DNA of 64,000 bases from Flexibacter flexilis DSM 6793 (GTDB taxonomy: Bacteria; Bacteroidota; Bacteroidia; Cytophagales; Flexibacteraceae): positions 124,001 through 188,000 of the forward strand of contig NZ_FOLE01000006.1 of NCBI RefSeq assembly GCF_900112255.1. The letters run 5' to 3'. Under the pieces are notes generated by a model. It had not been told where the DNA came from and made no database searches. It saw only the letters and a list, made by a program, of their open reading frames with translations. Shown here in pieces: positions 1 through 64,000 of the stretch (positions are counted from its first letter, which is position 1; each line of letters opens with the position of its first letter). The translations under genes were made by a program, and so were the position numbers.

Positions 1-1
1 C

Positions 2-799
2 ACAGATAGGAAAGTTGGTGTAGTAATGGCTGGAAATATTCCTGCTGTGGGTTTTCATGATTGGCTGTGTGTGGTATTGGCTGGCCATCAGGCGTATCTT
101 AAATTAAGTGCATTAGACGCTGTATTGATGCATTGGTTGGTAACAAAATTGGCGGAGTTAGTCCCAGAAATGGCCGCGCGTACACATATTGCCGAACGCC
201 TTAATGATGTTGATGTAATTATTGCGACAGGCAGTGATAATTCTGCGCGGTATTTTTCTCATTATTTTGGTAAAAAACCAAATATTATTCGACAAAATAG
301 AACTTCCGTCGCGATTCTTACAGGCACTGAAACGGAAGAGGAACTTCAGCAATTAGGTTCGGATATTTTTACTTACTATGGCTTGGGTTGTAGGAATGTT
401 TCTAAGATTTTTATTCCAGAAAGCTATGATTTAGTCCCCTTTTTGGCCGCGCAAGAGGTATATTCATACGTTCAAAATCACCACAAATACCATAATAATT
501 ATGATTACAATAAATCTATTTATTTGGTAAATAGAACGCCACATTTAGATACGGGTTTTTTAGTGGTAGCTGAATCACAAGAACTAGTTTCGCCTGTATC
601 AGTGTTATATTACGAACGTTATGCCAACGAACAAGATTTATTAGATAAAATTACGGCTCTTGAATCCAAAATTCAGTGTGTAGTTACGAATAAAATAATT
701 GATTTTCAGCGAATTGTTAAGTACGGAAAAGCTCAATCTCCTTTGCTTGCTGATTACGCTGATGGTGTTGATACAATGTTATTTCTTACCCAGAATTGA
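2..799 (+). CDS. Acyl-CoA reductase (LuxC-like, aldehyde dehydrogenase superfamily), 5' partial
   Basis: The C-terminal 265 or so residues of a LuxC-family acyl-CoA reductase, an NAD(P)H-dependent enzyme that reduces acyl-CoA to aldehyde through a cysteine thioester. The frame is open to the left edge, reading TDRKVGVVMAGNIP before the first internal ATG at 26, so the true start lies outside the window and ATG 26 is internal. Recognisable features are the VMAGNIPAVGFHD nucleotide-binding-like segment, the IIATGSDNSARYF stretch and GLGCRN, which carries the expected catalytic cysteine. The TGA stop (797-799) is separated by only 2 bases from the hslV ATG at 802, so the two genes are probably co-transcribed. 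Substrate chain length cannot be judged. Family assignment is good; the physiological role is inferred. Confidence 0.8.
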   Translation, partial: TDRKVGVVMAGNIPAVGFHDWLCVVLAGHQAYLKLSALDAVLMHWLVTKLAELVPEMAARTHIAERLNDVDVIIATGSDNSARYFSHYFGKKPNIIRQNRTSVAILTGTETEEELQQLGSDIFTYYGLGCRNVSKIFIPESYDLVPFLAAQEVYSYVQNHHKYHNNYDYNKSIYLVNRTPHLDTGFLVVAESQELVSPVSVLYYERYANEQDLLDKITALESKIQCVVTNKIIDFQRIVKYGKAQSPLLADYADGVDTMLFLTQN

Positions 800-801
800 T
801 A

Positions 802-1359
802 ATGAACGAATTAAAACCTATCATAAAATCTACTACGGTAGTGGCCATTGTGCATAATGGTCAAGTGGCTATTGGTGCTGATGGTCAGGCTACAATGAAT
901 AATACTGTAGCTAAAAGTAATGTTAAGAAAATCCGAAAACTGCATGACGGAAAAATTGTAACTGGTTTTGCGGGTTCTACGGCGGATGCTTTTACACTTT
1001 TAGATCGCTTCGATGAAAAGCTAAACGCATATCGCGGGAATATGAAACGCGCCGCAATTGAGTTGGCTAAAGACTGGCGCACAGATCGTTATCTACGTAA
1101 GTTGGAAGCGATGTTGATTTGCGCGGACGCACAAGAAGTTTTGATTATTTCGGGAACGGGGGATGTACTAGAACCAGACAATGGTGTTGCTACAATTGGT
1201 TCGGGAAGTATGTATGCGCAAGCCGCCGCTTTAGCCCTAAAAAAACACGCGCCACATATGTCCGCAGAAGAAATAGTGCGCGAAAGTCTTCATATTGCTG
1301 CGGATATTTGCATTTATACAAATCATAATTTGATTATAGAAACGGTAAAAGCCAACTAG
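802..1359 (+). CDS. hslV: ATP-dependent protease HslV, peptidase subunit
   Basis: The proteolytic subunit of the cytoplasmic HslUV (ClpYQ) protease, which forms dodecamers and degrades proteins unfolded by the HslU ATPase. The 185-residue length is typical. The blocks GADGQATMNNTVAKSN, GFAGSTADAFTLL, AKDWRTDRYLRKLEAML and IGSGSMYA match the family throughout. The N-terminal threonine nucleophile is normally exposed by Met removal; here the equivalent Thr-Thr lies at residues 11-12 after a short leader (MNELKPIIKS), so leader cleavage is implied if the enzyme uses that threonine. I chose ATG 802 over the TTG at 796, because 796 overlaps the upstream stop codon. No hslU is in the window, so the partner ATPase must be elsewhere. 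Confidence 0.95.
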   Translation: MNELKPIIKSTTVVAIVHNGQVAIGADGQATMNNTVAKSNVKKIRKLHDGKIVTGFAGSTADAFTLLDRFDEKLNAYRGNMKRAAIELAKDWRTDRYLRKLEAMLICADAQEVLIISGTGDVLEPDNGVATIGSGSMYAQAAALALKKHAPHMSAEEIVRESLHIAADICIYTNHNLIIETVKAN

Positions 1360-1683
1360 TTGTTTATTTTTTATAGAAGGGTATTGTCAAAATCATAGTT
1401 TGTGTAATTGTATTTTTGAGCGATAAAATATTGAAACATGATTCTTTTTTGAAATTATGGCAAAAAAATATTATTCTGAATAATTCAATTATTTAAAACA
1501 ATATTTTACGATACAGGATATAATTATTTTTATTACCCAGAAAACCAATTATTGTAAAATATTCTACTTTTTACCGCAGTGTGTGTGTGTGATTCTTTGA
1601 GGGGATACTACCGAACGAACTACTAAATTTACTATATTTACAGCCAATATTATGTTTTTTCTAAACTAACAAAACTCCTTTTG
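1360..1683. other. AT-rich intergenic stretch without a gene
   Basis: About 320 bases between hslV and the next secreted protein. It is strongly AT-rich, with a short GT tract near 1579-1590 and a TATTTTTG string near 1412 that fits the Bacteroidota -7 box by chance or function. I found no convincing ORF, RNA gene or strong hairpin terminator. Confidence 0.6.
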
Positions 1684-2259
1684 ATGAAAAATTTAAAATC
1701 TTTTTTCGCAGCTATTATACTAATGTGCTGTGTGGTAGTGCAAGCGCACGCACAAACTGATACGAGAAGAAACAAAGCTCAGCTTTCCTTACAAGGTAAA
1801 ACAGAGACTTATAACTATGAGAGTAAGGCTGTTACCTTCTACCTTAATATGGAGAATAAATCAGTGAATTTTTATGCGAAGTCTTATACATTTGTAATGG
1901 ATATGCCTGATAGTGAGCAAAAAGTATTACTTATTAATGCGTTGCGCATGAACAGTGAAAAATCTGCTGTAATAGAGTTCAAATCTCCTTTGCCCGCTAA
2001 TTTTACGATGCCTGCGGCTAGCCAATCTAAAAAAGTCATGATGAATGGTACATTGTCGGTGGCTGGAGCTAATACTTCTGTGCAAATACCTATGACTGTA
2101 AGCGCAGATGCAAAGAAAAATTATTCTTATAGCCTCCATGCTACCATTGATTTGAAAAACTTAGGAGTTGAGCTACCATCTGATGTTTTAGAAAAAACAA
2201 CAGGAGTTATAAATATCTCAATGGCAAACGCTATCCAAACAGTAACTTACCGTAAATAA
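1684..2259 (+). CDS. Small secreted protein, possibly YceI-like
   Basis: A 191-residue exported protein of unknown function. It starts at ATG 1684, followed by a clear Sec signal peptide (Lys-rich start, hydrophobic FFAAIILMCCVVVQ, cleavage after AHA). The mature part alternates short beta-strand-like segments. The pattern MNGTLSVAG....VQIPMTVSAD followed by LKNLGVELP is reminiscent of the end of YceI-like lipid-binding barrels (where a G-x-L-x-x-x-G element precedes the last strands), but the similarity is weak and I do not claim the family. It has no lipobox and no T9SS C-terminal domain. The next gene starts 23 bases downstream on the same strand, so the two may form an operon. Confidence 0.7.
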   Translation: MKNLKSFFAAIILMCCVVVQAHAQTDTRRNKAQLSLQGKTETYNYESKAVTFYLNMENKSVNFYAKSYTFVMDMPDSEQKVLLINALRMNSEKSAVIEFKSPLPANFTMPAASQSKKVMMNGTLSVAGANTSVQIPMTVSADAKKNYSYSLHATIDLKNLGVELPSDVLEKTTGVINISMANAIQTVTYRK

Positions 2260-2282
2260 AAACCTTTTCACTGTCAACTATC

Positions 2283-4343
2283 ATGAAATACAATATTACT
2301 TTTCTTTTCTTATTTTTATTAGGCTGGGCGAAGGTATATAGCCAGACAACGTGTGCTTCTGCTACTTATGTTCCGAAGCCTTCTCAAGACTGTAAAGGAG
2401 CCATTGCTCTTTGTCAATTATCGACTACATACCCAACTGGCTCTATTTGTGGTCCTGGTGCTATCCCTGGCGAAATATCAACAGGATCTTGCTTGAGTTC
2501 CAATGAACGAAATACTACTTGGTATGTGTTTAAAGTATCCCAATCTGGTAAATTAAAATTCAAAATTAAGCCATTGGACGTTACTGCTACAAGTAACGGT
2601 GATACTGATTATGATTGGGCTGTATTTAAATTGCCCGCAGGTCAGCAAAATACAGCATCGATTTGTGCGCAAATTAAAAATAATCTTTCTTGGCAATTTA
2701 GCTGTAACTATTCTTCGCAGGATGGTGAGACAGGTATGTATGAAACTTCTACTACTCAGCAAGTTGATGTGCAAGGGGCTGGTGGTTCGCGTTTTAACAG
2801 AACCAAAACAGTAAATGTAGGGGAGTACTATGTTTTAGCAGTGGATAACTTTACAGGAGGAACTGAGCTAGCAAATCTTATGGGCTATACCATCACTTTT
2901 GCAGATCCATCAGATCCGTTACATGCTGATGCGGCGGATATCGTGCCAGGTGAAGATACAATTTCTATTTCTGCAATTACGCAGACACCTACTTGTGTTA
3001 ATAACAGTGTAGTATTTAGCTTTGATTCTCCTGTAAGATGTGACTCTGTGAAGGCATCTAAGTTTGAAATTAAAGGAGCGAACCCTCCATATACTATTTT
3101 AAGTGTAACGCCTTTTAGTGCAGCTGATTGTAGTGATGACGGTCAATCGCAAACATATAAACTTACATTTACGCCAGCTTTTGTTGACTCTACTTATCAG
3201 CTTTTTATCAGAAAAACAATCAAAGATATTTGTGAAAATAACGTAAGATTGGATAGCTTGCCATTTACTATTAAGCCGTTCTTGGGTACTACGGTTTATT
3301 TATCAGGCGATTCTGCGGTTTGTCCTAATACAGTAGTGACACTAAGAGCTGATACAACTTTGTCTGGTACTTACACTTATATTTGGAAAAAAGACGATGT
3401 AGTAATACCAGGAGCTACTACTTCTAGCTACTCTTTTATACCAACTTCGACTACTTACTCGCAATATAAAGTGATTGCTTCTTTGTTAGGTGGTTGTAAG
3501 GATTCATCTTCAGTACCTGTTCGCTTGGCAGATTTACCTTTGCTCACAATGCCTGCAAATGATACAGTTTGTTATGGTGGTAAGAATGTAAAAAAGCTAT
3601 TAGAACCTGTTATTACTGCAACTCCTGGAGAGACATTAAAATATAAATGGACTTCAAGAAATAATCGTACAAAAACATTGAGCACTGCGCCAACTTTTGA
3701 AGCATCACTTGACACTACAGATATTTATACCTTAACAATTACCAACTCTCGTGATTGCCAGGTAAAAGCTTCTACTACTATTTTTGTTGGTGATTCAATC
3801 GCTCCTAAGTTTACTGTGGATACTTTGTATGGTGCTGCTCCTCTTACTGTGCATTATACAAATACTTCGGAAGGCCAAAGAGTGAAATATTCTTGGAACT
3901 TCGGAGACCCAACAACGCCTCCAACAGAGTTTACTATTACTAAAGATTCTGTACATATTTACAGCACTCCTTCGTTGGCTGATACAACGTATTATTTTAC
4001 AACGTTGTCGGTAATGGATACAACGACAGCTATTGCCAAAAAACTTTCGTTGAATGGCTGTGTGAAGACTTATACTCAAGTAATTAAAGTTGTTCCGTTC
4101 ATTATCCCGAACATTATCACACCAAACGGCGATTACAAAAATGATGGCTTCCGTTTCAGTGGTTGGTCAACAGAACTTACTTTGAAAGTTTACAATCGTT
4201 GGGGTAACTTGGTCTATGAAAGCAGCAGCTACAGAAATGATTGGGACGCTTCGCAATTGCCACAAGGTACTTACTTCTATTACCTTGAAGACAAACAATT
4301 GAACCGCACCGCTAAAGGTTGGGTGGACGTTCTCAAGAACTAA
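2283..4343 (+). CDS. PKD-domain surface protein with gliding-motility-type (CHU_C) T9SS C-terminal signal
   Basis: A 686-residue exported protein. Residues 1-21 are a signal peptide ending YSQ. The N-terminal region (CKGAIALCQLSTTYP ... WYVFKVSQSGKLKFKI ... DYDWAVFKL) is a module common at the start of Bacteroidota gliding-associated proteins. Ig/PKD-like segments follow, including GAAPLTVHYTNTS...YSWNFGDP near residues 515-545. The last 85 residues (IPNIITPNGDYKNDGF ... LKVYNRWGNLVYES ... LPQGTYFYYL) match the gliding-motility-associated C-terminal domain (CHU_C), a type-B T9SS sorting signal, so the protein should cross the outer membrane by T9SS and be released or attached at the surface. 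The binding target is unknown. A bidirectional hairpin follows the gene. Confidence 0.88.
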   Translation: MKYNITFLFLFLLGWAKVYSQTTCASATYVPKPSQDCKGAIALCQLSTTYPTGSICGPGAIPGEISTGSCLSSNERNTTWYVFKVSQSGKLKFKIKPLDVTATSNGDTDYDWAVFKLPAGQQNTASICAQIKNNLSWQFSCNYSSQDGETGMYETSTTQQVDVQGAGGSRFNRTKTVNVGEYYVLAVDNFTGGTELANLMGYTITFADPSDPLHADAADIVPGEDTISISAITQTPTCVNNSVVFSFDSPVRCDSVKASKFEIKGANPPYTILSVTPFSAADCSDDGQSQTYKLTFTPAFVDSTYQLFIRKTIKDICENNVRLDSLPFTIKPFLGTTVYLSGDSAVCPNTVVTLRADTTLSGTYTYIWKKDDVVIPGATTSSYSFIPTSTTYSQYKVIASLLGGCKDSSSVPVRLADLPLLTMPANDTVCYGGKNVKKLLEPVITATPGETLKYKWTSRNNRTKTLSTAPTFEASLDTTDIYTLTITNSRDCQVKASTTIFVGDSIAPKFTVDTLYGAAPLTVHYTNTSEGQRVKYSWNFGDPTTPPTEFTITKDSVHIYSTPSLADTTYYFTTLSVMDTTTAIAKKLSLNGCVKTYTQVIKVVPFIIPNIITPNGDYKNDGFRFSGWSTELTLKVYNRWGNLVYESSSYRNDWDASQLPQGTYFYYLEDKQLNRTAKGWVDVLKN

Positions 4344-4360
4344 TTATATTTCATTGCAAC

Positions 4361-4398
4361 AAAAAAGAAGCACTCCGAAAAAGGGTGCTTCTTTTTTG
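4361..4398. terminator. Bidirectional rho-independent terminator
   Basis: Arms AAAAAGAAGCAC and GTGCTTCTTTTT enclose a short loop, with A- and T-runs on both sides. It lies between two convergent genes and can serve both strands. Confidence 0.85.
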
Positions 4399-4401
4399 TT
4401 T

Positions 4402-7400
4402 TTAGAATAATGCTGTTAGTTGCACACGCCCGATGTGTACGGTACTTTGACTTTCCGAACGCCTCCCCTCGTAGCTGATTTGCAGTTGTAGGCCATTGCT
4501 CAAACGTTGCTGCCAGTTACCTTGCCAAGTGAAGTTTTGGCCGCGTGTAAGCCCTTCGAGCATTTCGTAAGCCAATGGCGTATTGTTGAGGGCGTTGTAT
4601 CGAATCTGCGTATATTTAATTCCAAACTGAAAATTTCTTTCGGAAAATTGACTCCATTTCAAATCTGTACCGATTTTTTGCAGCGTTGCTTGTTCATTGC
4701 CCCGCTGATTATCCTTTTGTGCATAAGCTCCCGAAATGCTTATGCGCAAGGTTGGGCTGGGCTGAAAGGCAAGTTCTGGGCTTATTTCGCGGTGCTTGAT
4801 GGTGTAGTTTCGGAGTGTCTGAAAATCTGAAGAGACTTTGCGGAGATTGTCTTGTAGTGTTGCTTGTAAATTAAAATAACGGTTTAGGTTTCCGCGCATC
4901 AGCAGCCGCCACTCCATGTTCTGTCGATTGTCAAAGCCGCTGGTAAGAAGTTGTTTTTGGGCGGATTGTAGCCACGTCAAATCGCCTCCAAAACTCGGTG
5001 ATGACCTATTGAAAAATAGCACGTTTCGCCAACTTTGTTGCACAGAAAGTAATTGCGCTTCGGGCAGATTGCCCAAAGGTGTAAAGCGTTCTAAAGCCGA
5101 ACCCGCTGTGATTTTTCGGTCTGCCGAAAGTGCCGTATTCAACGAAAACAGGCTGGCAACCGATTTGAATTTATTGGCCGAATTGCGCCATTTTTGCGGC
5201 ATCTGGGCATTGACTTTATAAACCCATTTCCCTTGATAGGCAGGCACATATTCGTTCGTAGGCACAAAAACCTTGATATATTGGCGGTCTTGTGTGAGTT
5301 GCGCCTCCACAAACTCATCTATTTGCGCAACGCCGTCGCCATTGCTGTCAATCCATTGGTGCGTGCCTTCGCCGAGTGTGGCCACTTTCACAAACTGATA
5401 TTCTCGCTTTAGCTCTTGCCCCGTAGAAGTGCTCACCACCAACTCGCTGCGAATGTGCCTTCTCAGATAATCGCCTGTCCAATCTACGCGGCTCATCAGT
5501 GTTTGTTCTTGGGCAATATTTTCGGTTAAATAATTATCTAAAGTTCTGTAAGTCAGTGTTAAAACAACTTTATTTTGCTTTTTGGTTTGCTTCGTAAAAC
5601 TTGCGTTGAGGGTGTTGGCTTGCGTGGATTTCCGAAAACTGCCGTTTTGTGGTGTTTGGTCGGCGCGCCACGAATACGACAGATTGAACAGCAAATCTTT
5701 GCTGTTTTCTGGATTTTGAAGGCTAAAACGATGTTCATCAAAATAAATTACCGACGAAAGAACCGCATCATTGGCTTTGTCCAATAGCCTATTTTTTTCA
5801 GTGTTATAACTATAAATACCTGTAAACCATTTGTTTTTGTAGCTCGGATTAAGTCCCAATTTATACCAATGCGTTTGCCCGTCAGTAGTGTTATTGAGCA
5901 AATAAAATCCTGTTGCCGTTGCGCCAAAGTGTTTTTTAGGATTAGTATTGATGGAAATGTTTTGCTGCCAACCGTTCACGATTGCGCCTTTTTGTCGGTA
6001 AAGTCCTTCGTACTGAAATGAATTTTGGTTCGAATCAAGTAATTGTGTTTGCAGAGCCAACAGCCTGTCGGTGGCCTGTGTGGTAGTGTTGCTTGTCCAA
6101 TTGCGGTCAAATTCTACGGTTCTGAAACGGTCTATTGGGCTAAAATTTTGGCTTAAATTTTCCCAGTAAATTTTAGAATGAAGACGCATTTTTCTGCTTA
6201 ACTTCTTGTCTTTGAGACTAACTCCAATTTTGTAAGCACGGCCTTTGTCGTCTTCGGCATTTTCTTGCGAATAGCGATTGAGGTCGTTTTGCGAAAAATC
6301 CATTTCCCCGAATACTTGCCAATTTTTATCCAAATTATACTGCCCTCCAAACGACGACATTGTTTTTTTCTTAGGTGTAATTATCTGTCTTGCAGGAATA
6401 TAACGGCCTAAACCTTCACCCACCCACTCATAAATTTTGCCATTCACGAGGCTGTTTTGAAGTTGATAACTGCCTTTTCCTTCGCCTGCATCGCTGAAAA
6501 TAACCTGATAAAAAATCTGACCTTCGGCGGGTTGACTCGTGTACTGAAAAATGGAATCTGTGCCGCTTGGCGCAAGGATTTTGGTATAATAAATCTGGCC
6601 TTCCGTGTAAGTGGTTTGGCGCGTAGCCCCGCTGATAATGGCTTGGTCGAGGTGGTCGCCGATGCTCGAAAGTAGTTGCGTGGTTTCGGAATTTAGCTCA
6701 AAACTTAAAGGGCGGTTTGGGTTGTCGGCTTCTTGGTAAAGGTTCATAAAAAACGACAAATCGCCAATCGTTTGCTTGTGTGAAGCCATCATAATACTGC
6801 GATTGTAATTGCGCTCGGCGTACTCAAAATCCACGCGCACGCGCGAGTAACGCGTAATCAAAATATTGTTCGTGAACGTGATTTCGCCTTGATTGTAATC
6901 AATCACATAATCAAAATTAAAGCCGCGTTTGAGCAATTGCCCGTCCAGATATACCTTTTCAGAATTAGCCAAAATAACGATAAATATCTCATTAGAAGGA
7001 GCTTTAAGGCGGTATGGCCCTTGCACGCCTTCCGAAACGGACACGCTATCCGAATAAAATTTGCCCTTCGACACAGCCGCCGCAATGCTGGTTTCCGCGT
7101 GGCTGTTGCTGTCACTCCATTGGGTGCTCAGCGAACCGCCTTGTACATTTTTATAGTATCTCAAAAAATAAGATTCGGGCAATTGCTGCAACACAATATC
7201 TCCCGCCAACAATTTGGTTTTGGGCGTGGCCAATTGCACATACACGCGGTCAAACTCGCGGAGTTGCTGCGTGTTGCCTTGCGGTTGGTATGGAATACTT
7301 TGGTCTGAAATGACAGCAGTAAGTTTCAGATTGTCAGAAAGTTGTCCGTCAATTTGCAAATTGAGAGCCGAATTAACAAAAGCGTTTTGCGTGTTGCCCA

Positions 7401-7839
7401 ACGACAAACCGCGTGTAATGCTGCCCGTTTTCTGCAAATTCGGTGTGTTAATAAGTTCCTGCTTGCGTTCGGCGGGTGGCAGCTGCGTTTTTCCTTTGCC
7501 GTAATCCGTGTAACTAATGTGTTGGCTGTACTGCTTCATATCTCTGTTGAAATATTCTTTGGTGAGCAGTAGCGGAAAAATTCGGTAACAAATTTGTGCA
7601 GAATCGCCTTCTTTAAAATTTCCAGAAAAATATAACGTATTGGAATTGAGGTTGTAATGCGCTTTCAGACTGCTGTCCGCGTGGCTGATTTGTACGGAGT
7701 TGGGAACGATGGTGGCGGTTGAGTCCACGCAAAAAGGGGTACTACTTAGGCGTATTTTCTGGCAACGCAAGGCCGTAACTTGTCCCCAAGTTATTGCAGA
7801 CCAAAGCATTAAACAGACCCAAAGCCCAACCTTTTTCAT
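4402..7839 (-). CDS. Large outer-membrane beta-barrel-type protein
   Basis: A 1145-residue exported protein. I place the start at ATG 7839, which gives a clean signal peptide (MKKVGLWVCLMLWSAITWG, then Q); a longer frame upstream lacks an ATG. Around residues 140-240 it reads TGSITRGLSLGNTQNAFVNS, then LNLQIDGQLSDNLKLTAVISDQ and LLAGDIVL. This is the style of a domain found in large Bacteroidota outer-membrane proteins, including the T9SS translocon protein SprA, although the protein is far too short to be SprA. The rest is rich in alternating aromatic strands (KIYWENLSQNF, LQISYEGRRS), and it ends at ...RVQLTALF with a terminal Phe as in outer-membrane barrels. Function is unknown; it may be a porin-like or translocon accessory protein. 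Confidence 0.75.
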   Translation of the reverse strand: MKKVGLWVCLMLWSAITWGQVTALRCQKIRLSSTPFCVDSTATIVPNSVQISHADSSLKAHYNLNSNTLYFSGNFKEGDSAQICYRIFPLLLTKEYFNRDMKQYSQHISYTDYGKGKTQLPPAERKQELINTPNLQKTGSITRGLSLGNTQNAFVNSALNLQIDGQLSDNLKLTAVISDQSIPYQPQGNTQQLREFDRVYVQLATPKTKLLAGDIVLQQLPESYFLRYYKNVQGGSLSTQWSDSNSHAETSIAAAVSKGKFYSDSVSVSEGVQGPYRLKAPSNEIFIVILANSEKVYLDGQLLKRGFNFDYVIDYNQGEITFTNNILITRYSRVRVDFEYAERNYNRSIMMASHKQTIGDLSFFMNLYQEADNPNRPLSFELNSETTQLLSSIGDHLDQAIISGATRQTTYTEGQIYYTKILAPSGTDSIFQYTSQPAEGQIFYQVIFSDAGEGKGSYQLQNSLVNGKIYEWVGEGLGRYIPARQIITPKKKTMSSFGGQYNLDKNWQVFGEMDFSQNDLNRYSQENAEDDKGRAYKIGVSLKDKKLSRKMRLHSKIYWENLSQNFSPIDRFRTVEFDRNWTSNTTTQATDRLLALQTQLLDSNQNSFQYEGLYRQKGAIVNGWQQNISINTNPKKHFGATATGFYLLNNTTDGQTHWYKLGLNPSYKNKWFTGIYSYNTEKNRLLDKANDAVLSSVIYFDEHRFSLQNPENSKDLLFNLSYSWRADQTPQNGSFRKSTQANTLNASFTKQTKKQNKVVLTLTYRTLDNYLTENIAQEQTLMSRVDWTGDYLRRHIRSELVVSTSTGQELKREYQFVKVATLGEGTHQWIDSNGDGVAQIDEFVEAQLTQDRQYIKVFVPTNEYVPAYQGKWVYKVNAQMPQKWRNSANKFKSVASLFSLNTALSADRKITAGSALERFTPLGNLPEAQLLSVQQSWRNVLFFNRSSPSFGGDLTWLQSAQKQLLTSGFDNRQNMEWRLLMRGNLNRYFNLQATLQDNLRKVSSDFQTLRNYTIKHREISPELAFQPSPTLRISISGAYAQKDNQRGNEQATLQKIGTDLKWSQFSERNFQFGIKYTQIRYNALNNTPLAYEMLEGLTRGQNFTWQGNWQQRLSNGLQLQISYEGRRSESQSTVHIGRVQLTALF

Positions 7840-7937
7840 TTTTGTACAAATTTTCCAAAGATACAAAACGCGATTTTATAAGGGATATTTTTTGTAAAAA
7901 CAGACGGCAAGCTACTGGCCAACAAAAAATATTTTCC

Positions 7938-7974
7938 AAAACCATGTACTTTGTATTGCATAGTACATGGTTTT
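7938..7974. promoter_or_regulatory. Perfect 13-bp inverted repeat, operator-like
   Basis: Arms AAAACCATGTACT and AGTACATGGTTTT surround an 11-base centre (TTGTATTGCAT). The repeat overlaps the upstream half of a predicted promoter (-33 TTG at 7956-7958, -7 box TAGCTTTG at 7979-7986). The form GTACTxTGxATTGCATAGTAC resembles sites I associate with PadR-type regulators, from memory only. No regulator gene is adjacent. It could instead be a short hairpin for the divergent gene. Confidence 0.5.
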
Positions 7975-7986
7975 GTATTAGCTTTG
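7956..7986 (+). promoter_or_regulatory. Candidate Bacteroidota promoter for the small ORF-Nudix pair
   Basis: TTG at 7956-7958 and TAGCTTTG at 7979-7986 are separated by 20 bases, matching the TTTG / TAnnTTTG arrangement. The predicted start site is near 7993, about 28 bases upstream of the ATG at 8021. Confidence 0.5.
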
Positions 7987-8020
7987 CATCATTAAATCAT
8001 CAAAAACAATCTTAATCGTT

Positions 8021-8203
8021 ATGAAAGTCTTTTATATATTCTCGCTGGTTTGCTCTTTGAGCTGGCTTTCGCACCAAAAAGAAGTGGTGCAAAGCACTAA
8101 TACACAAAAAGTTACTACGGAGAAATGTCTAAAGGCTGCGCCAGTGGTAACAGTATCAAAGCCAAAGAGCAAATTTGTTTTGGCAAAAGATTCTATCCGA
8201 TAA
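8021..8203 (+). CDS. Small 60-residue exported or membrane peptide, unknown function
   Basis: A 60-residue ORF starting MKVFYIFSLVCSLSWLS, a short hydrophobic N-terminus compatible with a signal peptide, followed by a polar Lys/Thr/Val-rich tail. Support for it being real is positional: it sits just downstream of a good promoter and a palindromic operator-like site, and its stop is only 2 bases from the ATG of the Nudix gene, an arrangement typical of translational coupling. There is no lipobox, and I do not recognise a family. It could instead be a non-conserved leader peptide. Confidence 0.5.
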   Translation: MKVFYIFSLVCSLSWLSHQKEVVQSTNTQKVTTEKCLKAAPVVTVSKPKSKFVLAKDSIR

Positions 8204-8205
8204 TA

Positions 8206-8691
8206 ATGGAGGCAGCTCTAAAAGTGGTGTATGGTGGCCGCACGCGTGTACGGGTTTGTGGGCTGTGTTTTTCGGCAGACGAAACCGAATTGCTGTTGAT
8301 CGGGCATGAAGGCATTGCGACGGACGGACTTTGGTGGTCGCCTGCGGGTGGCGGTTTGGAGTTTGGCGAGTCGGCACACGAGGCCTTGACGCGTGAATTT
8401 GTGGAAGAAGTTGGTTTGCAAATAGAAGTCTTGGATTTACTTTTTGTAAATGAACACCTTGCCGACGGCCTGCACGCGGTGGAGCTTTTCTTTGAAGTAA
8501 AAATAATTGGCGGCCAGATTCGGGTAGGTTCTGACCCCGAAACACCGAAAAATATTATTTCGCAAGTGAAATTTATGTCGTTGGCGGAGCTGAAATCGTT
8601 GCCAGAAACGAATTATCACAACATTTTTTGGGAAATAAATACATTCAATGAGCTACGATTTTTGAAAAAATATCGTGTGATTAAAAAATAA
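8206..8691 (+). CDS. Nudix hydrolase
   Basis: A 161-residue cytoplasmic Nudix enzyme that hydrolyses a nucleoside diphosphate linked to another group. The Nudix box is complete: GGGLEFGESAHEALTREFVEEVGL contains the G-x5-E-x7-R-E-x-x-E-E-x-G pattern with all metal-binding glutamates. I chose ATG 8206, which abuts the preceding small ORF; an upstream in-frame start at 8125 would overlap that ORF heavily and encodes an unlikely N-terminus. The substrate cannot be told from sequence. The protein ends with a Lys-rich helix, and no hairpin terminator is evident directly after it. Confidence 0.88.
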   Translation: MEAALKVVYGGRTRVRVCGLCFSADETELLLIGHEGIATDGLWWSPAGGGLEFGESAHEALTREFVEEVGLQIEVLDLLFVNEHLADGLHAVELFFEVKIIGGQIRVGSDPETPKNIISQVKFMSLAELKSLPETNYHNIFWEINTFNELRFLKKYRVIKK

Positions 8692-8895
8692 CATTGTTTT
8701 TTATATTTTCATTTAACACTCTGAAATAGAGTGTTTTATTTAGGTTTTGACTTTTTGTGTTGGATTAAATTATTTCAAAACCGCATAATCCGCTAAGAAC
8801 TTTGCAACGCATAGCTTGTTTGTTTTGGATTTTCGGCTTAAAACCTATTATTTTGCGCCTCTTTAAAAAATTACGCAAATAAGTTATTCGGTATA

Positions 8896-11001
8896 ATGGC
8901 ATTAGTAAACAAAATTAGAGAAAAATCAGGATTGGCTGTTGGCGTTGTCGCAGTCGGCCTCATACTTTTCATTGTGGGAGGTGATATGTTCTTTGGGAAC
9001 AACTCCATCTTTTTTGCAGACAAACAAAACGTTGGAGAAATAGGTGGTTCTACCGTCAAGCTCAAAGACTATCAAGCAGAAATTGAGGTTGCAGAAAGAG
9101 ATTATACCCTTCAACAAAATAAAACGCCTACGGAAGCAGAACGCTCTCAGTTGCGCGAACAGGCTTGGAATCAGCTTATCCAAGCAAACGCTGTGGAAAA
9201 ACACTACGAAGATGCGGGGATTATGGTCACAGAAGAAGAAGTAGTGGATATGGTGCAAGGTAATAATATTCACCCTGCGGTTCGTCAGGCTTTCGTAAAT
9301 CCGCAAACGAATCAGTTTGACGTAACGCTGGTAAAACAATACCTCAAAAATTACGATAAATTACAACCGCTTGACCGTTTACGTTGGGATAACTTTGACG
9401 CTCGTTTGCCTCAAGACCGTATGCGTACCAAATACGAAGCTCTTTTCAAAAGCTCAAACTACGTGACTAAAGCCGAAGCGCAACGCGAGTATCAAGGCCA
9501 AGCCACAAAAGCAGAAGTTAAATTCTTGTATGTGCCTTTCTCAATGGTGGTGGATAGCACTATCAAAGTTTCTGACGAAGAGTTGAAAGCGTATTTGGAT
9601 AAAAACAAAGAAAAATACAAAACACAATCTACTCGCACGCTTGAATACGTGCAGTTCCGTATAGAACCAAACGCAAAAGATAGCGCATTCTTCTTGAAAG
9701 AATTGGAAGAAACTAAAGCGCAATTTGCAGCCGCTACAAACGATACAGCTTTCGCAAAAGCAAAATCAGACGTTCCGAGCGTGTTGCGTAGCTATGCTAT
9801 TAACGAATTGCCTGCTGAACTTTCGGCACAAGCTGGCGCAATCGTAACAGGTCAAGTATATGGTCCTTATGCAAATGGCGGTAGCTATGCACTTTACAAA
9901 GTGTTGAGTGTAAGCAACGAAGGTGCTTTTTCTGCTCGTGCAAGTCACATTTTGTTCGATACTCGCGGCAAATCTGATGAAGAGAAAAAAGCAGTGAAAG
10001 CAAAAGCAGAAGGTGTTTTGAAAGAAATTAAAGGCGGTGCTGATTTCGCAGAAAAAGCTCGTACACACGGCAGCGACGGTACAGCTCCACAAGGTGGCGA
10101 TTTGGGTTGGTTCCCAGAAGGCCGCATGGTGCCAGCATTTGAAAAAGCGATTTTCTCGGCTACTAAAAAAGGCCTTACGCCAAACTTGGTAGAAACTGAA
10201 TTTGGTTATCACATCGTAAAAATCACTGAGCCAAAAACAAATCAGAAATTCAAAGTTGTAACTATTCAACGCAACATCACGGCTGGCGACGAAACCAAAG
10301 ACGAAATCTATGCACGTGCAAGCCAGTTCCGTGTAGAAATTACAAGTGCTGAAGCATTGGCCGAAGCTGTCAAAAAGACACCAACTTTGTCGAAAATGGT
10401 TGCTACTGTACAACCAACTTCTTACAACGTGAATGACATTCAAGATGCTCGCGGCCTTGTTCGTTGGGCTTTCAATGATGCAAAAGTGGGTGATGCTGCC
10501 GACTTGCAAGAGTTTACAGACCGTTATGTAGTAGCTGTTCTTACCAAATCTCAAGAAGAAGGTACTGCTTCTCTTGACGAAGTTCGTGATGTGATTACGG
10601 CTGAAGTTCGTAAGCAGAAAAAAGCAGAACAAATCATTGCCAAACTTAGTGGTAATGGTAGCTTGGAAGATTTGGCAAAACAATACCCTGGTGCTATTGT
10701 AAACACTGCTCCTGACGTTACGATGTCTGGTGCTTCTATCGCTGAAGTTGGTTACGACCCTGCGGCGGTTGGTCGTGCTTTTGGTTTGAAAAAAGACGGT
10801 GACCGTACTAAACCATTTGCTGGCGAAAGCGGTGTAGTTATTTTGACTCGCGTGAAAGTTACAGCAGCTCCAGAAATTGCGGACTACAATATGTACAAGT
10901 CGCAAATTGAGCAAAGAGTAAATGGTCGCGTTTCTTATTCGTTGTTTGAGGCTGTGAAAGACCTCGCAAAAATTAAAGACGAACGCATCAAGTTTTTCTA
11001 A
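8896..11001 (+). CDS. PpiD/SurA-type peptidyl-prolyl isomerase, inner-membrane anchored
   Basis: A 701-residue periplasmic folding factor anchored in the inner membrane. Residues 13-34 form a single transmembrane helix after MALVNKIREKSG, as in PpiD. A SurA-N-like chaperone region follows (LKDYQAEIEVAERDY ... QAWNQLIQANAVEKHYEDAGI). A parvulin rotamase domain lies at about 347-447 (ARASHILFDTRGKS ... HGSDGTAPQGGDLGWFPEGRMVPAFEKAIF ... VETEFGYHIVKI). A second, degenerate PPIase-like region follows near 560-660. Such proteins assist folding of outer-membrane and secreted proteins. It is monocistronic, with a strong terminator directly downstream. Length and layout match the Bacteroidota family that is usually annotated as SurA N-terminal domain protein. 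Confidence 0.9.
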   Translation: MALVNKIREKSGLAVGVVAVGLILFIVGGDMFFGNNSIFFADKQNVGEIGGSTVKLKDYQAEIEVAERDYTLQQNKTPTEAERSQLREQAWNQLIQANAVEKHYEDAGIMVTEEEVVDMVQGNNIHPAVRQAFVNPQTNQFDVTLVKQYLKNYDKLQPLDRLRWDNFDARLPQDRMRTKYEALFKSSNYVTKAEAQREYQGQATKAEVKFLYVPFSMVVDSTIKVSDEELKAYLDKNKEKYKTQSTRTLEYVQFRIEPNAKDSAFFLKELEETKAQFAAATNDTAFAKAKSDVPSVLRSYAINELPAELSAQAGAIVTGQVYGPYANGGSYALYKVLSVSNEGAFSARASHILFDTRGKSDEEKKAVKAKAEGVLKEIKGGADFAEKARTHGSDGTAPQGGDLGWFPEGRMVPAFEKAIFSATKKGLTPNLVETEFGYHIVKITEPKTNQKFKVVTIQRNITAGDETKDEIYARASQFRVEITSAEALAEAVKKTPTLSKMVATVQPTSYNVNDIQDARGLVRWAFNDAKVGDAADLQEFTDRYVVAVLTKSQEEGTASLDEVRDVITAEVRKQKKAEQIIAKLSGNGSLEDLAKQYPGAIVNTAPDVTMSGASIAEVGYDPAAVGRAFGLKKDGDRTKPFAGESGVVILTRVKVTAAPEIADYNMYKSQIEQRVNGRVSYSLFEAVKDLAKIKDERIKFF

Positions 11002-11024
11002 GAGAAATTAACGCTTTTTATACT

Positions 11025-11061
11025 AAAAAAAGCCTTTCCTTCAAAAAGAAAGGCTTTTTTT
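11025..11061 (+). terminator. Rho-independent terminator
   Basis: AAAGCCTTTC and GAAAGGCTTT arms flank a short loop and are followed by seven T, directly after the PpiD-like gene. Confidence 0.9.
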
Positions 11062-11107
11062 GTAGCCAAATAGTTCTTAAAAGTTTATATCATATTGTGG
11101 CAATCCT

Positions 11108-12154
11108 ATGAGTTTGTTTACAGATATTATCTCGGATATTAAAAATACCTACGCGCCAGATTCGCGTACGGCTCTTTTTGACATTAATGTTTATTTAGAA
11201 AATTCGGTGTTGGTGCTACGTGGCTGCACGAATCTGCCCGAAGCCTATCGCGAGTTTTTTTATAGAATACATACGGGCTATCCCGCTTTATATTTCAATG
11301 AAGTGGAATTGTTGCCCGACTTGCCCGCGCAGCAATATGCGGGAGCTTTAATAAATGTTTCGGTGGCTAATTTGCGTACGCAGCCGAAGCATAGTGCCGA
11401 ATTGGCTTCGCAAGCCTTGCAAGGAACTTTTGTCAAGGTTTGGCAACACGAAAAGGGTTGGTGGCGTGTGCAAACCCCAGACGACTACATCGCGTGGGTG
11501 GAAGAAGATTCTATTACTTTGCTGAAAGATACGGACTTGGAGCGTTGGCTCGAAGTGCCCAAAGTAATTGTTTTGCCTGAATATTCGTGGGCGTTGGAGT
11601 TGCCGCAGTGGGGTAGCAATCGGGTAGGGGACATAGTACGAGGCAATGTTTTTGAGCTAATCGAACAAAATGCGAACTATTGGCGTATAGCTTATCCATC
11701 TGGTTATCAGGCTTATATATTGCCGCAGGAAGCTCAATTGTTCCAGCAATGGCAAAATTCTGTAACAAAGCCAATTGCCGCAAATATCATTGCAGAGGCG
11801 TTTCGATACAAAGGTTTGCCGTATTTGTGGGGTGGTACTTCGCCGAAGGCCATAGATTGCAGCGGCTTTACCAAAATTGTTTTTGGAATGAATGGGGTAA
11901 AGCTGATGCGCGATGCCTCGCAGCAAATAATGCAAGGCACTGAAGTGAAAGTAAATGATTTGCAGCCTGCCGATTTGTTGTTTTTTAGCGATCGCCCCGA
12001 TAAGCGTGCCACACACGTAGCGATTTACATGGGAGACTGGAAATATATCCATGCGGCAGGTCGTGTAAAAGTAAATAGCCTTGACGAGCAAGCCCCTGAT
12101 TTTGATGCTTTTAGATTAAATACGTTTATTGGGGCACGTAGAATTCTGAGTTAG
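11108..12154 (+). CDS. NlpC/P60 family cysteine peptidase with SH3-like domains
   Basis: A 348-residue probable cell-wall hydrolase that cleaves peptide stems of peptidoglycan. The C-terminal NlpC/P60 domain (about 225-348) has the expected triad Cys251 (AIDCSGF), His303 (THVAIYMG) and His315 (YIHAAGRV). Upstream are two SH3-like modules (VSVANLRTQP...GWWRVQTPDDYIAWV near 88-135 and a second at about 155-210), which usually bind wall peptides. I see no obvious signal peptide at the N-terminus (MSLFTDIISDIKNTY), so it is either exported by a non-classical route or acts on recycled peptides in the cytoplasm. It follows a terminator and is probably transcribed alone. Confidence 0.9.
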   Translation: MSLFTDIISDIKNTYAPDSRTALFDINVYLENSVLVLRGCTNLPEAYREFFYRIHTGYPALYFNEVELLPDLPAQQYAGALINVSVANLRTQPKHSAELASQALQGTFVKVWQHEKGWWRVQTPDDYIAWVEEDSITLLKDTDLERWLEVPKVIVLPEYSWALELPQWGSNRVGDIVRGNVFELIEQNANYWRIAYPSGYQAYILPQEAQLFQQWQNSVTKPIAANIIAEAFRYKGLPYLWGGTSPKAIDCSGFTKIVFGMNGVKLMRDASQQIMQGTEVKVNDLQPADLLFFSDRPDKRATHVAIYMGDWKYIHAAGRVKVNSLDEQAPDFDAFRLNTFIGARRILS

Positions 12155-12369
12155 CTGTGAAGAAGAACTAAAATACAGTGTTATAAAAAAAATGCTCAGA
12201 ACGATAACAAAATCTTACTTTTCATTTGCTTTTTACTGAATTTTCCTCATGTTTATTTAGAATTTTTTTTAACTTTGGCCAAACCATGCTGTATGCTAAG
12301 GTTATCAATTCGAACCCAAGAAGGGTAGAATAGTAAATTTGTGTTATTTTTGATTATCATTAAAAAACA

Positions 12370-13833
12370 ATGGGAACTACATCACAAGCGGGCAAATCCA
12401 ATGATTTTGGATTTGTACGAGATGGTAAAGTGTATTTGAACGCCTTCCTACACTTACCTGAAAGACAAATAGGCGAGGTGAAAGAGACCGAAGAGGCTGC
12501 CTTAGCGTATTTCGTAAACAGATTTAGCATCATCGAAAACAAAGTAAACGCTTTGATTGAGAATATTGAAACTGCTCAAAACAAGGGTTCTTACTTGATG
12601 AAGCTAATCCACTTGCGCCAACAAATGGAGAAATTTGATGCGTTGGGAGATTTCCCTACGCTCTTTGTTCGTTTGGACGAGGCGGAAACTACACTTCAGA
12701 ATCTTATTGTTCAGAATCGCCAAAAGAATTTGGAGATTAAGCAGGCTTTGATTGCAGAAACAGAGGCACTCGGCAACGATGGCGACTGGAAGGGTGTTTC
12801 TGAAAAATTAAAAGAAATCAAATCGAAATGGCTCAAAACTGGCGCAGTAGCCAAAGAGCAAGAAGAAGAAATAGAACAACGCTTTACCGATGTACTAAAC
12901 GCTTTCTTTGATAAACGTAAAGTTTATTTTGATGAAAGAGCAAGGCTTATCGAAGAGCGTGTTAAAAAATATGAAGAACTTATTGCGGGTATCGAGCCAC
13001 ACGCACGTATGGACGCGCATATCGGCAAAGCTGTAAGAGCTGTAAGAGCTTTGCAGGAAGAATGGAAAACGGTTGGGCCTGTGCCTAAAGAGCAATTTGA
13101 GCCACTTTGGGCAAAATTTGGCCGTTTCAAAAAAGATATTTTCCGTAACCTGAAAATTGCTAAACGCAAACGCGAAGAAGCAACAGGTATTTTGGGTGGA
13201 GGAAGCTATCGCTCTGATGGTAATAGCGGAGGCAGCAGACCACCGCGTCCGTATAACCCAGACGGAGGCCAACAACGAAGTAGCGGCGGTTATCAACAAC
13301 GCTCTTCGGCACCGCGCCAACCTATACAGCCACCACGTCCAGTATTGCCAGCCGAATATCAAGCTATTTTTGACCAAAAAATGGAGCTTATCAACGAGGC
13401 AGAAGCTCTTTTGGGGATAGATTTGCGTACGGCTGTGGAGAAAGCAAAAGCGTTGCAGTTCAGATGGCGCAATACGGGTATTTTGCCTGCTCCGTTCAAA
13501 AATGAAACAAACGAACGTTTCTTGACAGCTACAGACCGCGTTCAGGAACTGAACAACGTACAAAAAGCAGCCTTTGAGCGTAGTCATTTCATTAAAAGCA
13601 AGCCGCTTAGAGAGCAGTTGTCTATCAAAATATCGGTAGTACAAGATTTGATTAAGAAAGATGAAGCTGAATATAACGCGAACATTCGTGTGTTTGAAGC
13701 TTTGTCTTTGGAAGAAAAAGCGTTGCCGCCAAACAAGGCTTTGTACGCGAAAATCAGCAACTTACGTCGCAAACTTCGTATCAAATACGAAATGTTGGCA
13801 GACATGGAAAAGCAATTGTCTAATAATCCATAA
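12370..13833 (+). CDS. DUF349 repeat protein
   Basis: A 487-residue cytoplasmic protein made of DUF349-type helical repeats (patterns such as WKGVSEKLKEIKSKWLKTGAV and LQEEWKTVGPVPKEQFEPLWAKFGRF), strongly charged and predicted coiled-coil. A Gly/Ser/Arg/Pro-rich disordered linker lies at about residues 278-322, separating the N-terminal repeats from a last repeat. The family is widespread in Bacteroidota, but its function is not established as far as I know. A -7-like box TATTTTTG is at 12345-12352, close to the ATG at 12370. A long hairpin follows the gene. Confidence 0.88.
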   Translation: MGTTSQAGKSNDFGFVRDGKVYLNAFLHLPERQIGEVKETEEAALAYFVNRFSIIENKVNALIENIETAQNKGSYLMKLIHLRQQMEKFDALGDFPTLFVRLDEAETTLQNLIVQNRQKNLEIKQALIAETEALGNDGDWKGVSEKLKEIKSKWLKTGAVAKEQEEEIEQRFTDVLNAFFDKRKVYFDERARLIEERVKKYEELIAGIEPHARMDAHIGKAVRAVRALQEEWKTVGPVPKEQFEPLWAKFGRFKKDIFRNLKIAKRKREEATGILGGGSYRSDGNSGGSRPPRPYNPDGGQQRSSGGYQQRSSAPRQPIQPPRPVLPAEYQAIFDQKMELINEAEALLGIDLRTAVEKAKALQFRWRNTGILPAPFKNETNERFLTATDRVQELNNVQKAAFERSHFIKSKPLREQLSIKISVVQDLIKKDEAEYNANIRVFEALSLEEKALPPNKALYAKISNLRRKLRIKYEMLADMEKQLSNNP

Positions 13834-13873
13834 TTGAGCAAGCACAAAAATTGCTTTTGGATTTCTTTACATA

Positions 13874-13927
13874 AAAACAATGTTTATTGGGCGAACGGTA
13901 ATTTAGCCTAATAAACATTGTTTTTTA
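13874..13927 (+). terminator. Rho-independent terminator
   Basis: AAACAATGTTTATT and AATAAACATTGTTT arms with a roughly 20-base loop containing GGGC/GCCT, then a T-run. It terminates the DUF349 gene. Confidence 0.8.
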
Positions 13928-13971
13928 TTGATAAATGGCAAATATTTTTAAAGCAAATGTAGTAGGCGGTA

Positions 13972-14002
13972 TTGTTTTTCTCGAAACCGTTTCTTACCTT
14001 TG
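13972..14002 (+). promoter_or_regulatory. Promoter of the ECF sigma factor operon
   Basis: TTG at 13972-13974 and TACCTTTG at 13995-14002 with a 20-base spacer match the housekeeping Bacteroidota promoter. The predicted start is near 14009, giving a leader of about 70 bases. Confidence 0.6.
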
Positions 14003-14079
14003 TAATGAATCATAAAAATAAACTATCCCCCCTGCATACTATGGTATAAAGCTCTACGTTAATCAAATGTAAACGTACA

Positions 14080-14682
14080 ATGAAAAAAGTTGAGCTTCGT
14101 GATGACGCAACGCTCCTGAACCTTTATAAAAATGGTAATGAGGAGGCTTTTGTCCAATTGGTAACTCGTCATAAATCAAGGATATACACAACTATCTACT
14201 TGATTGTGAAAGATAGATACATTGCAGAAGATTTGTTGCAGGAAACATTTATCAAAGTAGTAGATGTCGTAAAGCAGAATCGCTATAACGAGGAGGGGAA
14301 ATTTTTGCCTTGGGTGCTACGCATTGCACACAATATGGCAATTGATTATTTCCGCAAAGAAAAACGTTACCCAAGCATCGTGCTTGAAGATGGTAGTAAT
14401 CTTTGGGACGGTATTGGGTTCGATGAGGACTCTGCCGAAGATCTGCACATTAAGAGAGATACCAAAAATCATCTGAGACAACTGATCAATCGTTTGCCCG
14501 AAGCACAACGCGAAGTGCTTATACTACGTCATTTCGTAGGCATGAGCTTTCAAGAAATTGCTGAGGAGACAGGCGTTAGTATCAATACTGCCCTTGGCCG
14601 TATGCGATACGCGCTGATTAATCTGCGCAAGTATATGCAACAAAATAGTATTAGGTATGACCAAAACATTTACTCAGGATGA
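14080..14682 (+). CDS. ECF-type RNA polymerase sigma factor
   Basis: A 200-residue sigma-70 family factor of the extracytoplasmic-function group. The sigma2 region covers about residues 25-95 (AFVQLVTRHKSRIYTTIY ... AEDLLQETFIKV ... FLPWVLRIAHNMAIDYFRK). The sigma4 region covers about 130-185 (LPEAQREVLILRHFVGMSFQEIAEETGVSINTALGRMRYALINLRK). It directs RNA polymerase to its own promoter set. Its 3' end overlaps the next small gene by 26 bases, so the two are translationally coupled. No transmembrane anti-sigma factor is nearby. The promoter upstream is of the housekeeping type, so autoregulation is not obvious. Confidence 0.93.
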   Translation: MKKVELRDDATLLNLYKNGNEEAFVQLVTRHKSRIYTTIYLIVKDRYIAEDLLQETFIKVVDVVKQNRYNEEGKFLPWVLRIAHNMAIDYFRKEKRYPSIVLEDGSNLWDGIGFDEDSAEDLHIKRDTKNHLRQLINRLPEAQREVLILRHFVGMSFQEIAEETGVSINTALGRMRYALINLRKYMQQNSIRYDQNIYSG

Positions 14683-14902
14683 TATTCTAAGGCTCGTTTA
14701 TAACGAAACTTCAGCCGAAGAAACTACTCTATTAAAGGCCGCCATGGCCGAAAATGACGAGCTTCGCCAATTCTATGAAGAGGCTGTGCAGCTCCAAAAT
14801 GAGTGTAAACAAATTAGTTATGAACCACGACCGTCGGTTCTTGACAAGATTTTTAGCTACTCCCGCAATTACAATAATAGCCAAGTAGCTACAACTTTAT
14901 AA
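14657..14902 (+). CDS. 81-residue partner protein overlapping the sigma factor
   Basis: A short acidic protein (MTKTFTQDDILRLVYNETS, then ETTLLKAAMAENDELRQFYEEAV) that starts inside the sigma gene (26-base overlap). It appears helical, has no transmembrane segment and no zinc-binding His-x3-Cys-x2-Cys motif of ZAS anti-sigma factors. Its N-terminal half, with a DDILRLVYNE start, an ETTLLKAAM helix and an FYEEAVQL helix, resembles the cytoplasmic start of some anti-sigma proteins. Because of the coupling, a soluble anti-sigma or modulator role is plausible but unproved. A strong terminator follows at 14932. Confidence 0.75.
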   Translation: MTKTFTQDDILRLVYNETSAEETTLLKAAMAENDELRQFYEEAVQLQNECKQISYEPRPSVLDKIFSYSRNYNNSQVATTL

Positions 14903-14931
14903 CAAGTTATTTTTGTCTAAAAGGTTGTTTC

Positions 14932-14978
14932 GCACATTTCATTGTCTATCCCAAACAGGCAATGAAATGTGCTTTTTT
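14932..14978 (+). terminator. Rho-independent terminator
   Basis: Perfect 13-bp arms GCACATTTCATTG and CAATGAAATGTGC followed by T6, ending the sigma factor operon. Confidence 0.92.
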
Positions 14979-15044
14979 GTTTTTCAAGAACCAACGCGTA
15001 GGTTTGCGGGTTCTTTGCTTGTTTCAATTTAACTCAAAATCCAG

Positions 15045-15395
15045 ATGTTACATACCGACGATATAGACCAAGACTGGGGACGTGTCGAGCATTATATCCG
15101 ACAACTCACAGGCAAAAAGCCCGATTTGAATGCCGCTTTGTTCCTGATTGGCGTGCAGGAGCTTGGTAAAGGTGCTTTGCATTTTTCCAAAGAACAAAAA
15201 CAAGACCTCATGCATATTGGCACTTGTGTTGTGTTGGAACGTTCGGGCTATTACCAATTTGAAGGCCACGACAAGGACGGTTGGCCGCATTGGGTCGCAC
15301 TCAAAAAAACGCCATTACTCACGCTGGCCGAACAAGAGAAATTTTTGAAAATCCATATAATAGATTACTTCCGCCATGAAATTGGTAACTTATAA
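15045..15395 (+). CDS. Conserved-looking hypothetical protein, 116 residues
   Basis: A 116-residue soluble protein I do not recognise. It contains DLNAALFLIGVQELGKG, then SKEQKQDLMHIGTCVVLERSGYY and DGWPHWVALKKTPLLTLAEQE, which look like an ordered alpha/beta domain. Its end overlaps the exonuclease III gene start by 20 bases, so it is co-translated with xth. The context hints at, but does not show, a role in DNA maintenance. It has no signal peptide. Confidence 0.75.
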   Translation: MLHTDDIDQDWGRVEHYIRQLTGKKPDLNAALFLIGVQELGKGALHFSKEQKQDLMHIGTCVVLERSGYYQFEGHDKDGWPHWVALKKTPLLTLAEQEKFLKIHIIDYFRHEIGNL

Positions 15396-16137
15396 CGTAA
15401 ATGGCATACGCGCCGCCATTACCAAAGGTTTTTGGGATTGGCTCGCCGCCGTCAGTCCTGATATTATTTGTTTGCAAGAAATAAAAGCAACGCCCGAACA
15501 GTTCGACACTAATGTTTTGGCGGAAATGGGCTATGAGGCTTATTTTTTCCCTGCCGAAAAGAAAGGTTACAGCGGCGTGGCTATTTTTACAAAAATTCCT
15601 GCCAAAAATGTAGAATATGGTTGTGGAATGGCGCGTTATGATGCTGAAGGCCGTGTATTACGCGTTGATTTTGAGGATTTTTCGGTAATGAGTGTGTATA
15701 TGCCTTCGGGGTCGAGTGGGGAAGAGCGTCAGCAATTTAAGTTTGAATGGCTCAACGATTTTTTGCCTTATGCCCAGCAACTTGCCCAACAATATCCGAA
15801 CTTGATTATTAGCGGCGATTATAATATTTGCCATAAAGCCATAGACATTCATAACCCCAAATCCAACGCTAATTCGTCGGGTTTTTTGCCAGAAGAACGC
15901 GCTTGGTTTGATGCTTTTTTGGAGAAAGGCTTTGTGGATACGTTTCGGGTTTTTAATCAAGAACCGCATCATTACACTTGGTGGAGCTACCGGGCAGGCG
16001 CACGCGCCAAAAATTTGGGTTGGCGAATTGATTATAACATTGCGACGGTAGCCATGACCGACCGCCTAAAACGCAGTGTTATTTTGCCAGAAGCCAAACA
16101 TTCCGACCATTGTCCCGTACTATTAGAATTTGAATAA
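15376..16137 (+). CDS. xth: Exodeoxyribonuclease III (AP endonuclease)
   Basis: A 253-residue cytoplasmic base-excision repair enzyme that cuts 5' of abasic sites and trims 3' ends. The endonuclease/exonuclease/phosphatase motifs are present: VTYNVNGIRA at the start, LQEIKA (metal-binding Glu), VYMPSG, SGDYNICH, and the C-terminal HSDHCPVLLEFE with catalytic Asp-His. The length is usual for the ExoA/XthA family. It overlaps the preceding hypothetical gene and ends at a hairpin shared with the convergent tdh gene. Confidence 0.94.
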   Translation: MKLVTYNVNGIRAAITKGFWDWLAAVSPDIICLQEIKATPEQFDTNVLAEMGYEAYFFPAEKKGYSGVAIFTKIPAKNVEYGCGMARYDAEGRVLRVDFEDFSVMSVYMPSGSSGEERQQFKFEWLNDFLPYAQQLAQQYPNLIISGDYNICHKAIDIHNPKSNANSSGFLPEERAWFDAFLEKGFVDTFRVFNQEPHHYTWWSYRAGARAKNLGWRIDYNIATVAMTDRLKRSVILPEAKHSDHCPVLLEFE

Positions 16138-16140
16138 AAG

Positions 16141-16178
16141 AAAAGGCGTTGAGAAATTTAGTGTCTCAACGCCTTTTT
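16141..16178. terminator. Bidirectional terminator
   Basis: AAAAGGCGTTGAGA and TCTCAACGCCTTTT arms with a 9-base loop, between the convergent xth and threonine dehydrogenase genes. Confidence 0.92.
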
Positions 16179-16182
16179 ATTT

Positions 16183-17169
16183 TTATTTTACCGAGACAGA
16201 GGCGATAGTATCTACTCGTAATTTTTCACGTAAATTTTTGAGCATATCGGCGGTCATGGCTTCCAAATCGTAGCTTGGTTTCCAGCCCCAATCTTGGCGT
16301 GCTGCCGTGTCGTCGATGCTATTTGGCCACGAATCAGCGATTTGTTGGCGGAAATCAGGCGCGTAGCTAATCGTAAACGACGGAATATGTTGACGGATAC
16401 TCTCGGCCACTTGCGTAGGCGTAAAGCTCATGGCCGTAAGATTGTAGCTCGAACGGATTTTTACTTTGTCGCTGTCGGCGTGCATCAAATCCAACGTTGC
16501 TTTGATGGCGTCGGGCATATACATCATCGGCAAAGACGTGTCTTCGCGCAAGAAACAGTCGTAATGACCAGCCTGAATGGCTTTGTAATAAATATCTACG
16601 GCGTAGTCGGTAGTGCCGCCGCCTGGAGGCGTTTTGTAGCTAATCAGGCCAGGATAACGCAGGCTTCTGATGTCCACATTGAATTTTTGGAAATAATATT
16701 CAGAAAGTCTCTCGTCCACGAGTTTGGTAATGCCGTAAATCGTGTTGGGGTCCATCACCGTAAACTGCGGTGTGTCGTTGGTTGGTGTGTGTGGGCCAAA
16801 CACAGCGATTGAACTTGGGCAATAAATTTTCTTTACAAAATCACGGCTTTTGGCTACGTCAAGCACGTTCATTAGCCCATCAATATTGAGCTTCCAAGCA
16901 AAGGCAGGATTGCGCTCGGCATTGGCCGAAAGAATCGCGGCCAAATGATAAATTTGGGTGAATTGGTGTTTGTCCACGAGTGCGAAAAATGCTTCGCGGT
17001 CAAGAATATCTAACTGTGCAAATGGGCCACTTACGAGAAGTTCGGCACTGGGTGGCACTACATCGGTGGCTAACACTTGGGCATCGCTATAAACTTGGCG
17101 TAATGCAAGCGTTAGTTCAGAGCCTAACTGTCCGCAAGCTCCGATTACTAAAACTTTTTCCTTTTGCAT
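16183..17169 (-). CDS. L-threonine 3-dehydrogenase, SDR (epimerase-like) type
   Basis: A 328-residue NAD-dependent short-chain dehydrogenase of the extended (epimerase) class. The Rossmann motif is VLVIGACGQLGSEL; the catalytic Tyr-x3-Lys is YGITK; PSSIAVFGP carries the catalytic Ser. The segments PGLISYKTPPGGGTTDYAV, then CFLREDTSLPMMYMPDAIKATLDLM are characteristic of the SDR-type threonine dehydrogenase, which oxidises threonine to 2-amino-3-oxobutyrate. This is not the zinc-dependent MDR type found in E. coli. No kbl gene (the usual next enzyme) is adjacent. It is probably monocistronic. Confidence 0.88.
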   Translation of the reverse strand: MQKEKVLVIGACGQLGSELTLALRQVYSDAQVLATDVVPPSAELLVSGPFAQLDILDREAFFALVDKHQFTQIYHLAAILSANAERNPAFAWKLNIDGLMNVLDVAKSRDFVKKIYCPSSIAVFGPHTPTNDTPQFTVMDPNTIYGITKLVDERLSEYYFQKFNVDIRSLRYPGLISYKTPPGGGTTDYAVDIYYKAIQAGHYDCFLREDTSLPMMYMPDAIKATLDLMHADSDKVKIRSSYNLTAMSFTPTQVAESIRQHIPSFTISYAPDFRQQIADSWPNSIDDTAARQDWGWKPSYDLEAMTADMLKNLREKLRVDTIASVSVK

Positions 17170-17340
17170 AAGAACAGTGCTTTGATTTGGTATATTGGTA
17201 TTTTGGTGAAATAATATTCTGTTGGTAGTTTTTAATTACTCTTAATTCAGAATAAATATACAGCAAAAATAACAAGAATATACATTCGGAGGAATAGCCC
17301 TGTAATTTATTCCGTGTATTTTGAGCAGAATATTTTTGCG

Positions 17341-18108
17341 TTAGCAATAGCCCACGATTTTGTAAGTGAGATAGCCCGTTATTTCGTGGATAATAGTGTG
17401 CCATTTGCCTAAGGCATTTTCCGAAGGCGCAAGCCACGCATCAGGTGTAAAACGGCGCGGAATGGCGCGAATATCTGCCGAAAATGGCGTAAAATTGACC
17501 CCAACTTTCCGAAAACAACCTTCCGAACGCCTCATGTGAAATGCCGACGTTACGAGCAAATATTTTTGATTGGGGAATTTGTTTTGTAGGATTTTAGCAG
17601 AAAAAAGCGCGTTTTCGCGCGTGTTGCGGGAAAGCGTGTCTAAAGTAATAACGCTGTCAGGCACAAGGCAAGTTTGCGTGAGCAATTCGCGTAAGCGCAG
17701 GGCTTCGGCTTCGTGCGCTACGAGGCTACCCGAACCGCCCGAAATCAGGATATGGCGCACGCGCCCCTGACGATACAGCCAAACCGTGTGCATGATGCGG
17801 TCGGCGGCCTGCGTGAGGTGTACGCGGTCTTTGGGTTCGGCGATGGGGTTAGCCATGCCCGTAAGCACTACGGCCACATCATAATTGCCGCGTAGTTCTG
17901 TGAGTGGTGTGGCTGGGCGTTCCCACCAAAGCAACATTTCATTGACCAAAAATTCATTTGTAAAAATAAACAACAAAGCTAACCACCAGTAACATAGTTT
18001 TTTACGGGTAGTTTGTCGTGGTGTAAATACCGCCCAAAGGCCAATGCCCACCAACCAAACGGCTGGCATGATGGCGTAATACAAGATTTTGGATAAAATG
18101 AAAAACAT
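17341..18108 (-). CDS. YdcF/ElyC/SanA-family membrane protein (DUF218)
   Basis: A 255-residue protein with two N-terminal transmembrane helices (IMPAVWLVGIGLWAVF and LCYWWLALLFIFTNEFLV), followed by a DUF218 domain: VAVVLTGM, ADRIMHTVWLYRQGRVRHILISGGSG, ESVTL-like SVITLDTLSRNTRENA and LLVTSAFHMRRSEGCFRKVG. ElyC-type members act in cell-envelope precursor metabolism, but the reaction is not settled. The start lies 4 bases downstream of the nth stop, so the two genes form an operon. Confidence 0.87.
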   Translation of the reverse strand: MFFILSKILYYAIMPAVWLVGIGLWAVFTPRQTTRKKLCYWWLALLFIFTNEFLVNEMLLWWERPATPLTELRGNYDVAVVLTGMANPIAEPKDRVHLTQAADRIMHTVWLYRQGRVRHILISGGSGSLVAHEAEALRLRELLTQTCLVPDSVITLDTLSRNTRENALFSAKILQNKFPNQKYLLVTSAFHMRRSEGCFRKVGVNFTPFSADIRAIPRRFTPDAWLAPSENALGKWHTIIHEITGYLTYKIVGYC

Positions 18109-18112
18109 GGTT

Positions 18113-18769
18113 TTAGGCTTGTGTTTTTTTCTGTTGTTGTTCGTAGAAATGACAAAACGAAGTCAGCGGACAAACCTCGCATTTGGGTTTGCGTGCCAAG
18201 CAAATGTATCGGCCATGCAAAATGAGCCAATGATGCCCAACGGCTACATATTGTTCGGGCAAATGCTTGACCAATTGTTTTTCTACTTCCAATGGCGTGT
18301 CGGCAGTTTGGGTTACGAGGCCGAGCCGATGCGAAACCCTAAAAACGTGCGTATCAACGGCCATTGCTGCCTGTCCGAACACCACCGAAACAATCACATT
18401 GGCAGTTTTGCGACCAACACCAGGCAGTTTTTGCAACGCTTCGAGCGTGTCGGGCACTTGGCCGCCAAAGTCTTCTACCAACATTTTGGCCATGCCCAAC
18501 AGGTGTTTGGTTTTGTTGTTGGGGTAAGAAATGCTTTTGATGTAAGGAAAAAGTTCATCGTAGTTGCTGGCGGCAAGGTCTTGCGCCGTCGGGAATCGCT
18601 CAAAAATGGCGGGAGTGGTGAGATTTACGCGTTTGTCGGTGCATTGCGCACTCAAAATCACGGCGACAAGCAACTGATACGGATTTTCGTAATGAAGTTC
18701 TGTTTCGGCTTGCGGCTGATGCACCGAAAAGTAAGCAATAAGTTTTTCGTATCGTTCCGAGCGTTTCAT
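18113..18769 (-). CDS. nth: Endonuclease III (DNA glycosylase/AP lyase)
   Basis: A 218-residue base-excision repair enzyme that removes oxidised pyrimidines. The helix-hairpin-helix is LPGVGRKTANVIV, with the catalytic lysine in GRK; the catalytic aspartate is in VDTHVFR. The C-terminal 4Fe-4S cluster ligands are visible as C-x6-C-x2-C-x5-C (CLARKPKCEVCPLTSFC). I chose ATG 18769; five upstream residues start only with TTG. It is followed by the DUF218 gene 4 bases later. Confidence 0.95.
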   Translation of the reverse strand: MKRSERYEKLIAYFSVHQPQAETELHYENPYQLLVAVILSAQCTDKRVNLTTPAIFERFPTAQDLAASNYDELFPYIKSISYPNNKTKHLLGMAKMLVEDFGGQVPDTLEALQKLPGVGRKTANVIVSVVFGQAAMAVDTHVFRVSHRLGLVTQTADTPLEVEKQLVKHLPEQYVAVGHHWLILHGRYICLARKPKCEVCPLTSFCHFYEQQQKKTQA

Positions 18770-18897
18770 TTTCTGTCTGGGCAAATTTTTGTGACTGATT
18801 GATTTGCTAAAGTATCGGGTTTATTGGTAGAATAAAAATAGCGTCAGGCAATTGAGCCAACAAATCCAATGGCATTTCTCTGAATTTTATTTCCAAC

Positions 18898-18941
18898 AAA
18901 AAAACCGACAAGCTGACGGCATAACGTCAATTTATCGGTTA
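18898..18941 (-). terminator. Terminator of tsaD (minus strand)
   Basis: Read on the minus strand, AACCGATAAATTGACG and CGTCAGCTTGTCGGTT form an imperfect stem with a TTATGC loop, followed by T6. Confidence 0.75.
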
Positions 18942-18971
18942 GAGAAAAATTTTATTGATAAACTAATTGAT

Positions 18972-19964
18972 TTATAGCGTCATGCGAGGCATTGGGCTGG
19001 CATTTTGCCCAACTGTTTTATTTTCTTGATACAAGAAATGTGCAGTCATGGCAATCATGGCGGCGTTGTCGGTGCAATACTCAAAACGTGGAACATAAAT
19101 ATTCCAGTGTCGTTTTTCGGCTTCGGCTGTCAGGGCGTTGCGCAGGCCGCTGTTCGCCGACACGCCACCCGCAATGGCCACTTCCGTAATACCTGTTTCG
19201 CGCACGGCTTTGCGCAGCTTACGCATCAAGATTTCCACCAACGTATATTGTACCGAAGCGCAAATATCATTTCTATTTTCGGCGATAAATTCCGCACTTT
19301 TATCTTTCAGAAAATACATAAACGCTGTTTTGATGCCGCTAAACGAAAAATCAAGGTGCTGCATTTCTACCACAGGAAAAGCAAAGGCCTTCGGATTTCC
19401 GTCTTTGGCATAGCGGTCTATCAGCGGGCCACCGGGGTAAGGCAGGCCGATGAGTTTGGCGGTTTTGTCGAAGGCTTCCCCGACGGCATCGTCTTGGGTT
19501 TCGCCCAGAATTTTGATGTCGGAAGGCGCGTTTACTTGCACGATTTGCGTATGTCCGCCCGAAACCGTAAGGCACAAAAATGGAAACTTAGGGCGCGGCT
19601 CTTCGATAAAATGCGACAAAATATGCGCTTGGATATGATTGACACCCAACAGCGGAATATTCAGCCCCAACGCCAACGATTTGGCAAACGAACTCCCCAC
19701 CAATAAAGCACCCAACAGCCCCGGCCCTTGTGTAAAAGCCACCGCCGAAAGTTGTTGTTTGCTGATGCCCGCCACGCGCAAGGCTTCGGCCACCACAGGC
19801 ACTACATTTTGTTGGTGCGCTCGTGAGGCAAGCTCAGGTACTACGCCGCCGTATTGGGTGTGTACGGCTTGTGTGGCCGTGATGTTGGAAAGAAGTTGGC
19901 CGTCGGCTATCACAGCGGCGGACGTTTCGTCGCAAGACGATTCGATGGCTAAAATAATGGGCAT
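18972..19964 (-). CDS. tsaD: tRNA N6-threonylcarbamoyladenosine biosynthesis protein TsaD
   Basis: A 330-residue catalytic subunit that transfers the threonylcarbamoyl group to A37 of ANN-decoding tRNAs. The start MPIILAIESSCDETSAAVI is diagnostic. The metal-binding HIQAH motif (GVNHIQAHILSHF), LTVSGGHTQIV, IAGGVSANSGLR and the late CTDNAAMIA aspartate are all present. It lies 39 bases downstream of rlmN on the same strand, so the two RNA-modification genes probably form an operon. The partner proteins TsaB, TsaC and TsaE are not in the window. Confidence 0.96.
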   Translation of the reverse strand: MPIILAIESSCDETSAAVIADGQLLSNITATQAVHTQYGGVVPELASRAHQQNVVPVVAEALRVAGISKQQLSAVAFTQGPGLLGALLVGSSFAKSLALGLNIPLLGVNHIQAHILSHFIEEPRPKFPFLCLTVSGGHTQIVQVNAPSDIKILGETQDDAVGEAFDKTAKLIGLPYPGGPLIDRYAKDGNPKAFAFPVVEMQHLDFSFSGIKTAFMYFLKDKSAEFIAENRNDICASVQYTLVEILMRKLRKAVRETGITEVAIAGGVSANSGLRNALTAEAEKRHWNIYVPRFEYCTDNAAMIAMTAHFLYQENKTVGQNASPMPRMTL

Positions 19965-20003
19965 TTACTAACGTGAATGGGTTTTTGCTTAAAAATCAAG
20001 AAT

Positions 20004-21083
20004 TTAGGAAGCTGTCGTAGCCGTATCTGCTGTGTTTTTTTCTTTTCCAGCCAACTGTCCGCAAGCAGCATCAATGTCTTTGCCTCTGCTTCGGCGCACG
20101 TTCACAATTACGCCTCTGTCTTCCAAATACCGACGGAATTTTTCCAAAGAATCTTCGTCCGTATTCACAAAATTGGCTTCCGAAATCGGGTTGTATTCAA
20201 TGATATTTACCTTGCAAGGCGTGTGCTTCGTGAACTCGTGGAGCTTGCGGGCATCTTCCAGCGTATCATTAAAATTATAGAAAAGAATATATTCGTAAGT
20301 AACGCGGCTATGCGTCTTCTTGTAAAAATATTGCAATGCTTCTTTGAGTGCTTCCAGCGAATTGGATTCGTTGATGGGCATAATTTGGTTGCGCTTCACG
20401 TCGTCGGCAGCGTGTAGCGACAGTGCCAAATTGAATTTCACCTCATCATCACCTAATTTTTTAATCATTTTTGCCACGCCTGCGGTGGAAACCGTAATGC
20501 GTTTGGGAGCCATATTCAGGCCTTCGGGCGAAGTGATGTAGCGCACCGATTCCAACACAGCGGTATAATTGAGCAAAGGTTCGCCCATGCCCATATACAC
20601 GATGTTGGTCAGCGGCGTTTGGTACAGTTCTTCGGCCTGATTGCGGATCAGTACGACTTGGTCATAAATTTCTGCGCCGTCAAGATTGCGTTTTCTGTCC
20701 ATATAGCCCGTCGCGCAGAACTTGCACGTAAGCGAACAACCCACCTGCGAAGACACGCAAGCCGTCATGCGGTCGTCGGCGGGAATGAGTACGCCTTCCA
20801 CCAAATGCCCGTCGTGCAGACGAAACGCCGACTTAACGGTTTTGTCTGCGCTTACTTGCCTTTTGGATACGGTTACGCCCCTGATACTGAAGTGTTCGGC
20901 AAGCAATTGGCGTGTTTTGAGCGACAAATTAGTCATGGCCTCAAAATCCTGTACCGACTTTTGCCAAAGCCATTCATAAATCTGTTTGGCACGGAAAGCC
21001 TTCTCGCCGTGTGTGGTCAGAAACGTTTTTATCTCTTCAAGGCTGGCCTTGCGTATATCTTTCTTGGTTGTAGTCTCCATCAT
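20004..21083 (-). CDS. rlmN: 23S rRNA / tRNA adenine-C2 methyltransferase RlmN
   Basis: A 359-residue radical SAM enzyme that methylates A2503 of 23S rRNA and A37 of some tRNAs. The C-x3-C-x2-C cluster motif is CSLTCKFCATGY; the methyl-carrying cysteines are represented by the ACVSSQVG Cys and the late AACGQLAG Cys. GMGEPLLNY and ITVSTAGV are family hallmarks. Two adjacent ATGs (21083 and 21080) are equally possible starts. It is upstream of tsaD in an apparent operon. Confidence 0.95.
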   Translation of the reverse strand: MMETTTKKDIRKASLEEIKTFLTTHGEKAFRAKQIYEWLWQKSVQDFEAMTNLSLKTRQLLAEHFSIRGVTVSKRQVSADKTVKSAFRLHDGHLVEGVLIPADDRMTACVSSQVGCSLTCKFCATGYMDRKRNLDGAEIYDQVVLIRNQAEELYQTPLTNIVYMGMGEPLLNYTAVLESVRYITSPEGLNMAPKRITVSTAGVAKMIKKLGDDEVKFNLALSLHAADDVKRNQIMPINESNSLEALKEALQYFYKKTHSRVTYEYILFYNFNDTLEDARKLHEFTKHTPCKVNIIEYNPISEANFVNTDEDSLEKFRRYLEDRGVIVNVRRSRGKDIDAACGQLAGKEKNTADTATTAS

Positions 21084-21121
21084 GCCGCAAAGATACAGAA
21101 AGCCAATGCCTGCCCCAAATT

Positions 21122-21154
21122 TTTGTTATTGCCGTGTGCGTTTAGCTATATTTG
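21122..21154 (+). promoter_or_regulatory. Promoter of the DUF4340 gene
   Basis: TTTG at 21122-21125 and TATATTTG at 21147-21154 with a 21-base spacer, in the divergent region between rlmN and the DUF4340 gene. Confidence 0.6.
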
Positions 21155-21210
21155 CAACTTAAATAAAAACGAAAGCATTTATTTAACTCATAACTAACTC
21201 CTTACTTGCG

Positions 21211-22191
21211 ATGAAAAATAAAAATATAATTATTGGCTTTTTGGCTGTAATCATACTCGGCGGCTTGGCGTATTTGGCATGGAACAAAAGCAACAAGACC
21301 AGCACGGTAGAGGATTGGAATGCTGATTTTGCCGTGCGCGATACGGCTTCTATTACCAAAATCTTTATTTCGGAGAAATCAGGCAAAACTTTTACAATAA
21401 AAAGGCAAGCTAATAGCTCCTTATGGACAATTAACGATTCTATTTTGGCGCAACCTGGCAATATATCTCTGTTGCTCAAAACGATTCGTTCTGTAAAAAT
21501 GCGCCGCCCTTTGGCGAAGGCCGAACGCCCTGTAGTGATAAAAGAGATGGCCTCAAGGCATAAAAAAGTAGAAATTTATTCAAACGAAAAACTACTAAAA
21601 ACGTATTATGTGGGGGGCGAGCCAGGCGATTTGGTGGGTTCTTACTTTTTGTTAGAAGGCTCTGAAACGCCATATGTAGCTTATGTGCCGAGTTTTAACG
21701 GCTTTATTAGTATTCATTACAGAGTAGAATTCCCAGATTGGCGTTATAGTGGTTTGTTTACCAGCACGCCCCGTAGTTTGCAAAAAATTTCGGTGCAGTA
21801 TCCACAAAGCCCAAAGGATAATTTTACGATTTTATCCAAAGGCAATCATTTTGAGCTGATGGGGGTGAGTCAGCCACTAGACTCCGCCAAATTTTATAAT
21901 TATTTGTCTTTGTACAGAGCCGCGCACGTAGAAGCCTATTGGCCAGATTTTACCCCACACAAACGAGATTCTGTTTATAACTTGCCTAAGTATGCCATTA
22001 TTTCGGTAGAAGATATTGACAAAGCCAAATCGCATACCGTCGAACTTTCGCTACCATTTCAAGAAGGTGCGGCTTTCTTGGGCTTGCTCGACGACAAAAA
22101 AGAGATTGTTACGTTACAGTATCGAGTGGCTACACCTCTGCTTGTTTCTAAATCTTATTTCCTCAAAAATCAGCCTGCCATTTCCAAATAA
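21211..22191 (+). CDS. DUF4340 domain protein
   Basis: A 326-residue protein with one N-terminal transmembrane helix (IIIGFLAVIILGGLAYLAW) and an extracytoplasmic domain. The repeated lipoprotein-like strands DTASITKIFISEKSGKTFTIKRQ, then WTINDSILAQPGNISLLLKTI and YVGGEPGDLVGSYFLLEGSETPYVAYVP match DUF4340. The related family often accompanies gliding or ABC-2 transporter genes, but no transporter is next to this copy. The function is unknown. A small hairpin separates it from pyrF. Confidence 0.82.
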   Translation: MKNKNIIIGFLAVIILGGLAYLAWNKSNKTSTVEDWNADFAVRDTASITKIFISEKSGKTFTIKRQANSSLWTINDSILAQPGNISLLLKTIRSVKMRRPLAKAERPVVIKEMASRHKKVEIYSNEKLLKTYYVGGEPGDLVGSYFLLEGSETPYVAYVPSFNGFISIHYRVEFPDWRYSGLFTSTPRSLQKISVQYPQSPKDNFTILSKGNHFELMGVSQPLDSAKFYNYLSLYRAAHVEAYWPDFTPHKRDSVYNLPKYAIISVEDIDKAKSHTVELSLPFQEGAAFLGLLDDKKEIVTLQYRVATPLLVSKSYFLKNQPAISK

Positions 22192-22199
22192 CTTATACA

Positions 22200-22228
22200 A
22201 ACGCCTCCGATAAGGAGCGCGTTTTTTT
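22200..22228 (+). terminator. Weak hairpin with T-run
   Basis: AACGCCTCC pairs with GGAGCGCGTT (one bulged base), followed by T7, between the DUF4340 gene and pyrF. Confidence 0.6.
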
Positions 22229-22254
22229 ATTTTTTCCCAAAACAAAAATTTGCC

Positions 22255-23073
22255 ATGAATCGCCAGCAACTTGCCGAACAAATCCGAAAGAAACAGTCTT
22301 ATTTGTGTGTGGGCTTGGACACGGACATCACCAAAATCCCTGCGCATTTGCTTTCCGAACCCAATCCCGTACTCACTTTCAACCGTGCCATTATGGAGGC
22401 TACCGCAGATTTGTGTGTGGCTTACAAACCCAACACGGCTTTTTATGAGTCGCTGGGAAGTGAAGGTTGGCAGACGCTGGAACAGACGTTGGCCGCCGTG
22501 CCACAAGACATCCTCACCATTGCCGATGCCAAACGCGGCGATATTGGCAACACGTCGGCCATGTACGCACGCGCTTTTTTTGAGCAAATGAATGTAGATG
22601 CCGTAACGGTTGCTCCGTATATGGGTGCGGACTCTGTAAAACCTTTTTTGGGTTTTCGGGACAAATGGGCTATTGTGCTGGCACTGACTTCTAATGCGGG
22701 AAGCGCGGATTTTCAAACGCTAAATTTAGAAAAAGAACAAACGCGTCTTTACGAAACCGTGATTCAGAAATGTATGTTGTGGGCAAGTGCCGACGAACTG
22801 ATGTTTGTGGTTGGCGCGACACAAGCCGCCCAAATTGCGCATATTCGTAGCCTCGCGCCTGATTATTTCTTTTTGGTGCCAGGCGTGGGCGCACAAGGTG
22901 GCGATTTGGAAGAAGTTTCGCGTTTGGGTTTTAACCAATCAGTCGGTTTGTTGGTTAATGCCTCGCGCAGTATTTTGTATGCGTCTTCTGGCAAGGATTT
23001 TGCGGAAAAAGCGCGTGCGGAAGCCAAACGTTTACAGCAGCAAATGCAGGATTGTTTGGAAAAATATTTGTAG
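22255..23073 (+). CDS. pyrF: Orotidine 5'-phosphate decarboxylase (type 2)
   Basis: A 272-residue enzyme that makes UMP in the last step of pyrimidine synthesis. The first strand LCVGLDTDITKIP, the catalytic DAKRGDIGNTSAMYA (Lys-Asp pair) and FLVPGVGAQGGDLEEV (phosphate loop) identify it; length and sequence fit the longer type-2 subfamily found in Bacteroidota and actinobacteria. No other pyr genes lie nearby. A terminator follows. Confidence 0.95.
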   Translation: MNRQQLAEQIRKKQSYLCVGLDTDITKIPAHLLSEPNPVLTFNRAIMEATADLCVAYKPNTAFYESLGSEGWQTLEQTLAAVPQDILTIADAKRGDIGNTSAMYARAFFEQMNVDAVTVAPYMGADSVKPFLGFRDKWAIVLALTSNAGSADFQTLNLEKEQTRLYETVIQKCMLWASADELMFVVGATQAAQIAHIRSLAPDYFFLVPGVGAQGGDLEEVSRLGFNQSVGLLVNASRSILYASSGKDFAEKARAEAKRLQQQMQDCLEKYL

Positions 23074-23118
23074 CTTGGCACAAAGGCGCAATCATTTTTC
23101 AGACAACAATCAATACGC

Positions 23119-23150
23119 AAGAGATAGGCCGAAAGGCCATCTCTTTTTTT
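23119..23150 (+). terminator. Rho-independent terminator
   Basis: GAGATAGGCC, a GAAA tetraloop, GGCCATCTC (one bulge) and T7, after pyrF. Confidence 0.88.
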
Positions 23151-23419
23151 GTGGGAAATAAGAAGGGTAGGGGGATAATGGCTTCAGGATCGTTCATGTT
23201 CTTGTACAATCAAAAAGGAATGAATAATAAAGTAAATTATAGTATGATACTTGCAACGAACAATTAGCCTTTTGTAATGAACAATTTGTTATTTGTTTCG
23301 ATAAATCGACAAGATAGTTAGTATAATATGCTCCTTATGTTGGGTATCCGTATGATATGAGTTGTCAGATAAGGGTTAATAAATGGTTTTTGTATAAAAC
23401 ATTTGATAAACAATACATT
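23151..23419. other. Intergenic stretch upstream of the kinase gene, no gene seen
   Basis: AT-rich DNA of about 270 bases after the pyrF terminator. No ORF with a credible protein, no RNA gene and no clear TAnnTTTG promoter box was found. An in-frame ATG at 23357 could extend the kinase N-terminus, but the extension is not membrane- or signal-like. Confidence 0.5.
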
Positions 23420-26400
23420 ATGTTTTTTGCTTTTTGGGGTAAAATAAGAGATACGTGCGCTCATGCGTGGGTTTGGTTGAGTTTGGCAGTGTTGTTGGCG
23501 GCGGTGGCGTGGGGTGTGCAGTGGCAACACGACCGCATTTCGGCGCAGCAGCGACAAGCGCATTTTTGGGAAAGCTCCACTGCCAGACTGCATGGCGAAT
23601 TGCAAACAATGGAAGAACACGCCGCCTCTATTTTGGGGCATTTGCAAAACGACTCGGTTTTTAACTTTCAAAATCTGCTCGAACACGGCCATTATCCTGT
23701 TTCTATTTTTCGTAACGGACAACTTTTGTTTTGGTCGGCTTCGCGCATTCAGCCCGATTATAGCGTATTGGCGGGGCATTATGCGTATAAATTGCTCAAT
23801 GCCCAAGATGCGCAATGTATTGTAGCCCGACATTTTTTTGTGTCGGGGGTGCGCCACGACACCATCGAACTGTTTACGTTGCTGCCGCTTTACACCAAAT
23901 TTCCCGTAGAAAATAATTACCTAAAACCCACTTGGAATTTTACGCCCTTCAATGGCTTGGAAATCTCCGCGACAGCTTCGCCGCGCCGCCACGAAAATTA
24001 TTTTACGGCCAAAGGCCAATTTTTGTTTTCCGTGCCACTGCCTTCGGATTTTCCGCCTGCTTCTGATGTCCGCGCAAAGGCTTTGTATGTGTATTTGTGG
24101 TTTGGAGCGATACTCTTGGCAACGGTAGCGTGTTGGATTGAGGCCAAAAAGTGGGCGCGTCGCGTGCGCATCGAAATTGGCTTGGGGTTGTTGGTTTCGT
24201 ATTTGGTGGCTTTGCGTTGGGTGATGCTGGAGCTTAATTTCCCCATGGATTTTGCGGACATGGACTTGTTCAACCCGCGTTATTATGCTTCTTCGCGGCT
24301 TACGCCTTCGCTGGGCGACTTGCTTCTGAACTTGTTGTCTGTCTGCATCATCGTTATTTATTTGTTGCGCTACGCGTTGGTTTCGCAGGCCTACAAAGCC
24401 TTGTGTGCGTGGCGTTGGCAGGCGCGTTGGGTGGTGGCCGCTGTGTTGGTAAGTGCGAGTTATTGGGTGTTGTATTTGGCTTTCCAGACGCTCCGAACGC
24501 TGTATTTTGATGCGCAATGGTCACTGGACATCACTTCTGGCGGCATTACGTTTCCTTTCCTCAAAATCATGTCGCTGGTCGTATTTATTTTGCTTTCGGT
24601 GGCGTTTTTCTTTCTAAATCACCTGTTAGCGCATACTTTTTTGCGCATTACGCGCCTGAAAACTGCCGCTGCGTGGGCAACGATGGCGGCGGGAATGCTA
24701 CTTTATTTGTTTTCGACGGTCATTTTTGGGGTAAAATTTGCGTGGCTGCTCGTGCCGCTCAACGCCGTGTACTGGGTGCTGATGTACTGGATTCGTTTTC
24801 CCAAATACCTCACCCGACCTGTTTACCAAACTTATTTGTATATTTTTTCGGCTACGGTGGTGGTGGCCGCCATTGGTGGTTATTCGCTTTTTGATTTCAA
24901 ACAACAAGAAAACCTTCAAAATCGCCGCAAAATGGCCGAACAACTCGTAGGCAGCACCGACGCACTGGCCGAATACCTTTTGCAAGACATTATGTTGCGT
25001 GTGCAAGCCGACGAATTTATACAAACTCGCATGGCTTCTTTTGGCAATAAAAATTTGATTGTCAGGAAAATAAAGCGTGCTTATATCGAAAATTATTTTG
25101 ATAAATACGATTTGCAAGTAAGCATTTTTGCCGCCGACGGTCGCAATTATAGCAGCTCCGACAACTTCCAGACGCTTGCGCAATGGCAGCAACAGTACGA
25201 ACAACAAGACTTTAGCACCGAACACGAAAACGTGTATTTCTTGCGCCACCCCGACGCGAATACGCTCACCGAATACACTTGCTTAATTCCGATTCATAGC
25301 ACTTTGCCCGACGCGCCAGTGCTGGGACATATCGTTTTGGATTTGCGGCAGCGCAAAGGCTACGCGTCCAATGTGTATCCAGAATTGCTTCTCGACCAAA
25401 AAATTACGCCTGTATTTCAGCCGCGCGGTTATAGTTATGCCGTGTACGATGGCCCGAAAATGCAATTGGCTTTTGGGGAATTTGATTACCAAAAAGAATG
25501 GAATACGGCTTTGTTTCAGGACTCGGCACTGTACGCCGACGGCCTCAAAGTGGCGCATTGGCAACATTTGGCCATGCACGGCGACGGTAATACGACCGTT
25601 GTGGTTAGTGCGCCGTCTTATCCGTTCAAAAACTTGTTCAGTAACTTTTCATTTTTGTTTTTGATTCTGATTTTCGGAACTATCATTCTGACTATCATTT
25701 ATTTGTCGTATCAAAGAATCGTAAGAGGCAAGCCGCTCACGTTGGCCGCCACCATTCAATTGTATCTTAACGGTGCCTTTTTTGTCCCAATGGCAGCGGT
25801 GAGTTTCTTTACCTTAAGTATCATTAGTAGCGGTTATCGGCACGATTTGGAACGCGTACTTATGAACCGCACCGACGCGGTGGCCAACAACCTCGCGCCG
25901 TATCTGGAAAAGTACGCCATGCAACAAATTTCGTACGAAGAATTTGACGAGACTTTGCGCCAAATGGCCACTTATACGGGGCTGGATATCAATTTATTTG
26001 ATGAAAAAGGGCGACTCATTTTGTCGAGCCAACCCGCCATTTACGAAAAAGAATTGTTGTCGGAACGCATCAATCCTTGGGCGATAGTCGAAATTGACGA
26101 ACGCAAACGCAACGCCATTTTGCAAAAAGAATCCGTTGGTTTGTTCAATTACAGTTCCGTGTACGAGGGCGTACGCGCCACCCAAACGGGCGAGTTGTTG
26201 GGCTTTGTCAGTATTCCGTTTTTTGATTCTTCCAACGAACTTAACAAGCAGGTAGCTAGTGTGTTGGATACGATAATCAATATTTTTACGATTATCTTTA
26301 TGTTGTTCTTGCTGCTTTCTTATTACGCCTCGCATCGTTTGCTTGTTCCGCTCAAAATCATTACGCAGCGTTTGCATCGCACGAGTTTGTTAGACGAAAA

Positions 26401-27178
26401 TGAGCCGTTGTATTGGCCGCGCCACGACGAAATTGGGCTGTTGGTCAGTGAGTATAACAAAATGCTTCGCAATTTGGCAGAAAGTAAAATTGCACTGTCG
26501 CGGAGCGAAAAAGAGTCGGCGTGGCGCGAAATGGCGCAGCAAGTGGCGCACGAAATCAAAAATCCGCTTACGCCCATGAAACTCACGTTGCAATACTTAC
26601 AAAACGCTATGCAAAACGGCCATCCGAATGTAGAAGCCATTACCCAAAAAGCCACCAATACGCTTTTGGTGCAAGTGGAAAACCTGAACGACATTGCTAC
26701 TTCGTTTTCGGCTTTTGCCAAAATGCCAACGCCGCGCATGGAGCGTTTTGATGTGGCGCAAACGCTGCGGCAAACGGTGGCTTTGTACCAGTCCAACGAC
26801 AACACCGAAATACACATGGATATTCCCGCCGCTTCCGTGTATGTGTTGGCCGATGAAAAACTGATGAGCCGAATTTTTACAAATCTGATTATCAATGCGA
26901 TACAAGCCGTACCGCAAAGCCGAACGCCGCAAATTGGCGTGCGTTTGCACACGGAAGACGGCCAAGTTAAAATCAGTGTTTCTGACAATGGCAGCGGCAT
27001 TCCGTCCGAGATTCAGCACAAAGTTTTTATTCCAAATTTTAGTACCAAATACGCAGGTTCGGGAATCGGCTTGGCCGTAGCCAAACGCGGCATCGAGCAC
27101 GCAGGCGGAAAAATTTGGTTTGAAACCGCCGAAGACGAAGGCACTACGTTTTTTATTGACCTGAAAATCAGTGAGTAA
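23420..27178 (+). CDS. Very large orphan sensor histidine kinase (NtrY-like)
   Basis: A 1252-residue membrane sensor. I chose ATG 23420 because a transmembrane helix follows shortly (AWVWLSLAVLLAAVAWGV). Residues about 30-220 form a first periplasmic region; about seven further helices lie between 230 and 480; a second extracytoplasmic region (about 490-730), two more helices, a third sensor region with a PAS/CHASE-like look (DINLFDEKGRLILSSQ) and a final helix lead to a HAMP-like segment (LLVPLKIITQRL). The HisKA motif is QQVAHEIKNPLTPMK, with the phosphorylated His; the ATPase has NLIINAIQA, SDNGSGIP, FSTKYAGSGIGLAVAK. HEIKNPLTP and the domain order resemble NtrY. No response regulator lies nearby. 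The signal is unknown. Confidence 0.92.
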   Translation: MFFAFWGKIRDTCAHAWVWLSLAVLLAAVAWGVQWQHDRISAQQRQAHFWESSTARLHGELQTMEEHAASILGHLQNDSVFNFQNLLEHGHYPVSIFRNGQLLFWSASRIQPDYSVLAGHYAYKLLNAQDAQCIVARHFFVSGVRHDTIELFTLLPLYTKFPVENNYLKPTWNFTPFNGLEISATASPRRHENYFTAKGQFLFSVPLPSDFPPASDVRAKALYVYLWFGAILLATVACWIEAKKWARRVRIEIGLGLLVSYLVALRWVMLELNFPMDFADMDLFNPRYYASSRLTPSLGDLLLNLLSVCIIVIYLLRYALVSQAYKALCAWRWQARWVVAAVLVSASYWVLYLAFQTLRTLYFDAQWSLDITSGGITFPFLKIMSLVVFILLSVAFFFLNHLLAHTFLRITRLKTAAAWATMAAGMLLYLFSTVIFGVKFAWLLVPLNAVYWVLMYWIRFPKYLTRPVYQTYLYIFSATVVVAAIGGYSLFDFKQQENLQNRRKMAEQLVGSTDALAEYLLQDIMLRVQADEFIQTRMASFGNKNLIVRKIKRAYIENYFDKYDLQVSIFAADGRNYSSSDNFQTLAQWQQQYEQQDFSTEHENVYFLRHPDANTLTEYTCLIPIHSTLPDAPVLGHIVLDLRQRKGYASNVYPELLLDQKITPVFQPRGYSYAVYDGPKMQLAFGEFDYQKEWNTALFQDSALYADGLKVAHWQHLAMHGDGNTTVVVSAPSYPFKNLFSNFSFLFLILIFGTIILTIIYLSYQRIVRGKPLTLAATIQLYLNGAFFVPMAAVSFFTLSIISSGYRHDLERVLMNRTDAVANNLAPYLEKYAMQQISYEEFDETLRQMATYTGLDINLFDEKGRLILSSQPAIYEKELLSERINPWAIVEIDERKRNAILQKESVGLFNYSSVYEGVRATQTGELLGFVSIPFFDSSNELNKQVASVLDTIINIFTIIFMLFLLLSYYASHRLLVPLKIITQRLHRTSLLDENEPLYWPRHDEIGLLVSEYNKMLRNLAESKIALSRSEKESAWREMAQQVAHEIKNPLTPMKLTLQYLQNAMQNGHPNVEAITQKATNTLLVQVENLNDIATSFSAFAKMPTPRMERFDVAQTLRQTVALYQSNDNTEIHMDIPAASVYVLADEKLMSRIFTNLIINAIQAVPQSRTPQIGVRLHTEDGQVKISVSDNGSGIPSEIQHKVFIPNFSTKYAGSGIGLAVAKRGIEHAGGKIWFETAEDEGTTFFIDLKISE

Positions 27179-27228
27179 AAATGGCTTGCAAATGTTTTAT
27201 CTTTGCCAAATAATCAGGTCTTACACGC

Positions 27229-27467
27229 ATGAGCAAAGAATCGCAATACGGCTATAATCGCTACTTAGATTATTTGCATCTGAAAGCCAGTGAAGCTCTT
27301 TCGCTAAAAGTAGAGGCAGAAGAAAAAGTGCGAAAAGATGAGAATCATAAAAAAGCCATTGAAATTGCTACAAAAATGATTTTGGCGGGTTTTTCTGACG
27401 ATACAATTGCCAACTGACAGATTTGAAAACGGAGCAAGTAAAACAACTACGAGCTGCAAAAGAATAG
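27229..27467 (+). pseudogene. Frameshifted C-terminal fragment of an Rpn/PD-(D/E)XK-type nuclease family protein
   Basis: A 62-codon ORF (27229-27417) ends at TGA in FSDDTIAN. In the +2 frame, directly from 27417, the sequence continues TDLKTEQVKQLRAAKE to a TAG at 27465-27467. Joining them by adding one base gives AGFSDDTIAN-L-TDLKTEQVKQL, the typical C-terminal helix-turn-helix of Rpn-family (recombination-promoting nuclease/transposase-like) proteins, preceded by the usual YRRYL-like YNRYLDYLHLKASEAL and a Lys/Glu-rich helix. The nuclease domain that should precede it is absent. So this is a truncated, frameshifted remnant, or the shift is a sequencing error. A TATCTTTG box sits at 27198-27205. 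A terminator follows. Confidence 0.65.
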
Positions 27468-27483
27468 TTTTCTTCCAAACAAT

Positions 27484-27514
27484 AAAGGCCGCTAAAACAT
27501 AGCGGCCTTTTCTT
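27484..27514. terminator. Bidirectional terminator
   Basis: AAAGGCCGCTA and TAGCGGCCTTT arms with a 5-base loop, A-rich and T-rich flanks, between convergent transcription units. Confidence 0.9.
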
Positions 27515-27533
27515 TCTATAAAAAATCAGCTAT

Positions 27534-29414
27534 TTAATCTCTCACAAATTTACGAATGGCCGTGCCTTTGGCCGTGCTAATGTGCAGCACGTACACGCCT
27601 TGCGGCAAGTCGGCTACCGAAAGTTGCAGGTTTGTGGCGGCATTTTCGGCGGTTTGCTCGGCTACTTTTTGACCTAATTGATTGAATACAATTACACTTT
27701 CTAAAGCTGTGCCGTCTTCATCGGAACTAATATGTATGCTCGTATGGCTCGGAACGGGATAAACACTTACAGGCAACTGATTGTTAATGCGGGATTTGGT
27801 CGATGAAATTACGGGCTTTTCGTGGCCAAAAATCGCGCGAATCATAATGTTATTTTGGGCGGAGTTGTACGTGAACCAAGAACCGTTGGTATTGGTGTAA
27901 AACTGCCCTGTGTTTTGGTGGTTAATGTCCACGCCCATCAGCACTTTGGCACTGCTGCCCACAAGCGTTCCATTTTCCCAACCAATATAAATTTCTCCGT
28001 TTACTAAACGTTTTGTATAGCTTGTGTCGCGCAGGTCGAATACCACAAAATCATTGTATGAGCTTGACGAAAAATCCACCACTTTTGCCCCAAAATTCAG
28101 TTTTACAACGTCTGCCGTCGCGCCATTTACGCCGCTGAGTGCTGTCCAGATGCGCGGTTTGATGGTCGTGGAACTTACCGTAGTGCTTTTGGGTAAATAC
28201 ACGGCAATGGCCGTCAGGGTATCGAGTTGGGCAATGTTAAAACGCCAAGCCACTCTTGCCGCGTTGCCTGTAATGGTGGCCTGCATTTCGGGCGTTTCGT
28301 CGGAGAAGCTATAATAATTTTTGAGTGTGGTGGTGGCGCGCATCGTGTCATTGTCAGGGAAAATATTAGAATCCGTGTTGGGAGCAATGGCAAACAAATG
28401 TGTGAGTATCGTCGAATCCGCAAAAGACGTAAGTGTAATGTTACTTTTGTTTACGGTGAGTTTGCGTGGTTCTAAATTGGGCATGGCTGGCGCGGTGCTG
28501 CCGTCTATGCTGCTGGTTGGCACGGCTACAAGCGTTTGAACGGGGTCTTTCACCAAAAAATCTACCGCAAAAGCCGTCATGCTGGATTTAAAGTTTTTCA
28601 AAACAGTGGTTACCGTATCGCTCAAAGCGTCTGCCGTGAAATGCTCGTGCGGCATGGCCGTATAATTTTTGAGCAAAGTGCTTGGTGCCCGACAAAGTGC
28701 CAAATCCGAGTAAGTGGTATCGGTGGCGGCGCGTTCGGCATTCAGATACACATAATCTATTTGCCACATATCAAAATTGCCATTGCGGCGGCCATTGGCC
28801 AAAAATCTGAATTGGAAATTATCAAACAAAAAAGAATCCACAGGAATTTGTAGCATTTCTTGCTTAAAAACGCCTGTATTAACTGGCGGAATTTTCTTCC
28901 AACGTGTACGCCATTTGCCGTTTACGGTTTTAAATTGCAAAACCATCGAGTCGGCTGGCAAACTTGGTTCAAAGGTTGGCGAAACGCCGCCTGCTTCCCA
29001 GAAAAAGCTCAAATACACGCTATTGGCAAGGCTTGGGTCGATGCCCGAAAGGTCTATTGGCTGCGAAATAAGCGAATCTATTGGGCCAATGGCCGTTGTG
29101 GCTGGGTCGTAAGGCGTGCCATCGGCTTTGATGCCGTCAAAGCTGGCCGCGTTGATGCTGGGTGGGTTCAGACAAAAATCGTTACTGGAAATTACGCCGC
29201 CTTTGGGCAACCAGTACGCTGTGTTAGGCTGGCCTGTTGCCTGCGAAAAATCATCGAAAAAAGGGAGTGTTACGGTGTTGGTTGTGCGGGCGTTGGCCTT
29301 GCTGCTTTGCGTAGAATATACGGGTTTATAACTTTCTAAAGGCTCAAAAGTAACTTGTGCTTGCGCTGCCGCCACAGCCCAACACGACAATATAAAAGTG
29401 ATAATTTTTTTCAT
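27534..29414 (-). CDS. Secreted protein with T9SS type A sorting domain
   Basis: A 626-residue exported protein. Signal peptide residues 1-19 (MKKIITFILSCWAVAAAQA). The body starts with a jelly-roll-like region (TLPFFDDFSQATGQPNTAYWLPKGGVISS ... YLSFFWEAGG ... FQFRFLANGRRNGNFDMWQIDYVYLN), a pattern seen in Bacteroidota secreted proteins of unknown ligand. The last 80 residues (PVSVYPVPSHTSIHIS ... VIVFNQLGQKVAEQ ... LPQGVYVLHISTAKGTAIRKFVRD) form a type A Por/T9SS C-terminal signal, so it should be exported across the outer membrane and possibly attached to A-LPS. No catalytic domain was recognised. It lies downstream of hemH behind an inverted repeat. Confidence 0.87.
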   Translation of the reverse strand: MKKIITFILSCWAVAAAQAQVTFEPLESYKPVYSTQSSKANARTTNTVTLPFFDDFSQATGQPNTAYWLPKGGVISSNDFCLNPPSINAASFDGIKADGTPYDPATTAIGPIDSLISQPIDLSGIDPSLANSVYLSFFWEAGGVSPTFEPSLPADSMVLQFKTVNGKWRTRWKKIPPVNTGVFKQEMLQIPVDSFLFDNFQFRFLANGRRNGNFDMWQIDYVYLNAERAATDTTYSDLALCRAPSTLLKNYTAMPHEHFTADALSDTVTTVLKNFKSSMTAFAVDFLVKDPVQTLVAVPTSSIDGSTAPAMPNLEPRKLTVNKSNITLTSFADSTILTHLFAIAPNTDSNIFPDNDTMRATTTLKNYYSFSDETPEMQATITGNAARVAWRFNIAQLDTLTAIAVYLPKSTTVSSTTIKPRIWTALSGVNGATADVVKLNFGAKVVDFSSSSYNDFVVFDLRDTSYTKRLVNGEIYIGWENGTLVGSSAKVLMGVDINHQNTGQFYTNTNGSWFTYNSAQNNIMIRAIFGHEKPVISSTKSRINNQLPVSVYPVPSHTSIHISSDEDGTALESVIVFNQLGQKVAEQTAENAATNLQLSVADLPQGVYVLHISTAKGTAIRKFVRD

Positions 29415-29418
29415 GGTT

Positions 29419-29481
29419 GAAACGTTCCGTAAGCATTAAAGACCTGCAAAATAACAAACTTCTATGTTTACGGAACGTTTC
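29419..29481. repeat. Perfect 14-bp inverted repeat between hemH and the T9SS gene
   Basis: GAAACGTTCCGTAA (29419-29432) and TTACGGAACGTTTC (29468-29481), 35 bases apart. It begins 5 bases upstream of the T9SS gene's start codon and ends 8 bases short of the hemH stop. It may be a weak hemH terminator, or a hairpin that affects the downstream gene. Confidence 0.6.
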
Positions 29482-29489
29482 TTTACAAA

Positions 29490-30557
29490 TTAAATTGTCG
29501 GTTGTGCGGCAACTGGCTTGTTTTCGTATTGAAAAACAATGCTTTTGAGCGTTTCCACCCAAAGCGGCTGTACGTTCAGGCTTTCCACCAAACGCCAATG
29601 TTCGCCGCCTCTGTGTTCAAAAACTTCGCGATATTCTTCCCCAACCTCGATGGTTGTTTCCAAACAGTCGGCCACGAAAGACGGCGAAAACGCCAACACG
29701 CTTTTTATGTTTTTGTCGCGGAGCTGATGAATCACATCTTCCGTATAAGGCTGAATCCAAGGATCTTTGCCCAAACGCGACTGAAACGAAACCGTATAAT
29801 TTTCGGGAGCAATGCCCAGTTTTTCGGCTAAAAATCTTGAGGTTGCAAAACATTGTGCTCTGTAACAAAGCTTATTTTTGGCGTGCAACGTATCGCAGCA
29901 ACCATTTGTAAGACATTTTCCGCCCGACATATCGCCTTTGTGAATTTGTCTTTCGGGCAAGCCGTGATATGTGAAAAGATAATGTTCGTAGTTGTATTCG
30001 GCTTTGTAGCGGCGACCCAACTCGGCGAAAGCCTCTACAAACAACGGATTTTCAAAAAAACTACTCACCAACTTCAGGTCTGGAATTATTTGCCATTGGC
30101 CAATAAGCTGCATTACTTTTTCGTGCACCGAACCCGACGTAGCCGACGCGTATTGCGGAAATAGAGGCACGACGATTATTTGCTCCAAACCTTTGTCTTT
30201 CAGCTTGCTAAGTGCCTGCTCAATGCTAGGACTCTGGTATCTCATGCCCATACTCACGATGTATTCATCGCCCAAAGCCGCCTGCAAAAGCACTTCTAAA
30301 TCTTGGCTATAAAATTTAAGTGGCGAGCCGCGTTCTTCCCATACTTTTTGGTAAATTTTTGCGGATTTTGGGGCACGAAACGGCGCAATAATGAAATTCA
30401 CCAACGCAAAACGCGCCATAAATGGAATATCGATGACACGTGCGTCCATCAGAAATTCGCGTAAATATTTGCGCACGTCGGGCGTATTGGGGCTGTCGGG
30501 TGTACCCAAATTTACTATCAAAACGCCCGTTTTGGGCTGATTGGTTGTTTTTGTCAT
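29490..30557 (-). CDS. hemH: Ferrochelatase
   Basis: A 355-residue enzyme that inserts ferrous iron into protoporphyrin IX, the last step of the classical haem route. The start VLIVNLGTPDSPNTPDVRKYLREFLMDARVID, the active-site histidine in FTYHGLPERQIHKGD, and SFQSRLGKDPWIQPYTEDVI are diagnostic. It has a CC-rich insertion (CLTNGCCDTLHAKNKLCYRAQC), seen in some members. A minus-strand TACTTTTG box lies at 30597-30604. It is divergent from thiL. Confidence 0.95.
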   Translation of the reverse strand: MTKTTNQPKTGVLIVNLGTPDSPNTPDVRKYLREFLMDARVIDIPFMARFALVNFIIAPFRAPKSAKIYQKVWEERGSPLKFYSQDLEVLLQAALGDEYIVSMGMRYQSPSIEQALSKLKDKGLEQIIVVPLFPQYASATSGSVHEKVMQLIGQWQIIPDLKLVSSFFENPLFVEAFAELGRRYKAEYNYEHYLFTYHGLPERQIHKGDMSGGKCLTNGCCDTLHAKNKLCYRAQCFATSRFLAEKLGIAPENYTVSFQSRLGKDPWIQPYTEDVIHQLRDKNIKSVLAFSPSFVADCLETTIEVGEEYREVFEHRGGEHWRLVESLNVQPLWVETLKSIVFQYENKPVAAQPTI

Positions 30558-30660
30558 AAAAAAATCGCTCTGAATAAGGCTTCAATTTTCAGATAACAAA
30601 AGTAACAGAAAATTGTTGGCATTGATTTTCTTAGAGAAACAGGGTTGGTATTTTATTTCG

Positions 30661-30668
30661 TAACTTTG
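30661..30668 (+). promoter_or_regulatory. -7 box upstream of thiL
   Basis: TAACTTTG at 30661-30668 fits TAnnTTTG. A -33 TTG with good spacing was not found, so support is partial. Confidence 0.45.
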
Positions 30669-30721
30669 CCCCACCAAACGAGCGATATTACAGCTAAAAG
30701 AAATTACCTGTAAGTCAGTTT

Positions 30722-31792
30722 GTGGTTTACATTTCCAATAAAAAATCCATCACCTTGCAACAACCAACACGAACAGAACTCGCCGCATTGGGAGAGTTTG
30801 GCCTAATAGACCGCATAAAGCAGCACGTTAAAATTGAAAATAAATCTACGGTGCGAGGCATCGGCGACGATGCCGCCGTTATCAACCCCGACGGATTGCA
30901 AACCGTCATTTCTTCAGACTTGTTTGCCGAAGGCATTCACTTCGATTTGAGTTATACGCCCCTCAAACATTTGGGTTATAAGGCCGTGGCGGCCAATGTC
31001 TCGGACATTGCGGCCATGAACGCCACGCCAACACAAATTTTGGTCAATATCGCCGTAAGCAATCGCTTTTCGGTGGAAGCCATCGACGAGCTGTACGAAG
31101 GCATTGCCTTAGCGTGCGAAAATTACAAAGTAGATTTGGTTGGCGGCGATACGGCTTCTTCGCGTTCTGGACTGGTCATTTCTATTACGGCGGTAGGCTT
31201 GGCCAAACCCGAACAAATCGTTTACCGCAACACGGCCAAAGAAGGCGAAGTGATTTGTGTGTCGGGCGATTTGGGGGCGGCTTATATGGGCTTACAGGTG
31301 CTCGCCCGCGAAAAGCAGGAGTTTACGGCCAATCCCGAAATGCAACCGCAACTTTCCGAAAAGGACTATATTTTGCGCCGACAACTTAAGCCCGAAGCCC
31401 GCACGGACATCATGTATGAGTTGCGCGAATTGGACATATTGCCTACGGCGATGATTGATGTTTCCGATGGTTTGGCGTCCGAAATCATGCACTTGTGCAA
31501 GCAATCGGGCATTGGGGCTTTGATTCTGGAAGACGAACTTCCGATTGATAATCTTACGGCCTTGACGGCTTCTGAGTTTGGCGTTTTGCCTGTTACCTGC
31601 GCCCTCAACGGCGGCGAAGACTACGAGTTATTGTTTACGCTTACGCAAGCAGACTACGAAAAAGTACGTCATCATCCAGACATTACGGCCATTGGCATTA
31701 CCAAAAAAGCCCAAGACGGCATTTATTTAATGAGTAAAGGCGGCAATCCGTATCCGCTCAAAGCGCAAGGTTGGCAGCATTTTCAAGCATAA
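30722..31792 (+). CDS. thiL: Thiamine-monophosphate kinase
   Basis: A 356-residue ATP-dependent kinase making thiamine diphosphate from thiamine phosphate. The family motifs LGEFGLIDRI, VRGIGDDAAVI (ATP/Mg binding), SDLFAEGIHFDL, VGGDTASSRSG, VSGDLGAAYMGLQVL and NGGEDYELLFTL are present. The start is uncertain: an in-frame TAA at 30695 and the absence of any ATG before the conserved region imply a non-ATG start, most likely GTG 30722. No other thi genes or TPP riboswitch are near. A terminator follows. Confidence 0.92.
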   Translation: MVYISNKKSITLQQPTRTELAALGEFGLIDRIKQHVKIENKSTVRGIGDDAAVINPDGLQTVISSDLFAEGIHFDLSYTPLKHLGYKAVAANVSDIAAMNATPTQILVNIAVSNRFSVEAIDELYEGIALACENYKVDLVGGDTASSRSGLVISITAVGLAKPEQIVYRNTAKEGEVICVSGDLGAAYMGLQVLAREKQEFTANPEMQPQLSEKDYILRRQLKPEARTDIMYELRELDILPTAMIDVSDGLASEIMHLCKQSGIGALILEDELPIDNLTALTASEFGVLPVTCALNGGEDYELLFTLTQADYEKVRHHPDITAIGITKKAQDGIYLMSKGGNPYPLKAQGWQHFQA

Positions 31793-31799
31793 ACTCACT

Positions 31800-31832
31800 A
31801 AAAGAGACGCAATGATTTGCGTCTCTTTTTTA
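31800..31832 (+). terminator. Rho-independent terminator
   Basis: AAAGAGACGCAA, a TGAT loop, TTGCGTCTCTTT and a T-run, after thiL. Confidence 0.9.
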
Positions 31833-31844
31833 TCATTCTTTCTT

Positions 31845-31911
31845 CTCCTCCCCTCTGGGGTGGGGTCAGGGGTGGGGTTTTGTTGGGGTGGGTTTTCATT
31901 TACCCCAACAA
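31845..31911. repeat. Dispersed C/G-rich element with a second hairpin
   Basis: CTCCTCCCCTCTGGGG then TGGGGTCAGGGGTGGGG (31845-31878), then a separate hairpin with arms TTTGTTGGGGT and ACCCCAACAAA (31879-31911). The CTCCCCT-GGGG core recurs at 35049-35064 and 35129-35145 and, altered, in every unit of the 63-nt array, which suggests one dispersed family of intergenic repeats. Confidence 0.6.
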
Positions 31912-31944
31912 AAAAGCCTCAAACATAGACGCTTGAGGCTTTTT
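31912..31944. terminator. Terminator downstream of the amylase gene
   Basis: AAAAGCCTCAA and TTGAGGCTTTT arms with a 10-base loop, A-run and T-run on either side. It serves the convergent amylase gene, and possibly both strands. Confidence 0.85.
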
Positions 31945-31968
31945 GTGCAAACTGAATTATAACGCAAA

Positions 31969-33348
31969 CTATTTCTTCTGCAACACTACAAACTGATAGG
32001 CTGCTAATGTTAGGTTATTGGCATTCGACGTGGTATTATCATACAGGTTTTGTACATCTGTTCCCTGAAAAGCCGAAGGCAAACTTACTGTTTGGGACGT
32101 ATTGCGTACATTTACCGCCACCAAATACGAGGCTTCTGCATCTTTCAAAGAAAACACTAACACATTCGTCGATTGATTGTGAAAAGTTGGCGCACCCGTA
32201 GTAAACGCGCTGTATTTATTCCTGATGCCCAAGATTTTTTTGTAAAACACGCGCATCTCTGGACTAGTGTTCCAATTAACGACCTGTTTTTCAAAGAGAT
32301 TGATGCGTTGCGTGCTGCCTACTTCTTGTCCGTTGTAAACCATAGAAGCATTGGGCAGTAGGTGTGTGATAACGGCAGCAGCACGCGCCCCGTCTTGGCT
32401 TTTAAACGAGGTGGCATCGGACGGCATTTCGTCCCAAGAAACCTTGTCGTGGTTAGAGGAGAAATACACCCATGCTTTGTCGGCGGGTAAACTATTGCGA
32501 GTAGAACTGTATAGGTTGCTTAGAGTGAGTGTACTACTTCCAGCAAATGTTGCTTTAAGTCTATCGTAAAAACTCCAACTAAAACACACATCAAAACCCG
32601 AAGCAAACATATTTTGAGCAAGCTCTTCTTCTTCTGCAAACATGAGCATTGGCTTTATGCGACGCAAACTGTCGTTGGCTGCTTTCCAGAAATCAGCAGG
32701 AACGCCGCCCGCGTGGTCGCAACGATAACCGTCTATATTAAACGTTGTTACCCAATATTTCATGGCATTAATCATAGCATTGCGTAGGTCGGTGTTGGCA
32801 TAATTCAGGTCAGCAACATCGAGCCAATTAGTGCCTGGAGGGTGCGTGATTTGCCCCGCACTATTTTTGGTATAATATTCGGGGTGCTCCGTAATCCAAG
32901 GGTTGTCCCAGCCCGTATGGTTGGCCACCCAATCCAATACCACATACATTTTGCGTTGGTGTGCGGCTTTTACCAAGCTCCGAAAGGCAGCGGTATCACC
33001 TTGCAACGGGTCTATGGCATAATAATTTTTTACGGCGTATGGTGAGCCATACGTTCCATTTTTTTTCTCTTGGCTTATGGGATGGATAGGCATGAGCCAC
33101 AATACATTAGCTCCCAAATTTTGGATAGAATCGAGTTGTGCTTCTACTTTGGCAAGCGTTCCTTCTTGCGAAAAATTGCGTACAAAAACCTCGTAGTAAA
33201 GCGCGTTTTGTGCGCTAATTTTGGTTTCTGCTACCACTACAGGAGTTGTAGGGGCGGGGGTGGCATCTTTATCGTCAGGCTTGCAACCCAATACAGCCAA
33301 CGAGGCCAAACACACTGCGGCGTTGGCTAAAATTTTTTTGGTTTTCAT
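31969..33348 (-). CDS. GH13 alpha-amylase-type lipoprotein
   Basis: A 459-residue glycoside hydrolase of family 13, exported as a lipoprotein. The signal peptide ends with the lipobox LAVLGC (Cys22). The (beta/alpha)8 motifs are region I DWVANHTG, region II GYRCDHAGG with the nucleophile Asp, the general acid in MLMFAEEEE, and region IV FSSNHDK. It starts ALYYEVFVRNFSQEG and ends with a short all-beta domain C (VLVFSLKDAEASYLVAVN). It should cleave alpha-1,4-glucans at the cell surface or periplasm. It is not next to susC/D genes, so it is not part of a recognisable polysaccharide utilisation locus. Confidence 0.92.
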   Translation of the reverse strand: MKTKKILANAAVCLASLAVLGCKPDDKDATPAPTTPVVVAETKISAQNALYYEVFVRNFSQEGTLAKVEAQLDSIQNLGANVLWLMPIHPISQEKKNGTYGSPYAVKNYYAIDPLQGDTAAFRSLVKAAHQRKMYVVLDWVANHTGWDNPWITEHPEYYTKNSAGQITHPPGTNWLDVADLNYANTDLRNAMINAMKYWVTTFNIDGYRCDHAGGVPADFWKAANDSLRRIKPMLMFAEEEELAQNMFASGFDVCFSWSFYDRLKATFAGSSTLTLSNLYSSTRNSLPADKAWVYFSSNHDKVSWDEMPSDATSFKSQDGARAAAVITHLLPNASMVYNGQEVGSTQRINLFEKQVVNWNTSPEMRVFYKKILGIRNKYSAFTTGAPTFHNQSTNVLVFSLKDAEASYLVAVNVRNTSQTVSLPSAFQGTDVQNLYDNTTSNANNLTLAAYQFVVLQKK

Positions 33349-33566
33349 AAGTGAACAATAGTGGTGAAAGTTTTTTCAAAAATACACACTCACCATTTAT
33401 TAACCTAAACAATTGCACCACCATTGCTTGCCCACAGGCTTTGCCCTTATTCCCATTACCTTCGGGGCGGTTGTCTTTGTCGGTAGATGCGCATGGCTAT
33501 GCATATCATTTATTCTAATTCCACATAGATACGCACAATCGTGCGTATCTCTTATTTCCCCCGCGA
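33349..33566. other. Non-repetitive leader of the array interval
   Basis: The first 218 bases of a 1.87 kb gene-free interval. A short ORF from 33413 has no coding character. No promoter or RNA gene was recognised. Confidence 0.5.
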
Positions 33567-34658
33567 CTTCTATTAAAGTCTTCCCCTTGGGGAAGATTTA
33601 GATGGGGTTTTAATATATCCTCCCTGCAACTTCTGTTAAAGTCTTCTCCTTGGGGAAGATTTAGATGGGGTTTTAATATATCCTCCCTGCAACTTCTGTT
33701 AAAGTCTTCTCCTTGGGGAAGATTTAGATGGGGTTTTAATATATCCTCCCTGCAACTTCTGTTAAAGTCTTCTCCTTGGGGAAGATTTAGATGGGGTTTT
33801 AATATATCCTCCCTGCAACTTCTGTTAAAGTCTTCTCCTTGGGGAAGATTTAGATGGGGTTTTAATATATCCTCCCTGCAACTTCTGTTAAAGTCTTCCC
33901 CTTGGGGACGATTTAGATGGGGTTTTAATATATCCTCTCCGCAACTTCTGTTAAAGTCTTCTCCTTGGGGAAGATTTAGATGGGGTTTTAATATATCCTC
34001 TCCGCAACTTCTGTTAAAGTCTTCTCCTTGGGGAAGATTTAGATGGGGTTTTAATATATCCTCTCCGCAACTTCTGTTAAAGTCTTCTCCTTGGGGAAGA
34101 TTTAGATGGGGTTTTAATATATCCTCTCCGCAACTTCTGTTAAAGTCTTCTCCTTGGGGAATATTTAGATGGGGTTTTAATATATCCTCTCCGCAATTTC
34201 TGTTAAAGTCTTCCCCTTGGGGAATATTTAGATGGGGTTTTAATATATCCTCCCCGCGACTTCTGTTATCCTCTCCGCAACTTCTATTAAAGTCCTCCCC
34301 TTGGGGACGATTTAGATGGGGTTTTAATATATCCTCTCCGCGACTTCTATTAAAGTCTTCCCCTTGGGGACGATTTAGATGGGGTTTTAATATAGCCTCT
34401 CCGCGACTTCTATTAAAGTCTTCCCCTTGGGGAATATTTAGATGGGGTTTTAATATATCCTCTCCGCAACTTCTATTAAAGTCTTCCCCTTGGGGAATAT
34501 TTAGATGGGGTTTTAATATATCCTCCCCGCAACTTCTATTAAAGTCTTCCCCTTGGGGACGATTTAGATGGGGTTTTAATATATCCTCTCCGCAATTTCT
34601 GTTAAAGTCTTCCCCTTGGGGAATATTTAGATGGGGTTTTAATATATCCTCCCCGCGA
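33567..34658. repeat. Minisatellite: 17 units of 63 nt, with one 21-nt unit
   Basis: Units begin CTTCTG/ATTAAAGTC and contain the palindrome-like core CTTCCCCTTGGGGAAG followed by ATTTAGATGGGGTTTTAAT and ATATCCTC. Eleven units run 33567-34259, one shortened 21-nt unit is at 34260-34280, and six more units run 34281-34658. Neighbouring units share variants (first TCCTCCCTGCAA, later TCCTCTCCGCAA; GGGGAAGA, GGGGACGA or GGGAATAT), the signature of local tandem duplication. The unit length is a multiple of three and the plus frame starting CTT stays open, as does one minus-strand frame. Confidence 0.97.
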
Positions 34659-35036
34659 CTTCTGTTATTGCTTCGTGGACTTCTGTTATTGCTTTGTGGA
34701 TTCCTGTTATTGCTTCGTGGACTTCTGTTATTGCTTTGTGGACTTCTGTTATTGCTTTGTGGACTTCTGTTATTGCTTTGTGGATTCCTGTTATTGCTTT
34801 GTGGATTCCTGTTATTGCTTCGTGGACTTCTGTTATTGCTTCGTGGACTTCTGTTATTGCTTTGTGGACTTCTGTTATTGCTTTGTGGACTTCTGTTATT
34901 GCTTTGTGGATTCCTGTTATTGCTTTGTGAACTTCTGTTATTGCTTTGTGGATTCCTGTTATTGCTTTGTGGATTCCTGTTATTGCTTTGTGGACTTCTG
35001 TTATCCTCCCCGCGGCTTCTGTTATCCTCTCCGCAA
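34659..35036. repeat. Second-stage minisatellite: 18 units of 21 nt
   Basis: Sixteen units of the type CTTCTGTTATTGCTTTGTGGA (variants TTCCTG and CGTGGA) run 34659-34994, followed by two units ending TCCTCCCCGCGG and TCCTCTCCGCAA (34995-35036). The first eight bases repeat the start of the 63-nt unit, and 21 is one third of 63, so the short array looks like a collapsed derivative of the longer one. Frame is conserved across the junction. Confidence 0.97.
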
Positions 35037-35180
35037 CTTCTGTTAAAGTCCTCCCCTTGGGGAGGATTTAGGAGGGGTTTGAATATTTCTCTTCCATGGT
35101 CTGTGTCTCACAGACCAACTTTCTCCCCCTCACCTCTGGGGGTGGTGTTTGAACACAACTGCGTATATTTCTGAATTTCT
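35037..35180. repeat. Degenerate terminal copy and dispersed founder-like elements
   Basis: One last unit CTTCTGTTAAAGTCCTCC joined to a perfect CCTCCCC/GGGGAGG palindrome (35051-35065) and ATTTAGGAGGGG, then a separate CCCCTCACCTCTGGGGG (35127-35144). The intact palindrome here looks closer to the dispersed family at 31845 than the array units do, so it may represent the ancestral form. The plus frame of the array ends at TGA 35172-35174. Confidence 0.7.
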
Positions 35181-35219
35181 TAATATATTGCTGCACTGTT
35201 TTCTAACTCTTTTGCAAAA

Positions 35220-36200
35220 ATGAATACGATTAAATTTTCTTCTTTTTGGGTAAAAAATATGGCGGTATTGGCTGCGGCGGTGGCCGTGAGCAGTTGCGAT
35301 GGTGGGAGCGGGGCTTCTGAGAAAAAATTAGATACGCCTACTTCTGGACAAATCACTATCGCCGCCGACGAGTCATTTATGCCCATCGTCAAAGCCGAGA
35401 TAGATGTTTTTGAAGCCACCTACCCAGAAGCGCACTTCAAGTCCGTGTACGAATCGGAAGGGGAGGCCTTCAAACATTTGTTAGCGGATTCGGCGCGTGT
35501 CATTATCGTAAGCCGCCAACTCAACGACAACGAAAAGGCACAATTCAAACAACAAACCATCACCCCGACCACAACCAAACTGGCGGTTGATGCGGTGGCC
35601 TTGATTGTCAATAATGCCAATCCTGATTCTTTGCTTACCGTCCAACAAATCGGCGAAATCATGCACGGACGTTATACCTCATGGAAACACGTAAACGCCA
35701 AGAGCAAAGACGAAAAAGTGGTAGTAGTTTTTGATAAAAGCAATTCCAGTAACTTGTCGTTTATGCGCAAATACTACAAGCTACCAGAGGATTTGCAAAC
35801 CAATATTTTCGCCGCCAACTCCAATGAAGAGGTGGTTAAATACGTGAGCAAAACCCCCAACGCCATTGGCGTAATCGGCGTAAACTGGATTAGCGACAGC
35901 GAAGACCCCAAACACATGTCTTTCCGCCGTGAGGTAAAAACGGTAGCCGTTGCCGACAGTACGCCGCCCGCGTCGCAGTACGATTATTACCAACCATTTC
36001 AGGCCTACATTTCCAACGGAAGCTATCCATATTGCCGCAATATTTATTCGATTAGTCGCGAGGCGCGTATGGGTTTGGGCAATGGTTTTGTAGCATTTGC
36101 GGCCAGCGACCCAGGCCAACGAATTGTATTGAAAGCAGGGATTTTGCCAGCTACCGCCCCGATTCGTGTAGTAAATTTCAATAAAAATAAAAGCGAATAA
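35220..36200 (+). CDS. PstS-like substrate-binding lipoprotein
   Basis: A 326-residue lipoprotein (lipobox AVSSC, Cys near residue 26) with a PstS/PBP-like fold: ITIAADESFMPIVKAEIDVFEATYPEAHFKSVYESEGEAFKHLLADSARVIIVSRQLND, LTVQQIGEIMHGRYTSWKHV, and SNSSNLSFMRKYYKL in place of the phosphate loop. No pstC, pstA or pstB genes are near, so it may not feed an ABC importer. In Bacteroidota such proteins often accompany TonB/ExbBD and TPR genes. The next gene is indeed a TPR protein, but TonB and ExbBD are missing here. The ligand is inferred to be phosphate or a related anion. Confidence 0.85.
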   Translation: MNTIKFSSFWVKNMAVLAAAVAVSSCDGGSGASEKKLDTPTSGQITIAADESFMPIVKAEIDVFEATYPEAHFKSVYESEGEAFKHLLADSARVIIVSRQLNDNEKAQFKQQTITPTTTKLAVDAVALIVNNANPDSLLTVQQIGEIMHGRYTSWKHVNAKSKDEKVVVVFDKSNSSNLSFMRKYYKLPEDLQTNIFAANSNEEVVKYVSKTPNAIGVIGVNWISDSEDPKHMSFRREVKTVAVADSTPPASQYDYYQPFQAYISNGSYPYCRNIYSISREARMGLGNGFVAFAASDPGQRIVLKAGILPATAPIRVVNFNKNKSE

Positions 36201-36389
36201 ATACACGTTTATTGCTTTTAAATAACTGATAAATAATGCTTTAATTTTGATTTTTGTTTAAAATAAAAATAAACCTTACAAAAAAGTTAAGGCCGTTTTA
36301 AGATAAAATCGTAAAATGGCCGTTATTTTGATACACAAGTCGAAGAGGCTATGTCTCAAAAACAAAAAACATAACGTACAACAAGCAAG

Positions 36390-37982
36390 ATGAAACGACT
36401 AAGTTTGACAGCGATGTGCGCAGCTTTCATGGTAGCAGGCGCAACGCAAGCCCAAACGATTCAGGACGGGCGTAAATTTTTGGAAATTGAGCAGTATTCT
36501 AATGCTGGTCGCGTGTTCAAATCCTTGGCGGCTCAAAACCCAACAGCCGAGAACCTTTATTATTTGGGAGATTATTATCTCAAAACGCAAAAGCCAGATT
36601 CGGCTCTTACTTATTTCGAACAAGGTGTAGCCAAAGACCCAAAATACGCGCTTAACTACGTGGGTAAAGGTACGGTAATGATTGCACGCAAAGAAAAAGC
36701 GGCTGCGCAACCGTTATTCGACCAGGCACGTACTTTATCGAAAGGCAAAAGTGCTGATGTGCTTTACAGAATTGGCGAGGCTTACACGATTTACGAAACC
36801 AACGACCCTGCACTTGCCGTACAATCATTGATGGCTGCCGCACAAATCGACAAGAAAAACGCAGATGTCCAAATGATGATGGGCGATGCGTATTTGATAC
36901 AAAATGAGGGTTCTAAAGCCGCAGAATGTTACGACAAAGCCGTTTGGATTAACCCAAATTTGGCTAAACCTTATATCCGAATTGGTAAGCTTTATATCAG
37001 AGCTAAAAGTTATAAAGAAGCCCTAAACAAATATAAAGAAGGTTTGGATAAAGATTCAACGTACTGGCCAGGCTATCGCCAAATGGGTGAATTATATTTT
37101 CTTTATGGAGAAAAGTATAGAGACAAGGCGATTTATTATTACCGCAAATACATTAGTCATTCGGACGACAACCCCGAAACGCAATATCAATATGCTAACT
37201 TTTTGTTGACAAACGAAAACTACAAAGAAGGCTTGGACGTATTGACGAAATTGAAAGGTCGCGTGGATAATCCTTTGATTTATAGAGGTTTTGGTTATGC
37301 TTATTACCAAATGAACCAATATGCAGAGAGTATTACCAACATGGAAACTATGTTTGCAAAAGTACAACCAGACCTTATTCGTCCGTCGGATTACAGCTAT
37401 TACGGCAACGCTTTGATTAAAGGTGGAAAAGATACAGCTAAAGGCATTGCGAACTTGCAAAAGGCCATTAAGTTGGATACGTCTTCTAAATCTACGACAC
37501 GTGCCGAATTGGCGGAGTTTTTATTCCGTGCCAAAAAATACAAAGAAGCTACGGCACAGTACGACACAATTGCGACTAAGAATCCGAAGCCAAATCCTAC
37601 GGAGTTTTTTAACTTAGGCAAAGCGGCTTATTTCGCTAAAGATTATGTGAAAGCTGACACAGCATTTGGCTCAGTAAATCAAATTGTACCAACTTATGCG
37701 AACGGTTATTTGTGGCGCGGACGTGCGCAAGCCAAACTTGACCCAGAATCTACGAAAGGATTAGCTGCTCCGCATTACGAAAAGTTCATTGCGGAAGCAG
37801 AAAAAGACAAAGAGAAGTACAAAAAAGATTTGGTAGAGGCTTACTCGTATTTCGGTTATCACGAACACGTGAAAAAGCATTATGCTAAGTCTGATGAGTT
37901 CTGGAACAAAGTATTGTCGCTTGAACCAGGCAACAAACGTGCTTCGGATGGCATCTTGCTAAATAAGAGCATAAAAAAATAA
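36390..37982 (+). CDS. Secreted TPR-repeat protein
   Basis: A 530-residue periplasmic or outer-membrane-associated protein. The signal peptide ends at ATQAQ. The remainder is made of about ten tetratricopeptide repeats (AENLYYLGDYYLKTQKPDSALTYFEQGVAKDPKY, GSKAAECYDKAVWINPNLAKPYIRIGKLY, ...), a scaffold for protein-protein contacts. It follows the PstS-like gene by 189 bases on the same strand, suggesting a joint function, perhaps in TonB-type transport or surface-protein assembly, but this is inference. A hairpin is found just after the stop codon. Confidence 0.9.
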   Translation: MKRLSLTAMCAAFMVAGATQAQTIQDGRKFLEIEQYSNAGRVFKSLAAQNPTAENLYYLGDYYLKTQKPDSALTYFEQGVAKDPKYALNYVGKGTVMIARKEKAAAQPLFDQARTLSKGKSADVLYRIGEAYTIYETNDPALAVQSLMAAAQIDKKNADVQMMMGDAYLIQNEGSKAAECYDKAVWINPNLAKPYIRIGKLYIRAKSYKEALNKYKEGLDKDSTYWPGYRQMGELYFLYGEKYRDKAIYYYRKYISHSDDNPETQYQYANFLLTNENYKEGLDVLTKLKGRVDNPLIYRGFGYAYYQMNQYAESITNMETMFAKVQPDLIRPSDYSYYGNALIKGGKDTAKGIANLQKAIKLDTSSKSTTRAELAEFLFRAKKYKEATAQYDTIATKNPKPNPTEFFNLGKAAYFAKDYVKADTAFGSVNQIVPTYANGYLWRGRAQAKLDPESTKGLAAPHYEKFIAEAEKDKEKYKKDLVEAYSYFGYHEHVKKHYAKSDEFWNKVLSLEPGNKRASDGILLNKSIKK

Positions 37983-37991
37983 TACAAACTA

Positions 37992-38026
37992 AGAAAGCGT
38001 AATGTTAATTGCGCTTTCTTTTTATT
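37992..38026 (+). terminator. Rho-independent terminator
   Basis: GAAAGCG and CGCTTTC arms with a 12-base loop and a T5 run; the T-run overlaps a TATTTTTG -7-like box (38023-38030) that may drive sod. Confidence 0.8.
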
Positions 38027-38115
38027 TTTGCCCCAAAGCATCGGGGAAAGAAGAAACCTTTAGGCTTTTCTCAATGTTATAGTAACGTAATTCAAATTAA
38101 AAAAATAAAACAATC

Positions 38116-38724
38116 ATGGCATTCGAACTTCCAGCTTTGCCTTACGCTTATGATGCGTTAGAGCCACATTTTGACAAACTTACTATGGAAATCCACCATA
38201 GCAGACACCACAACGCGTATGTAACCAACCTTAACAATGCGGTTGCGGGTACAGACGCTGAAAAAGTATCTTTAGAAGATTTGCAAAAAAATATCAGCAA
38301 ATATCCTGTTGCGGTTCGTAACAATGGCGGTGGCCACTTCAATCACTCGCTTTTCTGGCAAGTACTTGCACCAAATGCAGGTGGCGTGCCTACTGGCGAT
38401 TTGGCTAAAGCAATTGATGCGGCTTTCGGTTCTTTTGACAAATTCAAAGAAGAATTTTCTAAAGCTGCGGCTGGCCGTTTCGGTTCGGGCTGGGCTTGGC
38501 TTGTGGTACAAGAAGGCGGCAAATTAGTGGTTTCTTCTACGCCAAATCAAGATAACCCATTGATGGACGTTGCTGACGTAAAAGGCACGCCAGTGTTGGG
38601 CTTGGACGTATGGGAACACGCTTATTACCTCAAATTCCAAAACAAACGTCCTGATTACATTTCTACGTTCTGGAATGTAGTAAACTGGACAGAAGTAGCG
38701 AAGCGTTACGCAGCAGCTCTATAA
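38116..38724 (+). CDS. sodA: Superoxide dismutase, Fe/Mn type
   Basis: A 202-residue cytoplasmic enzyme that converts superoxide to oxygen and hydrogen peroxide. Metal ligands are His27 ([13 protein letters not shown]), the His of [11 protein letters not shown], and the Asp and His of [12 protein letters not shown]. The metal cannot be decided firmly; APNAGG is closer to the Mn-type pattern. There is no signal peptide. It is probably monocistronic and ends at a hairpin shared with the convergent PPIase gene. Confidence 0.95.
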
Positions 38725-38744
38725 TTTTGTTTTTGTTTGCAAAA

Positions 38745-38785
38745 AGCGAGAGGCGGAGCACTATGTGCGCCGCCTCTCGCTGTGT
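38745..38785. terminator. Bidirectional terminator
   Basis: AGCGAGAGGCGG and CCGCCTCTCGCT arms with an inner GCAC-TAT-GTGC extension, between convergent sod and PPIase genes. Confidence 0.85.
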
Positions 38786-38802
38786 TTGAGCCAATCGGCT
38801 TT

Positions 38803-41103
38803 TTATTTTTTGATGAGCTTTTTTAACTCGTCGTTGTTTACTTGTACTGGATATTGTTTGTGCAAAGTTTCGAGCCATTCTTTCTCCAAATAATTTTGGT
38901 AGTCCGAAATCACTGCACCTCTTGCCTCGTCAAGTGTTTTGTTGCGTGGAGCTTCTACCGCCGACACTTCCGCATAAATCACGCGGCCATTGCTTTCGAT
39001 AGTGTAGTCGCCTACTTTCCATTGCTTAATGCCGTCCATCACTGCATTTTCGCCGCGTTGGAACATACCTTCTGTTACTTGCAGCGTAAGTGGAGCTTTC
39101 GCGTTCATGGCTTTTTCCAAGGCTTTTGGCGTGCTGCCATATACATTGAATGCTGCGCGTTGATTTTCTGCGGCTACACCCGAATAAGGCACTTTTTTGC
39201 CTTCGTCTTTTACCTTGATGCGTTTGGCATCTACGCCGTGCGCTACCAACGAATCAAATACGATTTTGGCACGTTTGCGCGACCAAGACGATTTTTCGGC
39301 AGCATCTGCATGGCCAAACAAATCAATCGTAAGGCTGTGGTCTTGGCGCAAAGTCTGAATCGCATGGTTCAGAGCCGTTTGGCCTTGTGTGGTTAGCTTC
39401 GTGCTGTTGGTCTCGAAACGTACATCTTCCAAACGTGGCTCTGCTACTACAAATGCTTTTGATTTTAATTTGGCTTTCACATCGTCCAAAGTCTTACGGT
39501 CTGGTACGTTGTAAATCACTACTTTGGCGCGTTCCGTCCAAGTGTATTTTTCTTTATTCTTGTTGTAGAATGCACGCAAACCCGAAGTATCGTCTAAGGC
39601 TTTTGCCCACACTTTATTGTCCATGAGTTGGAACAACAAAATACCGTCGCGGTATTCGCGCACCAGCATACGGTAATCTTCCGATTTTTCTTCCAAATGC
39701 TCTTCTTCGTACTGAACAAGCGTTTTTTCTACATAATTTTTGTAAGCCAAACGCATCAAATAATCTGTTGCATTGGTTTGGCGTACCGTTTGATTGGCTT
39801 TTTGGTATTTAAAGAAATCGCCAATCGTGAAAGTTTGTGTATTGATGCTAAACAAAGGTTTTTTCGTAATAGCGTCTTTTTCGTTGTAAGTCCATTTGCC
39901 TTTGGCCAAAGTTGTATCTGCTTTGGTAAGGGCTAATTTCAAGGCATTTGGTACTTCTTTGAATTTGTTTTCTTTTTTCAAACGCGTAATCAAAGCGGCT
40001 TTGTTAAGTTCCGAACGCGAATCTTTAGAAACTTTTGTTTTGATGGTTGGCTCCAAAGACTCGAAACTGTCAAGTCCTTTTTTCTCAATCAATTTGATAA
40101 CGTGCCAGCCGTAAGGCGTTTGTACGGGCTTAGAAATATCGCCAACTTTTGCCAAAGAAAAAGCTGCTTCTTCAAAGCTCGGAATCATTTGGCTTGTGCC
40201 AAACATCGGCAATACGCCGCCTTTGTTTTTAGAGCCGTTGTCGTCCGAGAACTGTGAGCAAAGGCCGTCCCATGCTTCACCTTTTTGCAAACGGTTGTAG
40301 ATTTCGTCAATTTTTTGTTTGGCAGCGACCGAATCTTCCGCAGGCATTCCCTGATTGGCTTTCACCATGATATGCGCCACTTTTACTTGACCTTGCGAGG
40401 TGCGGCGGTCGTTCACTTTGATAATGTGATAGCCGAAACGCGTGCGTACAGGTTGCGAAATTTGGCCTTTTGGCGTTTTGTAAGCCATGTCTTCAAACGG
40501 ATAAACCATTTGTAGCGAAGTGAAATAACCTAAATTGCCGCCGTTGCTTTTGCCCGAAGGGTCTTCAGAATATTGTTTGGCCAAATCCTCGAATTTAGCA
40601 CCCGCCAACGCTTTTTTGCGAATATCCGTAATTTTGTTCAAAGCCGCCAACGTGTCTTTTGGGTCGGCATCTGGAGCCACCATAATCAAGATGTGCGAGG
40701 CGTTAATCTCTTCTTTGCTGCGTTCGTAAGCCTCTTTAATGAGCTTTTCCGTAACTTCTTTTTCTGTCAAATACGGCTGCGCCAATTGTTTGCGGTAGCT
40801 GTTTAGCTCGGCTTTGAATGCTTCGGTCGTATCCAAGCCATTTTTCTCAGCGTCAGTTACTTTTAGTTTGAAATTGGTGTAAAGCTCCAAGTATTCTTTC
40901 AAACTTTTTTCTGTAAAAGCGTCTTCTGCGCCAGTGTTATTTTTTTTATAAACGTATTCAAATTCGCTTACTGGCACTTTATTTGCGCCGACTGTCAGTA
41001 AAGTTGAATTGTTTTTTTTTGCTTTGATTTGAGCAGAAAGCGGCAGGGCAATACTGGTTGCAAAAGCAGTTGCCAACAGCGCGTAAGAAAGTTTCTTATC
41101 CAT
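38803..41103 (-). CDS. SurA-like parvulin chaperone with an OmpA-like insertion
   Basis: A 766-residue exported PPIase. ATG 41103 gives a signal peptide ending LPLSAQ; the ORF can start further up only with TTG. Two parvulin domains lie at about 134-233 (INASHILIMVAPDA ... GGNLGYFTSLQMVYPFEDMAY) and 241-340 (VKVAHIMVKAN ... GGVLPMFGTSQMIPSFEEAAF), the tandem arrangement of SurA. The C-terminal region is the usual Bacteroidota extension ending YLEKEWLETLHKQYPVQVN, but about residues 558-656 form an OmpA-C-like domain: VRFETNSTKLTTQGQ, FGHADAAEKSSWSRKRAKIV, and ENQRAAFNVYGS. Asp600 and Arg611 match the peptidoglycan-binding pair. It may tether the chaperone to the cell wall. See findings. Confidence 0.9.
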   Translation of the reverse strand: MDKKLSYALLATAFATSIALPLSAQIKAKKNNSTLLTVGANKVPVSEFEYVYKKNNTGAEDAFTEKSLKEYLELYTNFKLKVTDAEKNGLDTTEAFKAELNSYRKQLAQPYLTEKEVTEKLIKEAYERSKEEINASHILIMVAPDADPKDTLAALNKITDIRKKALAGAKFEDLAKQYSEDPSGKSNGGNLGYFTSLQMVYPFEDMAYKTPKGQISQPVRTRFGYHIIKVNDRRTSQGQVKVAHIMVKANQGMPAEDSVAAKQKIDEIYNRLQKGEAWDGLCSQFSDDNGSKNKGGVLPMFGTSQMIPSFEEAAFSLAKVGDISKPVQTPYGWHVIKLIEKKGLDSFESLEPTIKTKVSKDSRSELNKAALITRLKKENKFKEVPNALKLALTKADTTLAKGKWTYNEKDAITKKPLFSINTQTFTIGDFFKYQKANQTVRQTNATDYLMRLAYKNYVEKTLVQYEEEHLEEKSEDYRMLVREYRDGILLFQLMDNKVWAKALDDTSGLRAFYNKNKEKYTWTERAKVVIYNVPDRKTLDDVKAKLKSKAFVVAEPRLEDVRFETNSTKLTTQGQTALNHAIQTLRQDHSLTIDLFGHADAAEKSSWSRKRAKIVFDSLVAHGVDAKRIKVKDEGKKVPYSGVAAENQRAAFNVYGSTPKALEKAMNAKAPLTLQVTEGMFQRGENAVMDGIKQWKVGDYTIESNGRVIYAEVSAVEAPRNKTLDEARGAVISDYQNYLEKEWLETLHKQYPVQVNNDELKKLIKK

Positions 41104-41271
41104 ATTCAAATGTTCTGTATCTTTTGTTTTTAAAGTAAGTTTTAGAAAAACGCTGCAATTCTAATCAAAATTATGGTACGGACTGGCAATTTTTCTGCTA
41201 TTTTGTGTGTTAATAGTCTGAATGGTAGCCAAAATTGGGGTTTATTATTCAAAAAATAATTTTTTGCTGTA

Positions 41272-41661
41272 ATGAAGAAATATTTGGCTTTAGTCTTGTT
41301 GGTGTGTTACTCGCTGTCTGTTTGGGCAAATGCGGGGGCGTACTTGCTTTGCCAAAAGTCGAATTTGTGGCAACCGCACAAGCAATGTTGTTGTACCAAA
41401 ACAGCTTGTGAACCTGCCAAAAAAACGTGCGCCAATCAATGTAGTCTGGATAAAACAGACCTCACGGGCGTTATTTCTTCTTTGCCCGATTGCTCTACAG
41501 CTAAGTATGTGGTGGGCGTTTTGTCGCCTTTTACAAAGATAAATTGGTCGCTGCGCCGTTATGTCTATGCTTCTAATCATGGTTTGACTCGCTGGGACAA
41601 ACTGTATTTCAGAATAGAAAAAATTCCTAAGTATTTGTTGTATAGAGTTTTAATTATTTGA
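41272..41661 (+). CDS. Small exported cysteine-rich protein
   Basis: A 129-residue protein with a signal peptide (MKKYLALVLLVCYSLSVWANA) and a Cys-rich N-terminal half (LLCQK, QCCCTKTACE, KKTCANQCSLD). Small Cys-rich Bacteroidota proteins of this kind (for example the HYC_CC_PP group) often sit beside heavy-metal-binding proteins, and the next gene is one. The HYC motif itself is not present, so family membership is not claimed. A metal- or redox-related envelope role is inferred. It is probably co-transcribed with the HMA gene 70 bases downstream. Confidence 0.65.
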   Translation: MKKYLALVLLVCYSLSVWANAGAYLLCQKSNLWQPHKQCCCTKTACEPAKKTCANQCSLDKTDLTGVISSLPDCSTAKYVVGVLSPFTKINWSLRRYVYASNHGLTRWDKLYFRIEKIPKYLLYRVLII

Positions 41662-41731
41662 TAAGTTGATGGAAATTGCTCGCACAGACACTTAAATATT
41701 TATTCAATCAATTTTAAAACTTTATATAAAA

Positions 41732-42079
41732 ATGGATATGTTATTAAAATCTTTAGCCGCAGTATTAGTGTTCGCGTATTTTGGCCTTTCGGCTTGTGAG
41801 GCACAAACCAAAACGCAGTCTTTGACCTTTAAAGTTTGGGGGAATTGCGAAATGTGTCAGGAGACCATAGAAAAATCTTTGGACGTGAAAGGCGTGAAAT
41901 CGGCCAGTTGGAACAAAGACACCAAGATGCTGACCGTAGTGTTTAACAACGAAAAGATACAAGAAAGCAAGCTTCATGAGCTAATTGCAGCCTCAGGATA
42001 CGACACCGAAAAGGCGAAAGGAAGTGACGACGCTTACGGCAAATTGCCTGATTGTTGCCAGTACACAAGAAAAAAATAA
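41732..42079 (+). CDS. Heavy-metal-associated (HMA) domain lipoprotein
   Basis: A 115-residue exported protein. The lipobox-like FGLSAC suggests a lipoprotein (Cys22). The HMA/copper-chaperone fold is evident from LTFKVWGNCEMCQETIEKSLDVKGVKSASWNKDTKMLTVVFNNEKI, with the metal-binding C-x-x-C as CEMC. The C-terminal tail LPDCCQYTRKK adds two further cysteines. It probably handles copper or mercury in the envelope together with the preceding Cys-rich protein. No P-type ATPase or efflux genes are near. Confidence 0.85.
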   Translation: MDMLLKSLAAVLVFAYFGLSACEAQTKTQSLTFKVWGNCEMCQETIEKSLDVKGVKSASWNKDTKMLTVVFNNEKIQESKLHELIAASGYDTEKAKGSDDAYGKLPDCCQYTRKK

Positions 42080-42151
42080 AAATTTTTTCACACAAACCCT
42101 GCTGATTATCAGTAGGGTTTTATTTTTTCTCAAAATTTTTTTCAGAAAATA

Positions 42152-42182
42152 TTTGACATTTAAAAATAACCGCCTACTTTTG
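42152..42182 (+). promoter_or_regulatory. Promoter of the tRNA-tuf transcription unit
   Basis: TTTG at 42152-42155 and TACTTTTG at 42175-42182, spacer 19, an exact match to the Bacteroidota consensus. The predicted start is about 42189, upstream of tRNA-Tyr. Confidence 0.8.
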
Positions 42183-42222
42183 CAACTCCTTTTACAAGGT
42201 ACACGAAAAACAAACAATGTTT

Positions 42223-42308
42223 GGGAGCATTCCAGAGCGGCCAAATGGGACAGACTGTAAATCTGTTGACGTATGTCTTCGGTGGTTCGAATCCACCTGC
42301 TCCCACCA
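42223..42308 (+). tRNA. tRNA-Tyr (anticodon GTA)
   Basis: Acceptor GGGAGCA pairs with TGCTCCC; the anticodon loop CTGTAAATC carries GTA; a long variable arm is present as expected for tRNA-Tyr; the T-loop is GGTTCGAATCC; the 3' CCA is encoded. Confidence 0.95.
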
Positions 42309-42323
42309 CCAAACAAGTCATAA

Positions 42324-42396
42324 GCGGGCGTAGCTCAGTTGGTAGAGCGACAGCCTTCCAAGCTGTAGGTCGCGGGTTCGAGCCTCGTCGCCCGCT
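42324..42396 (+). tRNA. tRNA-Gly (anticodon TCC)
   Basis: Acceptor GCGGGCG pairs with CGCCCGC; the anticodon loop CTTCCAA carries TCC; T-loop GGTTCGAGCC; the CCA is not encoded. Confidence 0.95.
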
Positions 42397-42427
42397 CTTT
42401 TTTAGTATATGAAAATTACTAATTAAA

Positions 42428-42499
<72 letters not shown>

Positions 42500-42598
42500 C
42501 TCGCTTATAACAAGTGTCTATCCGTCCCTGAAGATTAAGCTCACAATCAAATTCTAATAAATTTCATTCAAATCAACTAAAACAGAGGATTTTCAAAT

Positions 42599-43786
42599 AT
42601 GGCTAAAGAACAATTTGACCGCTCCAAGCCCCACGTTAATATTGGAACAATCGGTCACGTTGACCACGGCAAAACAACTTTGACTGCTGCCATTACTAAA
42701 GTTTTGGCAGAGAAGGGTTTAGCAGAGAAAAGAGATTTCTCGTCAATTGACAACGCTCCTGAAGAAAAAGAAAGAGGTATTACAATCAATACTTCTCACG
42801 TAGAATACGCTACTGCAAACCGCCACTACGCGCACGTTGACTGTCCAGGTCACGCTGACTATGTGAAAAACATGGTTACTGGTGCTGCTCAAATGGACGG
42901 TGCTATCATCGTAGTAGCTGCAACAGATGGTCCTATGCCACAAACTCGTGAGCACATCCTTTTGGCTCGCCAAGTAGGTGTACCTGCACTTGTTGTGTTC
43001 ATGAACAAAGTGGATATGGTTGACGATCCTGAATTGCTTGACCTAGTAGAGATGGAAGTTCGCGAACTTTTGAGCTTCTACGAATATCCAGGTGATGACA
43101 TTCCTGTAATCCGTGGCTCTGCTTTGGGTGGCTTGAATGGCGAACCAAAATGGGTTGAAACTATCGAAGAATTGATGGCAGCTGTAGATAGCTACATTCC
43201 AATTCCTCCACGTTTGACAGATTTCCCATTCTTGATGCCTGTTGAAGACGTGTTCTCTATCACTGGTCGTGGTACTGTAGCAACAGGTCGTATCGAACGT
43301 GGTATCATCAACTCAGGTGATCCTGTAGAGATCTTGGGTATGGGTGCTGAAAACCTTAAATCAACTGTTACGGGTGTGGAAATGTTCCGCAAAATCCTTG
43401 ACAGAGGTGAAGCAGGTGACAACGTAGGTTTGTTGTTGCGTGGTATTGACAAAGACCAAATCCGTCGTGGTATGGTTATTTGTAAACCAGGTTCAGTAAC
43501 TCCTCACGCTGAATTTAAGGCTGAAGTTTACGTTCTTTCTAAAGAAGAAGGTGGTCGTCATACGCCATTCTTCAACAAATACCGCCCTCAATTCTACATG
43601 CGTACAACAGACGTAACTGGCGAAATCCAATTGCCAGAAGGTATTGAGATGGTTATGCCTGGTGATAACATCACTATCACAGTGAAGTTGATCAACAAAG
43701 TAGCTATGGAAAAAGGTCTTCGTTTCGCTATCCGCGAAGGTGGTCGTACCGTAGGTGCTGGTCAGGTAACTGAAGTTCTTGACTAA
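42599..43786 (+). CDS. tuf: Elongation factor Tu
   Basis: A 395-residue GTPase that delivers aminoacyl-tRNA to the ribosome. The G-motifs are GHVDHGKTT (G1), [12 protein letters not shown] (G2/switch I), DCPGHADYV (G3), NKVDM (G4) and GSALG (G5); the C-terminal barrel has [14 protein letters not shown] and ends [21 protein letters not shown]. Full-length. It is transcribed with three upstream tRNAs, the classical tRNA-tufB arrangement, and is followed after 100 bases by tRNA-Trp, secE and nusG. Confidence 0.98.
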
Positions 43787-43844
43787 TCAGTCTCTGAAAA
43801 ATAAATAGACAATGCGTCTCTAAAAAAAATATTTTGGAGACGCA

Positions 43845-43874
43845 TTTGTTTGTAAAAAAATAATTGTATTTTTG
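43845..43874 (+). promoter_or_regulatory. Promoter of the tRNA-Trp-secE-nusG-ribosomal unit
   Basis: TTTG at 43845-43848 and TATTTTTG at 43867-43874, spacer 18; predicted start near 43881, nine bases before tRNA-Trp. A small hairpin (ATGCGTCTC...GAGACGCAT, about 43812-43844) just upstream could end the tuf transcript. Confidence 0.6.
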
Positions 43875-43889
43875 CACTCCCTTTCACAA

Positions 43890-43960
43890 ACGGGTGTAGT
43901 TCAAGGGTAGAATAGCGGTCTCCAAAACCGTTGATGGGAGTTCGAATCTCTCCACCCGTG
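43890..43960 (+). tRNA. tRNA-Trp (anticodon CCA)
   Basis: Acceptor ACGGGTG pairs with CACCCGT; the anticodon loop CTCCAAAAC carries CCA; T-loop AGTTCGAATCT; the CCA end is not encoded. The usual tRNA-Trp-secE linkage is kept. Confidence 0.95.
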
Positions 43961-44002
43961 CAAAAGACTTATAGTTTATAGAAAAGTTAATTCACGAATG
44001 TT

Positions 44003-44191
44003 ATGAGCAAAGTTAGCACATTTATAACCGAATCAATCGAAGAAATGAAGACCAATGTTACTTGGCCTACATTCGCGGAGCTTCAAAAAAGTTCTGTGTT
44101 GGTGTTGGTAGCCTCGTTGATTTTCGCCTTGGTGATAGGTTCTGCCGACTTTGTGATTAAGTACGTGATGAACGTTGTTTATAATCTATAA
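44003..44191 (+). CDS. secE: Preprotein translocase subunit SecE
   Basis: A 62-residue single-span subunit of the SecYEG channel. The amphipathic helix ITESIEEMKTNVTWPTFAELQKSSVLV and the following helix VLVASLIFALVIGSADFVIKYVMNVV are the SecE core. The short form is normal for the phylum. It lies between tRNA-Trp and nusG. Confidence 0.95.
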   Translation: MSKVSTFITESIEEMKTNVTWPTFAELQKSSVLVLVASLIFALVIGSADFVIKYVMNVVYNL

Positions 44192-44212
44192 TCAATTTAA
44201 GACTTTTCGGCA

Positions 44213-44770
44213 ATGAGTGAGTTAAAGTGGTATGTAGTGCGTGCAGTAGCAGGCCAAGAAAAGAAAGCGAAGTCTTATCTTGAAACGGAGATAATGCGTC
44301 AGAAGTTAGATGCTCTTGTGCCCCAAATACTAATTCCAACAGAAAAAGTATATGAGGTGCGCAACGGAAAGAAAAAAGTTCGTGAAAAGACGATGTATGC
44401 AGGTTACATTATTGTACAGGCAGATATTACAAACGGCGAAGTTTTTCATACGATAAAAAGCACACCTGGTGTTATCGGTTTCTTAAGTACCTCTGAGGGA
44501 GCTAACAAAGTGCCAGTGCCGCTTCGTCTGTCCGAAGTACAGCGTATGTTAGGACAAGTAGATGAAGCCAATCAGGCAGAAGAAAAAATGGAATCTCCAT
44601 TTGTAGTAGGAGAAACAATCAAAGTAACAGACGGCGCATTCGCTGGTTTCTCTGGCACAATCGAGCAAGTTTTCGACGACCGCAAAAAATTGAGTGTTGT
44701 GGTAAAAATCTTTGGCCGCAATACCCCAATGGAGTTGAGCTACGTTCAAGTAGAAAAAGAACTTATCTAG
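44213..44770 (+). CDS. nusG: Transcription termination/antitermination factor NusG
   Basis: A 185-residue regulator that binds RNA polymerase. NGN domain: LKWYVVRAVAGQEKKAKSYLE, AGYIIVQADI, and TPGVIGFL; the C-terminal KOW domain has GETIKVTDGAFAGFSGTIEQV. It links transcription to Rho or ribosomes. It lies 21 bases after secE and just upstream of rplK. Confidence 0.96.
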   Translation: MSELKWYVVRAVAGQEKKAKSYLETEIMRQKLDALVPQILIPTEKVYEVRNGKKKVREKTMYAGYIIVQADITNGEVFHTIKSTPGVIGFLSTSEGANKVPVPLRLSEVQRMLGQVDEANQAEEKMESPFVVGETIKVTDGAFAGFSGTIEQVFDDRKKLSVVVKIFGRNTPMELSYVQVEKELI

Positions 44771-44850
44771 CACATAATACTCACTGCAAACTAATAGCTT
44801 CCATATTAGTATTTGTGGCTGGAGTTGTGAATATATAACAAGAAGCAACA

Positions 44851-45294
44851 ATGGCAAAAGAAATAAGTACCTATGTAAAGCTGCAAGTAAAAGGTGGTGC
44901 AGCAAACCCATCTCCGCCAATCGGCCCTGCGTTGGGTTCTAAAGGTGTGAATATCATGGAGTTCTGTAAGCAATTCAATGCCAGAACACAAGATAAACAA
45001 GGAATGGTTTTACCCGTATTGATTACGGTATATACTGATAAATCATTTGATTTTATCATCAAAACTCCTCCTGCTCCAATTTTGTTGATGGAAGCCGCTA
45101 AACTCAAAGGAGGTTCAGCAGAACCAAATCGTAAGAAAGTAGGCTCTGTTACTTGGGAACAAGTAAAAACAATTGCAGAAACTAAAATGCCTGACCTTAA
45201 CGCCTTCAAACTTGAATCGGCAATGAGCATGGTAGCAGGTACTGCAAGAAGCATGGGTATCACAGTAACAGGTACACCTCCTTGGGAGAAATAG
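44851..45294 (+). CDS. rplK: 50S ribosomal protein L11
   Basis: A 147-residue protein of the GTPase-associated centre. The pattern [36 protein letters not shown] and the C-terminal [11 protein letters not shown] are typical. First gene of the rplKAJL run. Confidence 0.98.
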
Positions 45295-45357
45295 TTTTAA
45301 TATTTTGAAGTCTGAGGTAAAATATCTCAATGTTCAAAAAAACAAAGCGTTAAAAAG

Positions 45358-46056
45358 ATGGCTAAATTGACAAAAAAGCAAAAAGAAGCAGCCGCTAAAC
45401 ACGACCTTAAAAAAGAATATAGCCTTACTGATGCTGCAAACGTTGTGAAAGATATTTCTTTTACTAAGTTTGATTCGTCTGTAGATATTGATATTCGCTT
45501 AGGAGTTGACCCTCGTAAAGCAGACCAAATGGTTCGTGGCGTAGCTGCTCTCCCGCACGGTACTGGTAAAACAGTTCGTGTGTTGGTGTTGTGTACTCCT
45601 GACAAAGAACAGGAAGCTCGCGAAGCTGGTGCAGACCACGTGGGCTTAGATGATTATATTACTAAAATCGAAAAAGGTTGGACTGATATTGATGTAATCA
45701 TCACTATGCCAACTGTAATGGCGAAAGTAGGTAAATTAGGTAGAGTGCTTGGACCTCGCGGTTTGATGCCAAACCCTAAATCGGGTACTGTTACCCTTGA
45801 GGTAGGTAAGGCTGTAAAAGAAGTGAAAGCTGGTAAAATAGATTTCAAAGTTGATAAAACAGGCATTATCCACACAAGCATCGGTAAAGTTTCTTTCTCT
45901 GCCGACCAATTGAGAGAAAATGCACAAGAAATTATCAACGTGATTGCTAAATTGAAGCCTGCTTCTGCTAAAGGAACATACTTCAAGTCAATACACTTGT
46001 CTAGCACAATGAGCTCAGGTGTAACCGTTGACAAAGGCACTATAAACGGCATATAA
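45358..46056 (+). CDS. rplA: 50S ribosomal protein L1
   Basis: A 232-residue L1-stalk protein. [40 protein letters not shown] and the [14 protein letters not shown] segment identify it. It commonly binds its own mRNA for feedback control. The rplJ ATG is two bases after its stop. Confidence 0.98.
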
Positions 46057-46058
46057 CA

Positions 46059-46595
46059 ATGACAAGAGAAGAAAAAGCAGTCATTATCAGTGAGCTAAGC
46101 GAAAAGTTCGCTTCTACTGAATACTTCTATATCACGGATGCTTCGGGTATGACCGTAGAGCAAGTGAACAAGTTCAGAAAACTTTGTTTTGACCGTGGCA
46201 TAGAATACAAAGTTGTAAAAAACAGTCTGATTAAAAAGGCTTTGGAGGCAACTAACCAAGCTGGTTTGGACTATACAGATTTTAATAAAGTAGCTTTAAA
46301 AGGTTTCTCTGGTGTGTTGTTCACAAATGAGGCTGGCAACGCCCCTGCAAAGCTTTTGAAGGAATATTATAAAGGCGGTGTTTCTAAACCTGTTTTCAAA
46401 GGTGCTTCCGTAGATTCTACGCTTTTCTTTGGTGCCGACCAACTCGATGTTTTAGAAAATATCAAGTCTCGCCAAGAACTTATTGGAGATATTGTTACTA
46501 TTCTTCAATCGCCTGCTAAGAATGTGGTTTCTGCCCTTCAAAGCGGTGGTGGCAAATTGGCTGGTATTCTTAAAACATTATCGGAAAGAGCCTAA
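46059..46595 (+). CDS. rplJ: 50S ribosomal protein L10
   Basis: A 178-residue base of the L7/L12 stalk. MTREEKAVIISELSEKF, YFYITDASGMTVEQVNKFRKLC and YKVVKNSLIKKALE are characteristic. Because only two bases separate it from rplA, there is no room for the usual L10-L12 autoregulatory leader between the two genes. Confidence 0.97.
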   Translation: MTREEKAVIISELSEKFASTEYFYITDASGMTVEQVNKFRKLCFDRGIEYKVVKNSLIKKALEATNQAGLDYTDFNKVALKGFSGVLFTNEAGNAPAKLLKEYYKGGVSKPVFKGASVDSTLFFGADQLDVLENIKSRQELIGDIVTILQSPAKNVVSALQSGGGKLAGILKTLSERA

Positions 46596-46643
46596 TTATT
46601 TCAATTTAATCAATTTCGTAAATTTTAAACTTACAATACAAAA

Positions 46644-47018
46644 ATGGCAGATTTGAAAGCATTCGCAGAACAGTTAGTTAACTTGACTGTTAAAGAAGTA
46701 AATGAATTGGCAGCTATTCTTAAAGATGAATACGGTATCGAACCTGCTGCTGCTGCTCCTGTTATGGTAGCTGGTGGTGGTGCTGGTGATGCTGCTCCTG
46801 CTGAGAAAACTTCTTTCGATGTTATCTTGAAAAGCGCAGGTGCTAACAAATTAGCAGTAGTTAAATTGGTAAAAGACTTGACTGGCTTGGGCTTGAAAGA
46901 AGCTAAAGAACTAGTTGACTCTGCTCCAAAACCTTTGAAAGAAGGTGCTGCTAAAGACGAAGCAGACGCGTTGAAAAAACAATTAGAAGAAGCTGGTGCT
47001 GAAGTTGAAGTTAAGTAA
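46644..47018 (+). CDS. rplL: 50S ribosomal protein L7/L12
   Basis: A 124-residue stalk protein. N-terminal dimer domain [26 protein letters not shown], Ala/Gly-rich hinge ([23 protein letters not shown]) and globular C-terminus ([27 protein letters not shown]). It is the last gene of the run; a hairpin and the tmRNA gene follow instead of rpoB. Confidence 0.97.
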
Positions 47019-47060
47019 TTAACTACCAATAGAAGATAACCTCAATTCTATATCATTAAC

Positions 47061-47093
47061 AGACTTGGTTGCAACTTTTTGTAACCAAGTCTT
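47061..47093 (+). terminator. Terminator-like hairpin after rplL
   Basis: AGACTTGGTT and AACCAAGTCT form a perfect 10-bp stem; inner GCAA/TTGT adds partial pairing. The following T-run is weak (TGTTACATTT), so termination may be incomplete. Confidence 0.75.
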
Positions 47094-47095
47094 GT

Positions 47096-47103
47096 TACAT
47101 TTG
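47096..47103 (+). promoter_or_regulatory. -7 box of tmRNA
   Basis: TACATTTG fits TAnnTTTG and predicts a start near 47110, eight bases before the mature 5' end. The -33 element is not clear. Confidence 0.45.
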
Positions 47104-47117
47104 GGACATACCTATTT

Positions 47118-47483
47118 GGGGTCGACTGGATTTGACAGCTTGCGATAGGGGAATGTAAGCACGCGGGGAGTTGGAGTATTTCCCCTAAATAAAACTTTCA
47201 AAACAATAACTGGCGAAGAATCTTACGCCCTTGCTGCTTAATCTGGATAGATAGGCAAATGCAAGTGTCCCGCCGAAGCGCACGCTTTACCGCGTCGGAT
47301 AAGGGGCATCGCAAAGTAGAGCTAATCTGTGTCAGCCGTGAGGCATAGGTGAAACCCAAACGGATAAGGAAGGTGCTTGCCAGTTGCCAGCGTACACTTT
47401 CCCGACAATCTAAAGGTAACTAAGCGTGTAGAAAGCAATCTTGCTTCCTTGACTGGACGAGGGTTCGAATCCCTCCGACTCCA
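47118..47483 (+). ncRNA. ssrA: tmRNA (transfer-messenger RNA)
   Basis: It rescues stalled ribosomes. The 5' GGGGTCGACTGGATTTGACAG and 3' GAGGGTTCGAATCCCTC-CGACTCC-A form the tRNA-like half: acceptor GGGGTCG pairs with CGACTCC with one wobble. The tag frame resumes at GGC 47212 and reads GEESYALAA with a TAA at 47239-47241; the ending LAA is the expected protease signal. The sequence between contains the usual pseudoknot-rich region. The 3' CCA is not encoded. It is followed by a strong terminator. Confidence 0.97.
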
Positions 47484-47494
47484 CAACCCAAAAC

Positions 47495-47533
47495 AAAAAG
47501 TCCGCAGAACTCAATAGTTGTGCGGACTTTTTC
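47495..47533 (+). terminator. Terminator of tmRNA
   Basis: AAAAAGTCCGCA and TGCGGACTTTTT arms with a 13-base loop. Confidence 0.92.
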
Positions 47534-47713
47534 GTTCTTAAAATAGCTTGCGGCTAAATTAAAAACAGCTCTGCGTTTGCATACCCACTACCTTTTTACG
47601 ATTATTGTCCCACAAATATTGGCAATAGCTTTTTGTGTTTATTTAAGGCAAGCCAATATCTTTTTTTTACAAATACACTGCAAGCCAAACACAACCCAAA
47701 TATTCTAAGAACC

Positions 47714-48286
47714 ATGATGAAACTAATTGCTCGTTTTTATTTTTGGCTCACGGGCTGGAAAACTGGCCAACGCGTTCCGAAAGACCTCAAGAAAATGGTG
47801 CTAATTGCTGCGCCACATACTTCTAACTGGGATTTGCCTATCGCTTTGAGTGCGCTATACATTATGGACGTGCGCGTCAATTTCCTTATCAAAAAAGAAT
47901 GGCTAAAACCGCCTATGGGCTGGCTCATCAAAGCACTTGGCGGCATTGGCGTGGACAGAAGCAAGCGTACTAACATGGTAGAAGCGATGGTACAAACCTT
48001 CAAAGAGGCCGAACGCATGATTATGATTATTCCGCCTGAAGGTACACGTGGTTATGTAAAAGAATGGAAATCAGGATTTTATCATGTGGCTCAACAGGCT
48101 GGAGTTCCCGTAATTATGGGCTATCTGGATTATAAAAAGAAAGTGGCTGGTGTAAGCGACCCTTTCTATACAACAGGCAACTACGAGGCAGATTTGAAAC
48201 AAATACAGGATTTTTACAGAGGAATTACCCCAAAATATCCTGAACTCTCGTCGCTGTACGAACCAACCGAAGCCGTACAAAAATAA
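47714..48286 (+). CDS. 1-acyl-sn-glycerol-3-phosphate acyltransferase family protein
   Basis: A 190-residue membrane-associated acyltransferase (PlsC-like). Block I is APHTSNWD (His-x4-Asp), block II GGIGVDRSKRT, block III IPPEGTRG. I chose ATG 47714, since the longer reading from 47633 adds a non-conserved segment across an AT-rich leader. It probably makes phosphatidic acid or acylates another lipid; the next gene continues in phospholipid synthesis. An ATG at 47717 is also possible. Confidence 0.87.
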   Translation: MMKLIARFYFWLTGWKTGQRVPKDLKKMVLIAAPHTSNWDLPIALSALYIMDVRVNFLIKKEWLKPPMGWLIKALGGIGVDRSKRTNMVEAMVQTFKEAERMIMIIPPEGTRGYVKEWKSGFYHVAQQAGVPVIMGYLDYKKKVAGVSDPFYTTGNYEADLKQIQDFYRGITPKYPELSSLYEPTEAVQK

Positions 48287-48349
48287 CAAGTTGGGCAAGT
48301 ATCTGCTTTGAGATACTTGTGTTTAGTTGAACTTAAAATTTTATTCAAA

Positions 48350-49045
48350 TTGTTTATTTTCAGACATTTACCCAACGCCCTGACCAGTTGCAACTTATTT
48401 TGCGGTTGCGTGGCCATTGTGTTGGTGCTAAACGGAAATTTAGAGGCTGGGGCGTGGCTTACGCTCTTGGCGGCCATTTTTGATTTTGCCGATGGCATGG
48501 CGGCTCGTCTGCTCAAAAGCCATTCGGATATTGGCAAAGAACTGGATTCGCTGGCCGATTGTGTTACGTTTGGCGTGTTGCCAGGTACGATTTTGTATTC
48601 GCTTTTGCTCAAATCTACAGACGTAACGTGGTTGCCGTTTGCGGGCTTTATCATTAGTATTTTTTCGGCTTTGCGTTTGGCCAAATTCAATGTGGACACG
48701 CGCCAGACTAGTTCGTTTCTGGGTTTGCCTACGCCTGCCAACGCTTTGTTTATCAATTTTTTGCCCTTATTTTTGCTCCAAATGCCCGACTCGCTTATAG
48801 CACAATGGCTTGGCCAAGTGCCTGTGTTGCTTGCGATTACGGTCGTTTTTTCGGGACTTTTGGTTTCTGAAATTCCATTATTTTCGCTCAAATTCAAGAG
48901 CTTGGCATGGCAAGCCAACCGCGTAGCCTATGTATTTTTGCTGGGCGCGGTGGCTTTGGTGGCCGTTGGTGGTTATTTGGCTGTGCCAGCTGTGATTGTT
49001 TGGTATATAGTTTGGTCTGTAATTAGTGGCCTTATTCGGTGGTAA
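48350..49045 (+). CDS. pssA: CDP-diacylglycerol-serine O-phosphatidyltransferase
   Basis: A 231-residue integral membrane enzyme that makes phosphatidylserine, the precursor of phosphatidylethanolamine. The CDP-alcohol phosphotransferase motif is DGMAARLLKSHSDIGKELDSLAD, with all Asp/Gly residues, and SCNLFCGCVAIV precedes it. About six to eight helices follow. No ATG precedes the conserved region. TTG 48350 (MFIFRHLPNALTS) best fits the family's start; TTG at 48308 would add 14 residues. The acyltransferase upstream suggests a lipid operon. Confidence 0.9.
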   Translation: MFIFRHLPNALTSCNLFCGCVAIVLVLNGNLEAGAWLTLLAAIFDFADGMAARLLKSHSDIGKELDSLADCVTFGVLPGTILYSLLLKSTDVTWLPFAGFIISIFSALRLAKFNVDTRQTSSFLGLPTPANALFINFLPLFLLQMPDSLIAQWLGQVPVLLAITVVFSGLLVSEIPLFSLKFKSLAWQANRVAYVFLLGAVALVAVGGYLAVPAVIVWYIVWSVISGLIRW

Positions 49046-49070
49046 AATCAATTTAAAACTATTTTCTTAT

Positions 49071-49322
49071 ATGAAATTCGTAGCGCACATTGACGTAATG
49101 CCACAAAAAGAAATCCTTGACCCACAGGGCAAAGCCGTACAACTTGGTTTACACAATTTAGGGGTTCAGGCTGTTTCTGATGTAAGAATTGGCAAACACA
49201 TTACTGTTGCTTTGGAGGCCGCCTCTGAGTCGGAAGCCAACGCACAGGTAGAGGAAGCCTGCCGCAAATTATTGGCTAATCTTATCATGGAAGATTATTC
49301 TTTCAGATTGGAGCAAGTATAA
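49071..49322 (+). CDS. purS: Phosphoribosylformylglycinamidine synthase subunit PurS
   Basis: An 83-residue small subunit that joins PurL and PurQ in purine synthesis. MKFVAHIDVMPQKEILDPQGKAVQLGLHNLG, VSDVRIGKHITV and EEACRKLLANLIMEDYSF match PurS. ATG 49071 is chosen; the frame opens upstream but only through the end of pssA. Neither purL nor purQ is in the window. Confidence 0.93.
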   Translation: MKFVAHIDVMPQKEILDPQGKAVQLGLHNLGVQAVSDVRIGKHITVALEAASESEANAQVEEACRKLLANLIMEDYSFRLEQV

Positions 49323-49393
49323 TTTATTGATTTGATTTTCAATGGCTTGTTGCGTTTGGCGGCAAGCCATTGTGTTTGTTTGGGACTATTTTT

Positions 49394-50719
49394 ATGAAGA
49401 AAAAAGGAGTAAATAATAGTTATTGGGGAAGTATTTTGGAAGGTCTTGGCACGTCTTGGCAAGGGCTCAAACTTTCGTTTCGACACTTGCGCGAAGCCAA
49501 AGAATCGCGCGAACCAATCGGCATAGAAAATCCTGCTTATTTTCAGCAAAAAACGGGCATTGTTACGCTACAATATCCTTTCCAACAAATTCCAGTTCCA
49601 GACAATGGCCGCTATCAGTTGCACAACGAAATGGACGATTGCATTGTTTGCGACAAATGCGTAAAAATTTGCCCCGTCAATTGCATTGAAATAGAGCCAA
49701 TTAAGGCCGTGAGCGAAATCGGAAAAACGTCTGATGGCACAACCAAACGCCTTTACGCCGCGCGTTTTGATATAGACATGGCCAAATGTTGTTTTTGTGG
49801 TTTGTGTACGGTGGTTTGCCCGACCGAATGCCTGACCATGACCCCGAATTACGATGTAAGCGTGTTCGACCTCAAACAACTTAATCTTCCGTTTGCCACA
49901 CTCACGCCCGACGAAGCCACTCAAAAGCGCGAAGAATACGACATTTTTCAGGCACAAAAAGCAGCCGCCAAAACTGCTGCTGCTCCTTCTAACACAGCAG
50001 CAAATACATCAGCCGAAACGCCTGCCGCTCCCGCAGATAAAAAACCGTTTAGGCCTGTTATTAAGAAAAAAACAGAACCAACACCCGAAGCCGTAACTCC
50101 TCCTACGGAAATCGTAAGCAATACGCCAACAGAAACAACATCTGAGCCAGCCGCGAAAAAACCATTCAAGCCAATAATTAAGCGCAAAACGGAAGAAACC
50201 GAGCCAGCCGCGAAAAAACCATTCAAGCCAATAATTAAGCGCAAAACGGAAGAAACCGAGCCAGCCAAAGCAGCAGAAAATATTTCGGAGGAAATAAAAA
50301 CGGTAGCTGAAACGCCAGCTCCTGAATCAACGCCCGAAACTGCTCCACCTGCTGCCAAAAAGCCGTTTAAGCCGATTATGCGCCGCAAAACGGAAGAAAC
50401 CGAGCCAGCCAAAGCAGCAGAAAATATTTCGGAGGAAATAAAAACGGTAGCTGAAACGCCAGCTCCTGAATCAACGCCCGAAACTGCTCCACCTGCTGCC
50501 AAAAAGCCGTTTAAGCCGATTATGCGCCGCAAAACGGAAGAAACCGAGCCAGCCAAAGCAGCAGAAAACATTTCGGAGGAAATAAAAACGGTAGCTGAAA
50601 CGCCAGCTCCTGAATCAACGCCCGAAACTGCTCCGCCAGCTGCCAAAAAACCATTTAAGCCGATTATGCGCAGACCAAGGCCAGATGATAATTCAGGTGA
50701 AAATCAAGTAAATGAATAA
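49394..50719 (+). CDS. nuoI: NADH-quinone oxidoreductase subunit I with long repetitive C-terminal tail
   Basis: A 441-residue protein. Residues 1 to about 195 are a normal NuoI with two 4Fe-4S clusters: C83-x2-C86-x2-C89-x3-C93-P and C132-x2-C135-x2-C138-x3-C142-P (CIVCDKCVKICP and CCFCGLCTVVCP). The remaining 250 residues are disordered and repetitive, with six copies of a KKPFKPI/KKPFRPV cationic motif, separated by Glu/Thr/Pro-rich spacers; three 48-residue units are nearly identical in DNA (144 nt). Usual NuoI is about 160-230 residues. No other nuo gene is near, so it is detached from the complex I operon. ATG 49394 is chosen; codons upstream are poorly protein-like. Confidence 0.9.
   Translation: MKKKGVNNSYWGSILEGLGTSWQGLKLSFRHLREAKESREPIGIENPAYFQQKTGIVTLQYPFQQIPVPDNGRYQLHNEMDDCIVCDKCVKICPVNCIEIEPIKAVSEIGKTSDGTTKRLYAARFDIDMAKCCFCGLCTVVCPTECLTMTPNYDVSVFDLKQLNLPFATLTPDEATQKREEYDIFQAQKAAAKTAAAPSNTAANTSAETPAAPADKKPFRPVIKKKTEPTPEAVTPPTEIVSNTPTETTSEPAAKKPFKPIIKRKTEETEPAAKKPFKPIIKRKTEETEPAKAAENISEEIKTVAETPAPESTPETAPPAAKKPFKPIMRRKTEETEPAKAAENISEEIKTVAETPAPESTPETAPPAAKKPFKPIMRRKTEETEPAKAAENISEEIKTVAETPAPESTPETAPPAAKKPFKPIMRRPRPDDNSGENQVNE
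50258..50689 (+). repeat. Three 144-nt direct repeats inside nuoI
   Basis: Copies start at 50258, 50402 and 50546, each encoding EPAKAAENISEEIKTV followed by AETPAPESTPETAPPAAKK and PFKPIMRR. The first two differ by almost nothing; the third diverges at its end. Near identity suggests recent duplication or gene conversion. Confidence 0.95.
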
Positions 50720-50737
50720 AATATTTTTAATAAATAA

Positions 50738-51745
50738 ATGAAAAAAGTCCTTCAATATGTCTTGCCGCTTGCCTTAGCAAGTTTGCTTTTGTGGTACGCC
50801 TACAAAGACACCGATTTTGCGCAAATGGCCAATGATTTACGCAATGCCAATTATGCTTGGTTGCTGCTTTCGCTCGTGCCGATGGTATTGAGTCACTGGA
50901 TTCGTGCCGAACGTTGGCGACTGCTTCTACAGCCTTTGGGCTATCGTCCTTCTGCCAAAAATACGTTTATGGCCGTGTTGGCGGGCTATTTTGCCAACCT
51001 TATTTTGCCGCGCATGGGCGAGGTTACGCGCTGCGGGTTGCTCAACAAAAACGAAGATGTGCCATTGGATAATTCCATCGGGACGGTAGTCGTAGAACGA
51101 ATATTTGATGTAATTCTGCTGCTTTCGGTTACGGCATTGGCTTTTGCTTTAGAATTTACAACGCTTACTAATTTCTTTTTGGCCAAAATCGAACAAAAAA
51201 ATGCCATGTCCGCAGGCCAACCCAGCAAACTTCCTTTGCTTTTGGGCTTGGCAGCCGTAGGAGTGGTGGGGCTGATAGGGGCTTGGGTTTTGCGCGAAAA
51301 ACTGCTTAAAATCGGGTTGGTAGTGAAAGTCGTGGATTTCCTGAAAGGGATGTGGAAAGGTGTAGTAAGCGTGGCGCAAATGGAACAAAAAGGACTGTTT
51401 CTACTCTATTCTGCCCTTATTTGGGTAGGTTATTACCTTACCGTTTGGATTGCTTTTAAGGCATTGCCGTACACGGCAGAATTGGGCTTGATGCCTGCTT
51501 TGGTGATTTTGGTGGCGGGTAGCTTTGCGATGGTAGCTCCCGTACAAGGCGGCTTGGGCGCGTATCACGCGATGGTGAGCCTGACTTTGGTAGAACTTTA
51601 TGCCCAAACTAAACAAGGTGCGGATACGTCGGCGTTGCTGATGCACACGTCCCAAACGGTGGCCATGTTGGTTTTGGGAGGAATTAGTTTTGTGCTGGCC
51701 ATGGCTGCGGCGCGTAAACGCCAAAATGCGAACACAGCACAATAA
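50738..51745 (+). CDS. Lysylphosphatidylglycerol synthase/YbhN-like membrane protein (flippase-like)
   Basis: A 335-residue integral membrane protein with about eight helices (VLPLALASLLLWYAYKD, AWLLLSLVPMVLSHWIRAERW, FMAVLAGYFANLILPRMGEVTRC, ...). The segment GYFANLILPRMGEVTRCGLLNK and GGLGAYHAMVSLTLVELYAQ are hallmarks of the UPF0104/YbhN-AglD family, thought to act in lipid or lipid-linked sugar translocation. It lacks the C-terminal LPG synthase domain of MprF. It follows nuoI by 18 bases and is 17 bases before anmK, so the three may be one transcript. Confidence 0.85.
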   Translation: MKKVLQYVLPLALASLLLWYAYKDTDFAQMANDLRNANYAWLLLSLVPMVLSHWIRAERWRLLLQPLGYRPSAKNTFMAVLAGYFANLILPRMGEVTRCGLLNKNEDVPLDNSIGTVVVERIFDVILLLSVTALAFALEFTTLTNFFLAKIEQKNAMSAGQPSKLPLLLGLAAVGVVGLIGAWVLREKLLKIGLVVKVVDFLKGMWKGVVSVAQMEQKGLFLLYSALIWVGYYLTVWIAFKALPYTAELGLMPALVILVAGSFAMVAPVQGGLGAYHAMVSLTLVELYAQTKQGADTSALLMHTSQTVAMLVLGGISFVLAMAAARKRQNANTAQ

Positions 51746-51762
51746 TTTTGTTAAATTAATCA

Positions 51763-52842
51763 ATGACTATAATTGGACTTATGTCGGGAACTTCTCTCGA
51801 CGGATTAGATATTGCATTTTGTCAGTTTTCGGAAACAAACTCGCAACGCTTTGAGATTTTGTATGCCCAAACCGCGCCGTATTCGGCAGCGTGGCAGGCT
51901 CGCCTGAAAGCATTGCCACAAAGCGATGCATTTACTTTTGCCCTTACAGACCGTGAGTTTGGGGCGTATTTGGGACAGGCTATAAAGCGTTTTTGTCAAA
52001 AATATGAAGTAAAACCGCAGTTTGTGGCCTCGCATGGACACACAATTTTTCATCAGCCAGCCAAAGCACTTACCGTCCAAATCGGACACGGTGCGGCGAT
52101 TGCGGCGGCTTGCGGTTTGCCTGTGGTTTGCGATTTTAGAAGCCTTGATGTGGCTTTGGGCGGGCAAGGGGCACCGCTCGTGCCGATTGGCGACGCGCTG
52201 TTGTTCGGGCAATATACTTTTTGCTTGAATCTGGGCGGAATCGCGAATATTTCGTTTCAGCAACACAGCACCAACAAAAGAATTGCTTTTGATATTTGTC
52301 CCGTGAATATGGTACTCAATGCGTGGGCAGAACGTTTGGGCAAAGCCTACGACAAAGACGGACTTTGGGCAGCAGAAGGGCAAGTAAATGCCGATTTGTT
52401 GGCCAAGCTCAATGCACTGGATTTTTATAAAAAATCGTACCCTAAATCGTTGGGACGCGAATGGGTAGAAACGACCGTTTTGCCTTTGCTGGAAGCTGCT
52501 AATTTATCCGAAAAAGATATTTTGGCTACCTGTTCGGCGCATATCGCCGAACAAATCGCGGCGGTAATAAAAGCCGCTGACGTGTTGCCTACAACTTCAC
52601 CCAAAACCGTTTTGGTAACGGGAGGCGGGACATTTAACAAACATCTTATTTCCCAACTCCAAGAAAAACTAACAGATACGGCGCAAGTAATTGTCCCGAA
52701 CGAAAAGCTGATTAACTACAAAGAAGCCTTGATTTTTGCGTTTTTGGGTAAGCTCCGCGCCGAAGAAAAAGTAAATTGTTTGCGTAGCGTAACGGGTGCG
52801 AGTGCCGACAATATCGGCGGAGCTGTGTATCTTTCTCGTTAA
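51763..52842 (+). CDS. anmK: Anhydro-N-acetylmuramic acid kinase
   Basis: A 359-residue cytoplasmic enzyme of peptidoglycan recycling that cleaves and phosphorylates anhMurNAc to MurNAc-6-phosphate. MTIIGLMSGTSLDGLDIAFCQF is the diagnostic start (ATP loop); ASHGHTIFHQP, CDFRSLDVALGGQGAPLVPIGD (catalytic Asp), NLGGIANIS and VTGGGTFNKHL follow. Full-length. The NlpC/P60 and LysM genes in the window are also wall-related, but murQ is not here. Confidence 0.96.
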   Translation: MTIIGLMSGTSLDGLDIAFCQFSETNSQRFEILYAQTAPYSAAWQARLKALPQSDAFTFALTDREFGAYLGQAIKRFCQKYEVKPQFVASHGHTIFHQPAKALTVQIGHGAAIAAACGLPVVCDFRSLDVALGGQGAPLVPIGDALLFGQYTFCLNLGGIANISFQQHSTNKRIAFDICPVNMVLNAWAERLGKAYDKDGLWAAEGQVNADLLAKLNALDFYKKSYPKSLGREWVETTVLPLLEAANLSEKDILATCSAHIAEQIAAVIKAADVLPTTSPKTVLVTGGGTFNKHLISQLQEKLTDTAQVIVPNEKLINYKEALIFAFLGKLRAEEKVNCLRSVTGASADNIGGAVYLSR

Positions 52843-52856
52843 ATAAAAAACTTAAA

Positions 52857-52882
52857 TACAGATAGTTATCTCTGTTTTTTTA
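52857..52882 (+). terminator. Weak hairpin with T-run
   Basis: ACAGA and TCTGT form a short stem followed by T7, between anmK and the glycosyltransferase. Confidence 0.45.
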
Positions 52883-52893
52883 TAATATTTTTT

Positions 52894-53913
52894 ATGTCTG
52901 AATTAATTTCCATTATCACCCCGACGTACAATCACGAAAGATTTATTGGTTCGTGTATAGAATCGGTACTTGCCCAAACGTATCCGCATTGGGAAATGCT
53001 CATCGTCAATGACGGCAGCACCGACCGCACCGCCGAAGTAGCGGCGGAATATGCCGCCAAAGATGCACGTATTAAGGTGATTAATCAGGCAAATAAAGGT
53101 ATTTACCGATTGGCCGAAAATTACAATTTGGCATTGGCCGAAAGCAAAGGCGATTTGATTGCCGTGCTGGAAGGGGACGATATTTGGTTGCCGCACAAGT
53201 TGGCTACACAGGTGGAAGCCATGCACAAGCAGCCCGACGCGGTGTTGTGTTGGGGTTGTGCGTATTCGGCCAACACGGATTTGTCCGAAAAATACGAGTT
53301 GCATCCCAAGCAATTGGCCAAAAACATTGCTTTTTACGACAACTCACCCGTTTGCAACATTTATAACGTGCTGTTCGATGACTTTTTGCCGCCGCTTACG
53401 TTCCTGATTCGCAAGTCGGCTTTGCAGCAATTGGGCGGCTTCGTGCAGTCTTACAAATTCCCTGCGGTGGATTTGCCCACGCTGATGCTTTTGGCGCGAC
53501 ACGGACGTTTTATTTTCCTCAATGAAGTGTTGGGTTATTGGCGCGTACACGCTTACCAAGTAACCAAAACCTACGGGTTGGATATTTTGGACAGCGGTCG
53601 CCGCATTTTTACAGATAATTACAAAGCCATGACAGAGCAGCAACGCGCCGTTTTGCGTTTTGGTCAGAAAGAAATAGACGGCTACTATCGCGATGCGGAA
53701 GTGATAAGTTTCACGCGGTCGGGGCGGTTTAAGTTGGTGCGCGGCGAATATGCTTCGGCACGCCAAGATTTTGGTAAGGCTTTAGGTATGAATGGTTTGG
53801 CTGCTCCTGTCTGGAAACTTCGGGCCGCTATTGGCTGGACGTTGAGTTGGTTTAATACCGATGTGGAAACGCTGGCCAAATGGTTGGGACGCGCTTCTTA
53901 CAAAAAGAGATAG
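52894..53913 (+). CDS. Family 2 glycosyltransferase
   Basis: A 339-residue cytoplasmic or membrane-peripheral GT-A glycosyltransferase. ISIITPTYNHERFIGSCIESVLAQTYPHWEMLIVNDGSTDRT is the nucleotide-sugar binding start; the metal-binding DxD-like element is VLEGDDIWLPHKL. The C-terminal part (IRKSALQQLGGFVQSYKF ... LARHGRFIFLNEVLGYWRVH) is the usual acceptor end. It is not surrounded by a polysaccharide cluster, so the product (LPS, capsule or protein glycan) cannot be assigned. Confidence 0.92.
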   Translation: MSELISIITPTYNHERFIGSCIESVLAQTYPHWEMLIVNDGSTDRTAEVAAEYAAKDARIKVINQANKGIYRLAENYNLALAESKGDLIAVLEGDDIWLPHKLATQVEAMHKQPDAVLCWGCAYSANTDLSEKYELHPKQLAKNIAFYDNSPVCNIYNVLFDDFLPPLTFLIRKSALQQLGGFVQSYKFPAVDLPTLMLLARHGRFIFLNEVLGYWRVHAYQVTKTYGLDILDSGRRIFTDNYKAMTEQQRAVLRFGQKEIDGYYRDAEVISFTRSGRFKLVRGEYASARQDFGKALGMNGLAAPVWKLRAAIGWTLSWFNTDVETLAKWLGRASYKKR

Positions 53914-53940
53914 GATTTATTGATTCCTCCCAAAACAAAA

Positions 53941-53982
53941 AAAAGCGGCTCATGTCAAATGTTACGATATGAGCCGCTTTTT
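53941..53982. terminator. Bidirectional terminator
   Basis: AAAAGCGGCTCAT and ATGAGCCGCTTTT arms with a 15-base loop, between the convergent glycosyltransferase and esterase genes. Confidence 0.92.
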
Positions 53983-53987
53983 CATTT

Positions 53988-54704
53988 TTACTTAATCCCT
54001 TTGAGCCATGCGGCGAAGTCTTCCAAATTGGCTTGACTGATGCTGTGTTCGCTTGGGTATTCGTGATAAGACGTTTTGATTTGCAGGCTTTCCAATAATT
54101 TTTTGGTGTTGCGTGCGTCCGAAACTGGCAAAACGCCGTCGTGTGTGCCATGCGAAACGAATGCCTCAAAATGCTTGAATTTGTCTTTGGCTGCTAACTT
54201 TGGTTTTACGACTTCTTCCAACACACGGCCACTGAACACGCCAATTCCGCGCACTTTTTCGGGGTGCGTCAGTCCCACACACAACGACATAATCGCACCT
54301 TGGCTAAAGCCCGACACGATAACGCGCTGTTTGTCGTAGTGATATTTTGCTTGCAGCTCGTCCAAAAACTGCAAAATAAGTTGCAGACTTTTTTCGGCTT
54401 CGTTGATGTTGGTGCGGCGCACACCCGTCGAAAAATCAAGGTCGTACCATTTGTAACTACCTTCCGCAATTTTGAAAGGCGCACGCGCCGAAACGATTAA
54501 ATATCTCTCGTCCAGATAATTAGCCAGCCCAAATAAATCTTTTTCGTTGCTGCCCACGCCGTGCATGAGTAGCAGTAAGGGCGGGTTGGCCGTTTTAACT
54601 TTGGGTTCTCTTACCAAATAGTACAGCGACGACTGCGCCTCGCTGGAAGTATAAGCTGTAAGCATAAGCAATAAAATAAAGGAATAATGAATAAGTTTTC
54701 GCAT
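53988..54704 (-). CDS. Exported alpha/beta hydrolase, phospholipase/carboxylesterase-type
   Basis: A 238-residue secreted esterase. ATG 54704 gives a signal peptide (MRKLIHYSFILLLMLTAYTSSEAQ). The fold is clear: LLLLMHGVGSNEKDLFGLANYL (oxyanion region), nucleophile elbow GFSQG, VSHGTHDGVLPVSDA with the catalytic Asp, and YPSEHSIS with the His. It resembles the carboxylesterase 2 / phospholipase family. The substrate is unknown. It is a single gene. Confidence 0.9.
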   Translation of the reverse strand: MRKLIHYSFILLLMLTAYTSSEAQSSLYYLVREPKVKTANPPLLLLMHGVGSNEKDLFGLANYLDERYLIVSARAPFKIAEGSYKWYDLDFSTGVRRTNINEAEKSLQLILQFLDELQAKYHYDKQRVIVSGFSQGAIMSLCVGLTHPEKVRGIGVFSGRVLEEVVKPKLAAKDKFKHFEAFVSHGTHDGVLPVSDARNTKKLLESLQIKTSYHEYPSEHSISQANLEDFAAWLKGIK

Positions 54705-54787
54705 AAAAATATATTTAACTAACAGATAATGTTCTTTTTTGTGAAAAAGTTCTTGTATATACAATTATTTTTCCGACAATTAATTTA

Positions 54788-54821
54788 TTGTAAAATCACG
54801 CTTCAAAATGCGTTACCTTTG
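54788..54821 (+). promoter_or_regulatory. Promoter of the DUF4905-LysM unit
   Basis: TTG at 54788-54790 and TACCTTTG at 54814-54821, spacer 23. The predicted start near 54828 supports ATG 54848 rather than TTG 54830 as the gene start. Confidence 0.5.
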
Positions 54822-54847
54822 GCCGCGATTTGGAGCGCAACAAAATT

Positions 54848-55642
54848 ATGGTTTTAACTAAGAAATTTCATTACGAAACTGACGGCCAACTTTGGCGAAT
54901 TGTTCCGTGTGTGCGTAGCGGTTTGATGGCCATTGAGGTGCGTAATCCTGCCGAACGGCTGGCCAATTTCATGACGTTGGATAGTTTTTCGGGGGAATTT
55001 CTTTGTCCGTATTTGGAATGGGACGGCATCGACTCGTTTGAAGATTGGGGAATTGAGGCGGTTTATGGCGGTATTTTGTGCTTGTTCAGATACCAAAACA
55101 TTGCGACAATGCCCACACACGAAGGCGTTTGGCTGGCCGATATGCGCACAGGTTCGTTGCTTTGGGCGCAAGAAAATATTGTTTTTAAAGAAATTGATAC
55201 ACAAATACATACGCTGCGCGTGCAACTGCCCAATACGAATGTGTTGGAATCGGTGCGCTTGCCCGACCTTTTGCCCAGCGTAGCCGAAAACAAAGCCGTG
55301 AACTTGCAAATGCCTTTGCATTATTCCGAAAACAATCCGTACACGCCATTATTGGCGGCTTTTGTGGCCGAAAAAACAATCCATACACCTATTTCTGCGT
55401 TTGACTATTTGGAGCAAGGGCGGTATATTTTTATTTCTTACTATATTCGCAACACAGAAACGGATAAAGGCTTGAGCAATTATTTTTTGGCAATAGACCA
55501 AGAAAGCGGCGCGGTTTTATTACATCTGCTTTTGGCCGAAAGGCTTGCGGGAATTGGTTGGGATACTTTTTTTGTATTTAACCAACAGTTATTTTTGGTT
55601 GTTAATAAAACAGAACTCATTTGTTATGAACTTAACTTATAA
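54848..55642 (+). CDS. DUF4905-like protein
   Basis: A 264-residue soluble protein. KFHYETDGQLWRIVPC, then GLMAIEVRNPAERLANFMTLDS and GVWLADMRTGSLLWAQENIVF, with a late FLAIDQESGAVLLHLLL, look like repeated beta-propeller blades of the type in DUF4905 (recalled from memory, not searched). It has no signal peptide and no catalytic motif. It overlaps the LysM gene by 17 bases, so the two are translationally coupled, which suggests a shared envelope-related task. Confidence 0.7.
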   Translation: MVLTKKFHYETDGQLWRIVPCVRSGLMAIEVRNPAERLANFMTLDSFSGEFLCPYLEWDGIDSFEDWGIEAVYGGILCLFRYQNIATMPTHEGVWLADMRTGSLLWAQENIVFKEIDTQIHTLRVQLPNTNVLESVRLPDLLPSVAENKAVNLQMPLHYSENNPYTPLLAAFVAEKTIHTPISAFDYLEQGRYIFISYYIRNTETDKGLSNYFLAIDQESGAVLLHLLLAERLAGIGWDTFFVFNQQLFLVVNKTELICYELNL

Positions 55643-56717
55643 AAAATGGTATTGGTTGGGGCTTTGTGCGGTCGGCTTATTGCTGGGCGTATCGGCCAAT
55701 GCCAGTATCAAAGATTCGGTTGGTGTAGAAAATAAGGCAGGCAAAAAAGTGATTTTGCACAAAGTAGAAGCCAAAGAAACACTTTATTCGGTGGCGCGTC
55801 TCTACAAAGCCAATGTGGTTGATATTCAGAAAGAAAACCCCGAAATTAGTAAAGGTTTGGCCAAAGACCAAGTGATTCGCGTCCCTACGAATCGTGCTTT
55901 TACGGCCAAAGCTACCACGCCAAAGCCAGCAGCCACCAAAGGCAAAACGCACGTAGTGGAACAAGGCCAAACGCTTTTTGCCGTAGCACGTCAATACAAT
56001 GTTTCGGTAGATGATATTAAAAAATGGAATAATCTTACTTCCAATGAACTCGCTGCTGGGCAAGTGTTGAGTATCGGGTCAGAAGCCAAAATCGCCGCAC
56101 CCGAAAAACCAACCAAACCCGCCGCGACCACAAGCACAGGCAAAACGCACGTAGTGGAACAAGGCCAAACGCTTTTTGCGGTAGCACGCGAATACAATGT
56201 TACGGTAGATGATTTGAAAAAATGGAACAACCTAACCTCTTTGGAACTTTCTGCTGGTCAGGTGCTTAATGTAGGCGATGGCAAACCAACGCAAGTTGTG
56301 CCCGACACGCGCAGCAAACCCGCTACACAGTCTGTAGCTCCGAAAGAGGAGAAAAAAGAAGACAAAGAAGTCCTGAAAGTGGAACCTGCCAAAACCAGTG
56401 CGCCAGCCGTAGGGAGTAGCAACACCGTAAATGTGGGCGGCTATGACCGTATTGTAGAAAAAGGCTTGGCCGAAGTAATTGAGCAAGGAGGCGAAAGCAA
56501 GAAACATCTTTGTTTGCACCGTACCGCGCCTGTCGGCTCGATTTTGCAAGTGAAAAATGAAATGAACGGCAGCATGGTTTTTGTGCGTGTGATTGGAAAA
56601 CTCCCTGATATAGGTGTTAACGACAAACTTTTGTTACGTATTTCCAAAAAGGCTTACGAACGGCTTTCGGCTTCGGGCAAACGCTTTCAAGTAGAGGTGT
56701 CGTATCCTGCGCCATAA
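55626..56717 (+). CDS. LysM-repeat protein with RlpA-like C-terminal domain
   Basis: A 363-residue exported wall-binding protein. ATG 55626 gives a signal peptide (KKWYWLGLCAVGLLLGVSANA). Three LysM repeats follow: HKVEAKETLYSVARLYKANVVDIQ, HVVEQGQTLFAVARQYNVSVDDIKKW and HVVEQGQTLFAVAREYNVTVDDLKKW, with the second and third nearly identical in DNA. A Lys/Glu/Pro-rich linker leads to a double-psi barrel of RlpA type (about 285-363: LCLHRTAPVGSILQVKNEMNGSMVFVRVIGKLP). The His of the lytic transglycosylase site is kept, but the position of the catalytic Asp (normally VRVND) is VRVIG, so catalysis is doubtful. Confidence 0.88.
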   Translation: MNLTYKKWYWLGLCAVGLLLGVSANASIKDSVGVENKAGKKVILHKVEAKETLYSVARLYKANVVDIQKENPEISKGLAKDQVIRVPTNRAFTAKATTPKPAATKGKTHVVEQGQTLFAVARQYNVSVDDIKKWNNLTSNELAAGQVLSIGSEAKIAAPEKPTKPAATTSTGKTHVVEQGQTLFAVAREYNVTVDDLKKWNNLTSLELSAGQVLNVGDGKPTQVVPDTRSKPATQSVAPKEEKKEDKEVLKVEPAKTSAPAVGSSNTVNVGGYDRIVEKGLAEVIEQGGESKKHLCLHRTAPVGSILQVKNEMNGSMVFVRVIGKLPDIGVNDKLLLRISKKAYERLSASGKRFQVEVSYPAP

Positions 56718-56771
56718 TCTTACAATCAATAAATAATTTTCTGACAATATTTTAATTGCCGAATTCTGATT

Positions 56772-56779
56772 TACTTTTG
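56772..56779 (+). promoter_or_regulatory. -7 box upstream of the TPR/TPM gene
   Basis: TACTTTTG matches TAnnTTTG, 50 bases before the ATG at 56829. No clear -33 element was found at the right distance. Confidence 0.4.
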
Positions 56780-56828
56780 TATTTTAGGGTTCGGCATTAT
56801 TTTTAAACAAATATTTTTACCCCTCAAC

Positions 56829-58010
56829 ATGAAAAATTTTATTACAAAAAAATATAGGCTTATTGCTTTTGCAATGTTATTCAGTGGTTCGGTGGCGTTG
56901 GCTGCACCAGGTGGCAAGGCGTTCAAAGATGGAAAATCGTATTACGAACAGTCTAACTACGGCAAGGCAATAGAAGCCTTCGAAAAGTCGTTGTCGGAAA
57001 ACCCAGAACATTACGCAGGCAAAAGCAATTACATGATTGCGCTTTGTTATAAGAAAATGGGCGAGTGCAACAAAGCGGCTATTTTCTTCAAAAAAGCCCT
57101 TGAAGGCGACCCCGACAAAGCAGGCGCAAGCTCTATGACCAAATTCGAGGAGCAACTTTCGGACTGCGGTTTGAGCAAAGCAACACTGGCCAACATCAGC
57201 GCAACTGCTACGGCCACCAGCACGGCGGCGGCAGGCAAAGACCCATTTTTACACGAATACGAAACTCAAATCGCCAACGGAAATAAATTGGTGGACTTAA
57301 CAGGTGCATTCACCGCCGAAGATAAGGAGTTGGTAGAAAAACAAATCTCTGTTTTGGAGAATGAATATAAATTGCAAGTGCGTGTGGCAGTTTCCAAAGA
57401 GGCCATTGGCGCACCAGAAAGTATGCTGAACAGTTTGCAGAAAGCAGGCATTGCGGCAGGCGGTAGCCATTTGGTAGTATTGGTGGCAGGCGACAAAATT
57501 TATGCAGATGGCACTTTTGATAAAAATTTGGTACGCACGGCCAAACAAAATGCAGAACCCGAAGGCCTGAAAGCGTCGGCAAGCCGTTCGGCACAAGGTT
57601 TGATGGCCGAGAAATTCTTGACACAACTCACTGAAAAAGAACATTCTGAGCAAAAAAGTAAAAATGCTACGAATTGGGGTTTGTGGATTTTTGGTTTGGC
57701 GGCCATTGGCGGCGGCGTATATTGGGTGATAAGTCGCCGCAAGAAAGTAGCCGAAGAAACCGCCCAACAGAACAGCCAAGTAATGAGCAATTTGTCTCAG
57801 ATTCAGGATGTTTTGTTTAATGATTCGATGTGGTTGGAATATTCGGCGCGTTATGACATGGAGCGCGTGCAGCAAGTCCAGACCAGTTTGCAACTCGAAT
57901 ACAGCAATTTAGTAAACAGCCTTGACCCTGTGGGCGTGAATGATTTGGAAAAACGCGTTCGCCAGCTTCAAAACAACCCAGATGGCGTTTTCAAGGCATT
58001 AGGTCAATAA
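56829..58010 (+). CDS. TPR plus TPM-like domain membrane protein
   Basis: A 393-residue exported protein. The signal peptide ends VALAAPGG. Residues about 28-110 hold two or three TPRs (YYEQSNYGKAIEAFEKSLSENPEHYAGKSNYMIALCYKKMGECNKAAIFFKKALEGDPD). Residues about 155-270 resemble a TPM (TPM_phosphatase) domain: LVDLTGAFTAEDKELVEKQISVLENEYKLQVRVAVSKE. A transmembrane helix at about 283-300 (WGLWIFGLAAIGGGVYWVI) is followed by a cytoplasmic coiled-coil tail. TPM domains are linked to membrane quality control; the TPR fusion is less usual. Function is not assigned. Confidence 0.78.
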   Translation: MKNFITKKYRLIAFAMLFSGSVALAAPGGKAFKDGKSYYEQSNYGKAIEAFEKSLSENPEHYAGKSNYMIALCYKKMGECNKAAIFFKKALEGDPDKAGASSMTKFEEQLSDCGLSKATLANISATATATSTAAAGKDPFLHEYETQIANGNKLVDLTGAFTAEDKELVEKQISVLENEYKLQVRVAVSKEAIGAPESMLNSLQKAGIAAGGSHLVVLVAGDKIYADGTFDKNLVRTAKQNAEPEGLKASASRSAQGLMAEKFLTQLTEKEHSEQKSKNATNWGLWIFGLAAIGGGVYWVISRRKKVAEETAQQNSQVMSNLSQIQDVLFNDSMWLEYSARYDMERVQQVQTSLQLEYSNLVNSLDPVGVNDLEKRVRQLQNNPDGVFKALGQ

Positions 58011-58056
58011 TAATAACATTACAATACACTCATTTTCAACACAAAAACACTGGTTT

Positions 58057-61000
58057 ATGACTCGTATCCTCTACTTTCGTTTGTTAGTTGGTTTGCTTGC
58101 AATGCTTCCATTTTTGGGTAAGGCGCAACAATGCTCAACGGCTTCTTTTAGCATTGATGCTGACACTGTCTGCGTCAATCAACCCATTCCCATCACCAAT
58201 ACGTCGGTAGGGGCTTCGAGTTATGAGTGGGATTTTTGTGGTAATGGAGGAGCATTAAGTAACCCGACAGGAATAGCGCAGTTCTCATTGTCTCCTGATA
58301 ATACTTATGGGCATGATTTGGTTTTTGATGGTACGATATGGCACTCATTTATAGCTAATTATGACCGTAACAGTATCACAAGGTTAGATTATGTGAATGG
58401 CTTAGAGCAGCCGCCGATTTCCACTTCTTTTGGTTTGGGACTGAGTAGTTGCTATTCTATCGCAGTCATAAAAGAAGATAATGGCAATTGGTACGGAATT
58501 GTGTCGGCGTATGACGGAGGAGGAAATGCCTTTGTTCGTTTGAACTTCGGGACATCGCTTACTAATACGCCTGTTGCATCGCCAGCAGAGTCGTTACCAG
58601 GTTTAGCAGGTGTTCGTGGGCTACAAATAGTGAAAGAAAATGGCTCTTATTATTTACTAACAGCAGGTGGAGGTTCTCAAAATCTTATTGTGGTTAATTT
58701 AGGTAATAGCTTGGCTAATGGCATTACGGGGGCAAGCGTTGTTGTTTCTTCGTTGTCAGGTGCTGCATTTTCTCGCTTTAAGGTACTTCAAAATTGTAAT
58801 AAGTGGGTGGGAATTGCCAGTACGCTAGGCGGGCAACTGTACCAAATTAATTTTGGTAGTTCTATCTTTTCTCAGGCAACATTCCAAGAAATAAATAAAG
58901 GGTCTATTGCGGGTAATGTGTTGATTGATGTTACACTTTTCAAGCGTTTTAACAAGTTTTATGCCATAGTTAGCTCGTTGGGGCAGGGGATGTATTTACT
59001 TTCTTTTAATGATGTTTTTAGTCTTAATCCTACGGTTTCACCTCTTCCTGTCTTGGGTTCAGCAAATACTCTTTTAGGGTTTGGTATTGCAGAAAGTCAG
59101 GGTTATACATATTTTGTTAGTGCTTCTTCCGATGCTAAACTATATCGTTTGCGCATGGGAACTTTGTGTACAAGTGCTACGGTTTCTAATCCAACGACAG
59201 CTCTGCCGTCCGTTGTCTATAATGCGCCAGGAAAATATTATTTTTCTCTTTTCACTAATGGAAATAGCACCGCACGAGATTCTGTTGTGGTAACCTCTTC
59301 TAATATTAAATATAATATAGAAGGCTCGTGTAACAATCCTACCTTTGTGTTTACAAGTAATTCGTGTGTTGGTGCTACGCCAGCCTCCTATCTTTGGAAT
59401 TTTGGTGATGGCAATACTGCTACAACCGCCAACGCAACACATACTTATACAACACCTGATCAGTATAATGTAACTTTTACGGTTACCGATGGCAATGGGG
59501 TGGCTTATTCACGTCAGCGAAAAATAGTCTATCAGGCTGCCGCACCTGTCGCAGATTTTACGTATATAAATCCTGTATGTTCGGGTGGCGAGAATTTTTT
59601 TACGGATAATTCTATATCTCCCATCGATACAGTAGTAACATGGCAATGGGATTTGGGTAATGGTACTACGGCTAATACTAAAAATGCAGCAGCAATTTAT
59701 ACTACTCCTGGTACTTACGATGTAAAACTTAAGATTGTTACGGGAAATGGTTGTATCAGTGAGGTTACTAAATCGGTCAATGTGGTGCTTGGGCCAGAAG
59801 TGAATTTTGGTTACCAAAGTCTTTGTTTTGGAGATACCGTGGCATTTACGGATAGCTCTTTTTTCCCTGCAGGGACAGCTTACTTGGAAGGAAGCAGGCT
59901 TTGGAGTTTTGGAGATAACACAACGGATACGACGCAAAATCCTAAGCATAAATTTACAGAGATAAAAACATATACGGTCTCCCTTAGAGTTTCCTCTACT
60001 GATGGATGTATTTCAAGTTTTACGCGAAATGTTACGATACTTCCCTTACCAACGGCCAATTTTAGTGCGCCAACACTTATTTTTCCGAATATGTCGGTGC
60101 CGTTTACGGATATAAGTACGGTAGCAGCTGGACAAACTATTGTTGATTGGACTTGGGATTTTGGCGACCCTTCTAGTGGAGCTAATAATACTTCTGCTTT
60201 TTCTAATCCTGTGCATATATTTAGCGTAGCAGATATTTTTAATGTTAGCCTTACGATTACAACAAACAAAGGTTGTAAGCATACGGTTACGAAGCAGATA
60301 GATATTTTAAAAAATTGCCCCGAAACCAATTTTAGTTTAAGTACACATACTGCCAACACATTAGCTAATATCGGAGCGACGAATGGAAGTTCGGCGGGGG
60401 CTAGCAAATTTCAGTGGGATTTATGTGCTGGTGATTTAAGCAAAATGCCATTGTTGGAACAGTCCTTTACGTCAAGTTATTTTGTTCGCAACGTCAGTGT
60501 AGTGGCAGATAAAAATAAGTGTTATTTGTTTGCCCCATTTTTTACCACGGCTACGATTAATAATCCGTGGCAACGTTTTGATTTTGGTAATTCGTTTGCC
60601 AATACTGCTACTCCTGTGCTTTTGGGTAATCCAGCAAGTGGCACTACGCCCAATGCTTTAAGTGCTCCTGTTTGTGTAAGAGTTTTTCGTAAGGATACCG
60701 CACTTTATGGTTTGGCCATTAATTCGTCCACAGGAAATTTAGTACGACTGTTTTTTGCTGATTCAGTGAACAGTGATATTGTTACAGCTAGTCCTTTAGC
60801 TGTAACTGGTATTACCAAACCTGAGAACATCGAAATTGTACAAGATGGAGATTCTTTGTATGCGTTTATTACTTGTAACAATGTAGGCCAAATCAATAAT
60901 TTATTGGTTCGTTTGAGTTTTGGTACCTCGTTTCTGAATACGCCAACCGTTACATTTTTAGATAATCCCGTGTTGCAAGCCAATAACTCAGGGGCATTGT

Positions 61001-64000
61001 ATGGTATGTCTGTTATTCGAGATTGTAATACTTGGTATATGGTAGTGGTGAGTAATAGTGGTAAAATTATTCGCCTTAATTTTGGGATGTCGCTCAATCG
61101 AAATCCTTCTTATCAAAATGTTACGACACAATGGACGGCTGGCCTCACAGAAATAACCGCCACTAATCAGTTCGTAAAACTTTCTTTGCACAGAGAAATG
61201 GGTAAAATCTATGCAATCGGAGTTACAAGGATAGGTACTATGGCTTATTTTAAGTTTAACTCATTGATGGAGAGTCCTTTGAGTAGGCAAGTTTGGAGTG
61301 GTAATATATTTTCTATTGCTGATGTAGATATTCGCGATGCTCAATTTATTAAGGTGGGTTCTCAATGGCATGGTTTTGCTGCTCTGAATAACAATAGTTT
61401 GGGTGTGCTTAAATGGTCTTTTCCTAATCCGTGTAGCACTCCGCAACCTATCCGCCATGATGCAGTGATCAACAACTTTGCCTACACACAGGCAGGAACT
61501 TATTATATTTCTTTGGAGTCGTCCGATTCGCGGGATTGGATAAGTTCTTTTGCCGATTCGGTGGTAGTATCTTCTACTACTGCAGGGGCTGATATTGTAT
61601 ATGCTTGTCCGTCTGTGTCTATGAATACGCCTGCTAATGCTTGCGCCAATCAAGACCTTCTGCTTACAGCCAATACAGATACAACCAATCAGATAGCTTG
61701 GGATATGTGTGCGGGAGATTTGAGTGATAATATTTCGTTTGAGTCATCTTCAATATTACCCAATATGGTAAGAGCTCGGGGAATAAGCATTGTAAAAGAC
61801 GGTTCAGAATATTTTGGGCTGGTGGCTTCTACCAGTGAAGGAATGCCTATCATCTTCACTCGTTTTGGTACAAACTTTGACAATGGAGCAAGTTCGTTTA
61901 TTTACCCGACCCAAGGTGCAGTTCTGAATTGCTTTGATGCTAAATTGGTGAAAGAGAATGGAAAGTGGATAGGTTTTTTGTCTAATGCCCCTGTTATAAA
62001 TGCCTCAATTGCAAGCCAACTGGTTCGCCTTAATTGGAATGGAGAATCATTATCTAGCAACACGCCTCAGTTTTCGATGATTTCGGGTAGAGGCCAACTC
62101 AATATGCCTGATGGGATAGAGCTTGCAGAAGAAAATGGCCAGAAATATTTATTGGTGGTGAATAATAGTGCCTCTCGTACCATAGCGGTTTATAATTTTG
62201 GCAATTCGTATCTTAATAGTCCTTCAGTTTCTTCTTTTGTTGTAGATTCTGCGGTGTCTATTCAGCGTATTTCTATGATAAAAGACTGTAATCGCTGGTA
62301 TGCATTGGTATCTGACCAGCAAGGAGGGGCGGTCGTAAGATTAGATTTCAGTAAAGGATTGCATCAAAAACCATCTTTTAAACGTATCTCAATTGGCACG
62401 AATAAGTTTCCTACTGGCCTTAAGTTATGGCGTGATAATGGCAAATATTATGCTGTTGTGGTTTCTTTTTCCAATGATATAAATAATCACTTTAAGATTA
62501 GCTTCGGTGATAAGATGGCAAATAATGCGATTTCTGTTACGGACATGGGAAATAATGGTGGATTGGCAAATAATATGGTTGGTTTTGATATGCTGACAAC
62601 CAATAGCTCAGAAACCAAACTTATTGGTGTTTCAGCTGCTGTGCCTATCTTTGTGTATAAGTTTAAGTTTCCTAATCCTTGTAACGTTGCCAGTCCAATT
62701 GTTGCAGGAGGGGATTCTGCTAATGTAATTTACACCCAAAATGGCAACTATAATATTGCCGTAACCGTTACGGATACCAATGGCAATAGTTATAGTATGT
62801 CTCAGCCCATACAAGTAAAAAACCCCGTTACGGCTGATTTTATACAATCGGGAGGGTTTTGTAATGGTCAGACAGTTGTGTTTACTCACACGTCTGTTGT
62901 AGATCCTAATACACAAGGACTTACCTACTCTTGGAACTTTGATGACCCAAGTTCTAGTGCTAATACCGCCACAACTCAGGATGCCAGCCACATATTTGCC
63001 CAAGCTGGCACTTATAACGTAACTTATAATGTTGGCTCTGGTTCAGGCTGTAATAGTCTCAAACAAAAAACTATTAAGATTTATAATCCTCCGCAAGCCA
63101 ATTTTTCATTCCAAAACTCAAGTATTGGGCTTTGTGCCAATGATTCCATTGCTTTTACCGATGCAAGTACCACCGATGTTGGCGACCAAATCAATGTTTA
63201 TCAATGGGTCATAAAAGATGCAAGCCAAGCGATCTTGTTCACGTCCTCCCGAAAGAATCCCAAATTCTTATTTACGGAAGTGGGTAGTTATACGGCAACC
63301 CTAACGGTTTGGGCAAATGGAGGCTGTGAAAATGTTGTAACCAAAACAGTAGATGTTACGAACTTGGGAGCCGCTGTTAGTATTGGGGTGAGTAATGATT
63401 TTTGCGAAGGATCGTCCGTGCATTTTACCACCAATAGCAATAGTGCTAACATTATAGATGTATTGTGGCATTTAGGCGATAACCAAACTTCTACCGAACT
63501 GAACCCTACTATAACTTATAGCAGTGCTGGGCAGCGTCAAATCACATTACAGGTAACCAATTCTGTTGGTTGTGTTAGTACTGTATCACAATCTATTACT
63601 ATTTATTCACGCCCAGAAGCAGTTATCAACACCAACACAGCCGCTTGCCGTAATAGCCCACTGATTTTAAGCGCGACATCATCTATTTCGGAAGGTCTGA
63701 TTACTAACTACGATTGGAGCTTTGGAGACGGCACGCCGACTCAAAATGCAGCAACCGTTTCGCATACTTATACTAATGTGGGGCTTTATAATGTAAAACT
63801 TATCATCACGACACAATATGGCTGTAAAGATACCGCTGATATTGTCATTTCGGTTGCACCATCGCCAACGGCTGCATTTTCGGCTCAGAGCATTTGTATG
63901 GGCAAACCAGTTACTTTTACCAATCAAAGTAGCAGTATTGGCGGTAGCCTCACGTATTTATGGCAGTTCCGCAATGCAACCAATACCGCCGATTTGGGAA
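58057..64000 (+). CDS. Giant PKD-domain surface protein with propeller-like inserts, 3' partial
   Basis: The frame from ATG 58057 stays open to the right edge (more than 1980 codons), so the end lies outside the window. A signal peptide (MTRILYFRLLVGLLAMLPFLGKAQ) is followed by PKD domains, for example FGDGNTATTANATHTYTT near 59400, WDLGNGTTANTKNAAAIYTTPG near 59646, WDFGDPSSGANNTSAF near 60150, WNFDDPSSSANTATT near 62930 and FGDGTPTQNAATVSHTY near 63721. Three stretches (58228-59187, 60415-61430, 61699-62690) start WD-x-C-x-G and end near a Pro-rich FPNPC or SNPTT, with repeated IVK(D/E)-x-G-x-WYG/LV and LNFGTSL-x-N-x-P blades. A T9SS signal is expected beyond the edge. Confidence 0.88.
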   Translation, partial: MTRILYFRLLVGLLAMLPFLGKAQQCSTASFSIDADTVCVNQPIPITNTSVGASSYEWDFCGNGGALSNPTGIAQFSLSPDNTYGHDLVFDGTIWHSFIANYDRNSITRLDYVNGLEQPPISTSFGLGLSSCYSIAVIKEDNGNWYGIVSAYDGGGNAFVRLNFGTSLTNTPVASPAESLPGLAGVRGLQIVKENGSYYLLTAGGGSQNLIVVNLGNSLANGITGASVVVSSLSGAAFSRFKVLQNCNKWVGIASTLGGQLYQINFGSSIFSQATFQEINKGSIAGNVLIDVTLFKRFNKFYAIVSSLGQGMYLLSFNDVFSLNPTVSPLPVLGSANTLLGFGIAESQGYTYFVSASSDAKLYRLRMGTLCTSATVSNPTTALPSVVYNAPGKYYFSLFTNGNSTARDSVVVTSSNIKYNIEGSCNNPTFVFTSNSCVGATPASYLWNFGDGNTATTANATHTYTTPDQYNVTFTVTDGNGVAYSRQRKIVYQAAAPVADFTYINPVCSGGENFFTDNSISPIDTVVTWQWDLGNGTTANTKNAAAIYTTPGTYDVKLKIVTGNGCISEVTKSVNVVLGPEVNFGYQSLCFGDTVAFTDSSFFPAGTAYLEGSRLWSFGDNTTDTTQNPKHKFTEIKTYTVSLRVSSTDGCISSFTRNVTILPLPTANFSAPTLIFPNMSVPFTDISTVAAGQTIVDWTWDFGDPSSGANNTSAFSNPVHIFSVADIFNVSLTITTNKGCKHTVTKQIDILKNCPETNFSLSTHTANTLANIGATNGSSAGASKFQWDLCAGDLSKMPLLEQSFTSSYFVRNVSVVADKNKCYLFAPFFTTATINNPWQRFDFGNSFANTATPVLLGNPASGTTPNALSAPVCVRVFRKDTALYGLAINSSTGNLVRLFFADSVNSDIVTASPLAVTGITKPENIEIVQDGDSLYAFITCNNVGQINNLLVRLSFGTSFLNTPTVTFLDNPVLQANNSGALYGMSVIRDCNTWYMVVVSNSGKIIRLNFGMSLNRNPSYQNVTTQWTAGLTEITATNQFVKLSLHREMGKIYAIGVTRIGTMAYFKFNSLMESPLSRQVWSGNIFSIADVDIRDAQFIKVGSQWHGFAALNNNSLGVLKWSFPNPCSTPQPIRHDAVINNFAYTQAGTYYISLESSDSRDWISSFADSVVVSSTTAGADIVYACPSVSMNTPANACANQDLLLTANTDTTNQIAWDMCAGDLSDNISFESSSILPNMVRARGISIVKDGSEYFGLVASTSEGMPIIFTRFGTNFDNGASSFIYPTQGAVLNCFDAKLVKENGKWIGFLSNAPVINASIASQLVRLNWNGESLSSNTPQFSMISGRGQLNMPDGIELAEENGQKYLLVVNNSASRTIAVYNFGNSYLNSPSVSSFVVDSAVSIQRISMIKDCNRWYALVSDQQGGAVVRLDFSKGLHQKPSFKRISIGTNKFPTGLKLWRDNGKYYAVVVSFSNDINNHFKISFGDKMANNAISVTDMGNNGGLANNMVGFDMLTTNSSETKLIGVSAAVPIFVYKFKFPNPCNVASPIVAGGDSANVIYTQNGNYNIAVTVTDTNGNSYSMSQPIQVKNPVTADFIQSGGFCNGQTVVFTHTSVVDPNTQGLTYSWNFDDPSSSANTATTQDASHIFAQAGTYNVTYNVGSGSGCNSLKQKTIKIYNPPQANFSFQNSSIGLCANDSIAFTDASTTDVGDQINVYQWVIKDASQAILFTSSRKNPKFLFTEVGSYTATLTVWANGGCENVVTKTVDVTNLGAAVSIGVSNDFCEGSSVHFTTNSNSANIIDVLWHLGDNQTSTELNPTITYSSAGQRQITLQVTNSVGCVSTVSQSITIYSRPEAVINTNTAACRNSPLILSATSSISEGLITNYDWSFGDGTPTQNAATVSHTYTNVGLYNVKLIITTQYGCKDTADIVISVAPSPTAAFSAQSICMGKPVTFTNQSSSIGGSLTYLWQFRNATNTADLG
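58228..59187 (+). other. Insert 1: propeller-like stretch inside a PKD-like domain
   Basis: WDFCGNGG opens the module at 58228. Blade-like repeats follow, e.g. IAVIKEDNGNWYGIVSAY then VRLNFGTSLTNTP, and LQIVKENGSYYLLT then LIVVNLGNSLANG. It closes at SNPTTALPSVVYNAPGKYYFSL, which resembles the second half of a PKD domain (np..htY...G.Y.v.L). Confidence 0.65.
60415..61434 (+). other. Insert 2: propeller-like stretch inside a PKD-like domain
   Basis: Opens with FQWDLCAGDLSKMP, repeats (VSVVADKNKCYLFAPFF, RFDFGNSFANTATP, IEIVQDGDSLYAFIT, VRLSFGTSFLNTPT, MSVIRDCNTWYMVVV) and closes WSFPNPCSTPQPIRHDAV then FAYTQAGTYYISLE. Confidence 0.65.
61699..62690 (+). other. Insert 3: propeller-like stretch inside a PKD-like domain
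   Basis: Opens WDMCAGDLSDNISF, repeats (ISIVKDGSEYFGLVA, FTRFGTNFDNG, IELAEENGQKYLLVV, VYNFGNSYLNSPS, ISMIKDCNRWYALVS) and closes FKFPNPCNVASPIVAGG then IYTQNGNYNIAVTVTD. Confidence 0.65.

Follow-up and report, generated by a model that had tools for sequence, protein, structure and literature searches.

The long tandem array between two genes of Flexibacter flexilis DSM 6793 raises the question of what kind of sequence it is and how it came to be there. It occupies positions 33567–35036 of the 64,000-nt stretch of genomic DNA that was analyzed (hereafter the window). We read it as a non-coding mosaic in which a dispersed palindromic element of REP-like kind was amplified in tandem, the element being one of a wide class of C-rich palindromes that flank DUF559 genes, and we put the probability of this reading at roughly 60%.

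The array is intergenic and lies between the divergent 5′ ends of a gene encoding an alpha-amylase family protein (PF00128; 31969–33348, reverse strand) and a gene encoding a PBP_like_2 substrate-binding protein (PF12849; 35220–36200, forward strand). On the forward strand, TRF and a unit-by-unit layout resolved eleven 63-nt units (33567–34259), in each of which a 21-nt linker is split by a 42-nt palindromic module, here called P, of subtype B. The layout further gave a single 21-nt unit without P (34260–34280), six more 63-nt units (34281–34658), and 18 units of 21 nt. The latter comprise sixteen of type CTTCTGTTATTGCTTTGTGGA (34659–34994), a type that BLAST also located near the DUF559 gene on contig C4, and two of type CTTCTGTTATCCTCYCCGC (34995–35036); the last two, of subtype TATCCTCYCCGC, differ from the preceding 16, which are of subtype TATTGCTTYGTGG. 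A terminal P copy of subtype A follows (35037–35099, forward strand), with an inverted repeat, a 21-nt mirror repeat, and the core AGTCCTCCCCTTGGGGAGGATTTAGGAGGGG at 35047–35077. The other end is adjoined by a perfect, terminator-like palindrome, AGATACGCACAATCGTGCGTATCT (33527–33550, forward strand), which is unrelated to the array.

This layout agrees base for base with the preliminary description, which had proposed 17 units of 63 nt, a single internal unit of 21 nt, and 18 units of 21 nt in one register, with a common start of both unit types ([CT]T[TC]CTRTTA) and without indels outside multiples of 21. For the 63-nt as well as the 21-nt array, TRF likewise reported 0% indels; a 126-nt row with 4% indels spans the odd 21-mer. 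Intact CCTCCCC-TTGGGGAGG palindromes had been placed in both flanks. The right one is present, inside the core at 35047–35077, whereas the left one is unit 1 itself, in the variant form CTTCCCC-TTGGGGAAG. The stretch at 31845, which had been likened to the core, is C-rich but missing among the core matches with up to three mismatches. The copy number in the window was taken from a draft assembly and collapsed copies may exist, since contig C7 starts inside a P/21-mer array (L014, 1–200); such arrays may break assembly. Elsewhere in the window (50144–50671), tandem repeats of 57 and 144 nt were found with 98–100% matches.

The linker is split after about its ninth base, between [CT]T[TC]CTRTTA and TCC. 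P itself comprises a core of roughly 30 nt, i.e. the inverted repeat CCTCCCC-TT-GGGGAGG followed by ATTTAGGAGGGG, and an AT-rich tail; by eye, it also contains a mirror repeat of 21 bases, TGGGGAGGATTTAGGAGGGGT, identical when read in either direction. Two subtypes of P were distinguished, GGAGG..GGAGGGG and GGAAG..GATGGGG. The 63-nt units of the window are of the latter subtype or decayed from it, and the terminal copy is of the former. Among 73 cores (22 variants), one stem pair was CG in 37, TA in 23, and neither in the other 13, which indicates that pairing in the stem survived changes at both positions. Across the genome, all 115 linkers measured 21 nt, while P units measured 63 nt in 38 cases and 64 nt in three. 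Minimum spanning trees connected 48 distinct 21-mers by about 66 substitutions without any indel, and 29 distinct 63-mers by 104 substitutions. The 21-nt unit had initially been taken for a collapsed product of the window array. This view was not supported: the same type of 21-mer is present at other loci, and the family of 48 alternates with P at many of them. This makes the 21-mer an older module, spread across the genome. Its join with P reads TA/TA, compatible with insertion of P into the 21-mer or its deletion from it.

Within the array, 63-nt units 2–5 are mutually identical, as are units 7–9. The unit at 34197 also recurs unchanged 399 nt away, at 34596, a pattern that favors unequal exchange within the array. 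Such recent homogenization, in blocks of four and three neighbors and in a distant pair, accompanies the tandem amplification that had been suggested.

Could the array be translated? One forward and one reverse frame are stop-free through all 17 units, and all unit lengths are multiples of three, which would suit a repeat of 7 and 21 residues. However, the open forward frame of the 63-nt unit lacks ATG, GTG, and TTG, its 10 variable columns are spread 3/3/4 over the codon positions without third-position bias, and single-base insertions (+1 units) occur elsewhere in the family. The coding selection considered earlier was rejected on these three grounds, and translation is hardly conceivable. 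Fold z-scores gave no convincing sign of a structured RNA (−0.4 and −0.3 for the unit, −1.8 and −0.9 for the terminal copy), and the best score against Rfam RNA families was 20.6 bits, compared with a gathering score of 50. The array contains 17 sigma-70-like promoter matches. As these are a single site repeated in the units, and as Bacteroidota promoters use a different consensus, they were given no weight. A terminator scan found none inside the array and one on each flank.

The core palindrome had been proposed to be dispersed, and the genome-wide search confirmed many copies. BLAST returned 53 matches of the array in its own genome, far above chance; the P core was found at 43 places with up to three mismatches (reversed control, 0), and another core pattern at 58 places under the same limit. 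In the 18 stretches fetched and the window, P and linker form 21 mosaic clusters totaling 7.9 kb. Open frames overlapping them are at most 218 aa long, except for two large ones that the clusters reach only at an end. Taken together, BLAST matches, core places, and intergenic clusters support tandem amplification of a dispersed intergenic element. The modules combine in steps of 63, 84, 105, 126, and 147 nt; a strict multiple of 21 fails elsewhere in the family, where spacings of 85, 125, and 211 nt accompany the three 64-nt units. Modularity, dispersal, intergenic position, and register are thus direct observations.

Other amplified forms of the P element were noted as well: an 84-nt array of 4.5 copies with 98% matches and a P-like core (L016, 7101–7478) and a 22-nt array of half cores (L016, 2945–3048). 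Further dispersed palindromes of this genome, similar to GTGGTTTGTGTCCTCACAAACCAC, GATACGCAC..GTGCGTATC, or TACGGACGGCAGTCCGTA, often adjoin P arrays (L010, L011, L015, L016, L017, L019, and L020). Outside the genome, the exact P core is rare. Among 39 genomes of the same family, relatives gave single weak matches only and no array (4 of 39 genomes match, including the own genome), and no array was found in plasmids. Among 395 genomes of the phylum, the P core (up to three mismatches) was found 58 times in the own genome, five times in one other (G299), and not in the remaining 393. As a phylum-wide marker, the exact P core therefore failed.

The 21-bp unit also corresponds to two helical turns, and the array might phase a putative protein-binding site in a divergent promoter region. 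A nearly indel-free register and the position between two divergent genes would fit such a regulatory or architectural role, but P clusters occur equally in divergent, convergent, and tandem gene settings, the register is broken elsewhere by +1 units and deviating spacings, no array was found in relatives from the same family, and recombination between units would keep the register equally well; we consider this role very unlikely. Another possibility is that an old, immobile repeat underwent plain replication slippage and unequal crossover, that ordinary recombination dispersed it, and that the DUF559 neighborhood described below is coincidental in this genome. Copy number can change without an enzyme, and the identical neighboring units and the identical pair 399 nt apart are consistent with such a history. 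It is nevertheless rather unlikely in view of about 20 clusters that have common modules at unrelated intergenic sites, and of a DUF559 link that recurs in many genomes and other phyla.

The preferred reading, amplification of a palindromic element associated with DUF559, draws on a locus on contig C4. Here, an open frame flanked by P doublets (L010; L039 among the DUF559 loci) encodes a DUF559 protein (PF04480, E = 2.5e-38, Pfam). It is the only DUF559 gene of the genome. P cores of matching orientation lie on both sides of it, together with a 44-nt direct repeat, and it is adjoined by an array of the window-type 21-mer (ten exact copies and one with 2 mismatches; C4:168128–168358), to which the window array is 91% identical over 295 bp (BLAST). 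This link to the single DUF559 gene is observed directly, and the chance that a random gene lies less than 300 nt from a P cluster is about 0.005. DUF559 genes encode Vsr-like nucleases of the PD-(D/E)XK type. The protein is similar to an endonuclease-like protein of solved structure (3hrl, E = 3e-23). The accessible part of PMC12907096, in which the string 'palindrom' does not occur, calls a DUF559-containing protein of Caulobacter Vsr-like and places it in the PD-(D/E)XK superfamily.

We also analyzed flanks of DUF559 genes across Bacteroidota. The loci are the best-scoring matches, mostly one per genome; of 58 fetched, 49 had full flanks and 9 were dropped for short ones. Palindromes with arms of at least 8 within 250 nt were present on the left of 37, on the right of 33, and on either side of 40 of the 49 loci, compared with 28 of 392 control windows. 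For CCCC-type palindromes, either side was positive at 34 of 49 loci (23/27 in the order, but only 11/22 in the phylum-wide part of the sample, where the signal is weaker), compared with 13 of 392 controls. The arrangement of the proposed element, with a C-rich palindrome on both sides of the gene, is present at the own locus, and both sides were positive at 30 of 49 loci in the arm-8 test and at 21 of 49 in the CCCC test. The signature CCTAAATCC/GGATTTAGG occurred 25 times in 39.2 kb beside DUF559 (11 of 49 loci), versus twice in 98.4 kb farther out; even without the own locus, the enrichment is about 24-fold. Palindromes beside many DUF559 genes and a common CCTAAATCC signature are therefore plain findings.

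The association also holds at the level of genomes. A DUF559 match was found in 91 of 194 genomes of the order, 76 of which counted as having DUF559 (E below 1e-12); the same cut retained 99 of 139 genomes with a RAYT match. Without tree weighting, at least ten C-rich palindromes were found in 37 of 76 genomes with DUF559 versus 10 of 118 without (p = 3e-10), but in 25 of 99 genomes with RAYT versus 22 of 95 without (p = 0.74). One family (f12) contributed 16 of the 37 positives; upon its removal, the comparison became 21/60 versus 10/118 (p = 3e-5). Outside the phylum, a C-rich palindrome lies beside DUF559 in 7 of 8 named records (including cyanobacterial, Deinococcus, and Sphingomonas records); the exception is an Azospirillum locus, which has no C-rich palindrome. 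Both sides are occupied in 6 of 8, counting one record in which one side was scored by the arm-8 test. Plasmid-borne DUF559 genes of cyanobacteria, Deinococcus, and Sphingomonas are flanked by C-rich palindromes too (L134, L136, L138–L141).

Several observations count against a tight one-to-one link. The exact core is rare, and the genomes are related to one another. At least ten palindromes are present in ten genomes that lack full-length DUF559 (three of them with short DUF559-like matches), and, conversely, 15 genomes with DUF559 have two or fewer. G299, the other genome with the P core, gave no DUF559 match, and no DUF559 is present in the 8 kb around the Mucilaginibacter loci that contain an exact 30-mer of P.

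Short palindromic repeats are plentiful in many bacterial genomes, and for REP elements their known partner gene is a RAYT transposase. P might accordingly be a REP/REPIN family mobilized by the RAYT (Y1) transposases of its own genome, with DUF559 as a passenger. P is REP-like in size, palindrome, and intergenic dispersal, and three RAYT matches, one of them broken, are found in the genome (C5:269491, C10:129204, and C13:38239). As for an inverted doublet, the moving unit of REPINs, P had an inverted partner at L010, L011, L016, L023, and L024, although none in the window array, and these inverted doublets carry AACCCCACCC-CTCCCCAGTGGGGAGG. Tandem clusters of REPINs are also known (PMC3116915, accessible part). 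On the other hand, the RAYT genes are far from every listed P place and are not flanked by P copies, P lacks GTAG or CGTC by eye, and, as described, the presence of RAYT does not predict palindromes. One own RAYT gene is flanked by a palindrome of its own, GCCCACGGTTTAAACCGTGGGC, unrelated to P (L040, 1409–1430 and 1940–1973). CCCC-type palindromes were found on either side of only 4 of 30 RAYT loci (control 1/240), against the 34 of 49 for DUF559, and any palindrome beside 16 of 30 (control 28/240); this set excludes 2 of 32 loci with short flanks and the broken own match. RAYT flanks are thus rich in palindromes yet poor in the CCCC type, so RAYTs have palindromes of other kinds. RAYT was rejected as partner of the C-rich palindromes on grounds of position, its unrelated palindrome, and missing co-occurrence by genome, and mobilization of P by RAYT is improbable.

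Returning to DUF559 as the partner, we found the gene together with its palindromes in frame within genes of relatives, namely those for LeuRS (two sites), IleRS, MetH, the amidotransferase end of PurL, and an N-formylglutamate amidohydrolase-like protein (L053, L054, L058, L060, L064, L066, L070, and others in Bacteroidota). Classification covered 46 of the 58 loci, leaving out 12; in 27 of those classified, DUF559 lies in an open frame of more than 230 aa, with identities from Pfam for seven loci and by eye for the others. At these insertions, translation of the palindromes yields peptides such as PLSSGEGLGVR. Three states were seen among 11 loci that cover one LeuRS site: DUF559 (167–198 aa) in eight, a short palindrome peptide (37–38 aa) in two, and an empty site (18 aa) in one. 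As the loci were picked for having DUF559 somewhere, the proportions carry no meaning; what counts is that one site occurs in three states.

In the simplest reading, P is the short offspring of a palindrome-DUF559-palindrome element, and P copies together with the 21-nt linker grew into arrays by unequal exchange. The flanked gene would represent the full element and P its short derivative. Its nuclease may cut at or near palindromes; repair of the break would copy the element to new places and could also drive unequal exchange between neighboring copies, yielding arrays in steps of 21-nt modules. The nuclease is proposed as the driver because of the analogy with RAYT and REPINs, by which P would be mobilized by DUF559. 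Possibly, the palindromes are instead targets for insertion of DUF559 genes rather than parts of one element, and DUF559 leaves the 21-nt linker without explanation. More tentatively, at somewhat less than even odds, DUF559 and C-rich palindromes constitute a bacteria-wide mobile family parallel to RAYT/REP, with full elements, non-autonomous short palindromes, in-frame entry into essential genes, and offspring that in some genomes grew to dispersed minisatellites. In the order studied, C-rich palindromes track DUF559 and not RAYT. A large class of orphan repeats thereby gains an enzyme that is named, small, and testable, and the link offers an origin for non-coding minisatellites. If true, such a family would assign a function to a widespread domain still labeled as being of 'unknown function' and would account for the odd in-frame insertions in LeuRS, IleRS, MetH, and PurL.

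Several known systems resemble parts of this picture. Rickettsia palindromic elements are in-frame insertions in protein genes. The DUF559 elements of relatives share this property; the P clusters of the own genome differ in being intergenic, and the insertions in relatives include a nuclease gene. CRISPR arrays consist of identical repeats and unique spacers, whereas the units of the window array are contiguous, without unique spacers. Porphyromonas gingivalis belongs to the same phylum as Flexibacter. Its BrickBuilt, as described in the accessible part of PMC4596501, is likewise a dispersed minisatellite, placed within an element that has small inverted-repeat ends; unlike the window array, it has a 23-nt unit without a palindromic module and its own leader and tail, and this part of the paper makes no link to DUF559. 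Our arrays have modules of 21, 42, and 63 nt and, by eye, do not share a leader or tail. Non-coding tandem families at many sites are also described for Leptospira interrogans and Methanocella, as dispersed satellites called rare in prokaryotes (PMC6749651, accessible part), but in other organisms, with other repeat lengths, and with no nuclease link in that text. REP, BIME, and REPIN sequences with RAYT are a further related system: in the accessible parts of PMC3116915, PMC3733652, and PMC6006769 they are short palindromes in high copy number, intergenic, forming doublets and tandem clusters, with repeats flanking one gene (REP sequences are treated in PMC12306157, accessible part, too). P resembles them in these respects, with inverted doublets at some loci and a short palindromic core present in many dispersed intergenic copies, yet it has neither the GTAG/CGTC tag nor a flanking RAYT gene, its linked gene being the DUF559 nuclease. 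In the open-access literature (subscription papers were outside the scope), no publication on DUF559 with flanking palindromes was found, a result that does not establish novelty. BrickBuilt already exemplifies a minisatellite within a dispersed element, and tandem clusters of REPINs are known too; the surprising part is the link to DUF559.

Follow-up and report, generated by a model that had tools for sequence, protein, structure and literature searches.

The window, a 64,000-nt stretch of the Flexibacter flexilis genome, contains near its end a single open reading frame that starts at position 58057 (+), runs beyond the window and encodes a giant secreted-type protein; the contig gives a full gene of 2383 aa. 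The protein consists of a signal peptide-like start (residues 1-23, 58057..58125 (+); a hydrophobic N-terminus ending KAQ/Q, read from the sequence), three modules of unusual composition, approximately 11 ordinary PKD domains that separate and follow these modules, and a T9SS type A tail lying beyond the window (residues 2305-2380; PF18962 37.3 bits, TIGR04183 32.6 bits, both above cut-off). The Por_Secre_tail domain, together with a T9SS in the genome, places the protein among type A cargo, and the presence of SprA (2518 bits) and approximately 113 such tails in the same genome makes its delivery by the T9SS plausible.

A TPR protein with a second, TPM-like region is encoded directly upstream on the same strand (56829-58010); this gene is not conserved beside relatives of the giant gene, and apart from the gene itself no conserved neighbours of the window gene were found. 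Elsewhere in the window, positions 49370-50719 encode a NuoI-like ferredoxin-type protein with two 4Fe-4S motifs and a long Pro/Ala/Lys tail with approximately three nearly identical ~44-residue repeats. Contig C4 of the genome (L010, 141-9695) carries a gene for a 2814-aa PKD-rich protein that has no propeller insert; a PorP/SprF-like gene comes next, as is usual for type B T9SS cargo.

Each of the three modules opens with a WDxC motif (WDFC with C61, WDLC with C790 and WDMC with C1218 in modules 1, 2 and 3, respectively), continues through an insert of approximately 310-335 residues and closes at a second cysteine (C371, C1126 and C1542); behind it lies the PKD half that carries Y-x-x-x-G-x-Y. 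Module 1 (residues 26-415, 58132..59301 (+)), delimited by an AlphaFold2 model and VIA-align, comprises an N-terminal PKD half that reaches WDFC and is recognized by its PKD profile score when joined (residues 27-62, 58135..58242 (+)), a nested six-bladed propeller defined by six strand groups and superposition on Pizza6 (residues 63-370, 58243..59166 (+)), and a C-terminal PKD half that begins with C371 and is supported by sequence, PKD score and model (residues 371-414, 59167..59298 (+)). Four ordinary, uninterrupted PKD domains follow (residues ~417-750, 59305..60306 (+); PF18911 matches), the first of which is included in the module 1 model. Module 2 (residues 754-1176, 60316..61584 (+)) was assigned from a full-length profile match and alignment; C790 and C1126 flank its insert, and C754 and C990 form its second cysteine pair. 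Module 3 (residues 1184-1590, 61606..62826 (+); AlphaFold2) is divided into an N-terminal PKD half from C1184 to C1218 (61606..61710 (+); model strands E10-13, E17-19, E23-30 and E35-39), a nested propeller of six blades with four strands each (residues 1219-1541, 61711..62679 (+); model and Pizza6 Z score) and a C-terminal PKD half from C1542 to residue 1590 (62680..62826 (+); model strands E371-373, E377-381, E386-395 and E401-411, and Pfam). Ordinary PKD domains, identified by Pfam and profile matches, occupy the rest of the window (62833..64000 (+)) and continue past its end to residue ~2190.

The original prediction had described three modules running from WDxC to NPC. This arrangement is present in all three, except that module 1 does not have the FPNPC segment of modules 2 and 3: its partner cysteine, C371, lies within LRMGTLC, immediately before SNPTT. 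The WDxC, insert and PKD-half arrangement is also seen in many other genomes, with 65 non-redundant modules collected. Given that the three modules of the window protein share only 23-28% identity, this recurrence places the arrangement far beyond chance.

In Pfam searches of the intact modules, matches in modules 2 and 3 were confined to the C-terminal PKD half (profile positions 33 or 43 onward) and stayed below cut-off; in module 3, PKD and PKD_4 cover profile positions 43-82 only, and module 1 gave only a sub-cut-off PKD trace. The insert lacks a model in both Pfam and NCBIfam, and Pfam returned nothing convincing for it. When the insert was excised and the halves were joined, the PKD score rose in all three modules, reaching 28.9 bits against a PF00801 cut-off of 23.5 bits in module 3 and falling just below the cut-off in modules 1 and 2. 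Using a PKD profile made from ordinary PKD domains only, with the modules masked out, the joined halves of module 1 score 33.9 bits compared with 10.6 for the C half alone. Over 46 modules, the mean PKD score is 25.1 bits for the joined halves; it drops to 10.8 when the C half is scored by itself and to 9.7 after shuffling of the N half, and the true N half outscores all 10 shuffles in 38 modules. A 404-position module profile matches ordinary PKD domains in two pieces, at positions ~5-40 and ~360-402, that lie only 2-7 residues apart (10 pairs), indicating that the intervening 320 positions are an insertion into one PKD domain. Partial matches to the first 40-72 positions of the profile raised the possibility of PKD domains split by other inserts, and all eight loci checked proved to be ordinary, uninterrupted PKD domains.

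The structure models agree with this partition. The AlphaFold2 model of module 3 (mean pLDDT 91.6, pTM 0.90; 46 aligned modules) has four short strands before the insert, four after it and 24 strands between (model residues 50-360), arranged in six groups of four. The model of module 1 together with the next ordinary PKD domain (residues 24-501; mean pLDDT 83.8) displays the same pattern, and comparison with the strands of that ordinary PKD domain locates the insertion point after strand C, at the WDFGDG position. As in the ordinary domain modelled alongside, both modelled modules have an Ig-like strand order with the WD motif on strand C and the Y-x-x-x-G-x-Y segment. Superimposition on Pizza6 with VIA-align involves the insert only, with Z scores of 27.6 for module 3 (model residues 49-361) and 28.2 for module 1 (model residues 46-344); 251 and 247 of the 251 Pizza6 residues are aligned, respectively, corresponding to ~250 residues at 2.2-2.4 Å. 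Further six-bladed structural neighbours of the insert are NHL domains and PknD (Z 27-28), and in the models of both modules six four-stranded blades close into a ring, as in the NHL-like propeller fold. The relationship is scarcely visible in sequence: the Pfam NHL profile does not match the insert at E values up to 1, and the 46-module profile matches solved structures only at the PKD half, apart from weak matches to Pizza proteins. The nesting proposed in the original prediction thus finds support in the models, which show about half a PKD domain on each side of a six-bladed propeller and not complete PKD domains. Judged from models and sequence together, each module is very probably a single PKD domain split by a nested six-bladed NHL-like propeller.

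Cysteines were counted in the 65 modules, no two of which are 90% or more identical. Of these modules, 62 have both the WDxC and the NPC cysteine, two have neither and one has only one of them; this co-conservation, with its two co-losses, supports the disulfide bond proposed between them. The single mismatched module (L074 module 2) reads IDFFFFF where its relatives read IDFCxGD and retains the partner cysteine; the run of phenylalanines may be a homopolymer error, or the WDxC cysteine may really have been lost. A second pair, formed by the first cysteine of the module and a blade-4 cysteine (DCNxWY), is complete in 48 modules, absent in 17 and mixed in none (Fisher p 5e-16, a statistic that ignores relatedness). 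On the best topology of a tree built without the columns of this pair, six changes are counted for each cysteine, every one of them coinciding with a change in the other; few of the branches concerned are well supported. In module 3, the blade-4 cysteine is C1411 (KDCNRWY, 62287..62289 (+)), the predicted partner of C1184 on the basis of cysteine co-occurrence in the 65 modules. Sequence covariation thus makes it likely that the module contains two disulfides, WDxC-NPC and first PKD cysteine-blade 4. Another PKD cysteine, C17 (profile column 17), is conserved in 58 of the 65 modules, among which it neither co-varies with the blade-4 or the first cysteine nor has a conserved partner; its likely partner in ordinary PKD domains is in the F-G loop, which contains no cysteine in these modules. 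In an Ig-like domain, strand C ends at the pole opposite the N-terminus, and in the propeller blade 4 faces blades 1 and 6 across the ring. With this geometry, the pair of bonds would fasten the disc lengthwise to the PKD domain. This suggests a disc stapled along its PKD domain rather than hung by its base alone, altering the picture drawn in the original prediction.

The nested module is widespread. A three-module query finds matches in nine of the 11 genomes of the window's family and in 50 of 194 genomes of the order, with the insert covered in about 46 of the latter, a lower bound. At the level of the class, a 46-module query covers the insert in about 33 of 395 genomes, again a lower bound, and its other matches involve only the PKD halves aligned to ordinary PKD domains. 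The window's family has the form with three modules and ~2400 residues, and relatives outside it are mostly proteins of 900-1400 residues with one N-terminal module. Two-module proteins, intermediate between these forms, are found at L092 (genome G100) and L032 (Ekhidna lutea). The modules are highly divergent, with 20-31% identity.

The neighbours of the single-module relatives encode GDP-L-fucose synthase, other sugar-nucleotide dehydratases and epimerases, glycosyltransferases and a Wzm/Wzt-type polysaccharide exporter. One gene order recurs, with epimerase, fucose synthase, the nested gene, Wzm and Wzt in succession on one strand and nearly gapless. We scored glycan genes within 5 kb at 16 loci of the order that had supplied the search seeds (set A), at 22 loci from other families and orders (set B) and, as controls, at 37 loci of further large T9SS cargo genes from the order of set A. 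The gene families scored were picked after inspecting set A, in which 14 of 16 loci have such a gene; so do 14 of 22 loci in set B and two of 37 controls (Fisher p 5e-9 for set A and 2e-6 for set B against the controls, ignoring the relatedness of loci that are related by descent). At some loci within the order (L033, L034, L031, L082 and L088), the genes downstream of the nested one encode an AsnC/Lrp regulator, a phosphoribosyltransferase and a ketopantoate hydroxymethyltransferase. In the window's family, glycan genes adjoin the nested gene at only one of seven loci, and in the F. flexilis genome Wzm-Wzt is on a contig other than that of the nested gene, which makes glycan binding an extrapolation for the window gene. 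A 782-aa T9SS protein encoded beside the fucose synthase of this genome was considered as a relative and rejected, since it appears from its sequence to be a zinc metalloprotease that has one ordinary PKD domain and no propeller.

We consider evenly balanced the case for a reading of the whole protein as stapled glycan-binding propeller heads on a T9SS-secreted PKD rod. The T9SS would export a rod of PKD domains carrying three propeller heads; the rod would be anchored to the surface by its C-terminal end, with the heads at or near the N-terminal tip. The WDxC-NPC bond would shut the base of the insert, and the bond between the first PKD cysteine and blade 4 would hold the disc rigidly along the PKD domain. 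Each head would probably bind surface polysaccharide, as suggested by the encoding of single-module relatives between sugar-nucleotide genes and a Wzm-Wzt exporter. This glycan-binding role, which is based on genomic context, is advanced tentatively, and the three-module window protein may have kept it. PorZ, a T9SS beta-propeller protein of Porphyromonas gingivalis, has as its ligand the anionic polysaccharide of A-LPS, which it presents to PorU (PMC8545088), and type A cargo is joined to LPS in Porphyromonas (PMC8545088 and PMC9143113). Together with the operon, the PorZ precedent points to the cell's own exported LPS or O-antigen-type glycan as the likeliest ligand. PorZ and the window protein are alike as T9SS surface proteins with beta-propellers; PorZ differs in having two propellers without PKD nesting and in being a core T9SS component, and the analysis showed no sequence relation between it and the nested module.

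The main rival of the glycan-binding reading, which we regard as rather unlikely, is that the nested heads recognise foreign ligands, as adhesins for host, prey, particles or other cells, and owe their place in the operon to a shared variable 'surface' island. An adhesin role is common among giant PKD proteins with T9SS tails, the divergence of the modules is as expected of variable ligand binding, and the linkage to glycan genes is absent from most loci of the window's family. However, a codirectional, nearly overlapping place just before Wzm-Wzt in many genomes is more specific than a loose island. The same operon, together with the behaviour of PorZ (PMC8545088), could instead be taken to indicate a PorZ-like attachment or assembly factor, whose propeller captures newly exported LPS or polysaccharide and hands it to the T9SS sortase or holds it at the surface. 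This is improbable: the nested module is found in a minority of genomes (the lower bounds of about 46 of 194 in the order and 33 of 395 in the class), so the nested protein cannot be a core T9SS part, and its six-bladed, nested fold is unlike that of PorZ.

The remaining alternatives concern the propeller itself. Some of its structural neighbours are enzymes (SMP30-type lactonases and paraoxonase), and a lactonase, glycosidase or lyase-like activity on surface polysaccharide might be envisaged, but we judge this very improbable. The insert has no conserved catalytic or metal-binding set across the 65 modules: only three columns are acidic in at least 70% of modules, none is His-rich, the conserved W, F, G, P and N residues are typical of blades, and the conserved metal-binding acidic residues of SMP30 and lactonases were not found. 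Slightly less probable still is a ligand-free role for the propellers as rigid spacers that stiffen the rod; two predicted disulfide staples and high model confidence do suggest rigidity, but the propeller of single-module relatives is found at the extreme N-terminus, where a head and not a spacer would be expected. That the propeller is a separate domain between two complete or degenerate PKD domains is hardly credible, even though the PKD halves are short and score weakly when alone, in view of the models, the adjacency of the two half-domains on ordinary PKD domains and the co-conserved flanking cysteines.

Several known systems share elements with the nested module. Its two halves match PKD profiles and share with the PKD and PKD_4 domains (PF00801 and PF18911) the WD motif, the Y-x-x-x-G-x-Y half and the strand order; the modules differ in reading WDxC in place of WDFGDG and in being split after strand C by ~310-335 residues. 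NHL-type propellers, including the extracellular sensor of PknD, the NHL domains of TRIM2 and Brat and the designed Pizza6, have six blades of four strands like the insert, whereas the insert shares only ~11-16% identity with them, lacks a Pfam match and is nested in a PKD domain to which it would be tied by predicted disulfides. In a Methanosarcina surface-layer protein, tandem seven-bladed propeller, PKD and beta-helix domains also bring propeller and PKD together at the cell surface, in succession and not nested. SprB-type giant PKD adhesins are very long, repeat-rich and delivered by the T9SS with type B tails, and to our knowledge no propeller insert has been described in them; the window protein is likewise a long, repeat-rich T9SS surface protein, with a type A tail and propeller inserts. 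A literature search covering mostly papers outside subscription found no description of a PKD domain split by a propeller. PKD domains, NHL-like propellers and domain insertion are each known; their nested combination, doubly stapled as predicted from sequence, has no Pfam or NCBIfam model.

PKD domains are usually read as inert spacers. Here, the PKD domain is a frame for a nested propeller that has been missed by Pfam and NCBIfam and that recurs across many Bacteroidota families. As a more doubtful extension of the glycan-binding reading, the nested module may be a dedicated outer-surface partner of Wzm-Wzt export, which would capture, organise or display the glycan of its own operon and link protein secretion to LPS export. 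Its repeated place between sugar-nucleotide genes and Wzm-Wzt offers a testable link between the T9SS and the export of the LPS to which cargo attaches.
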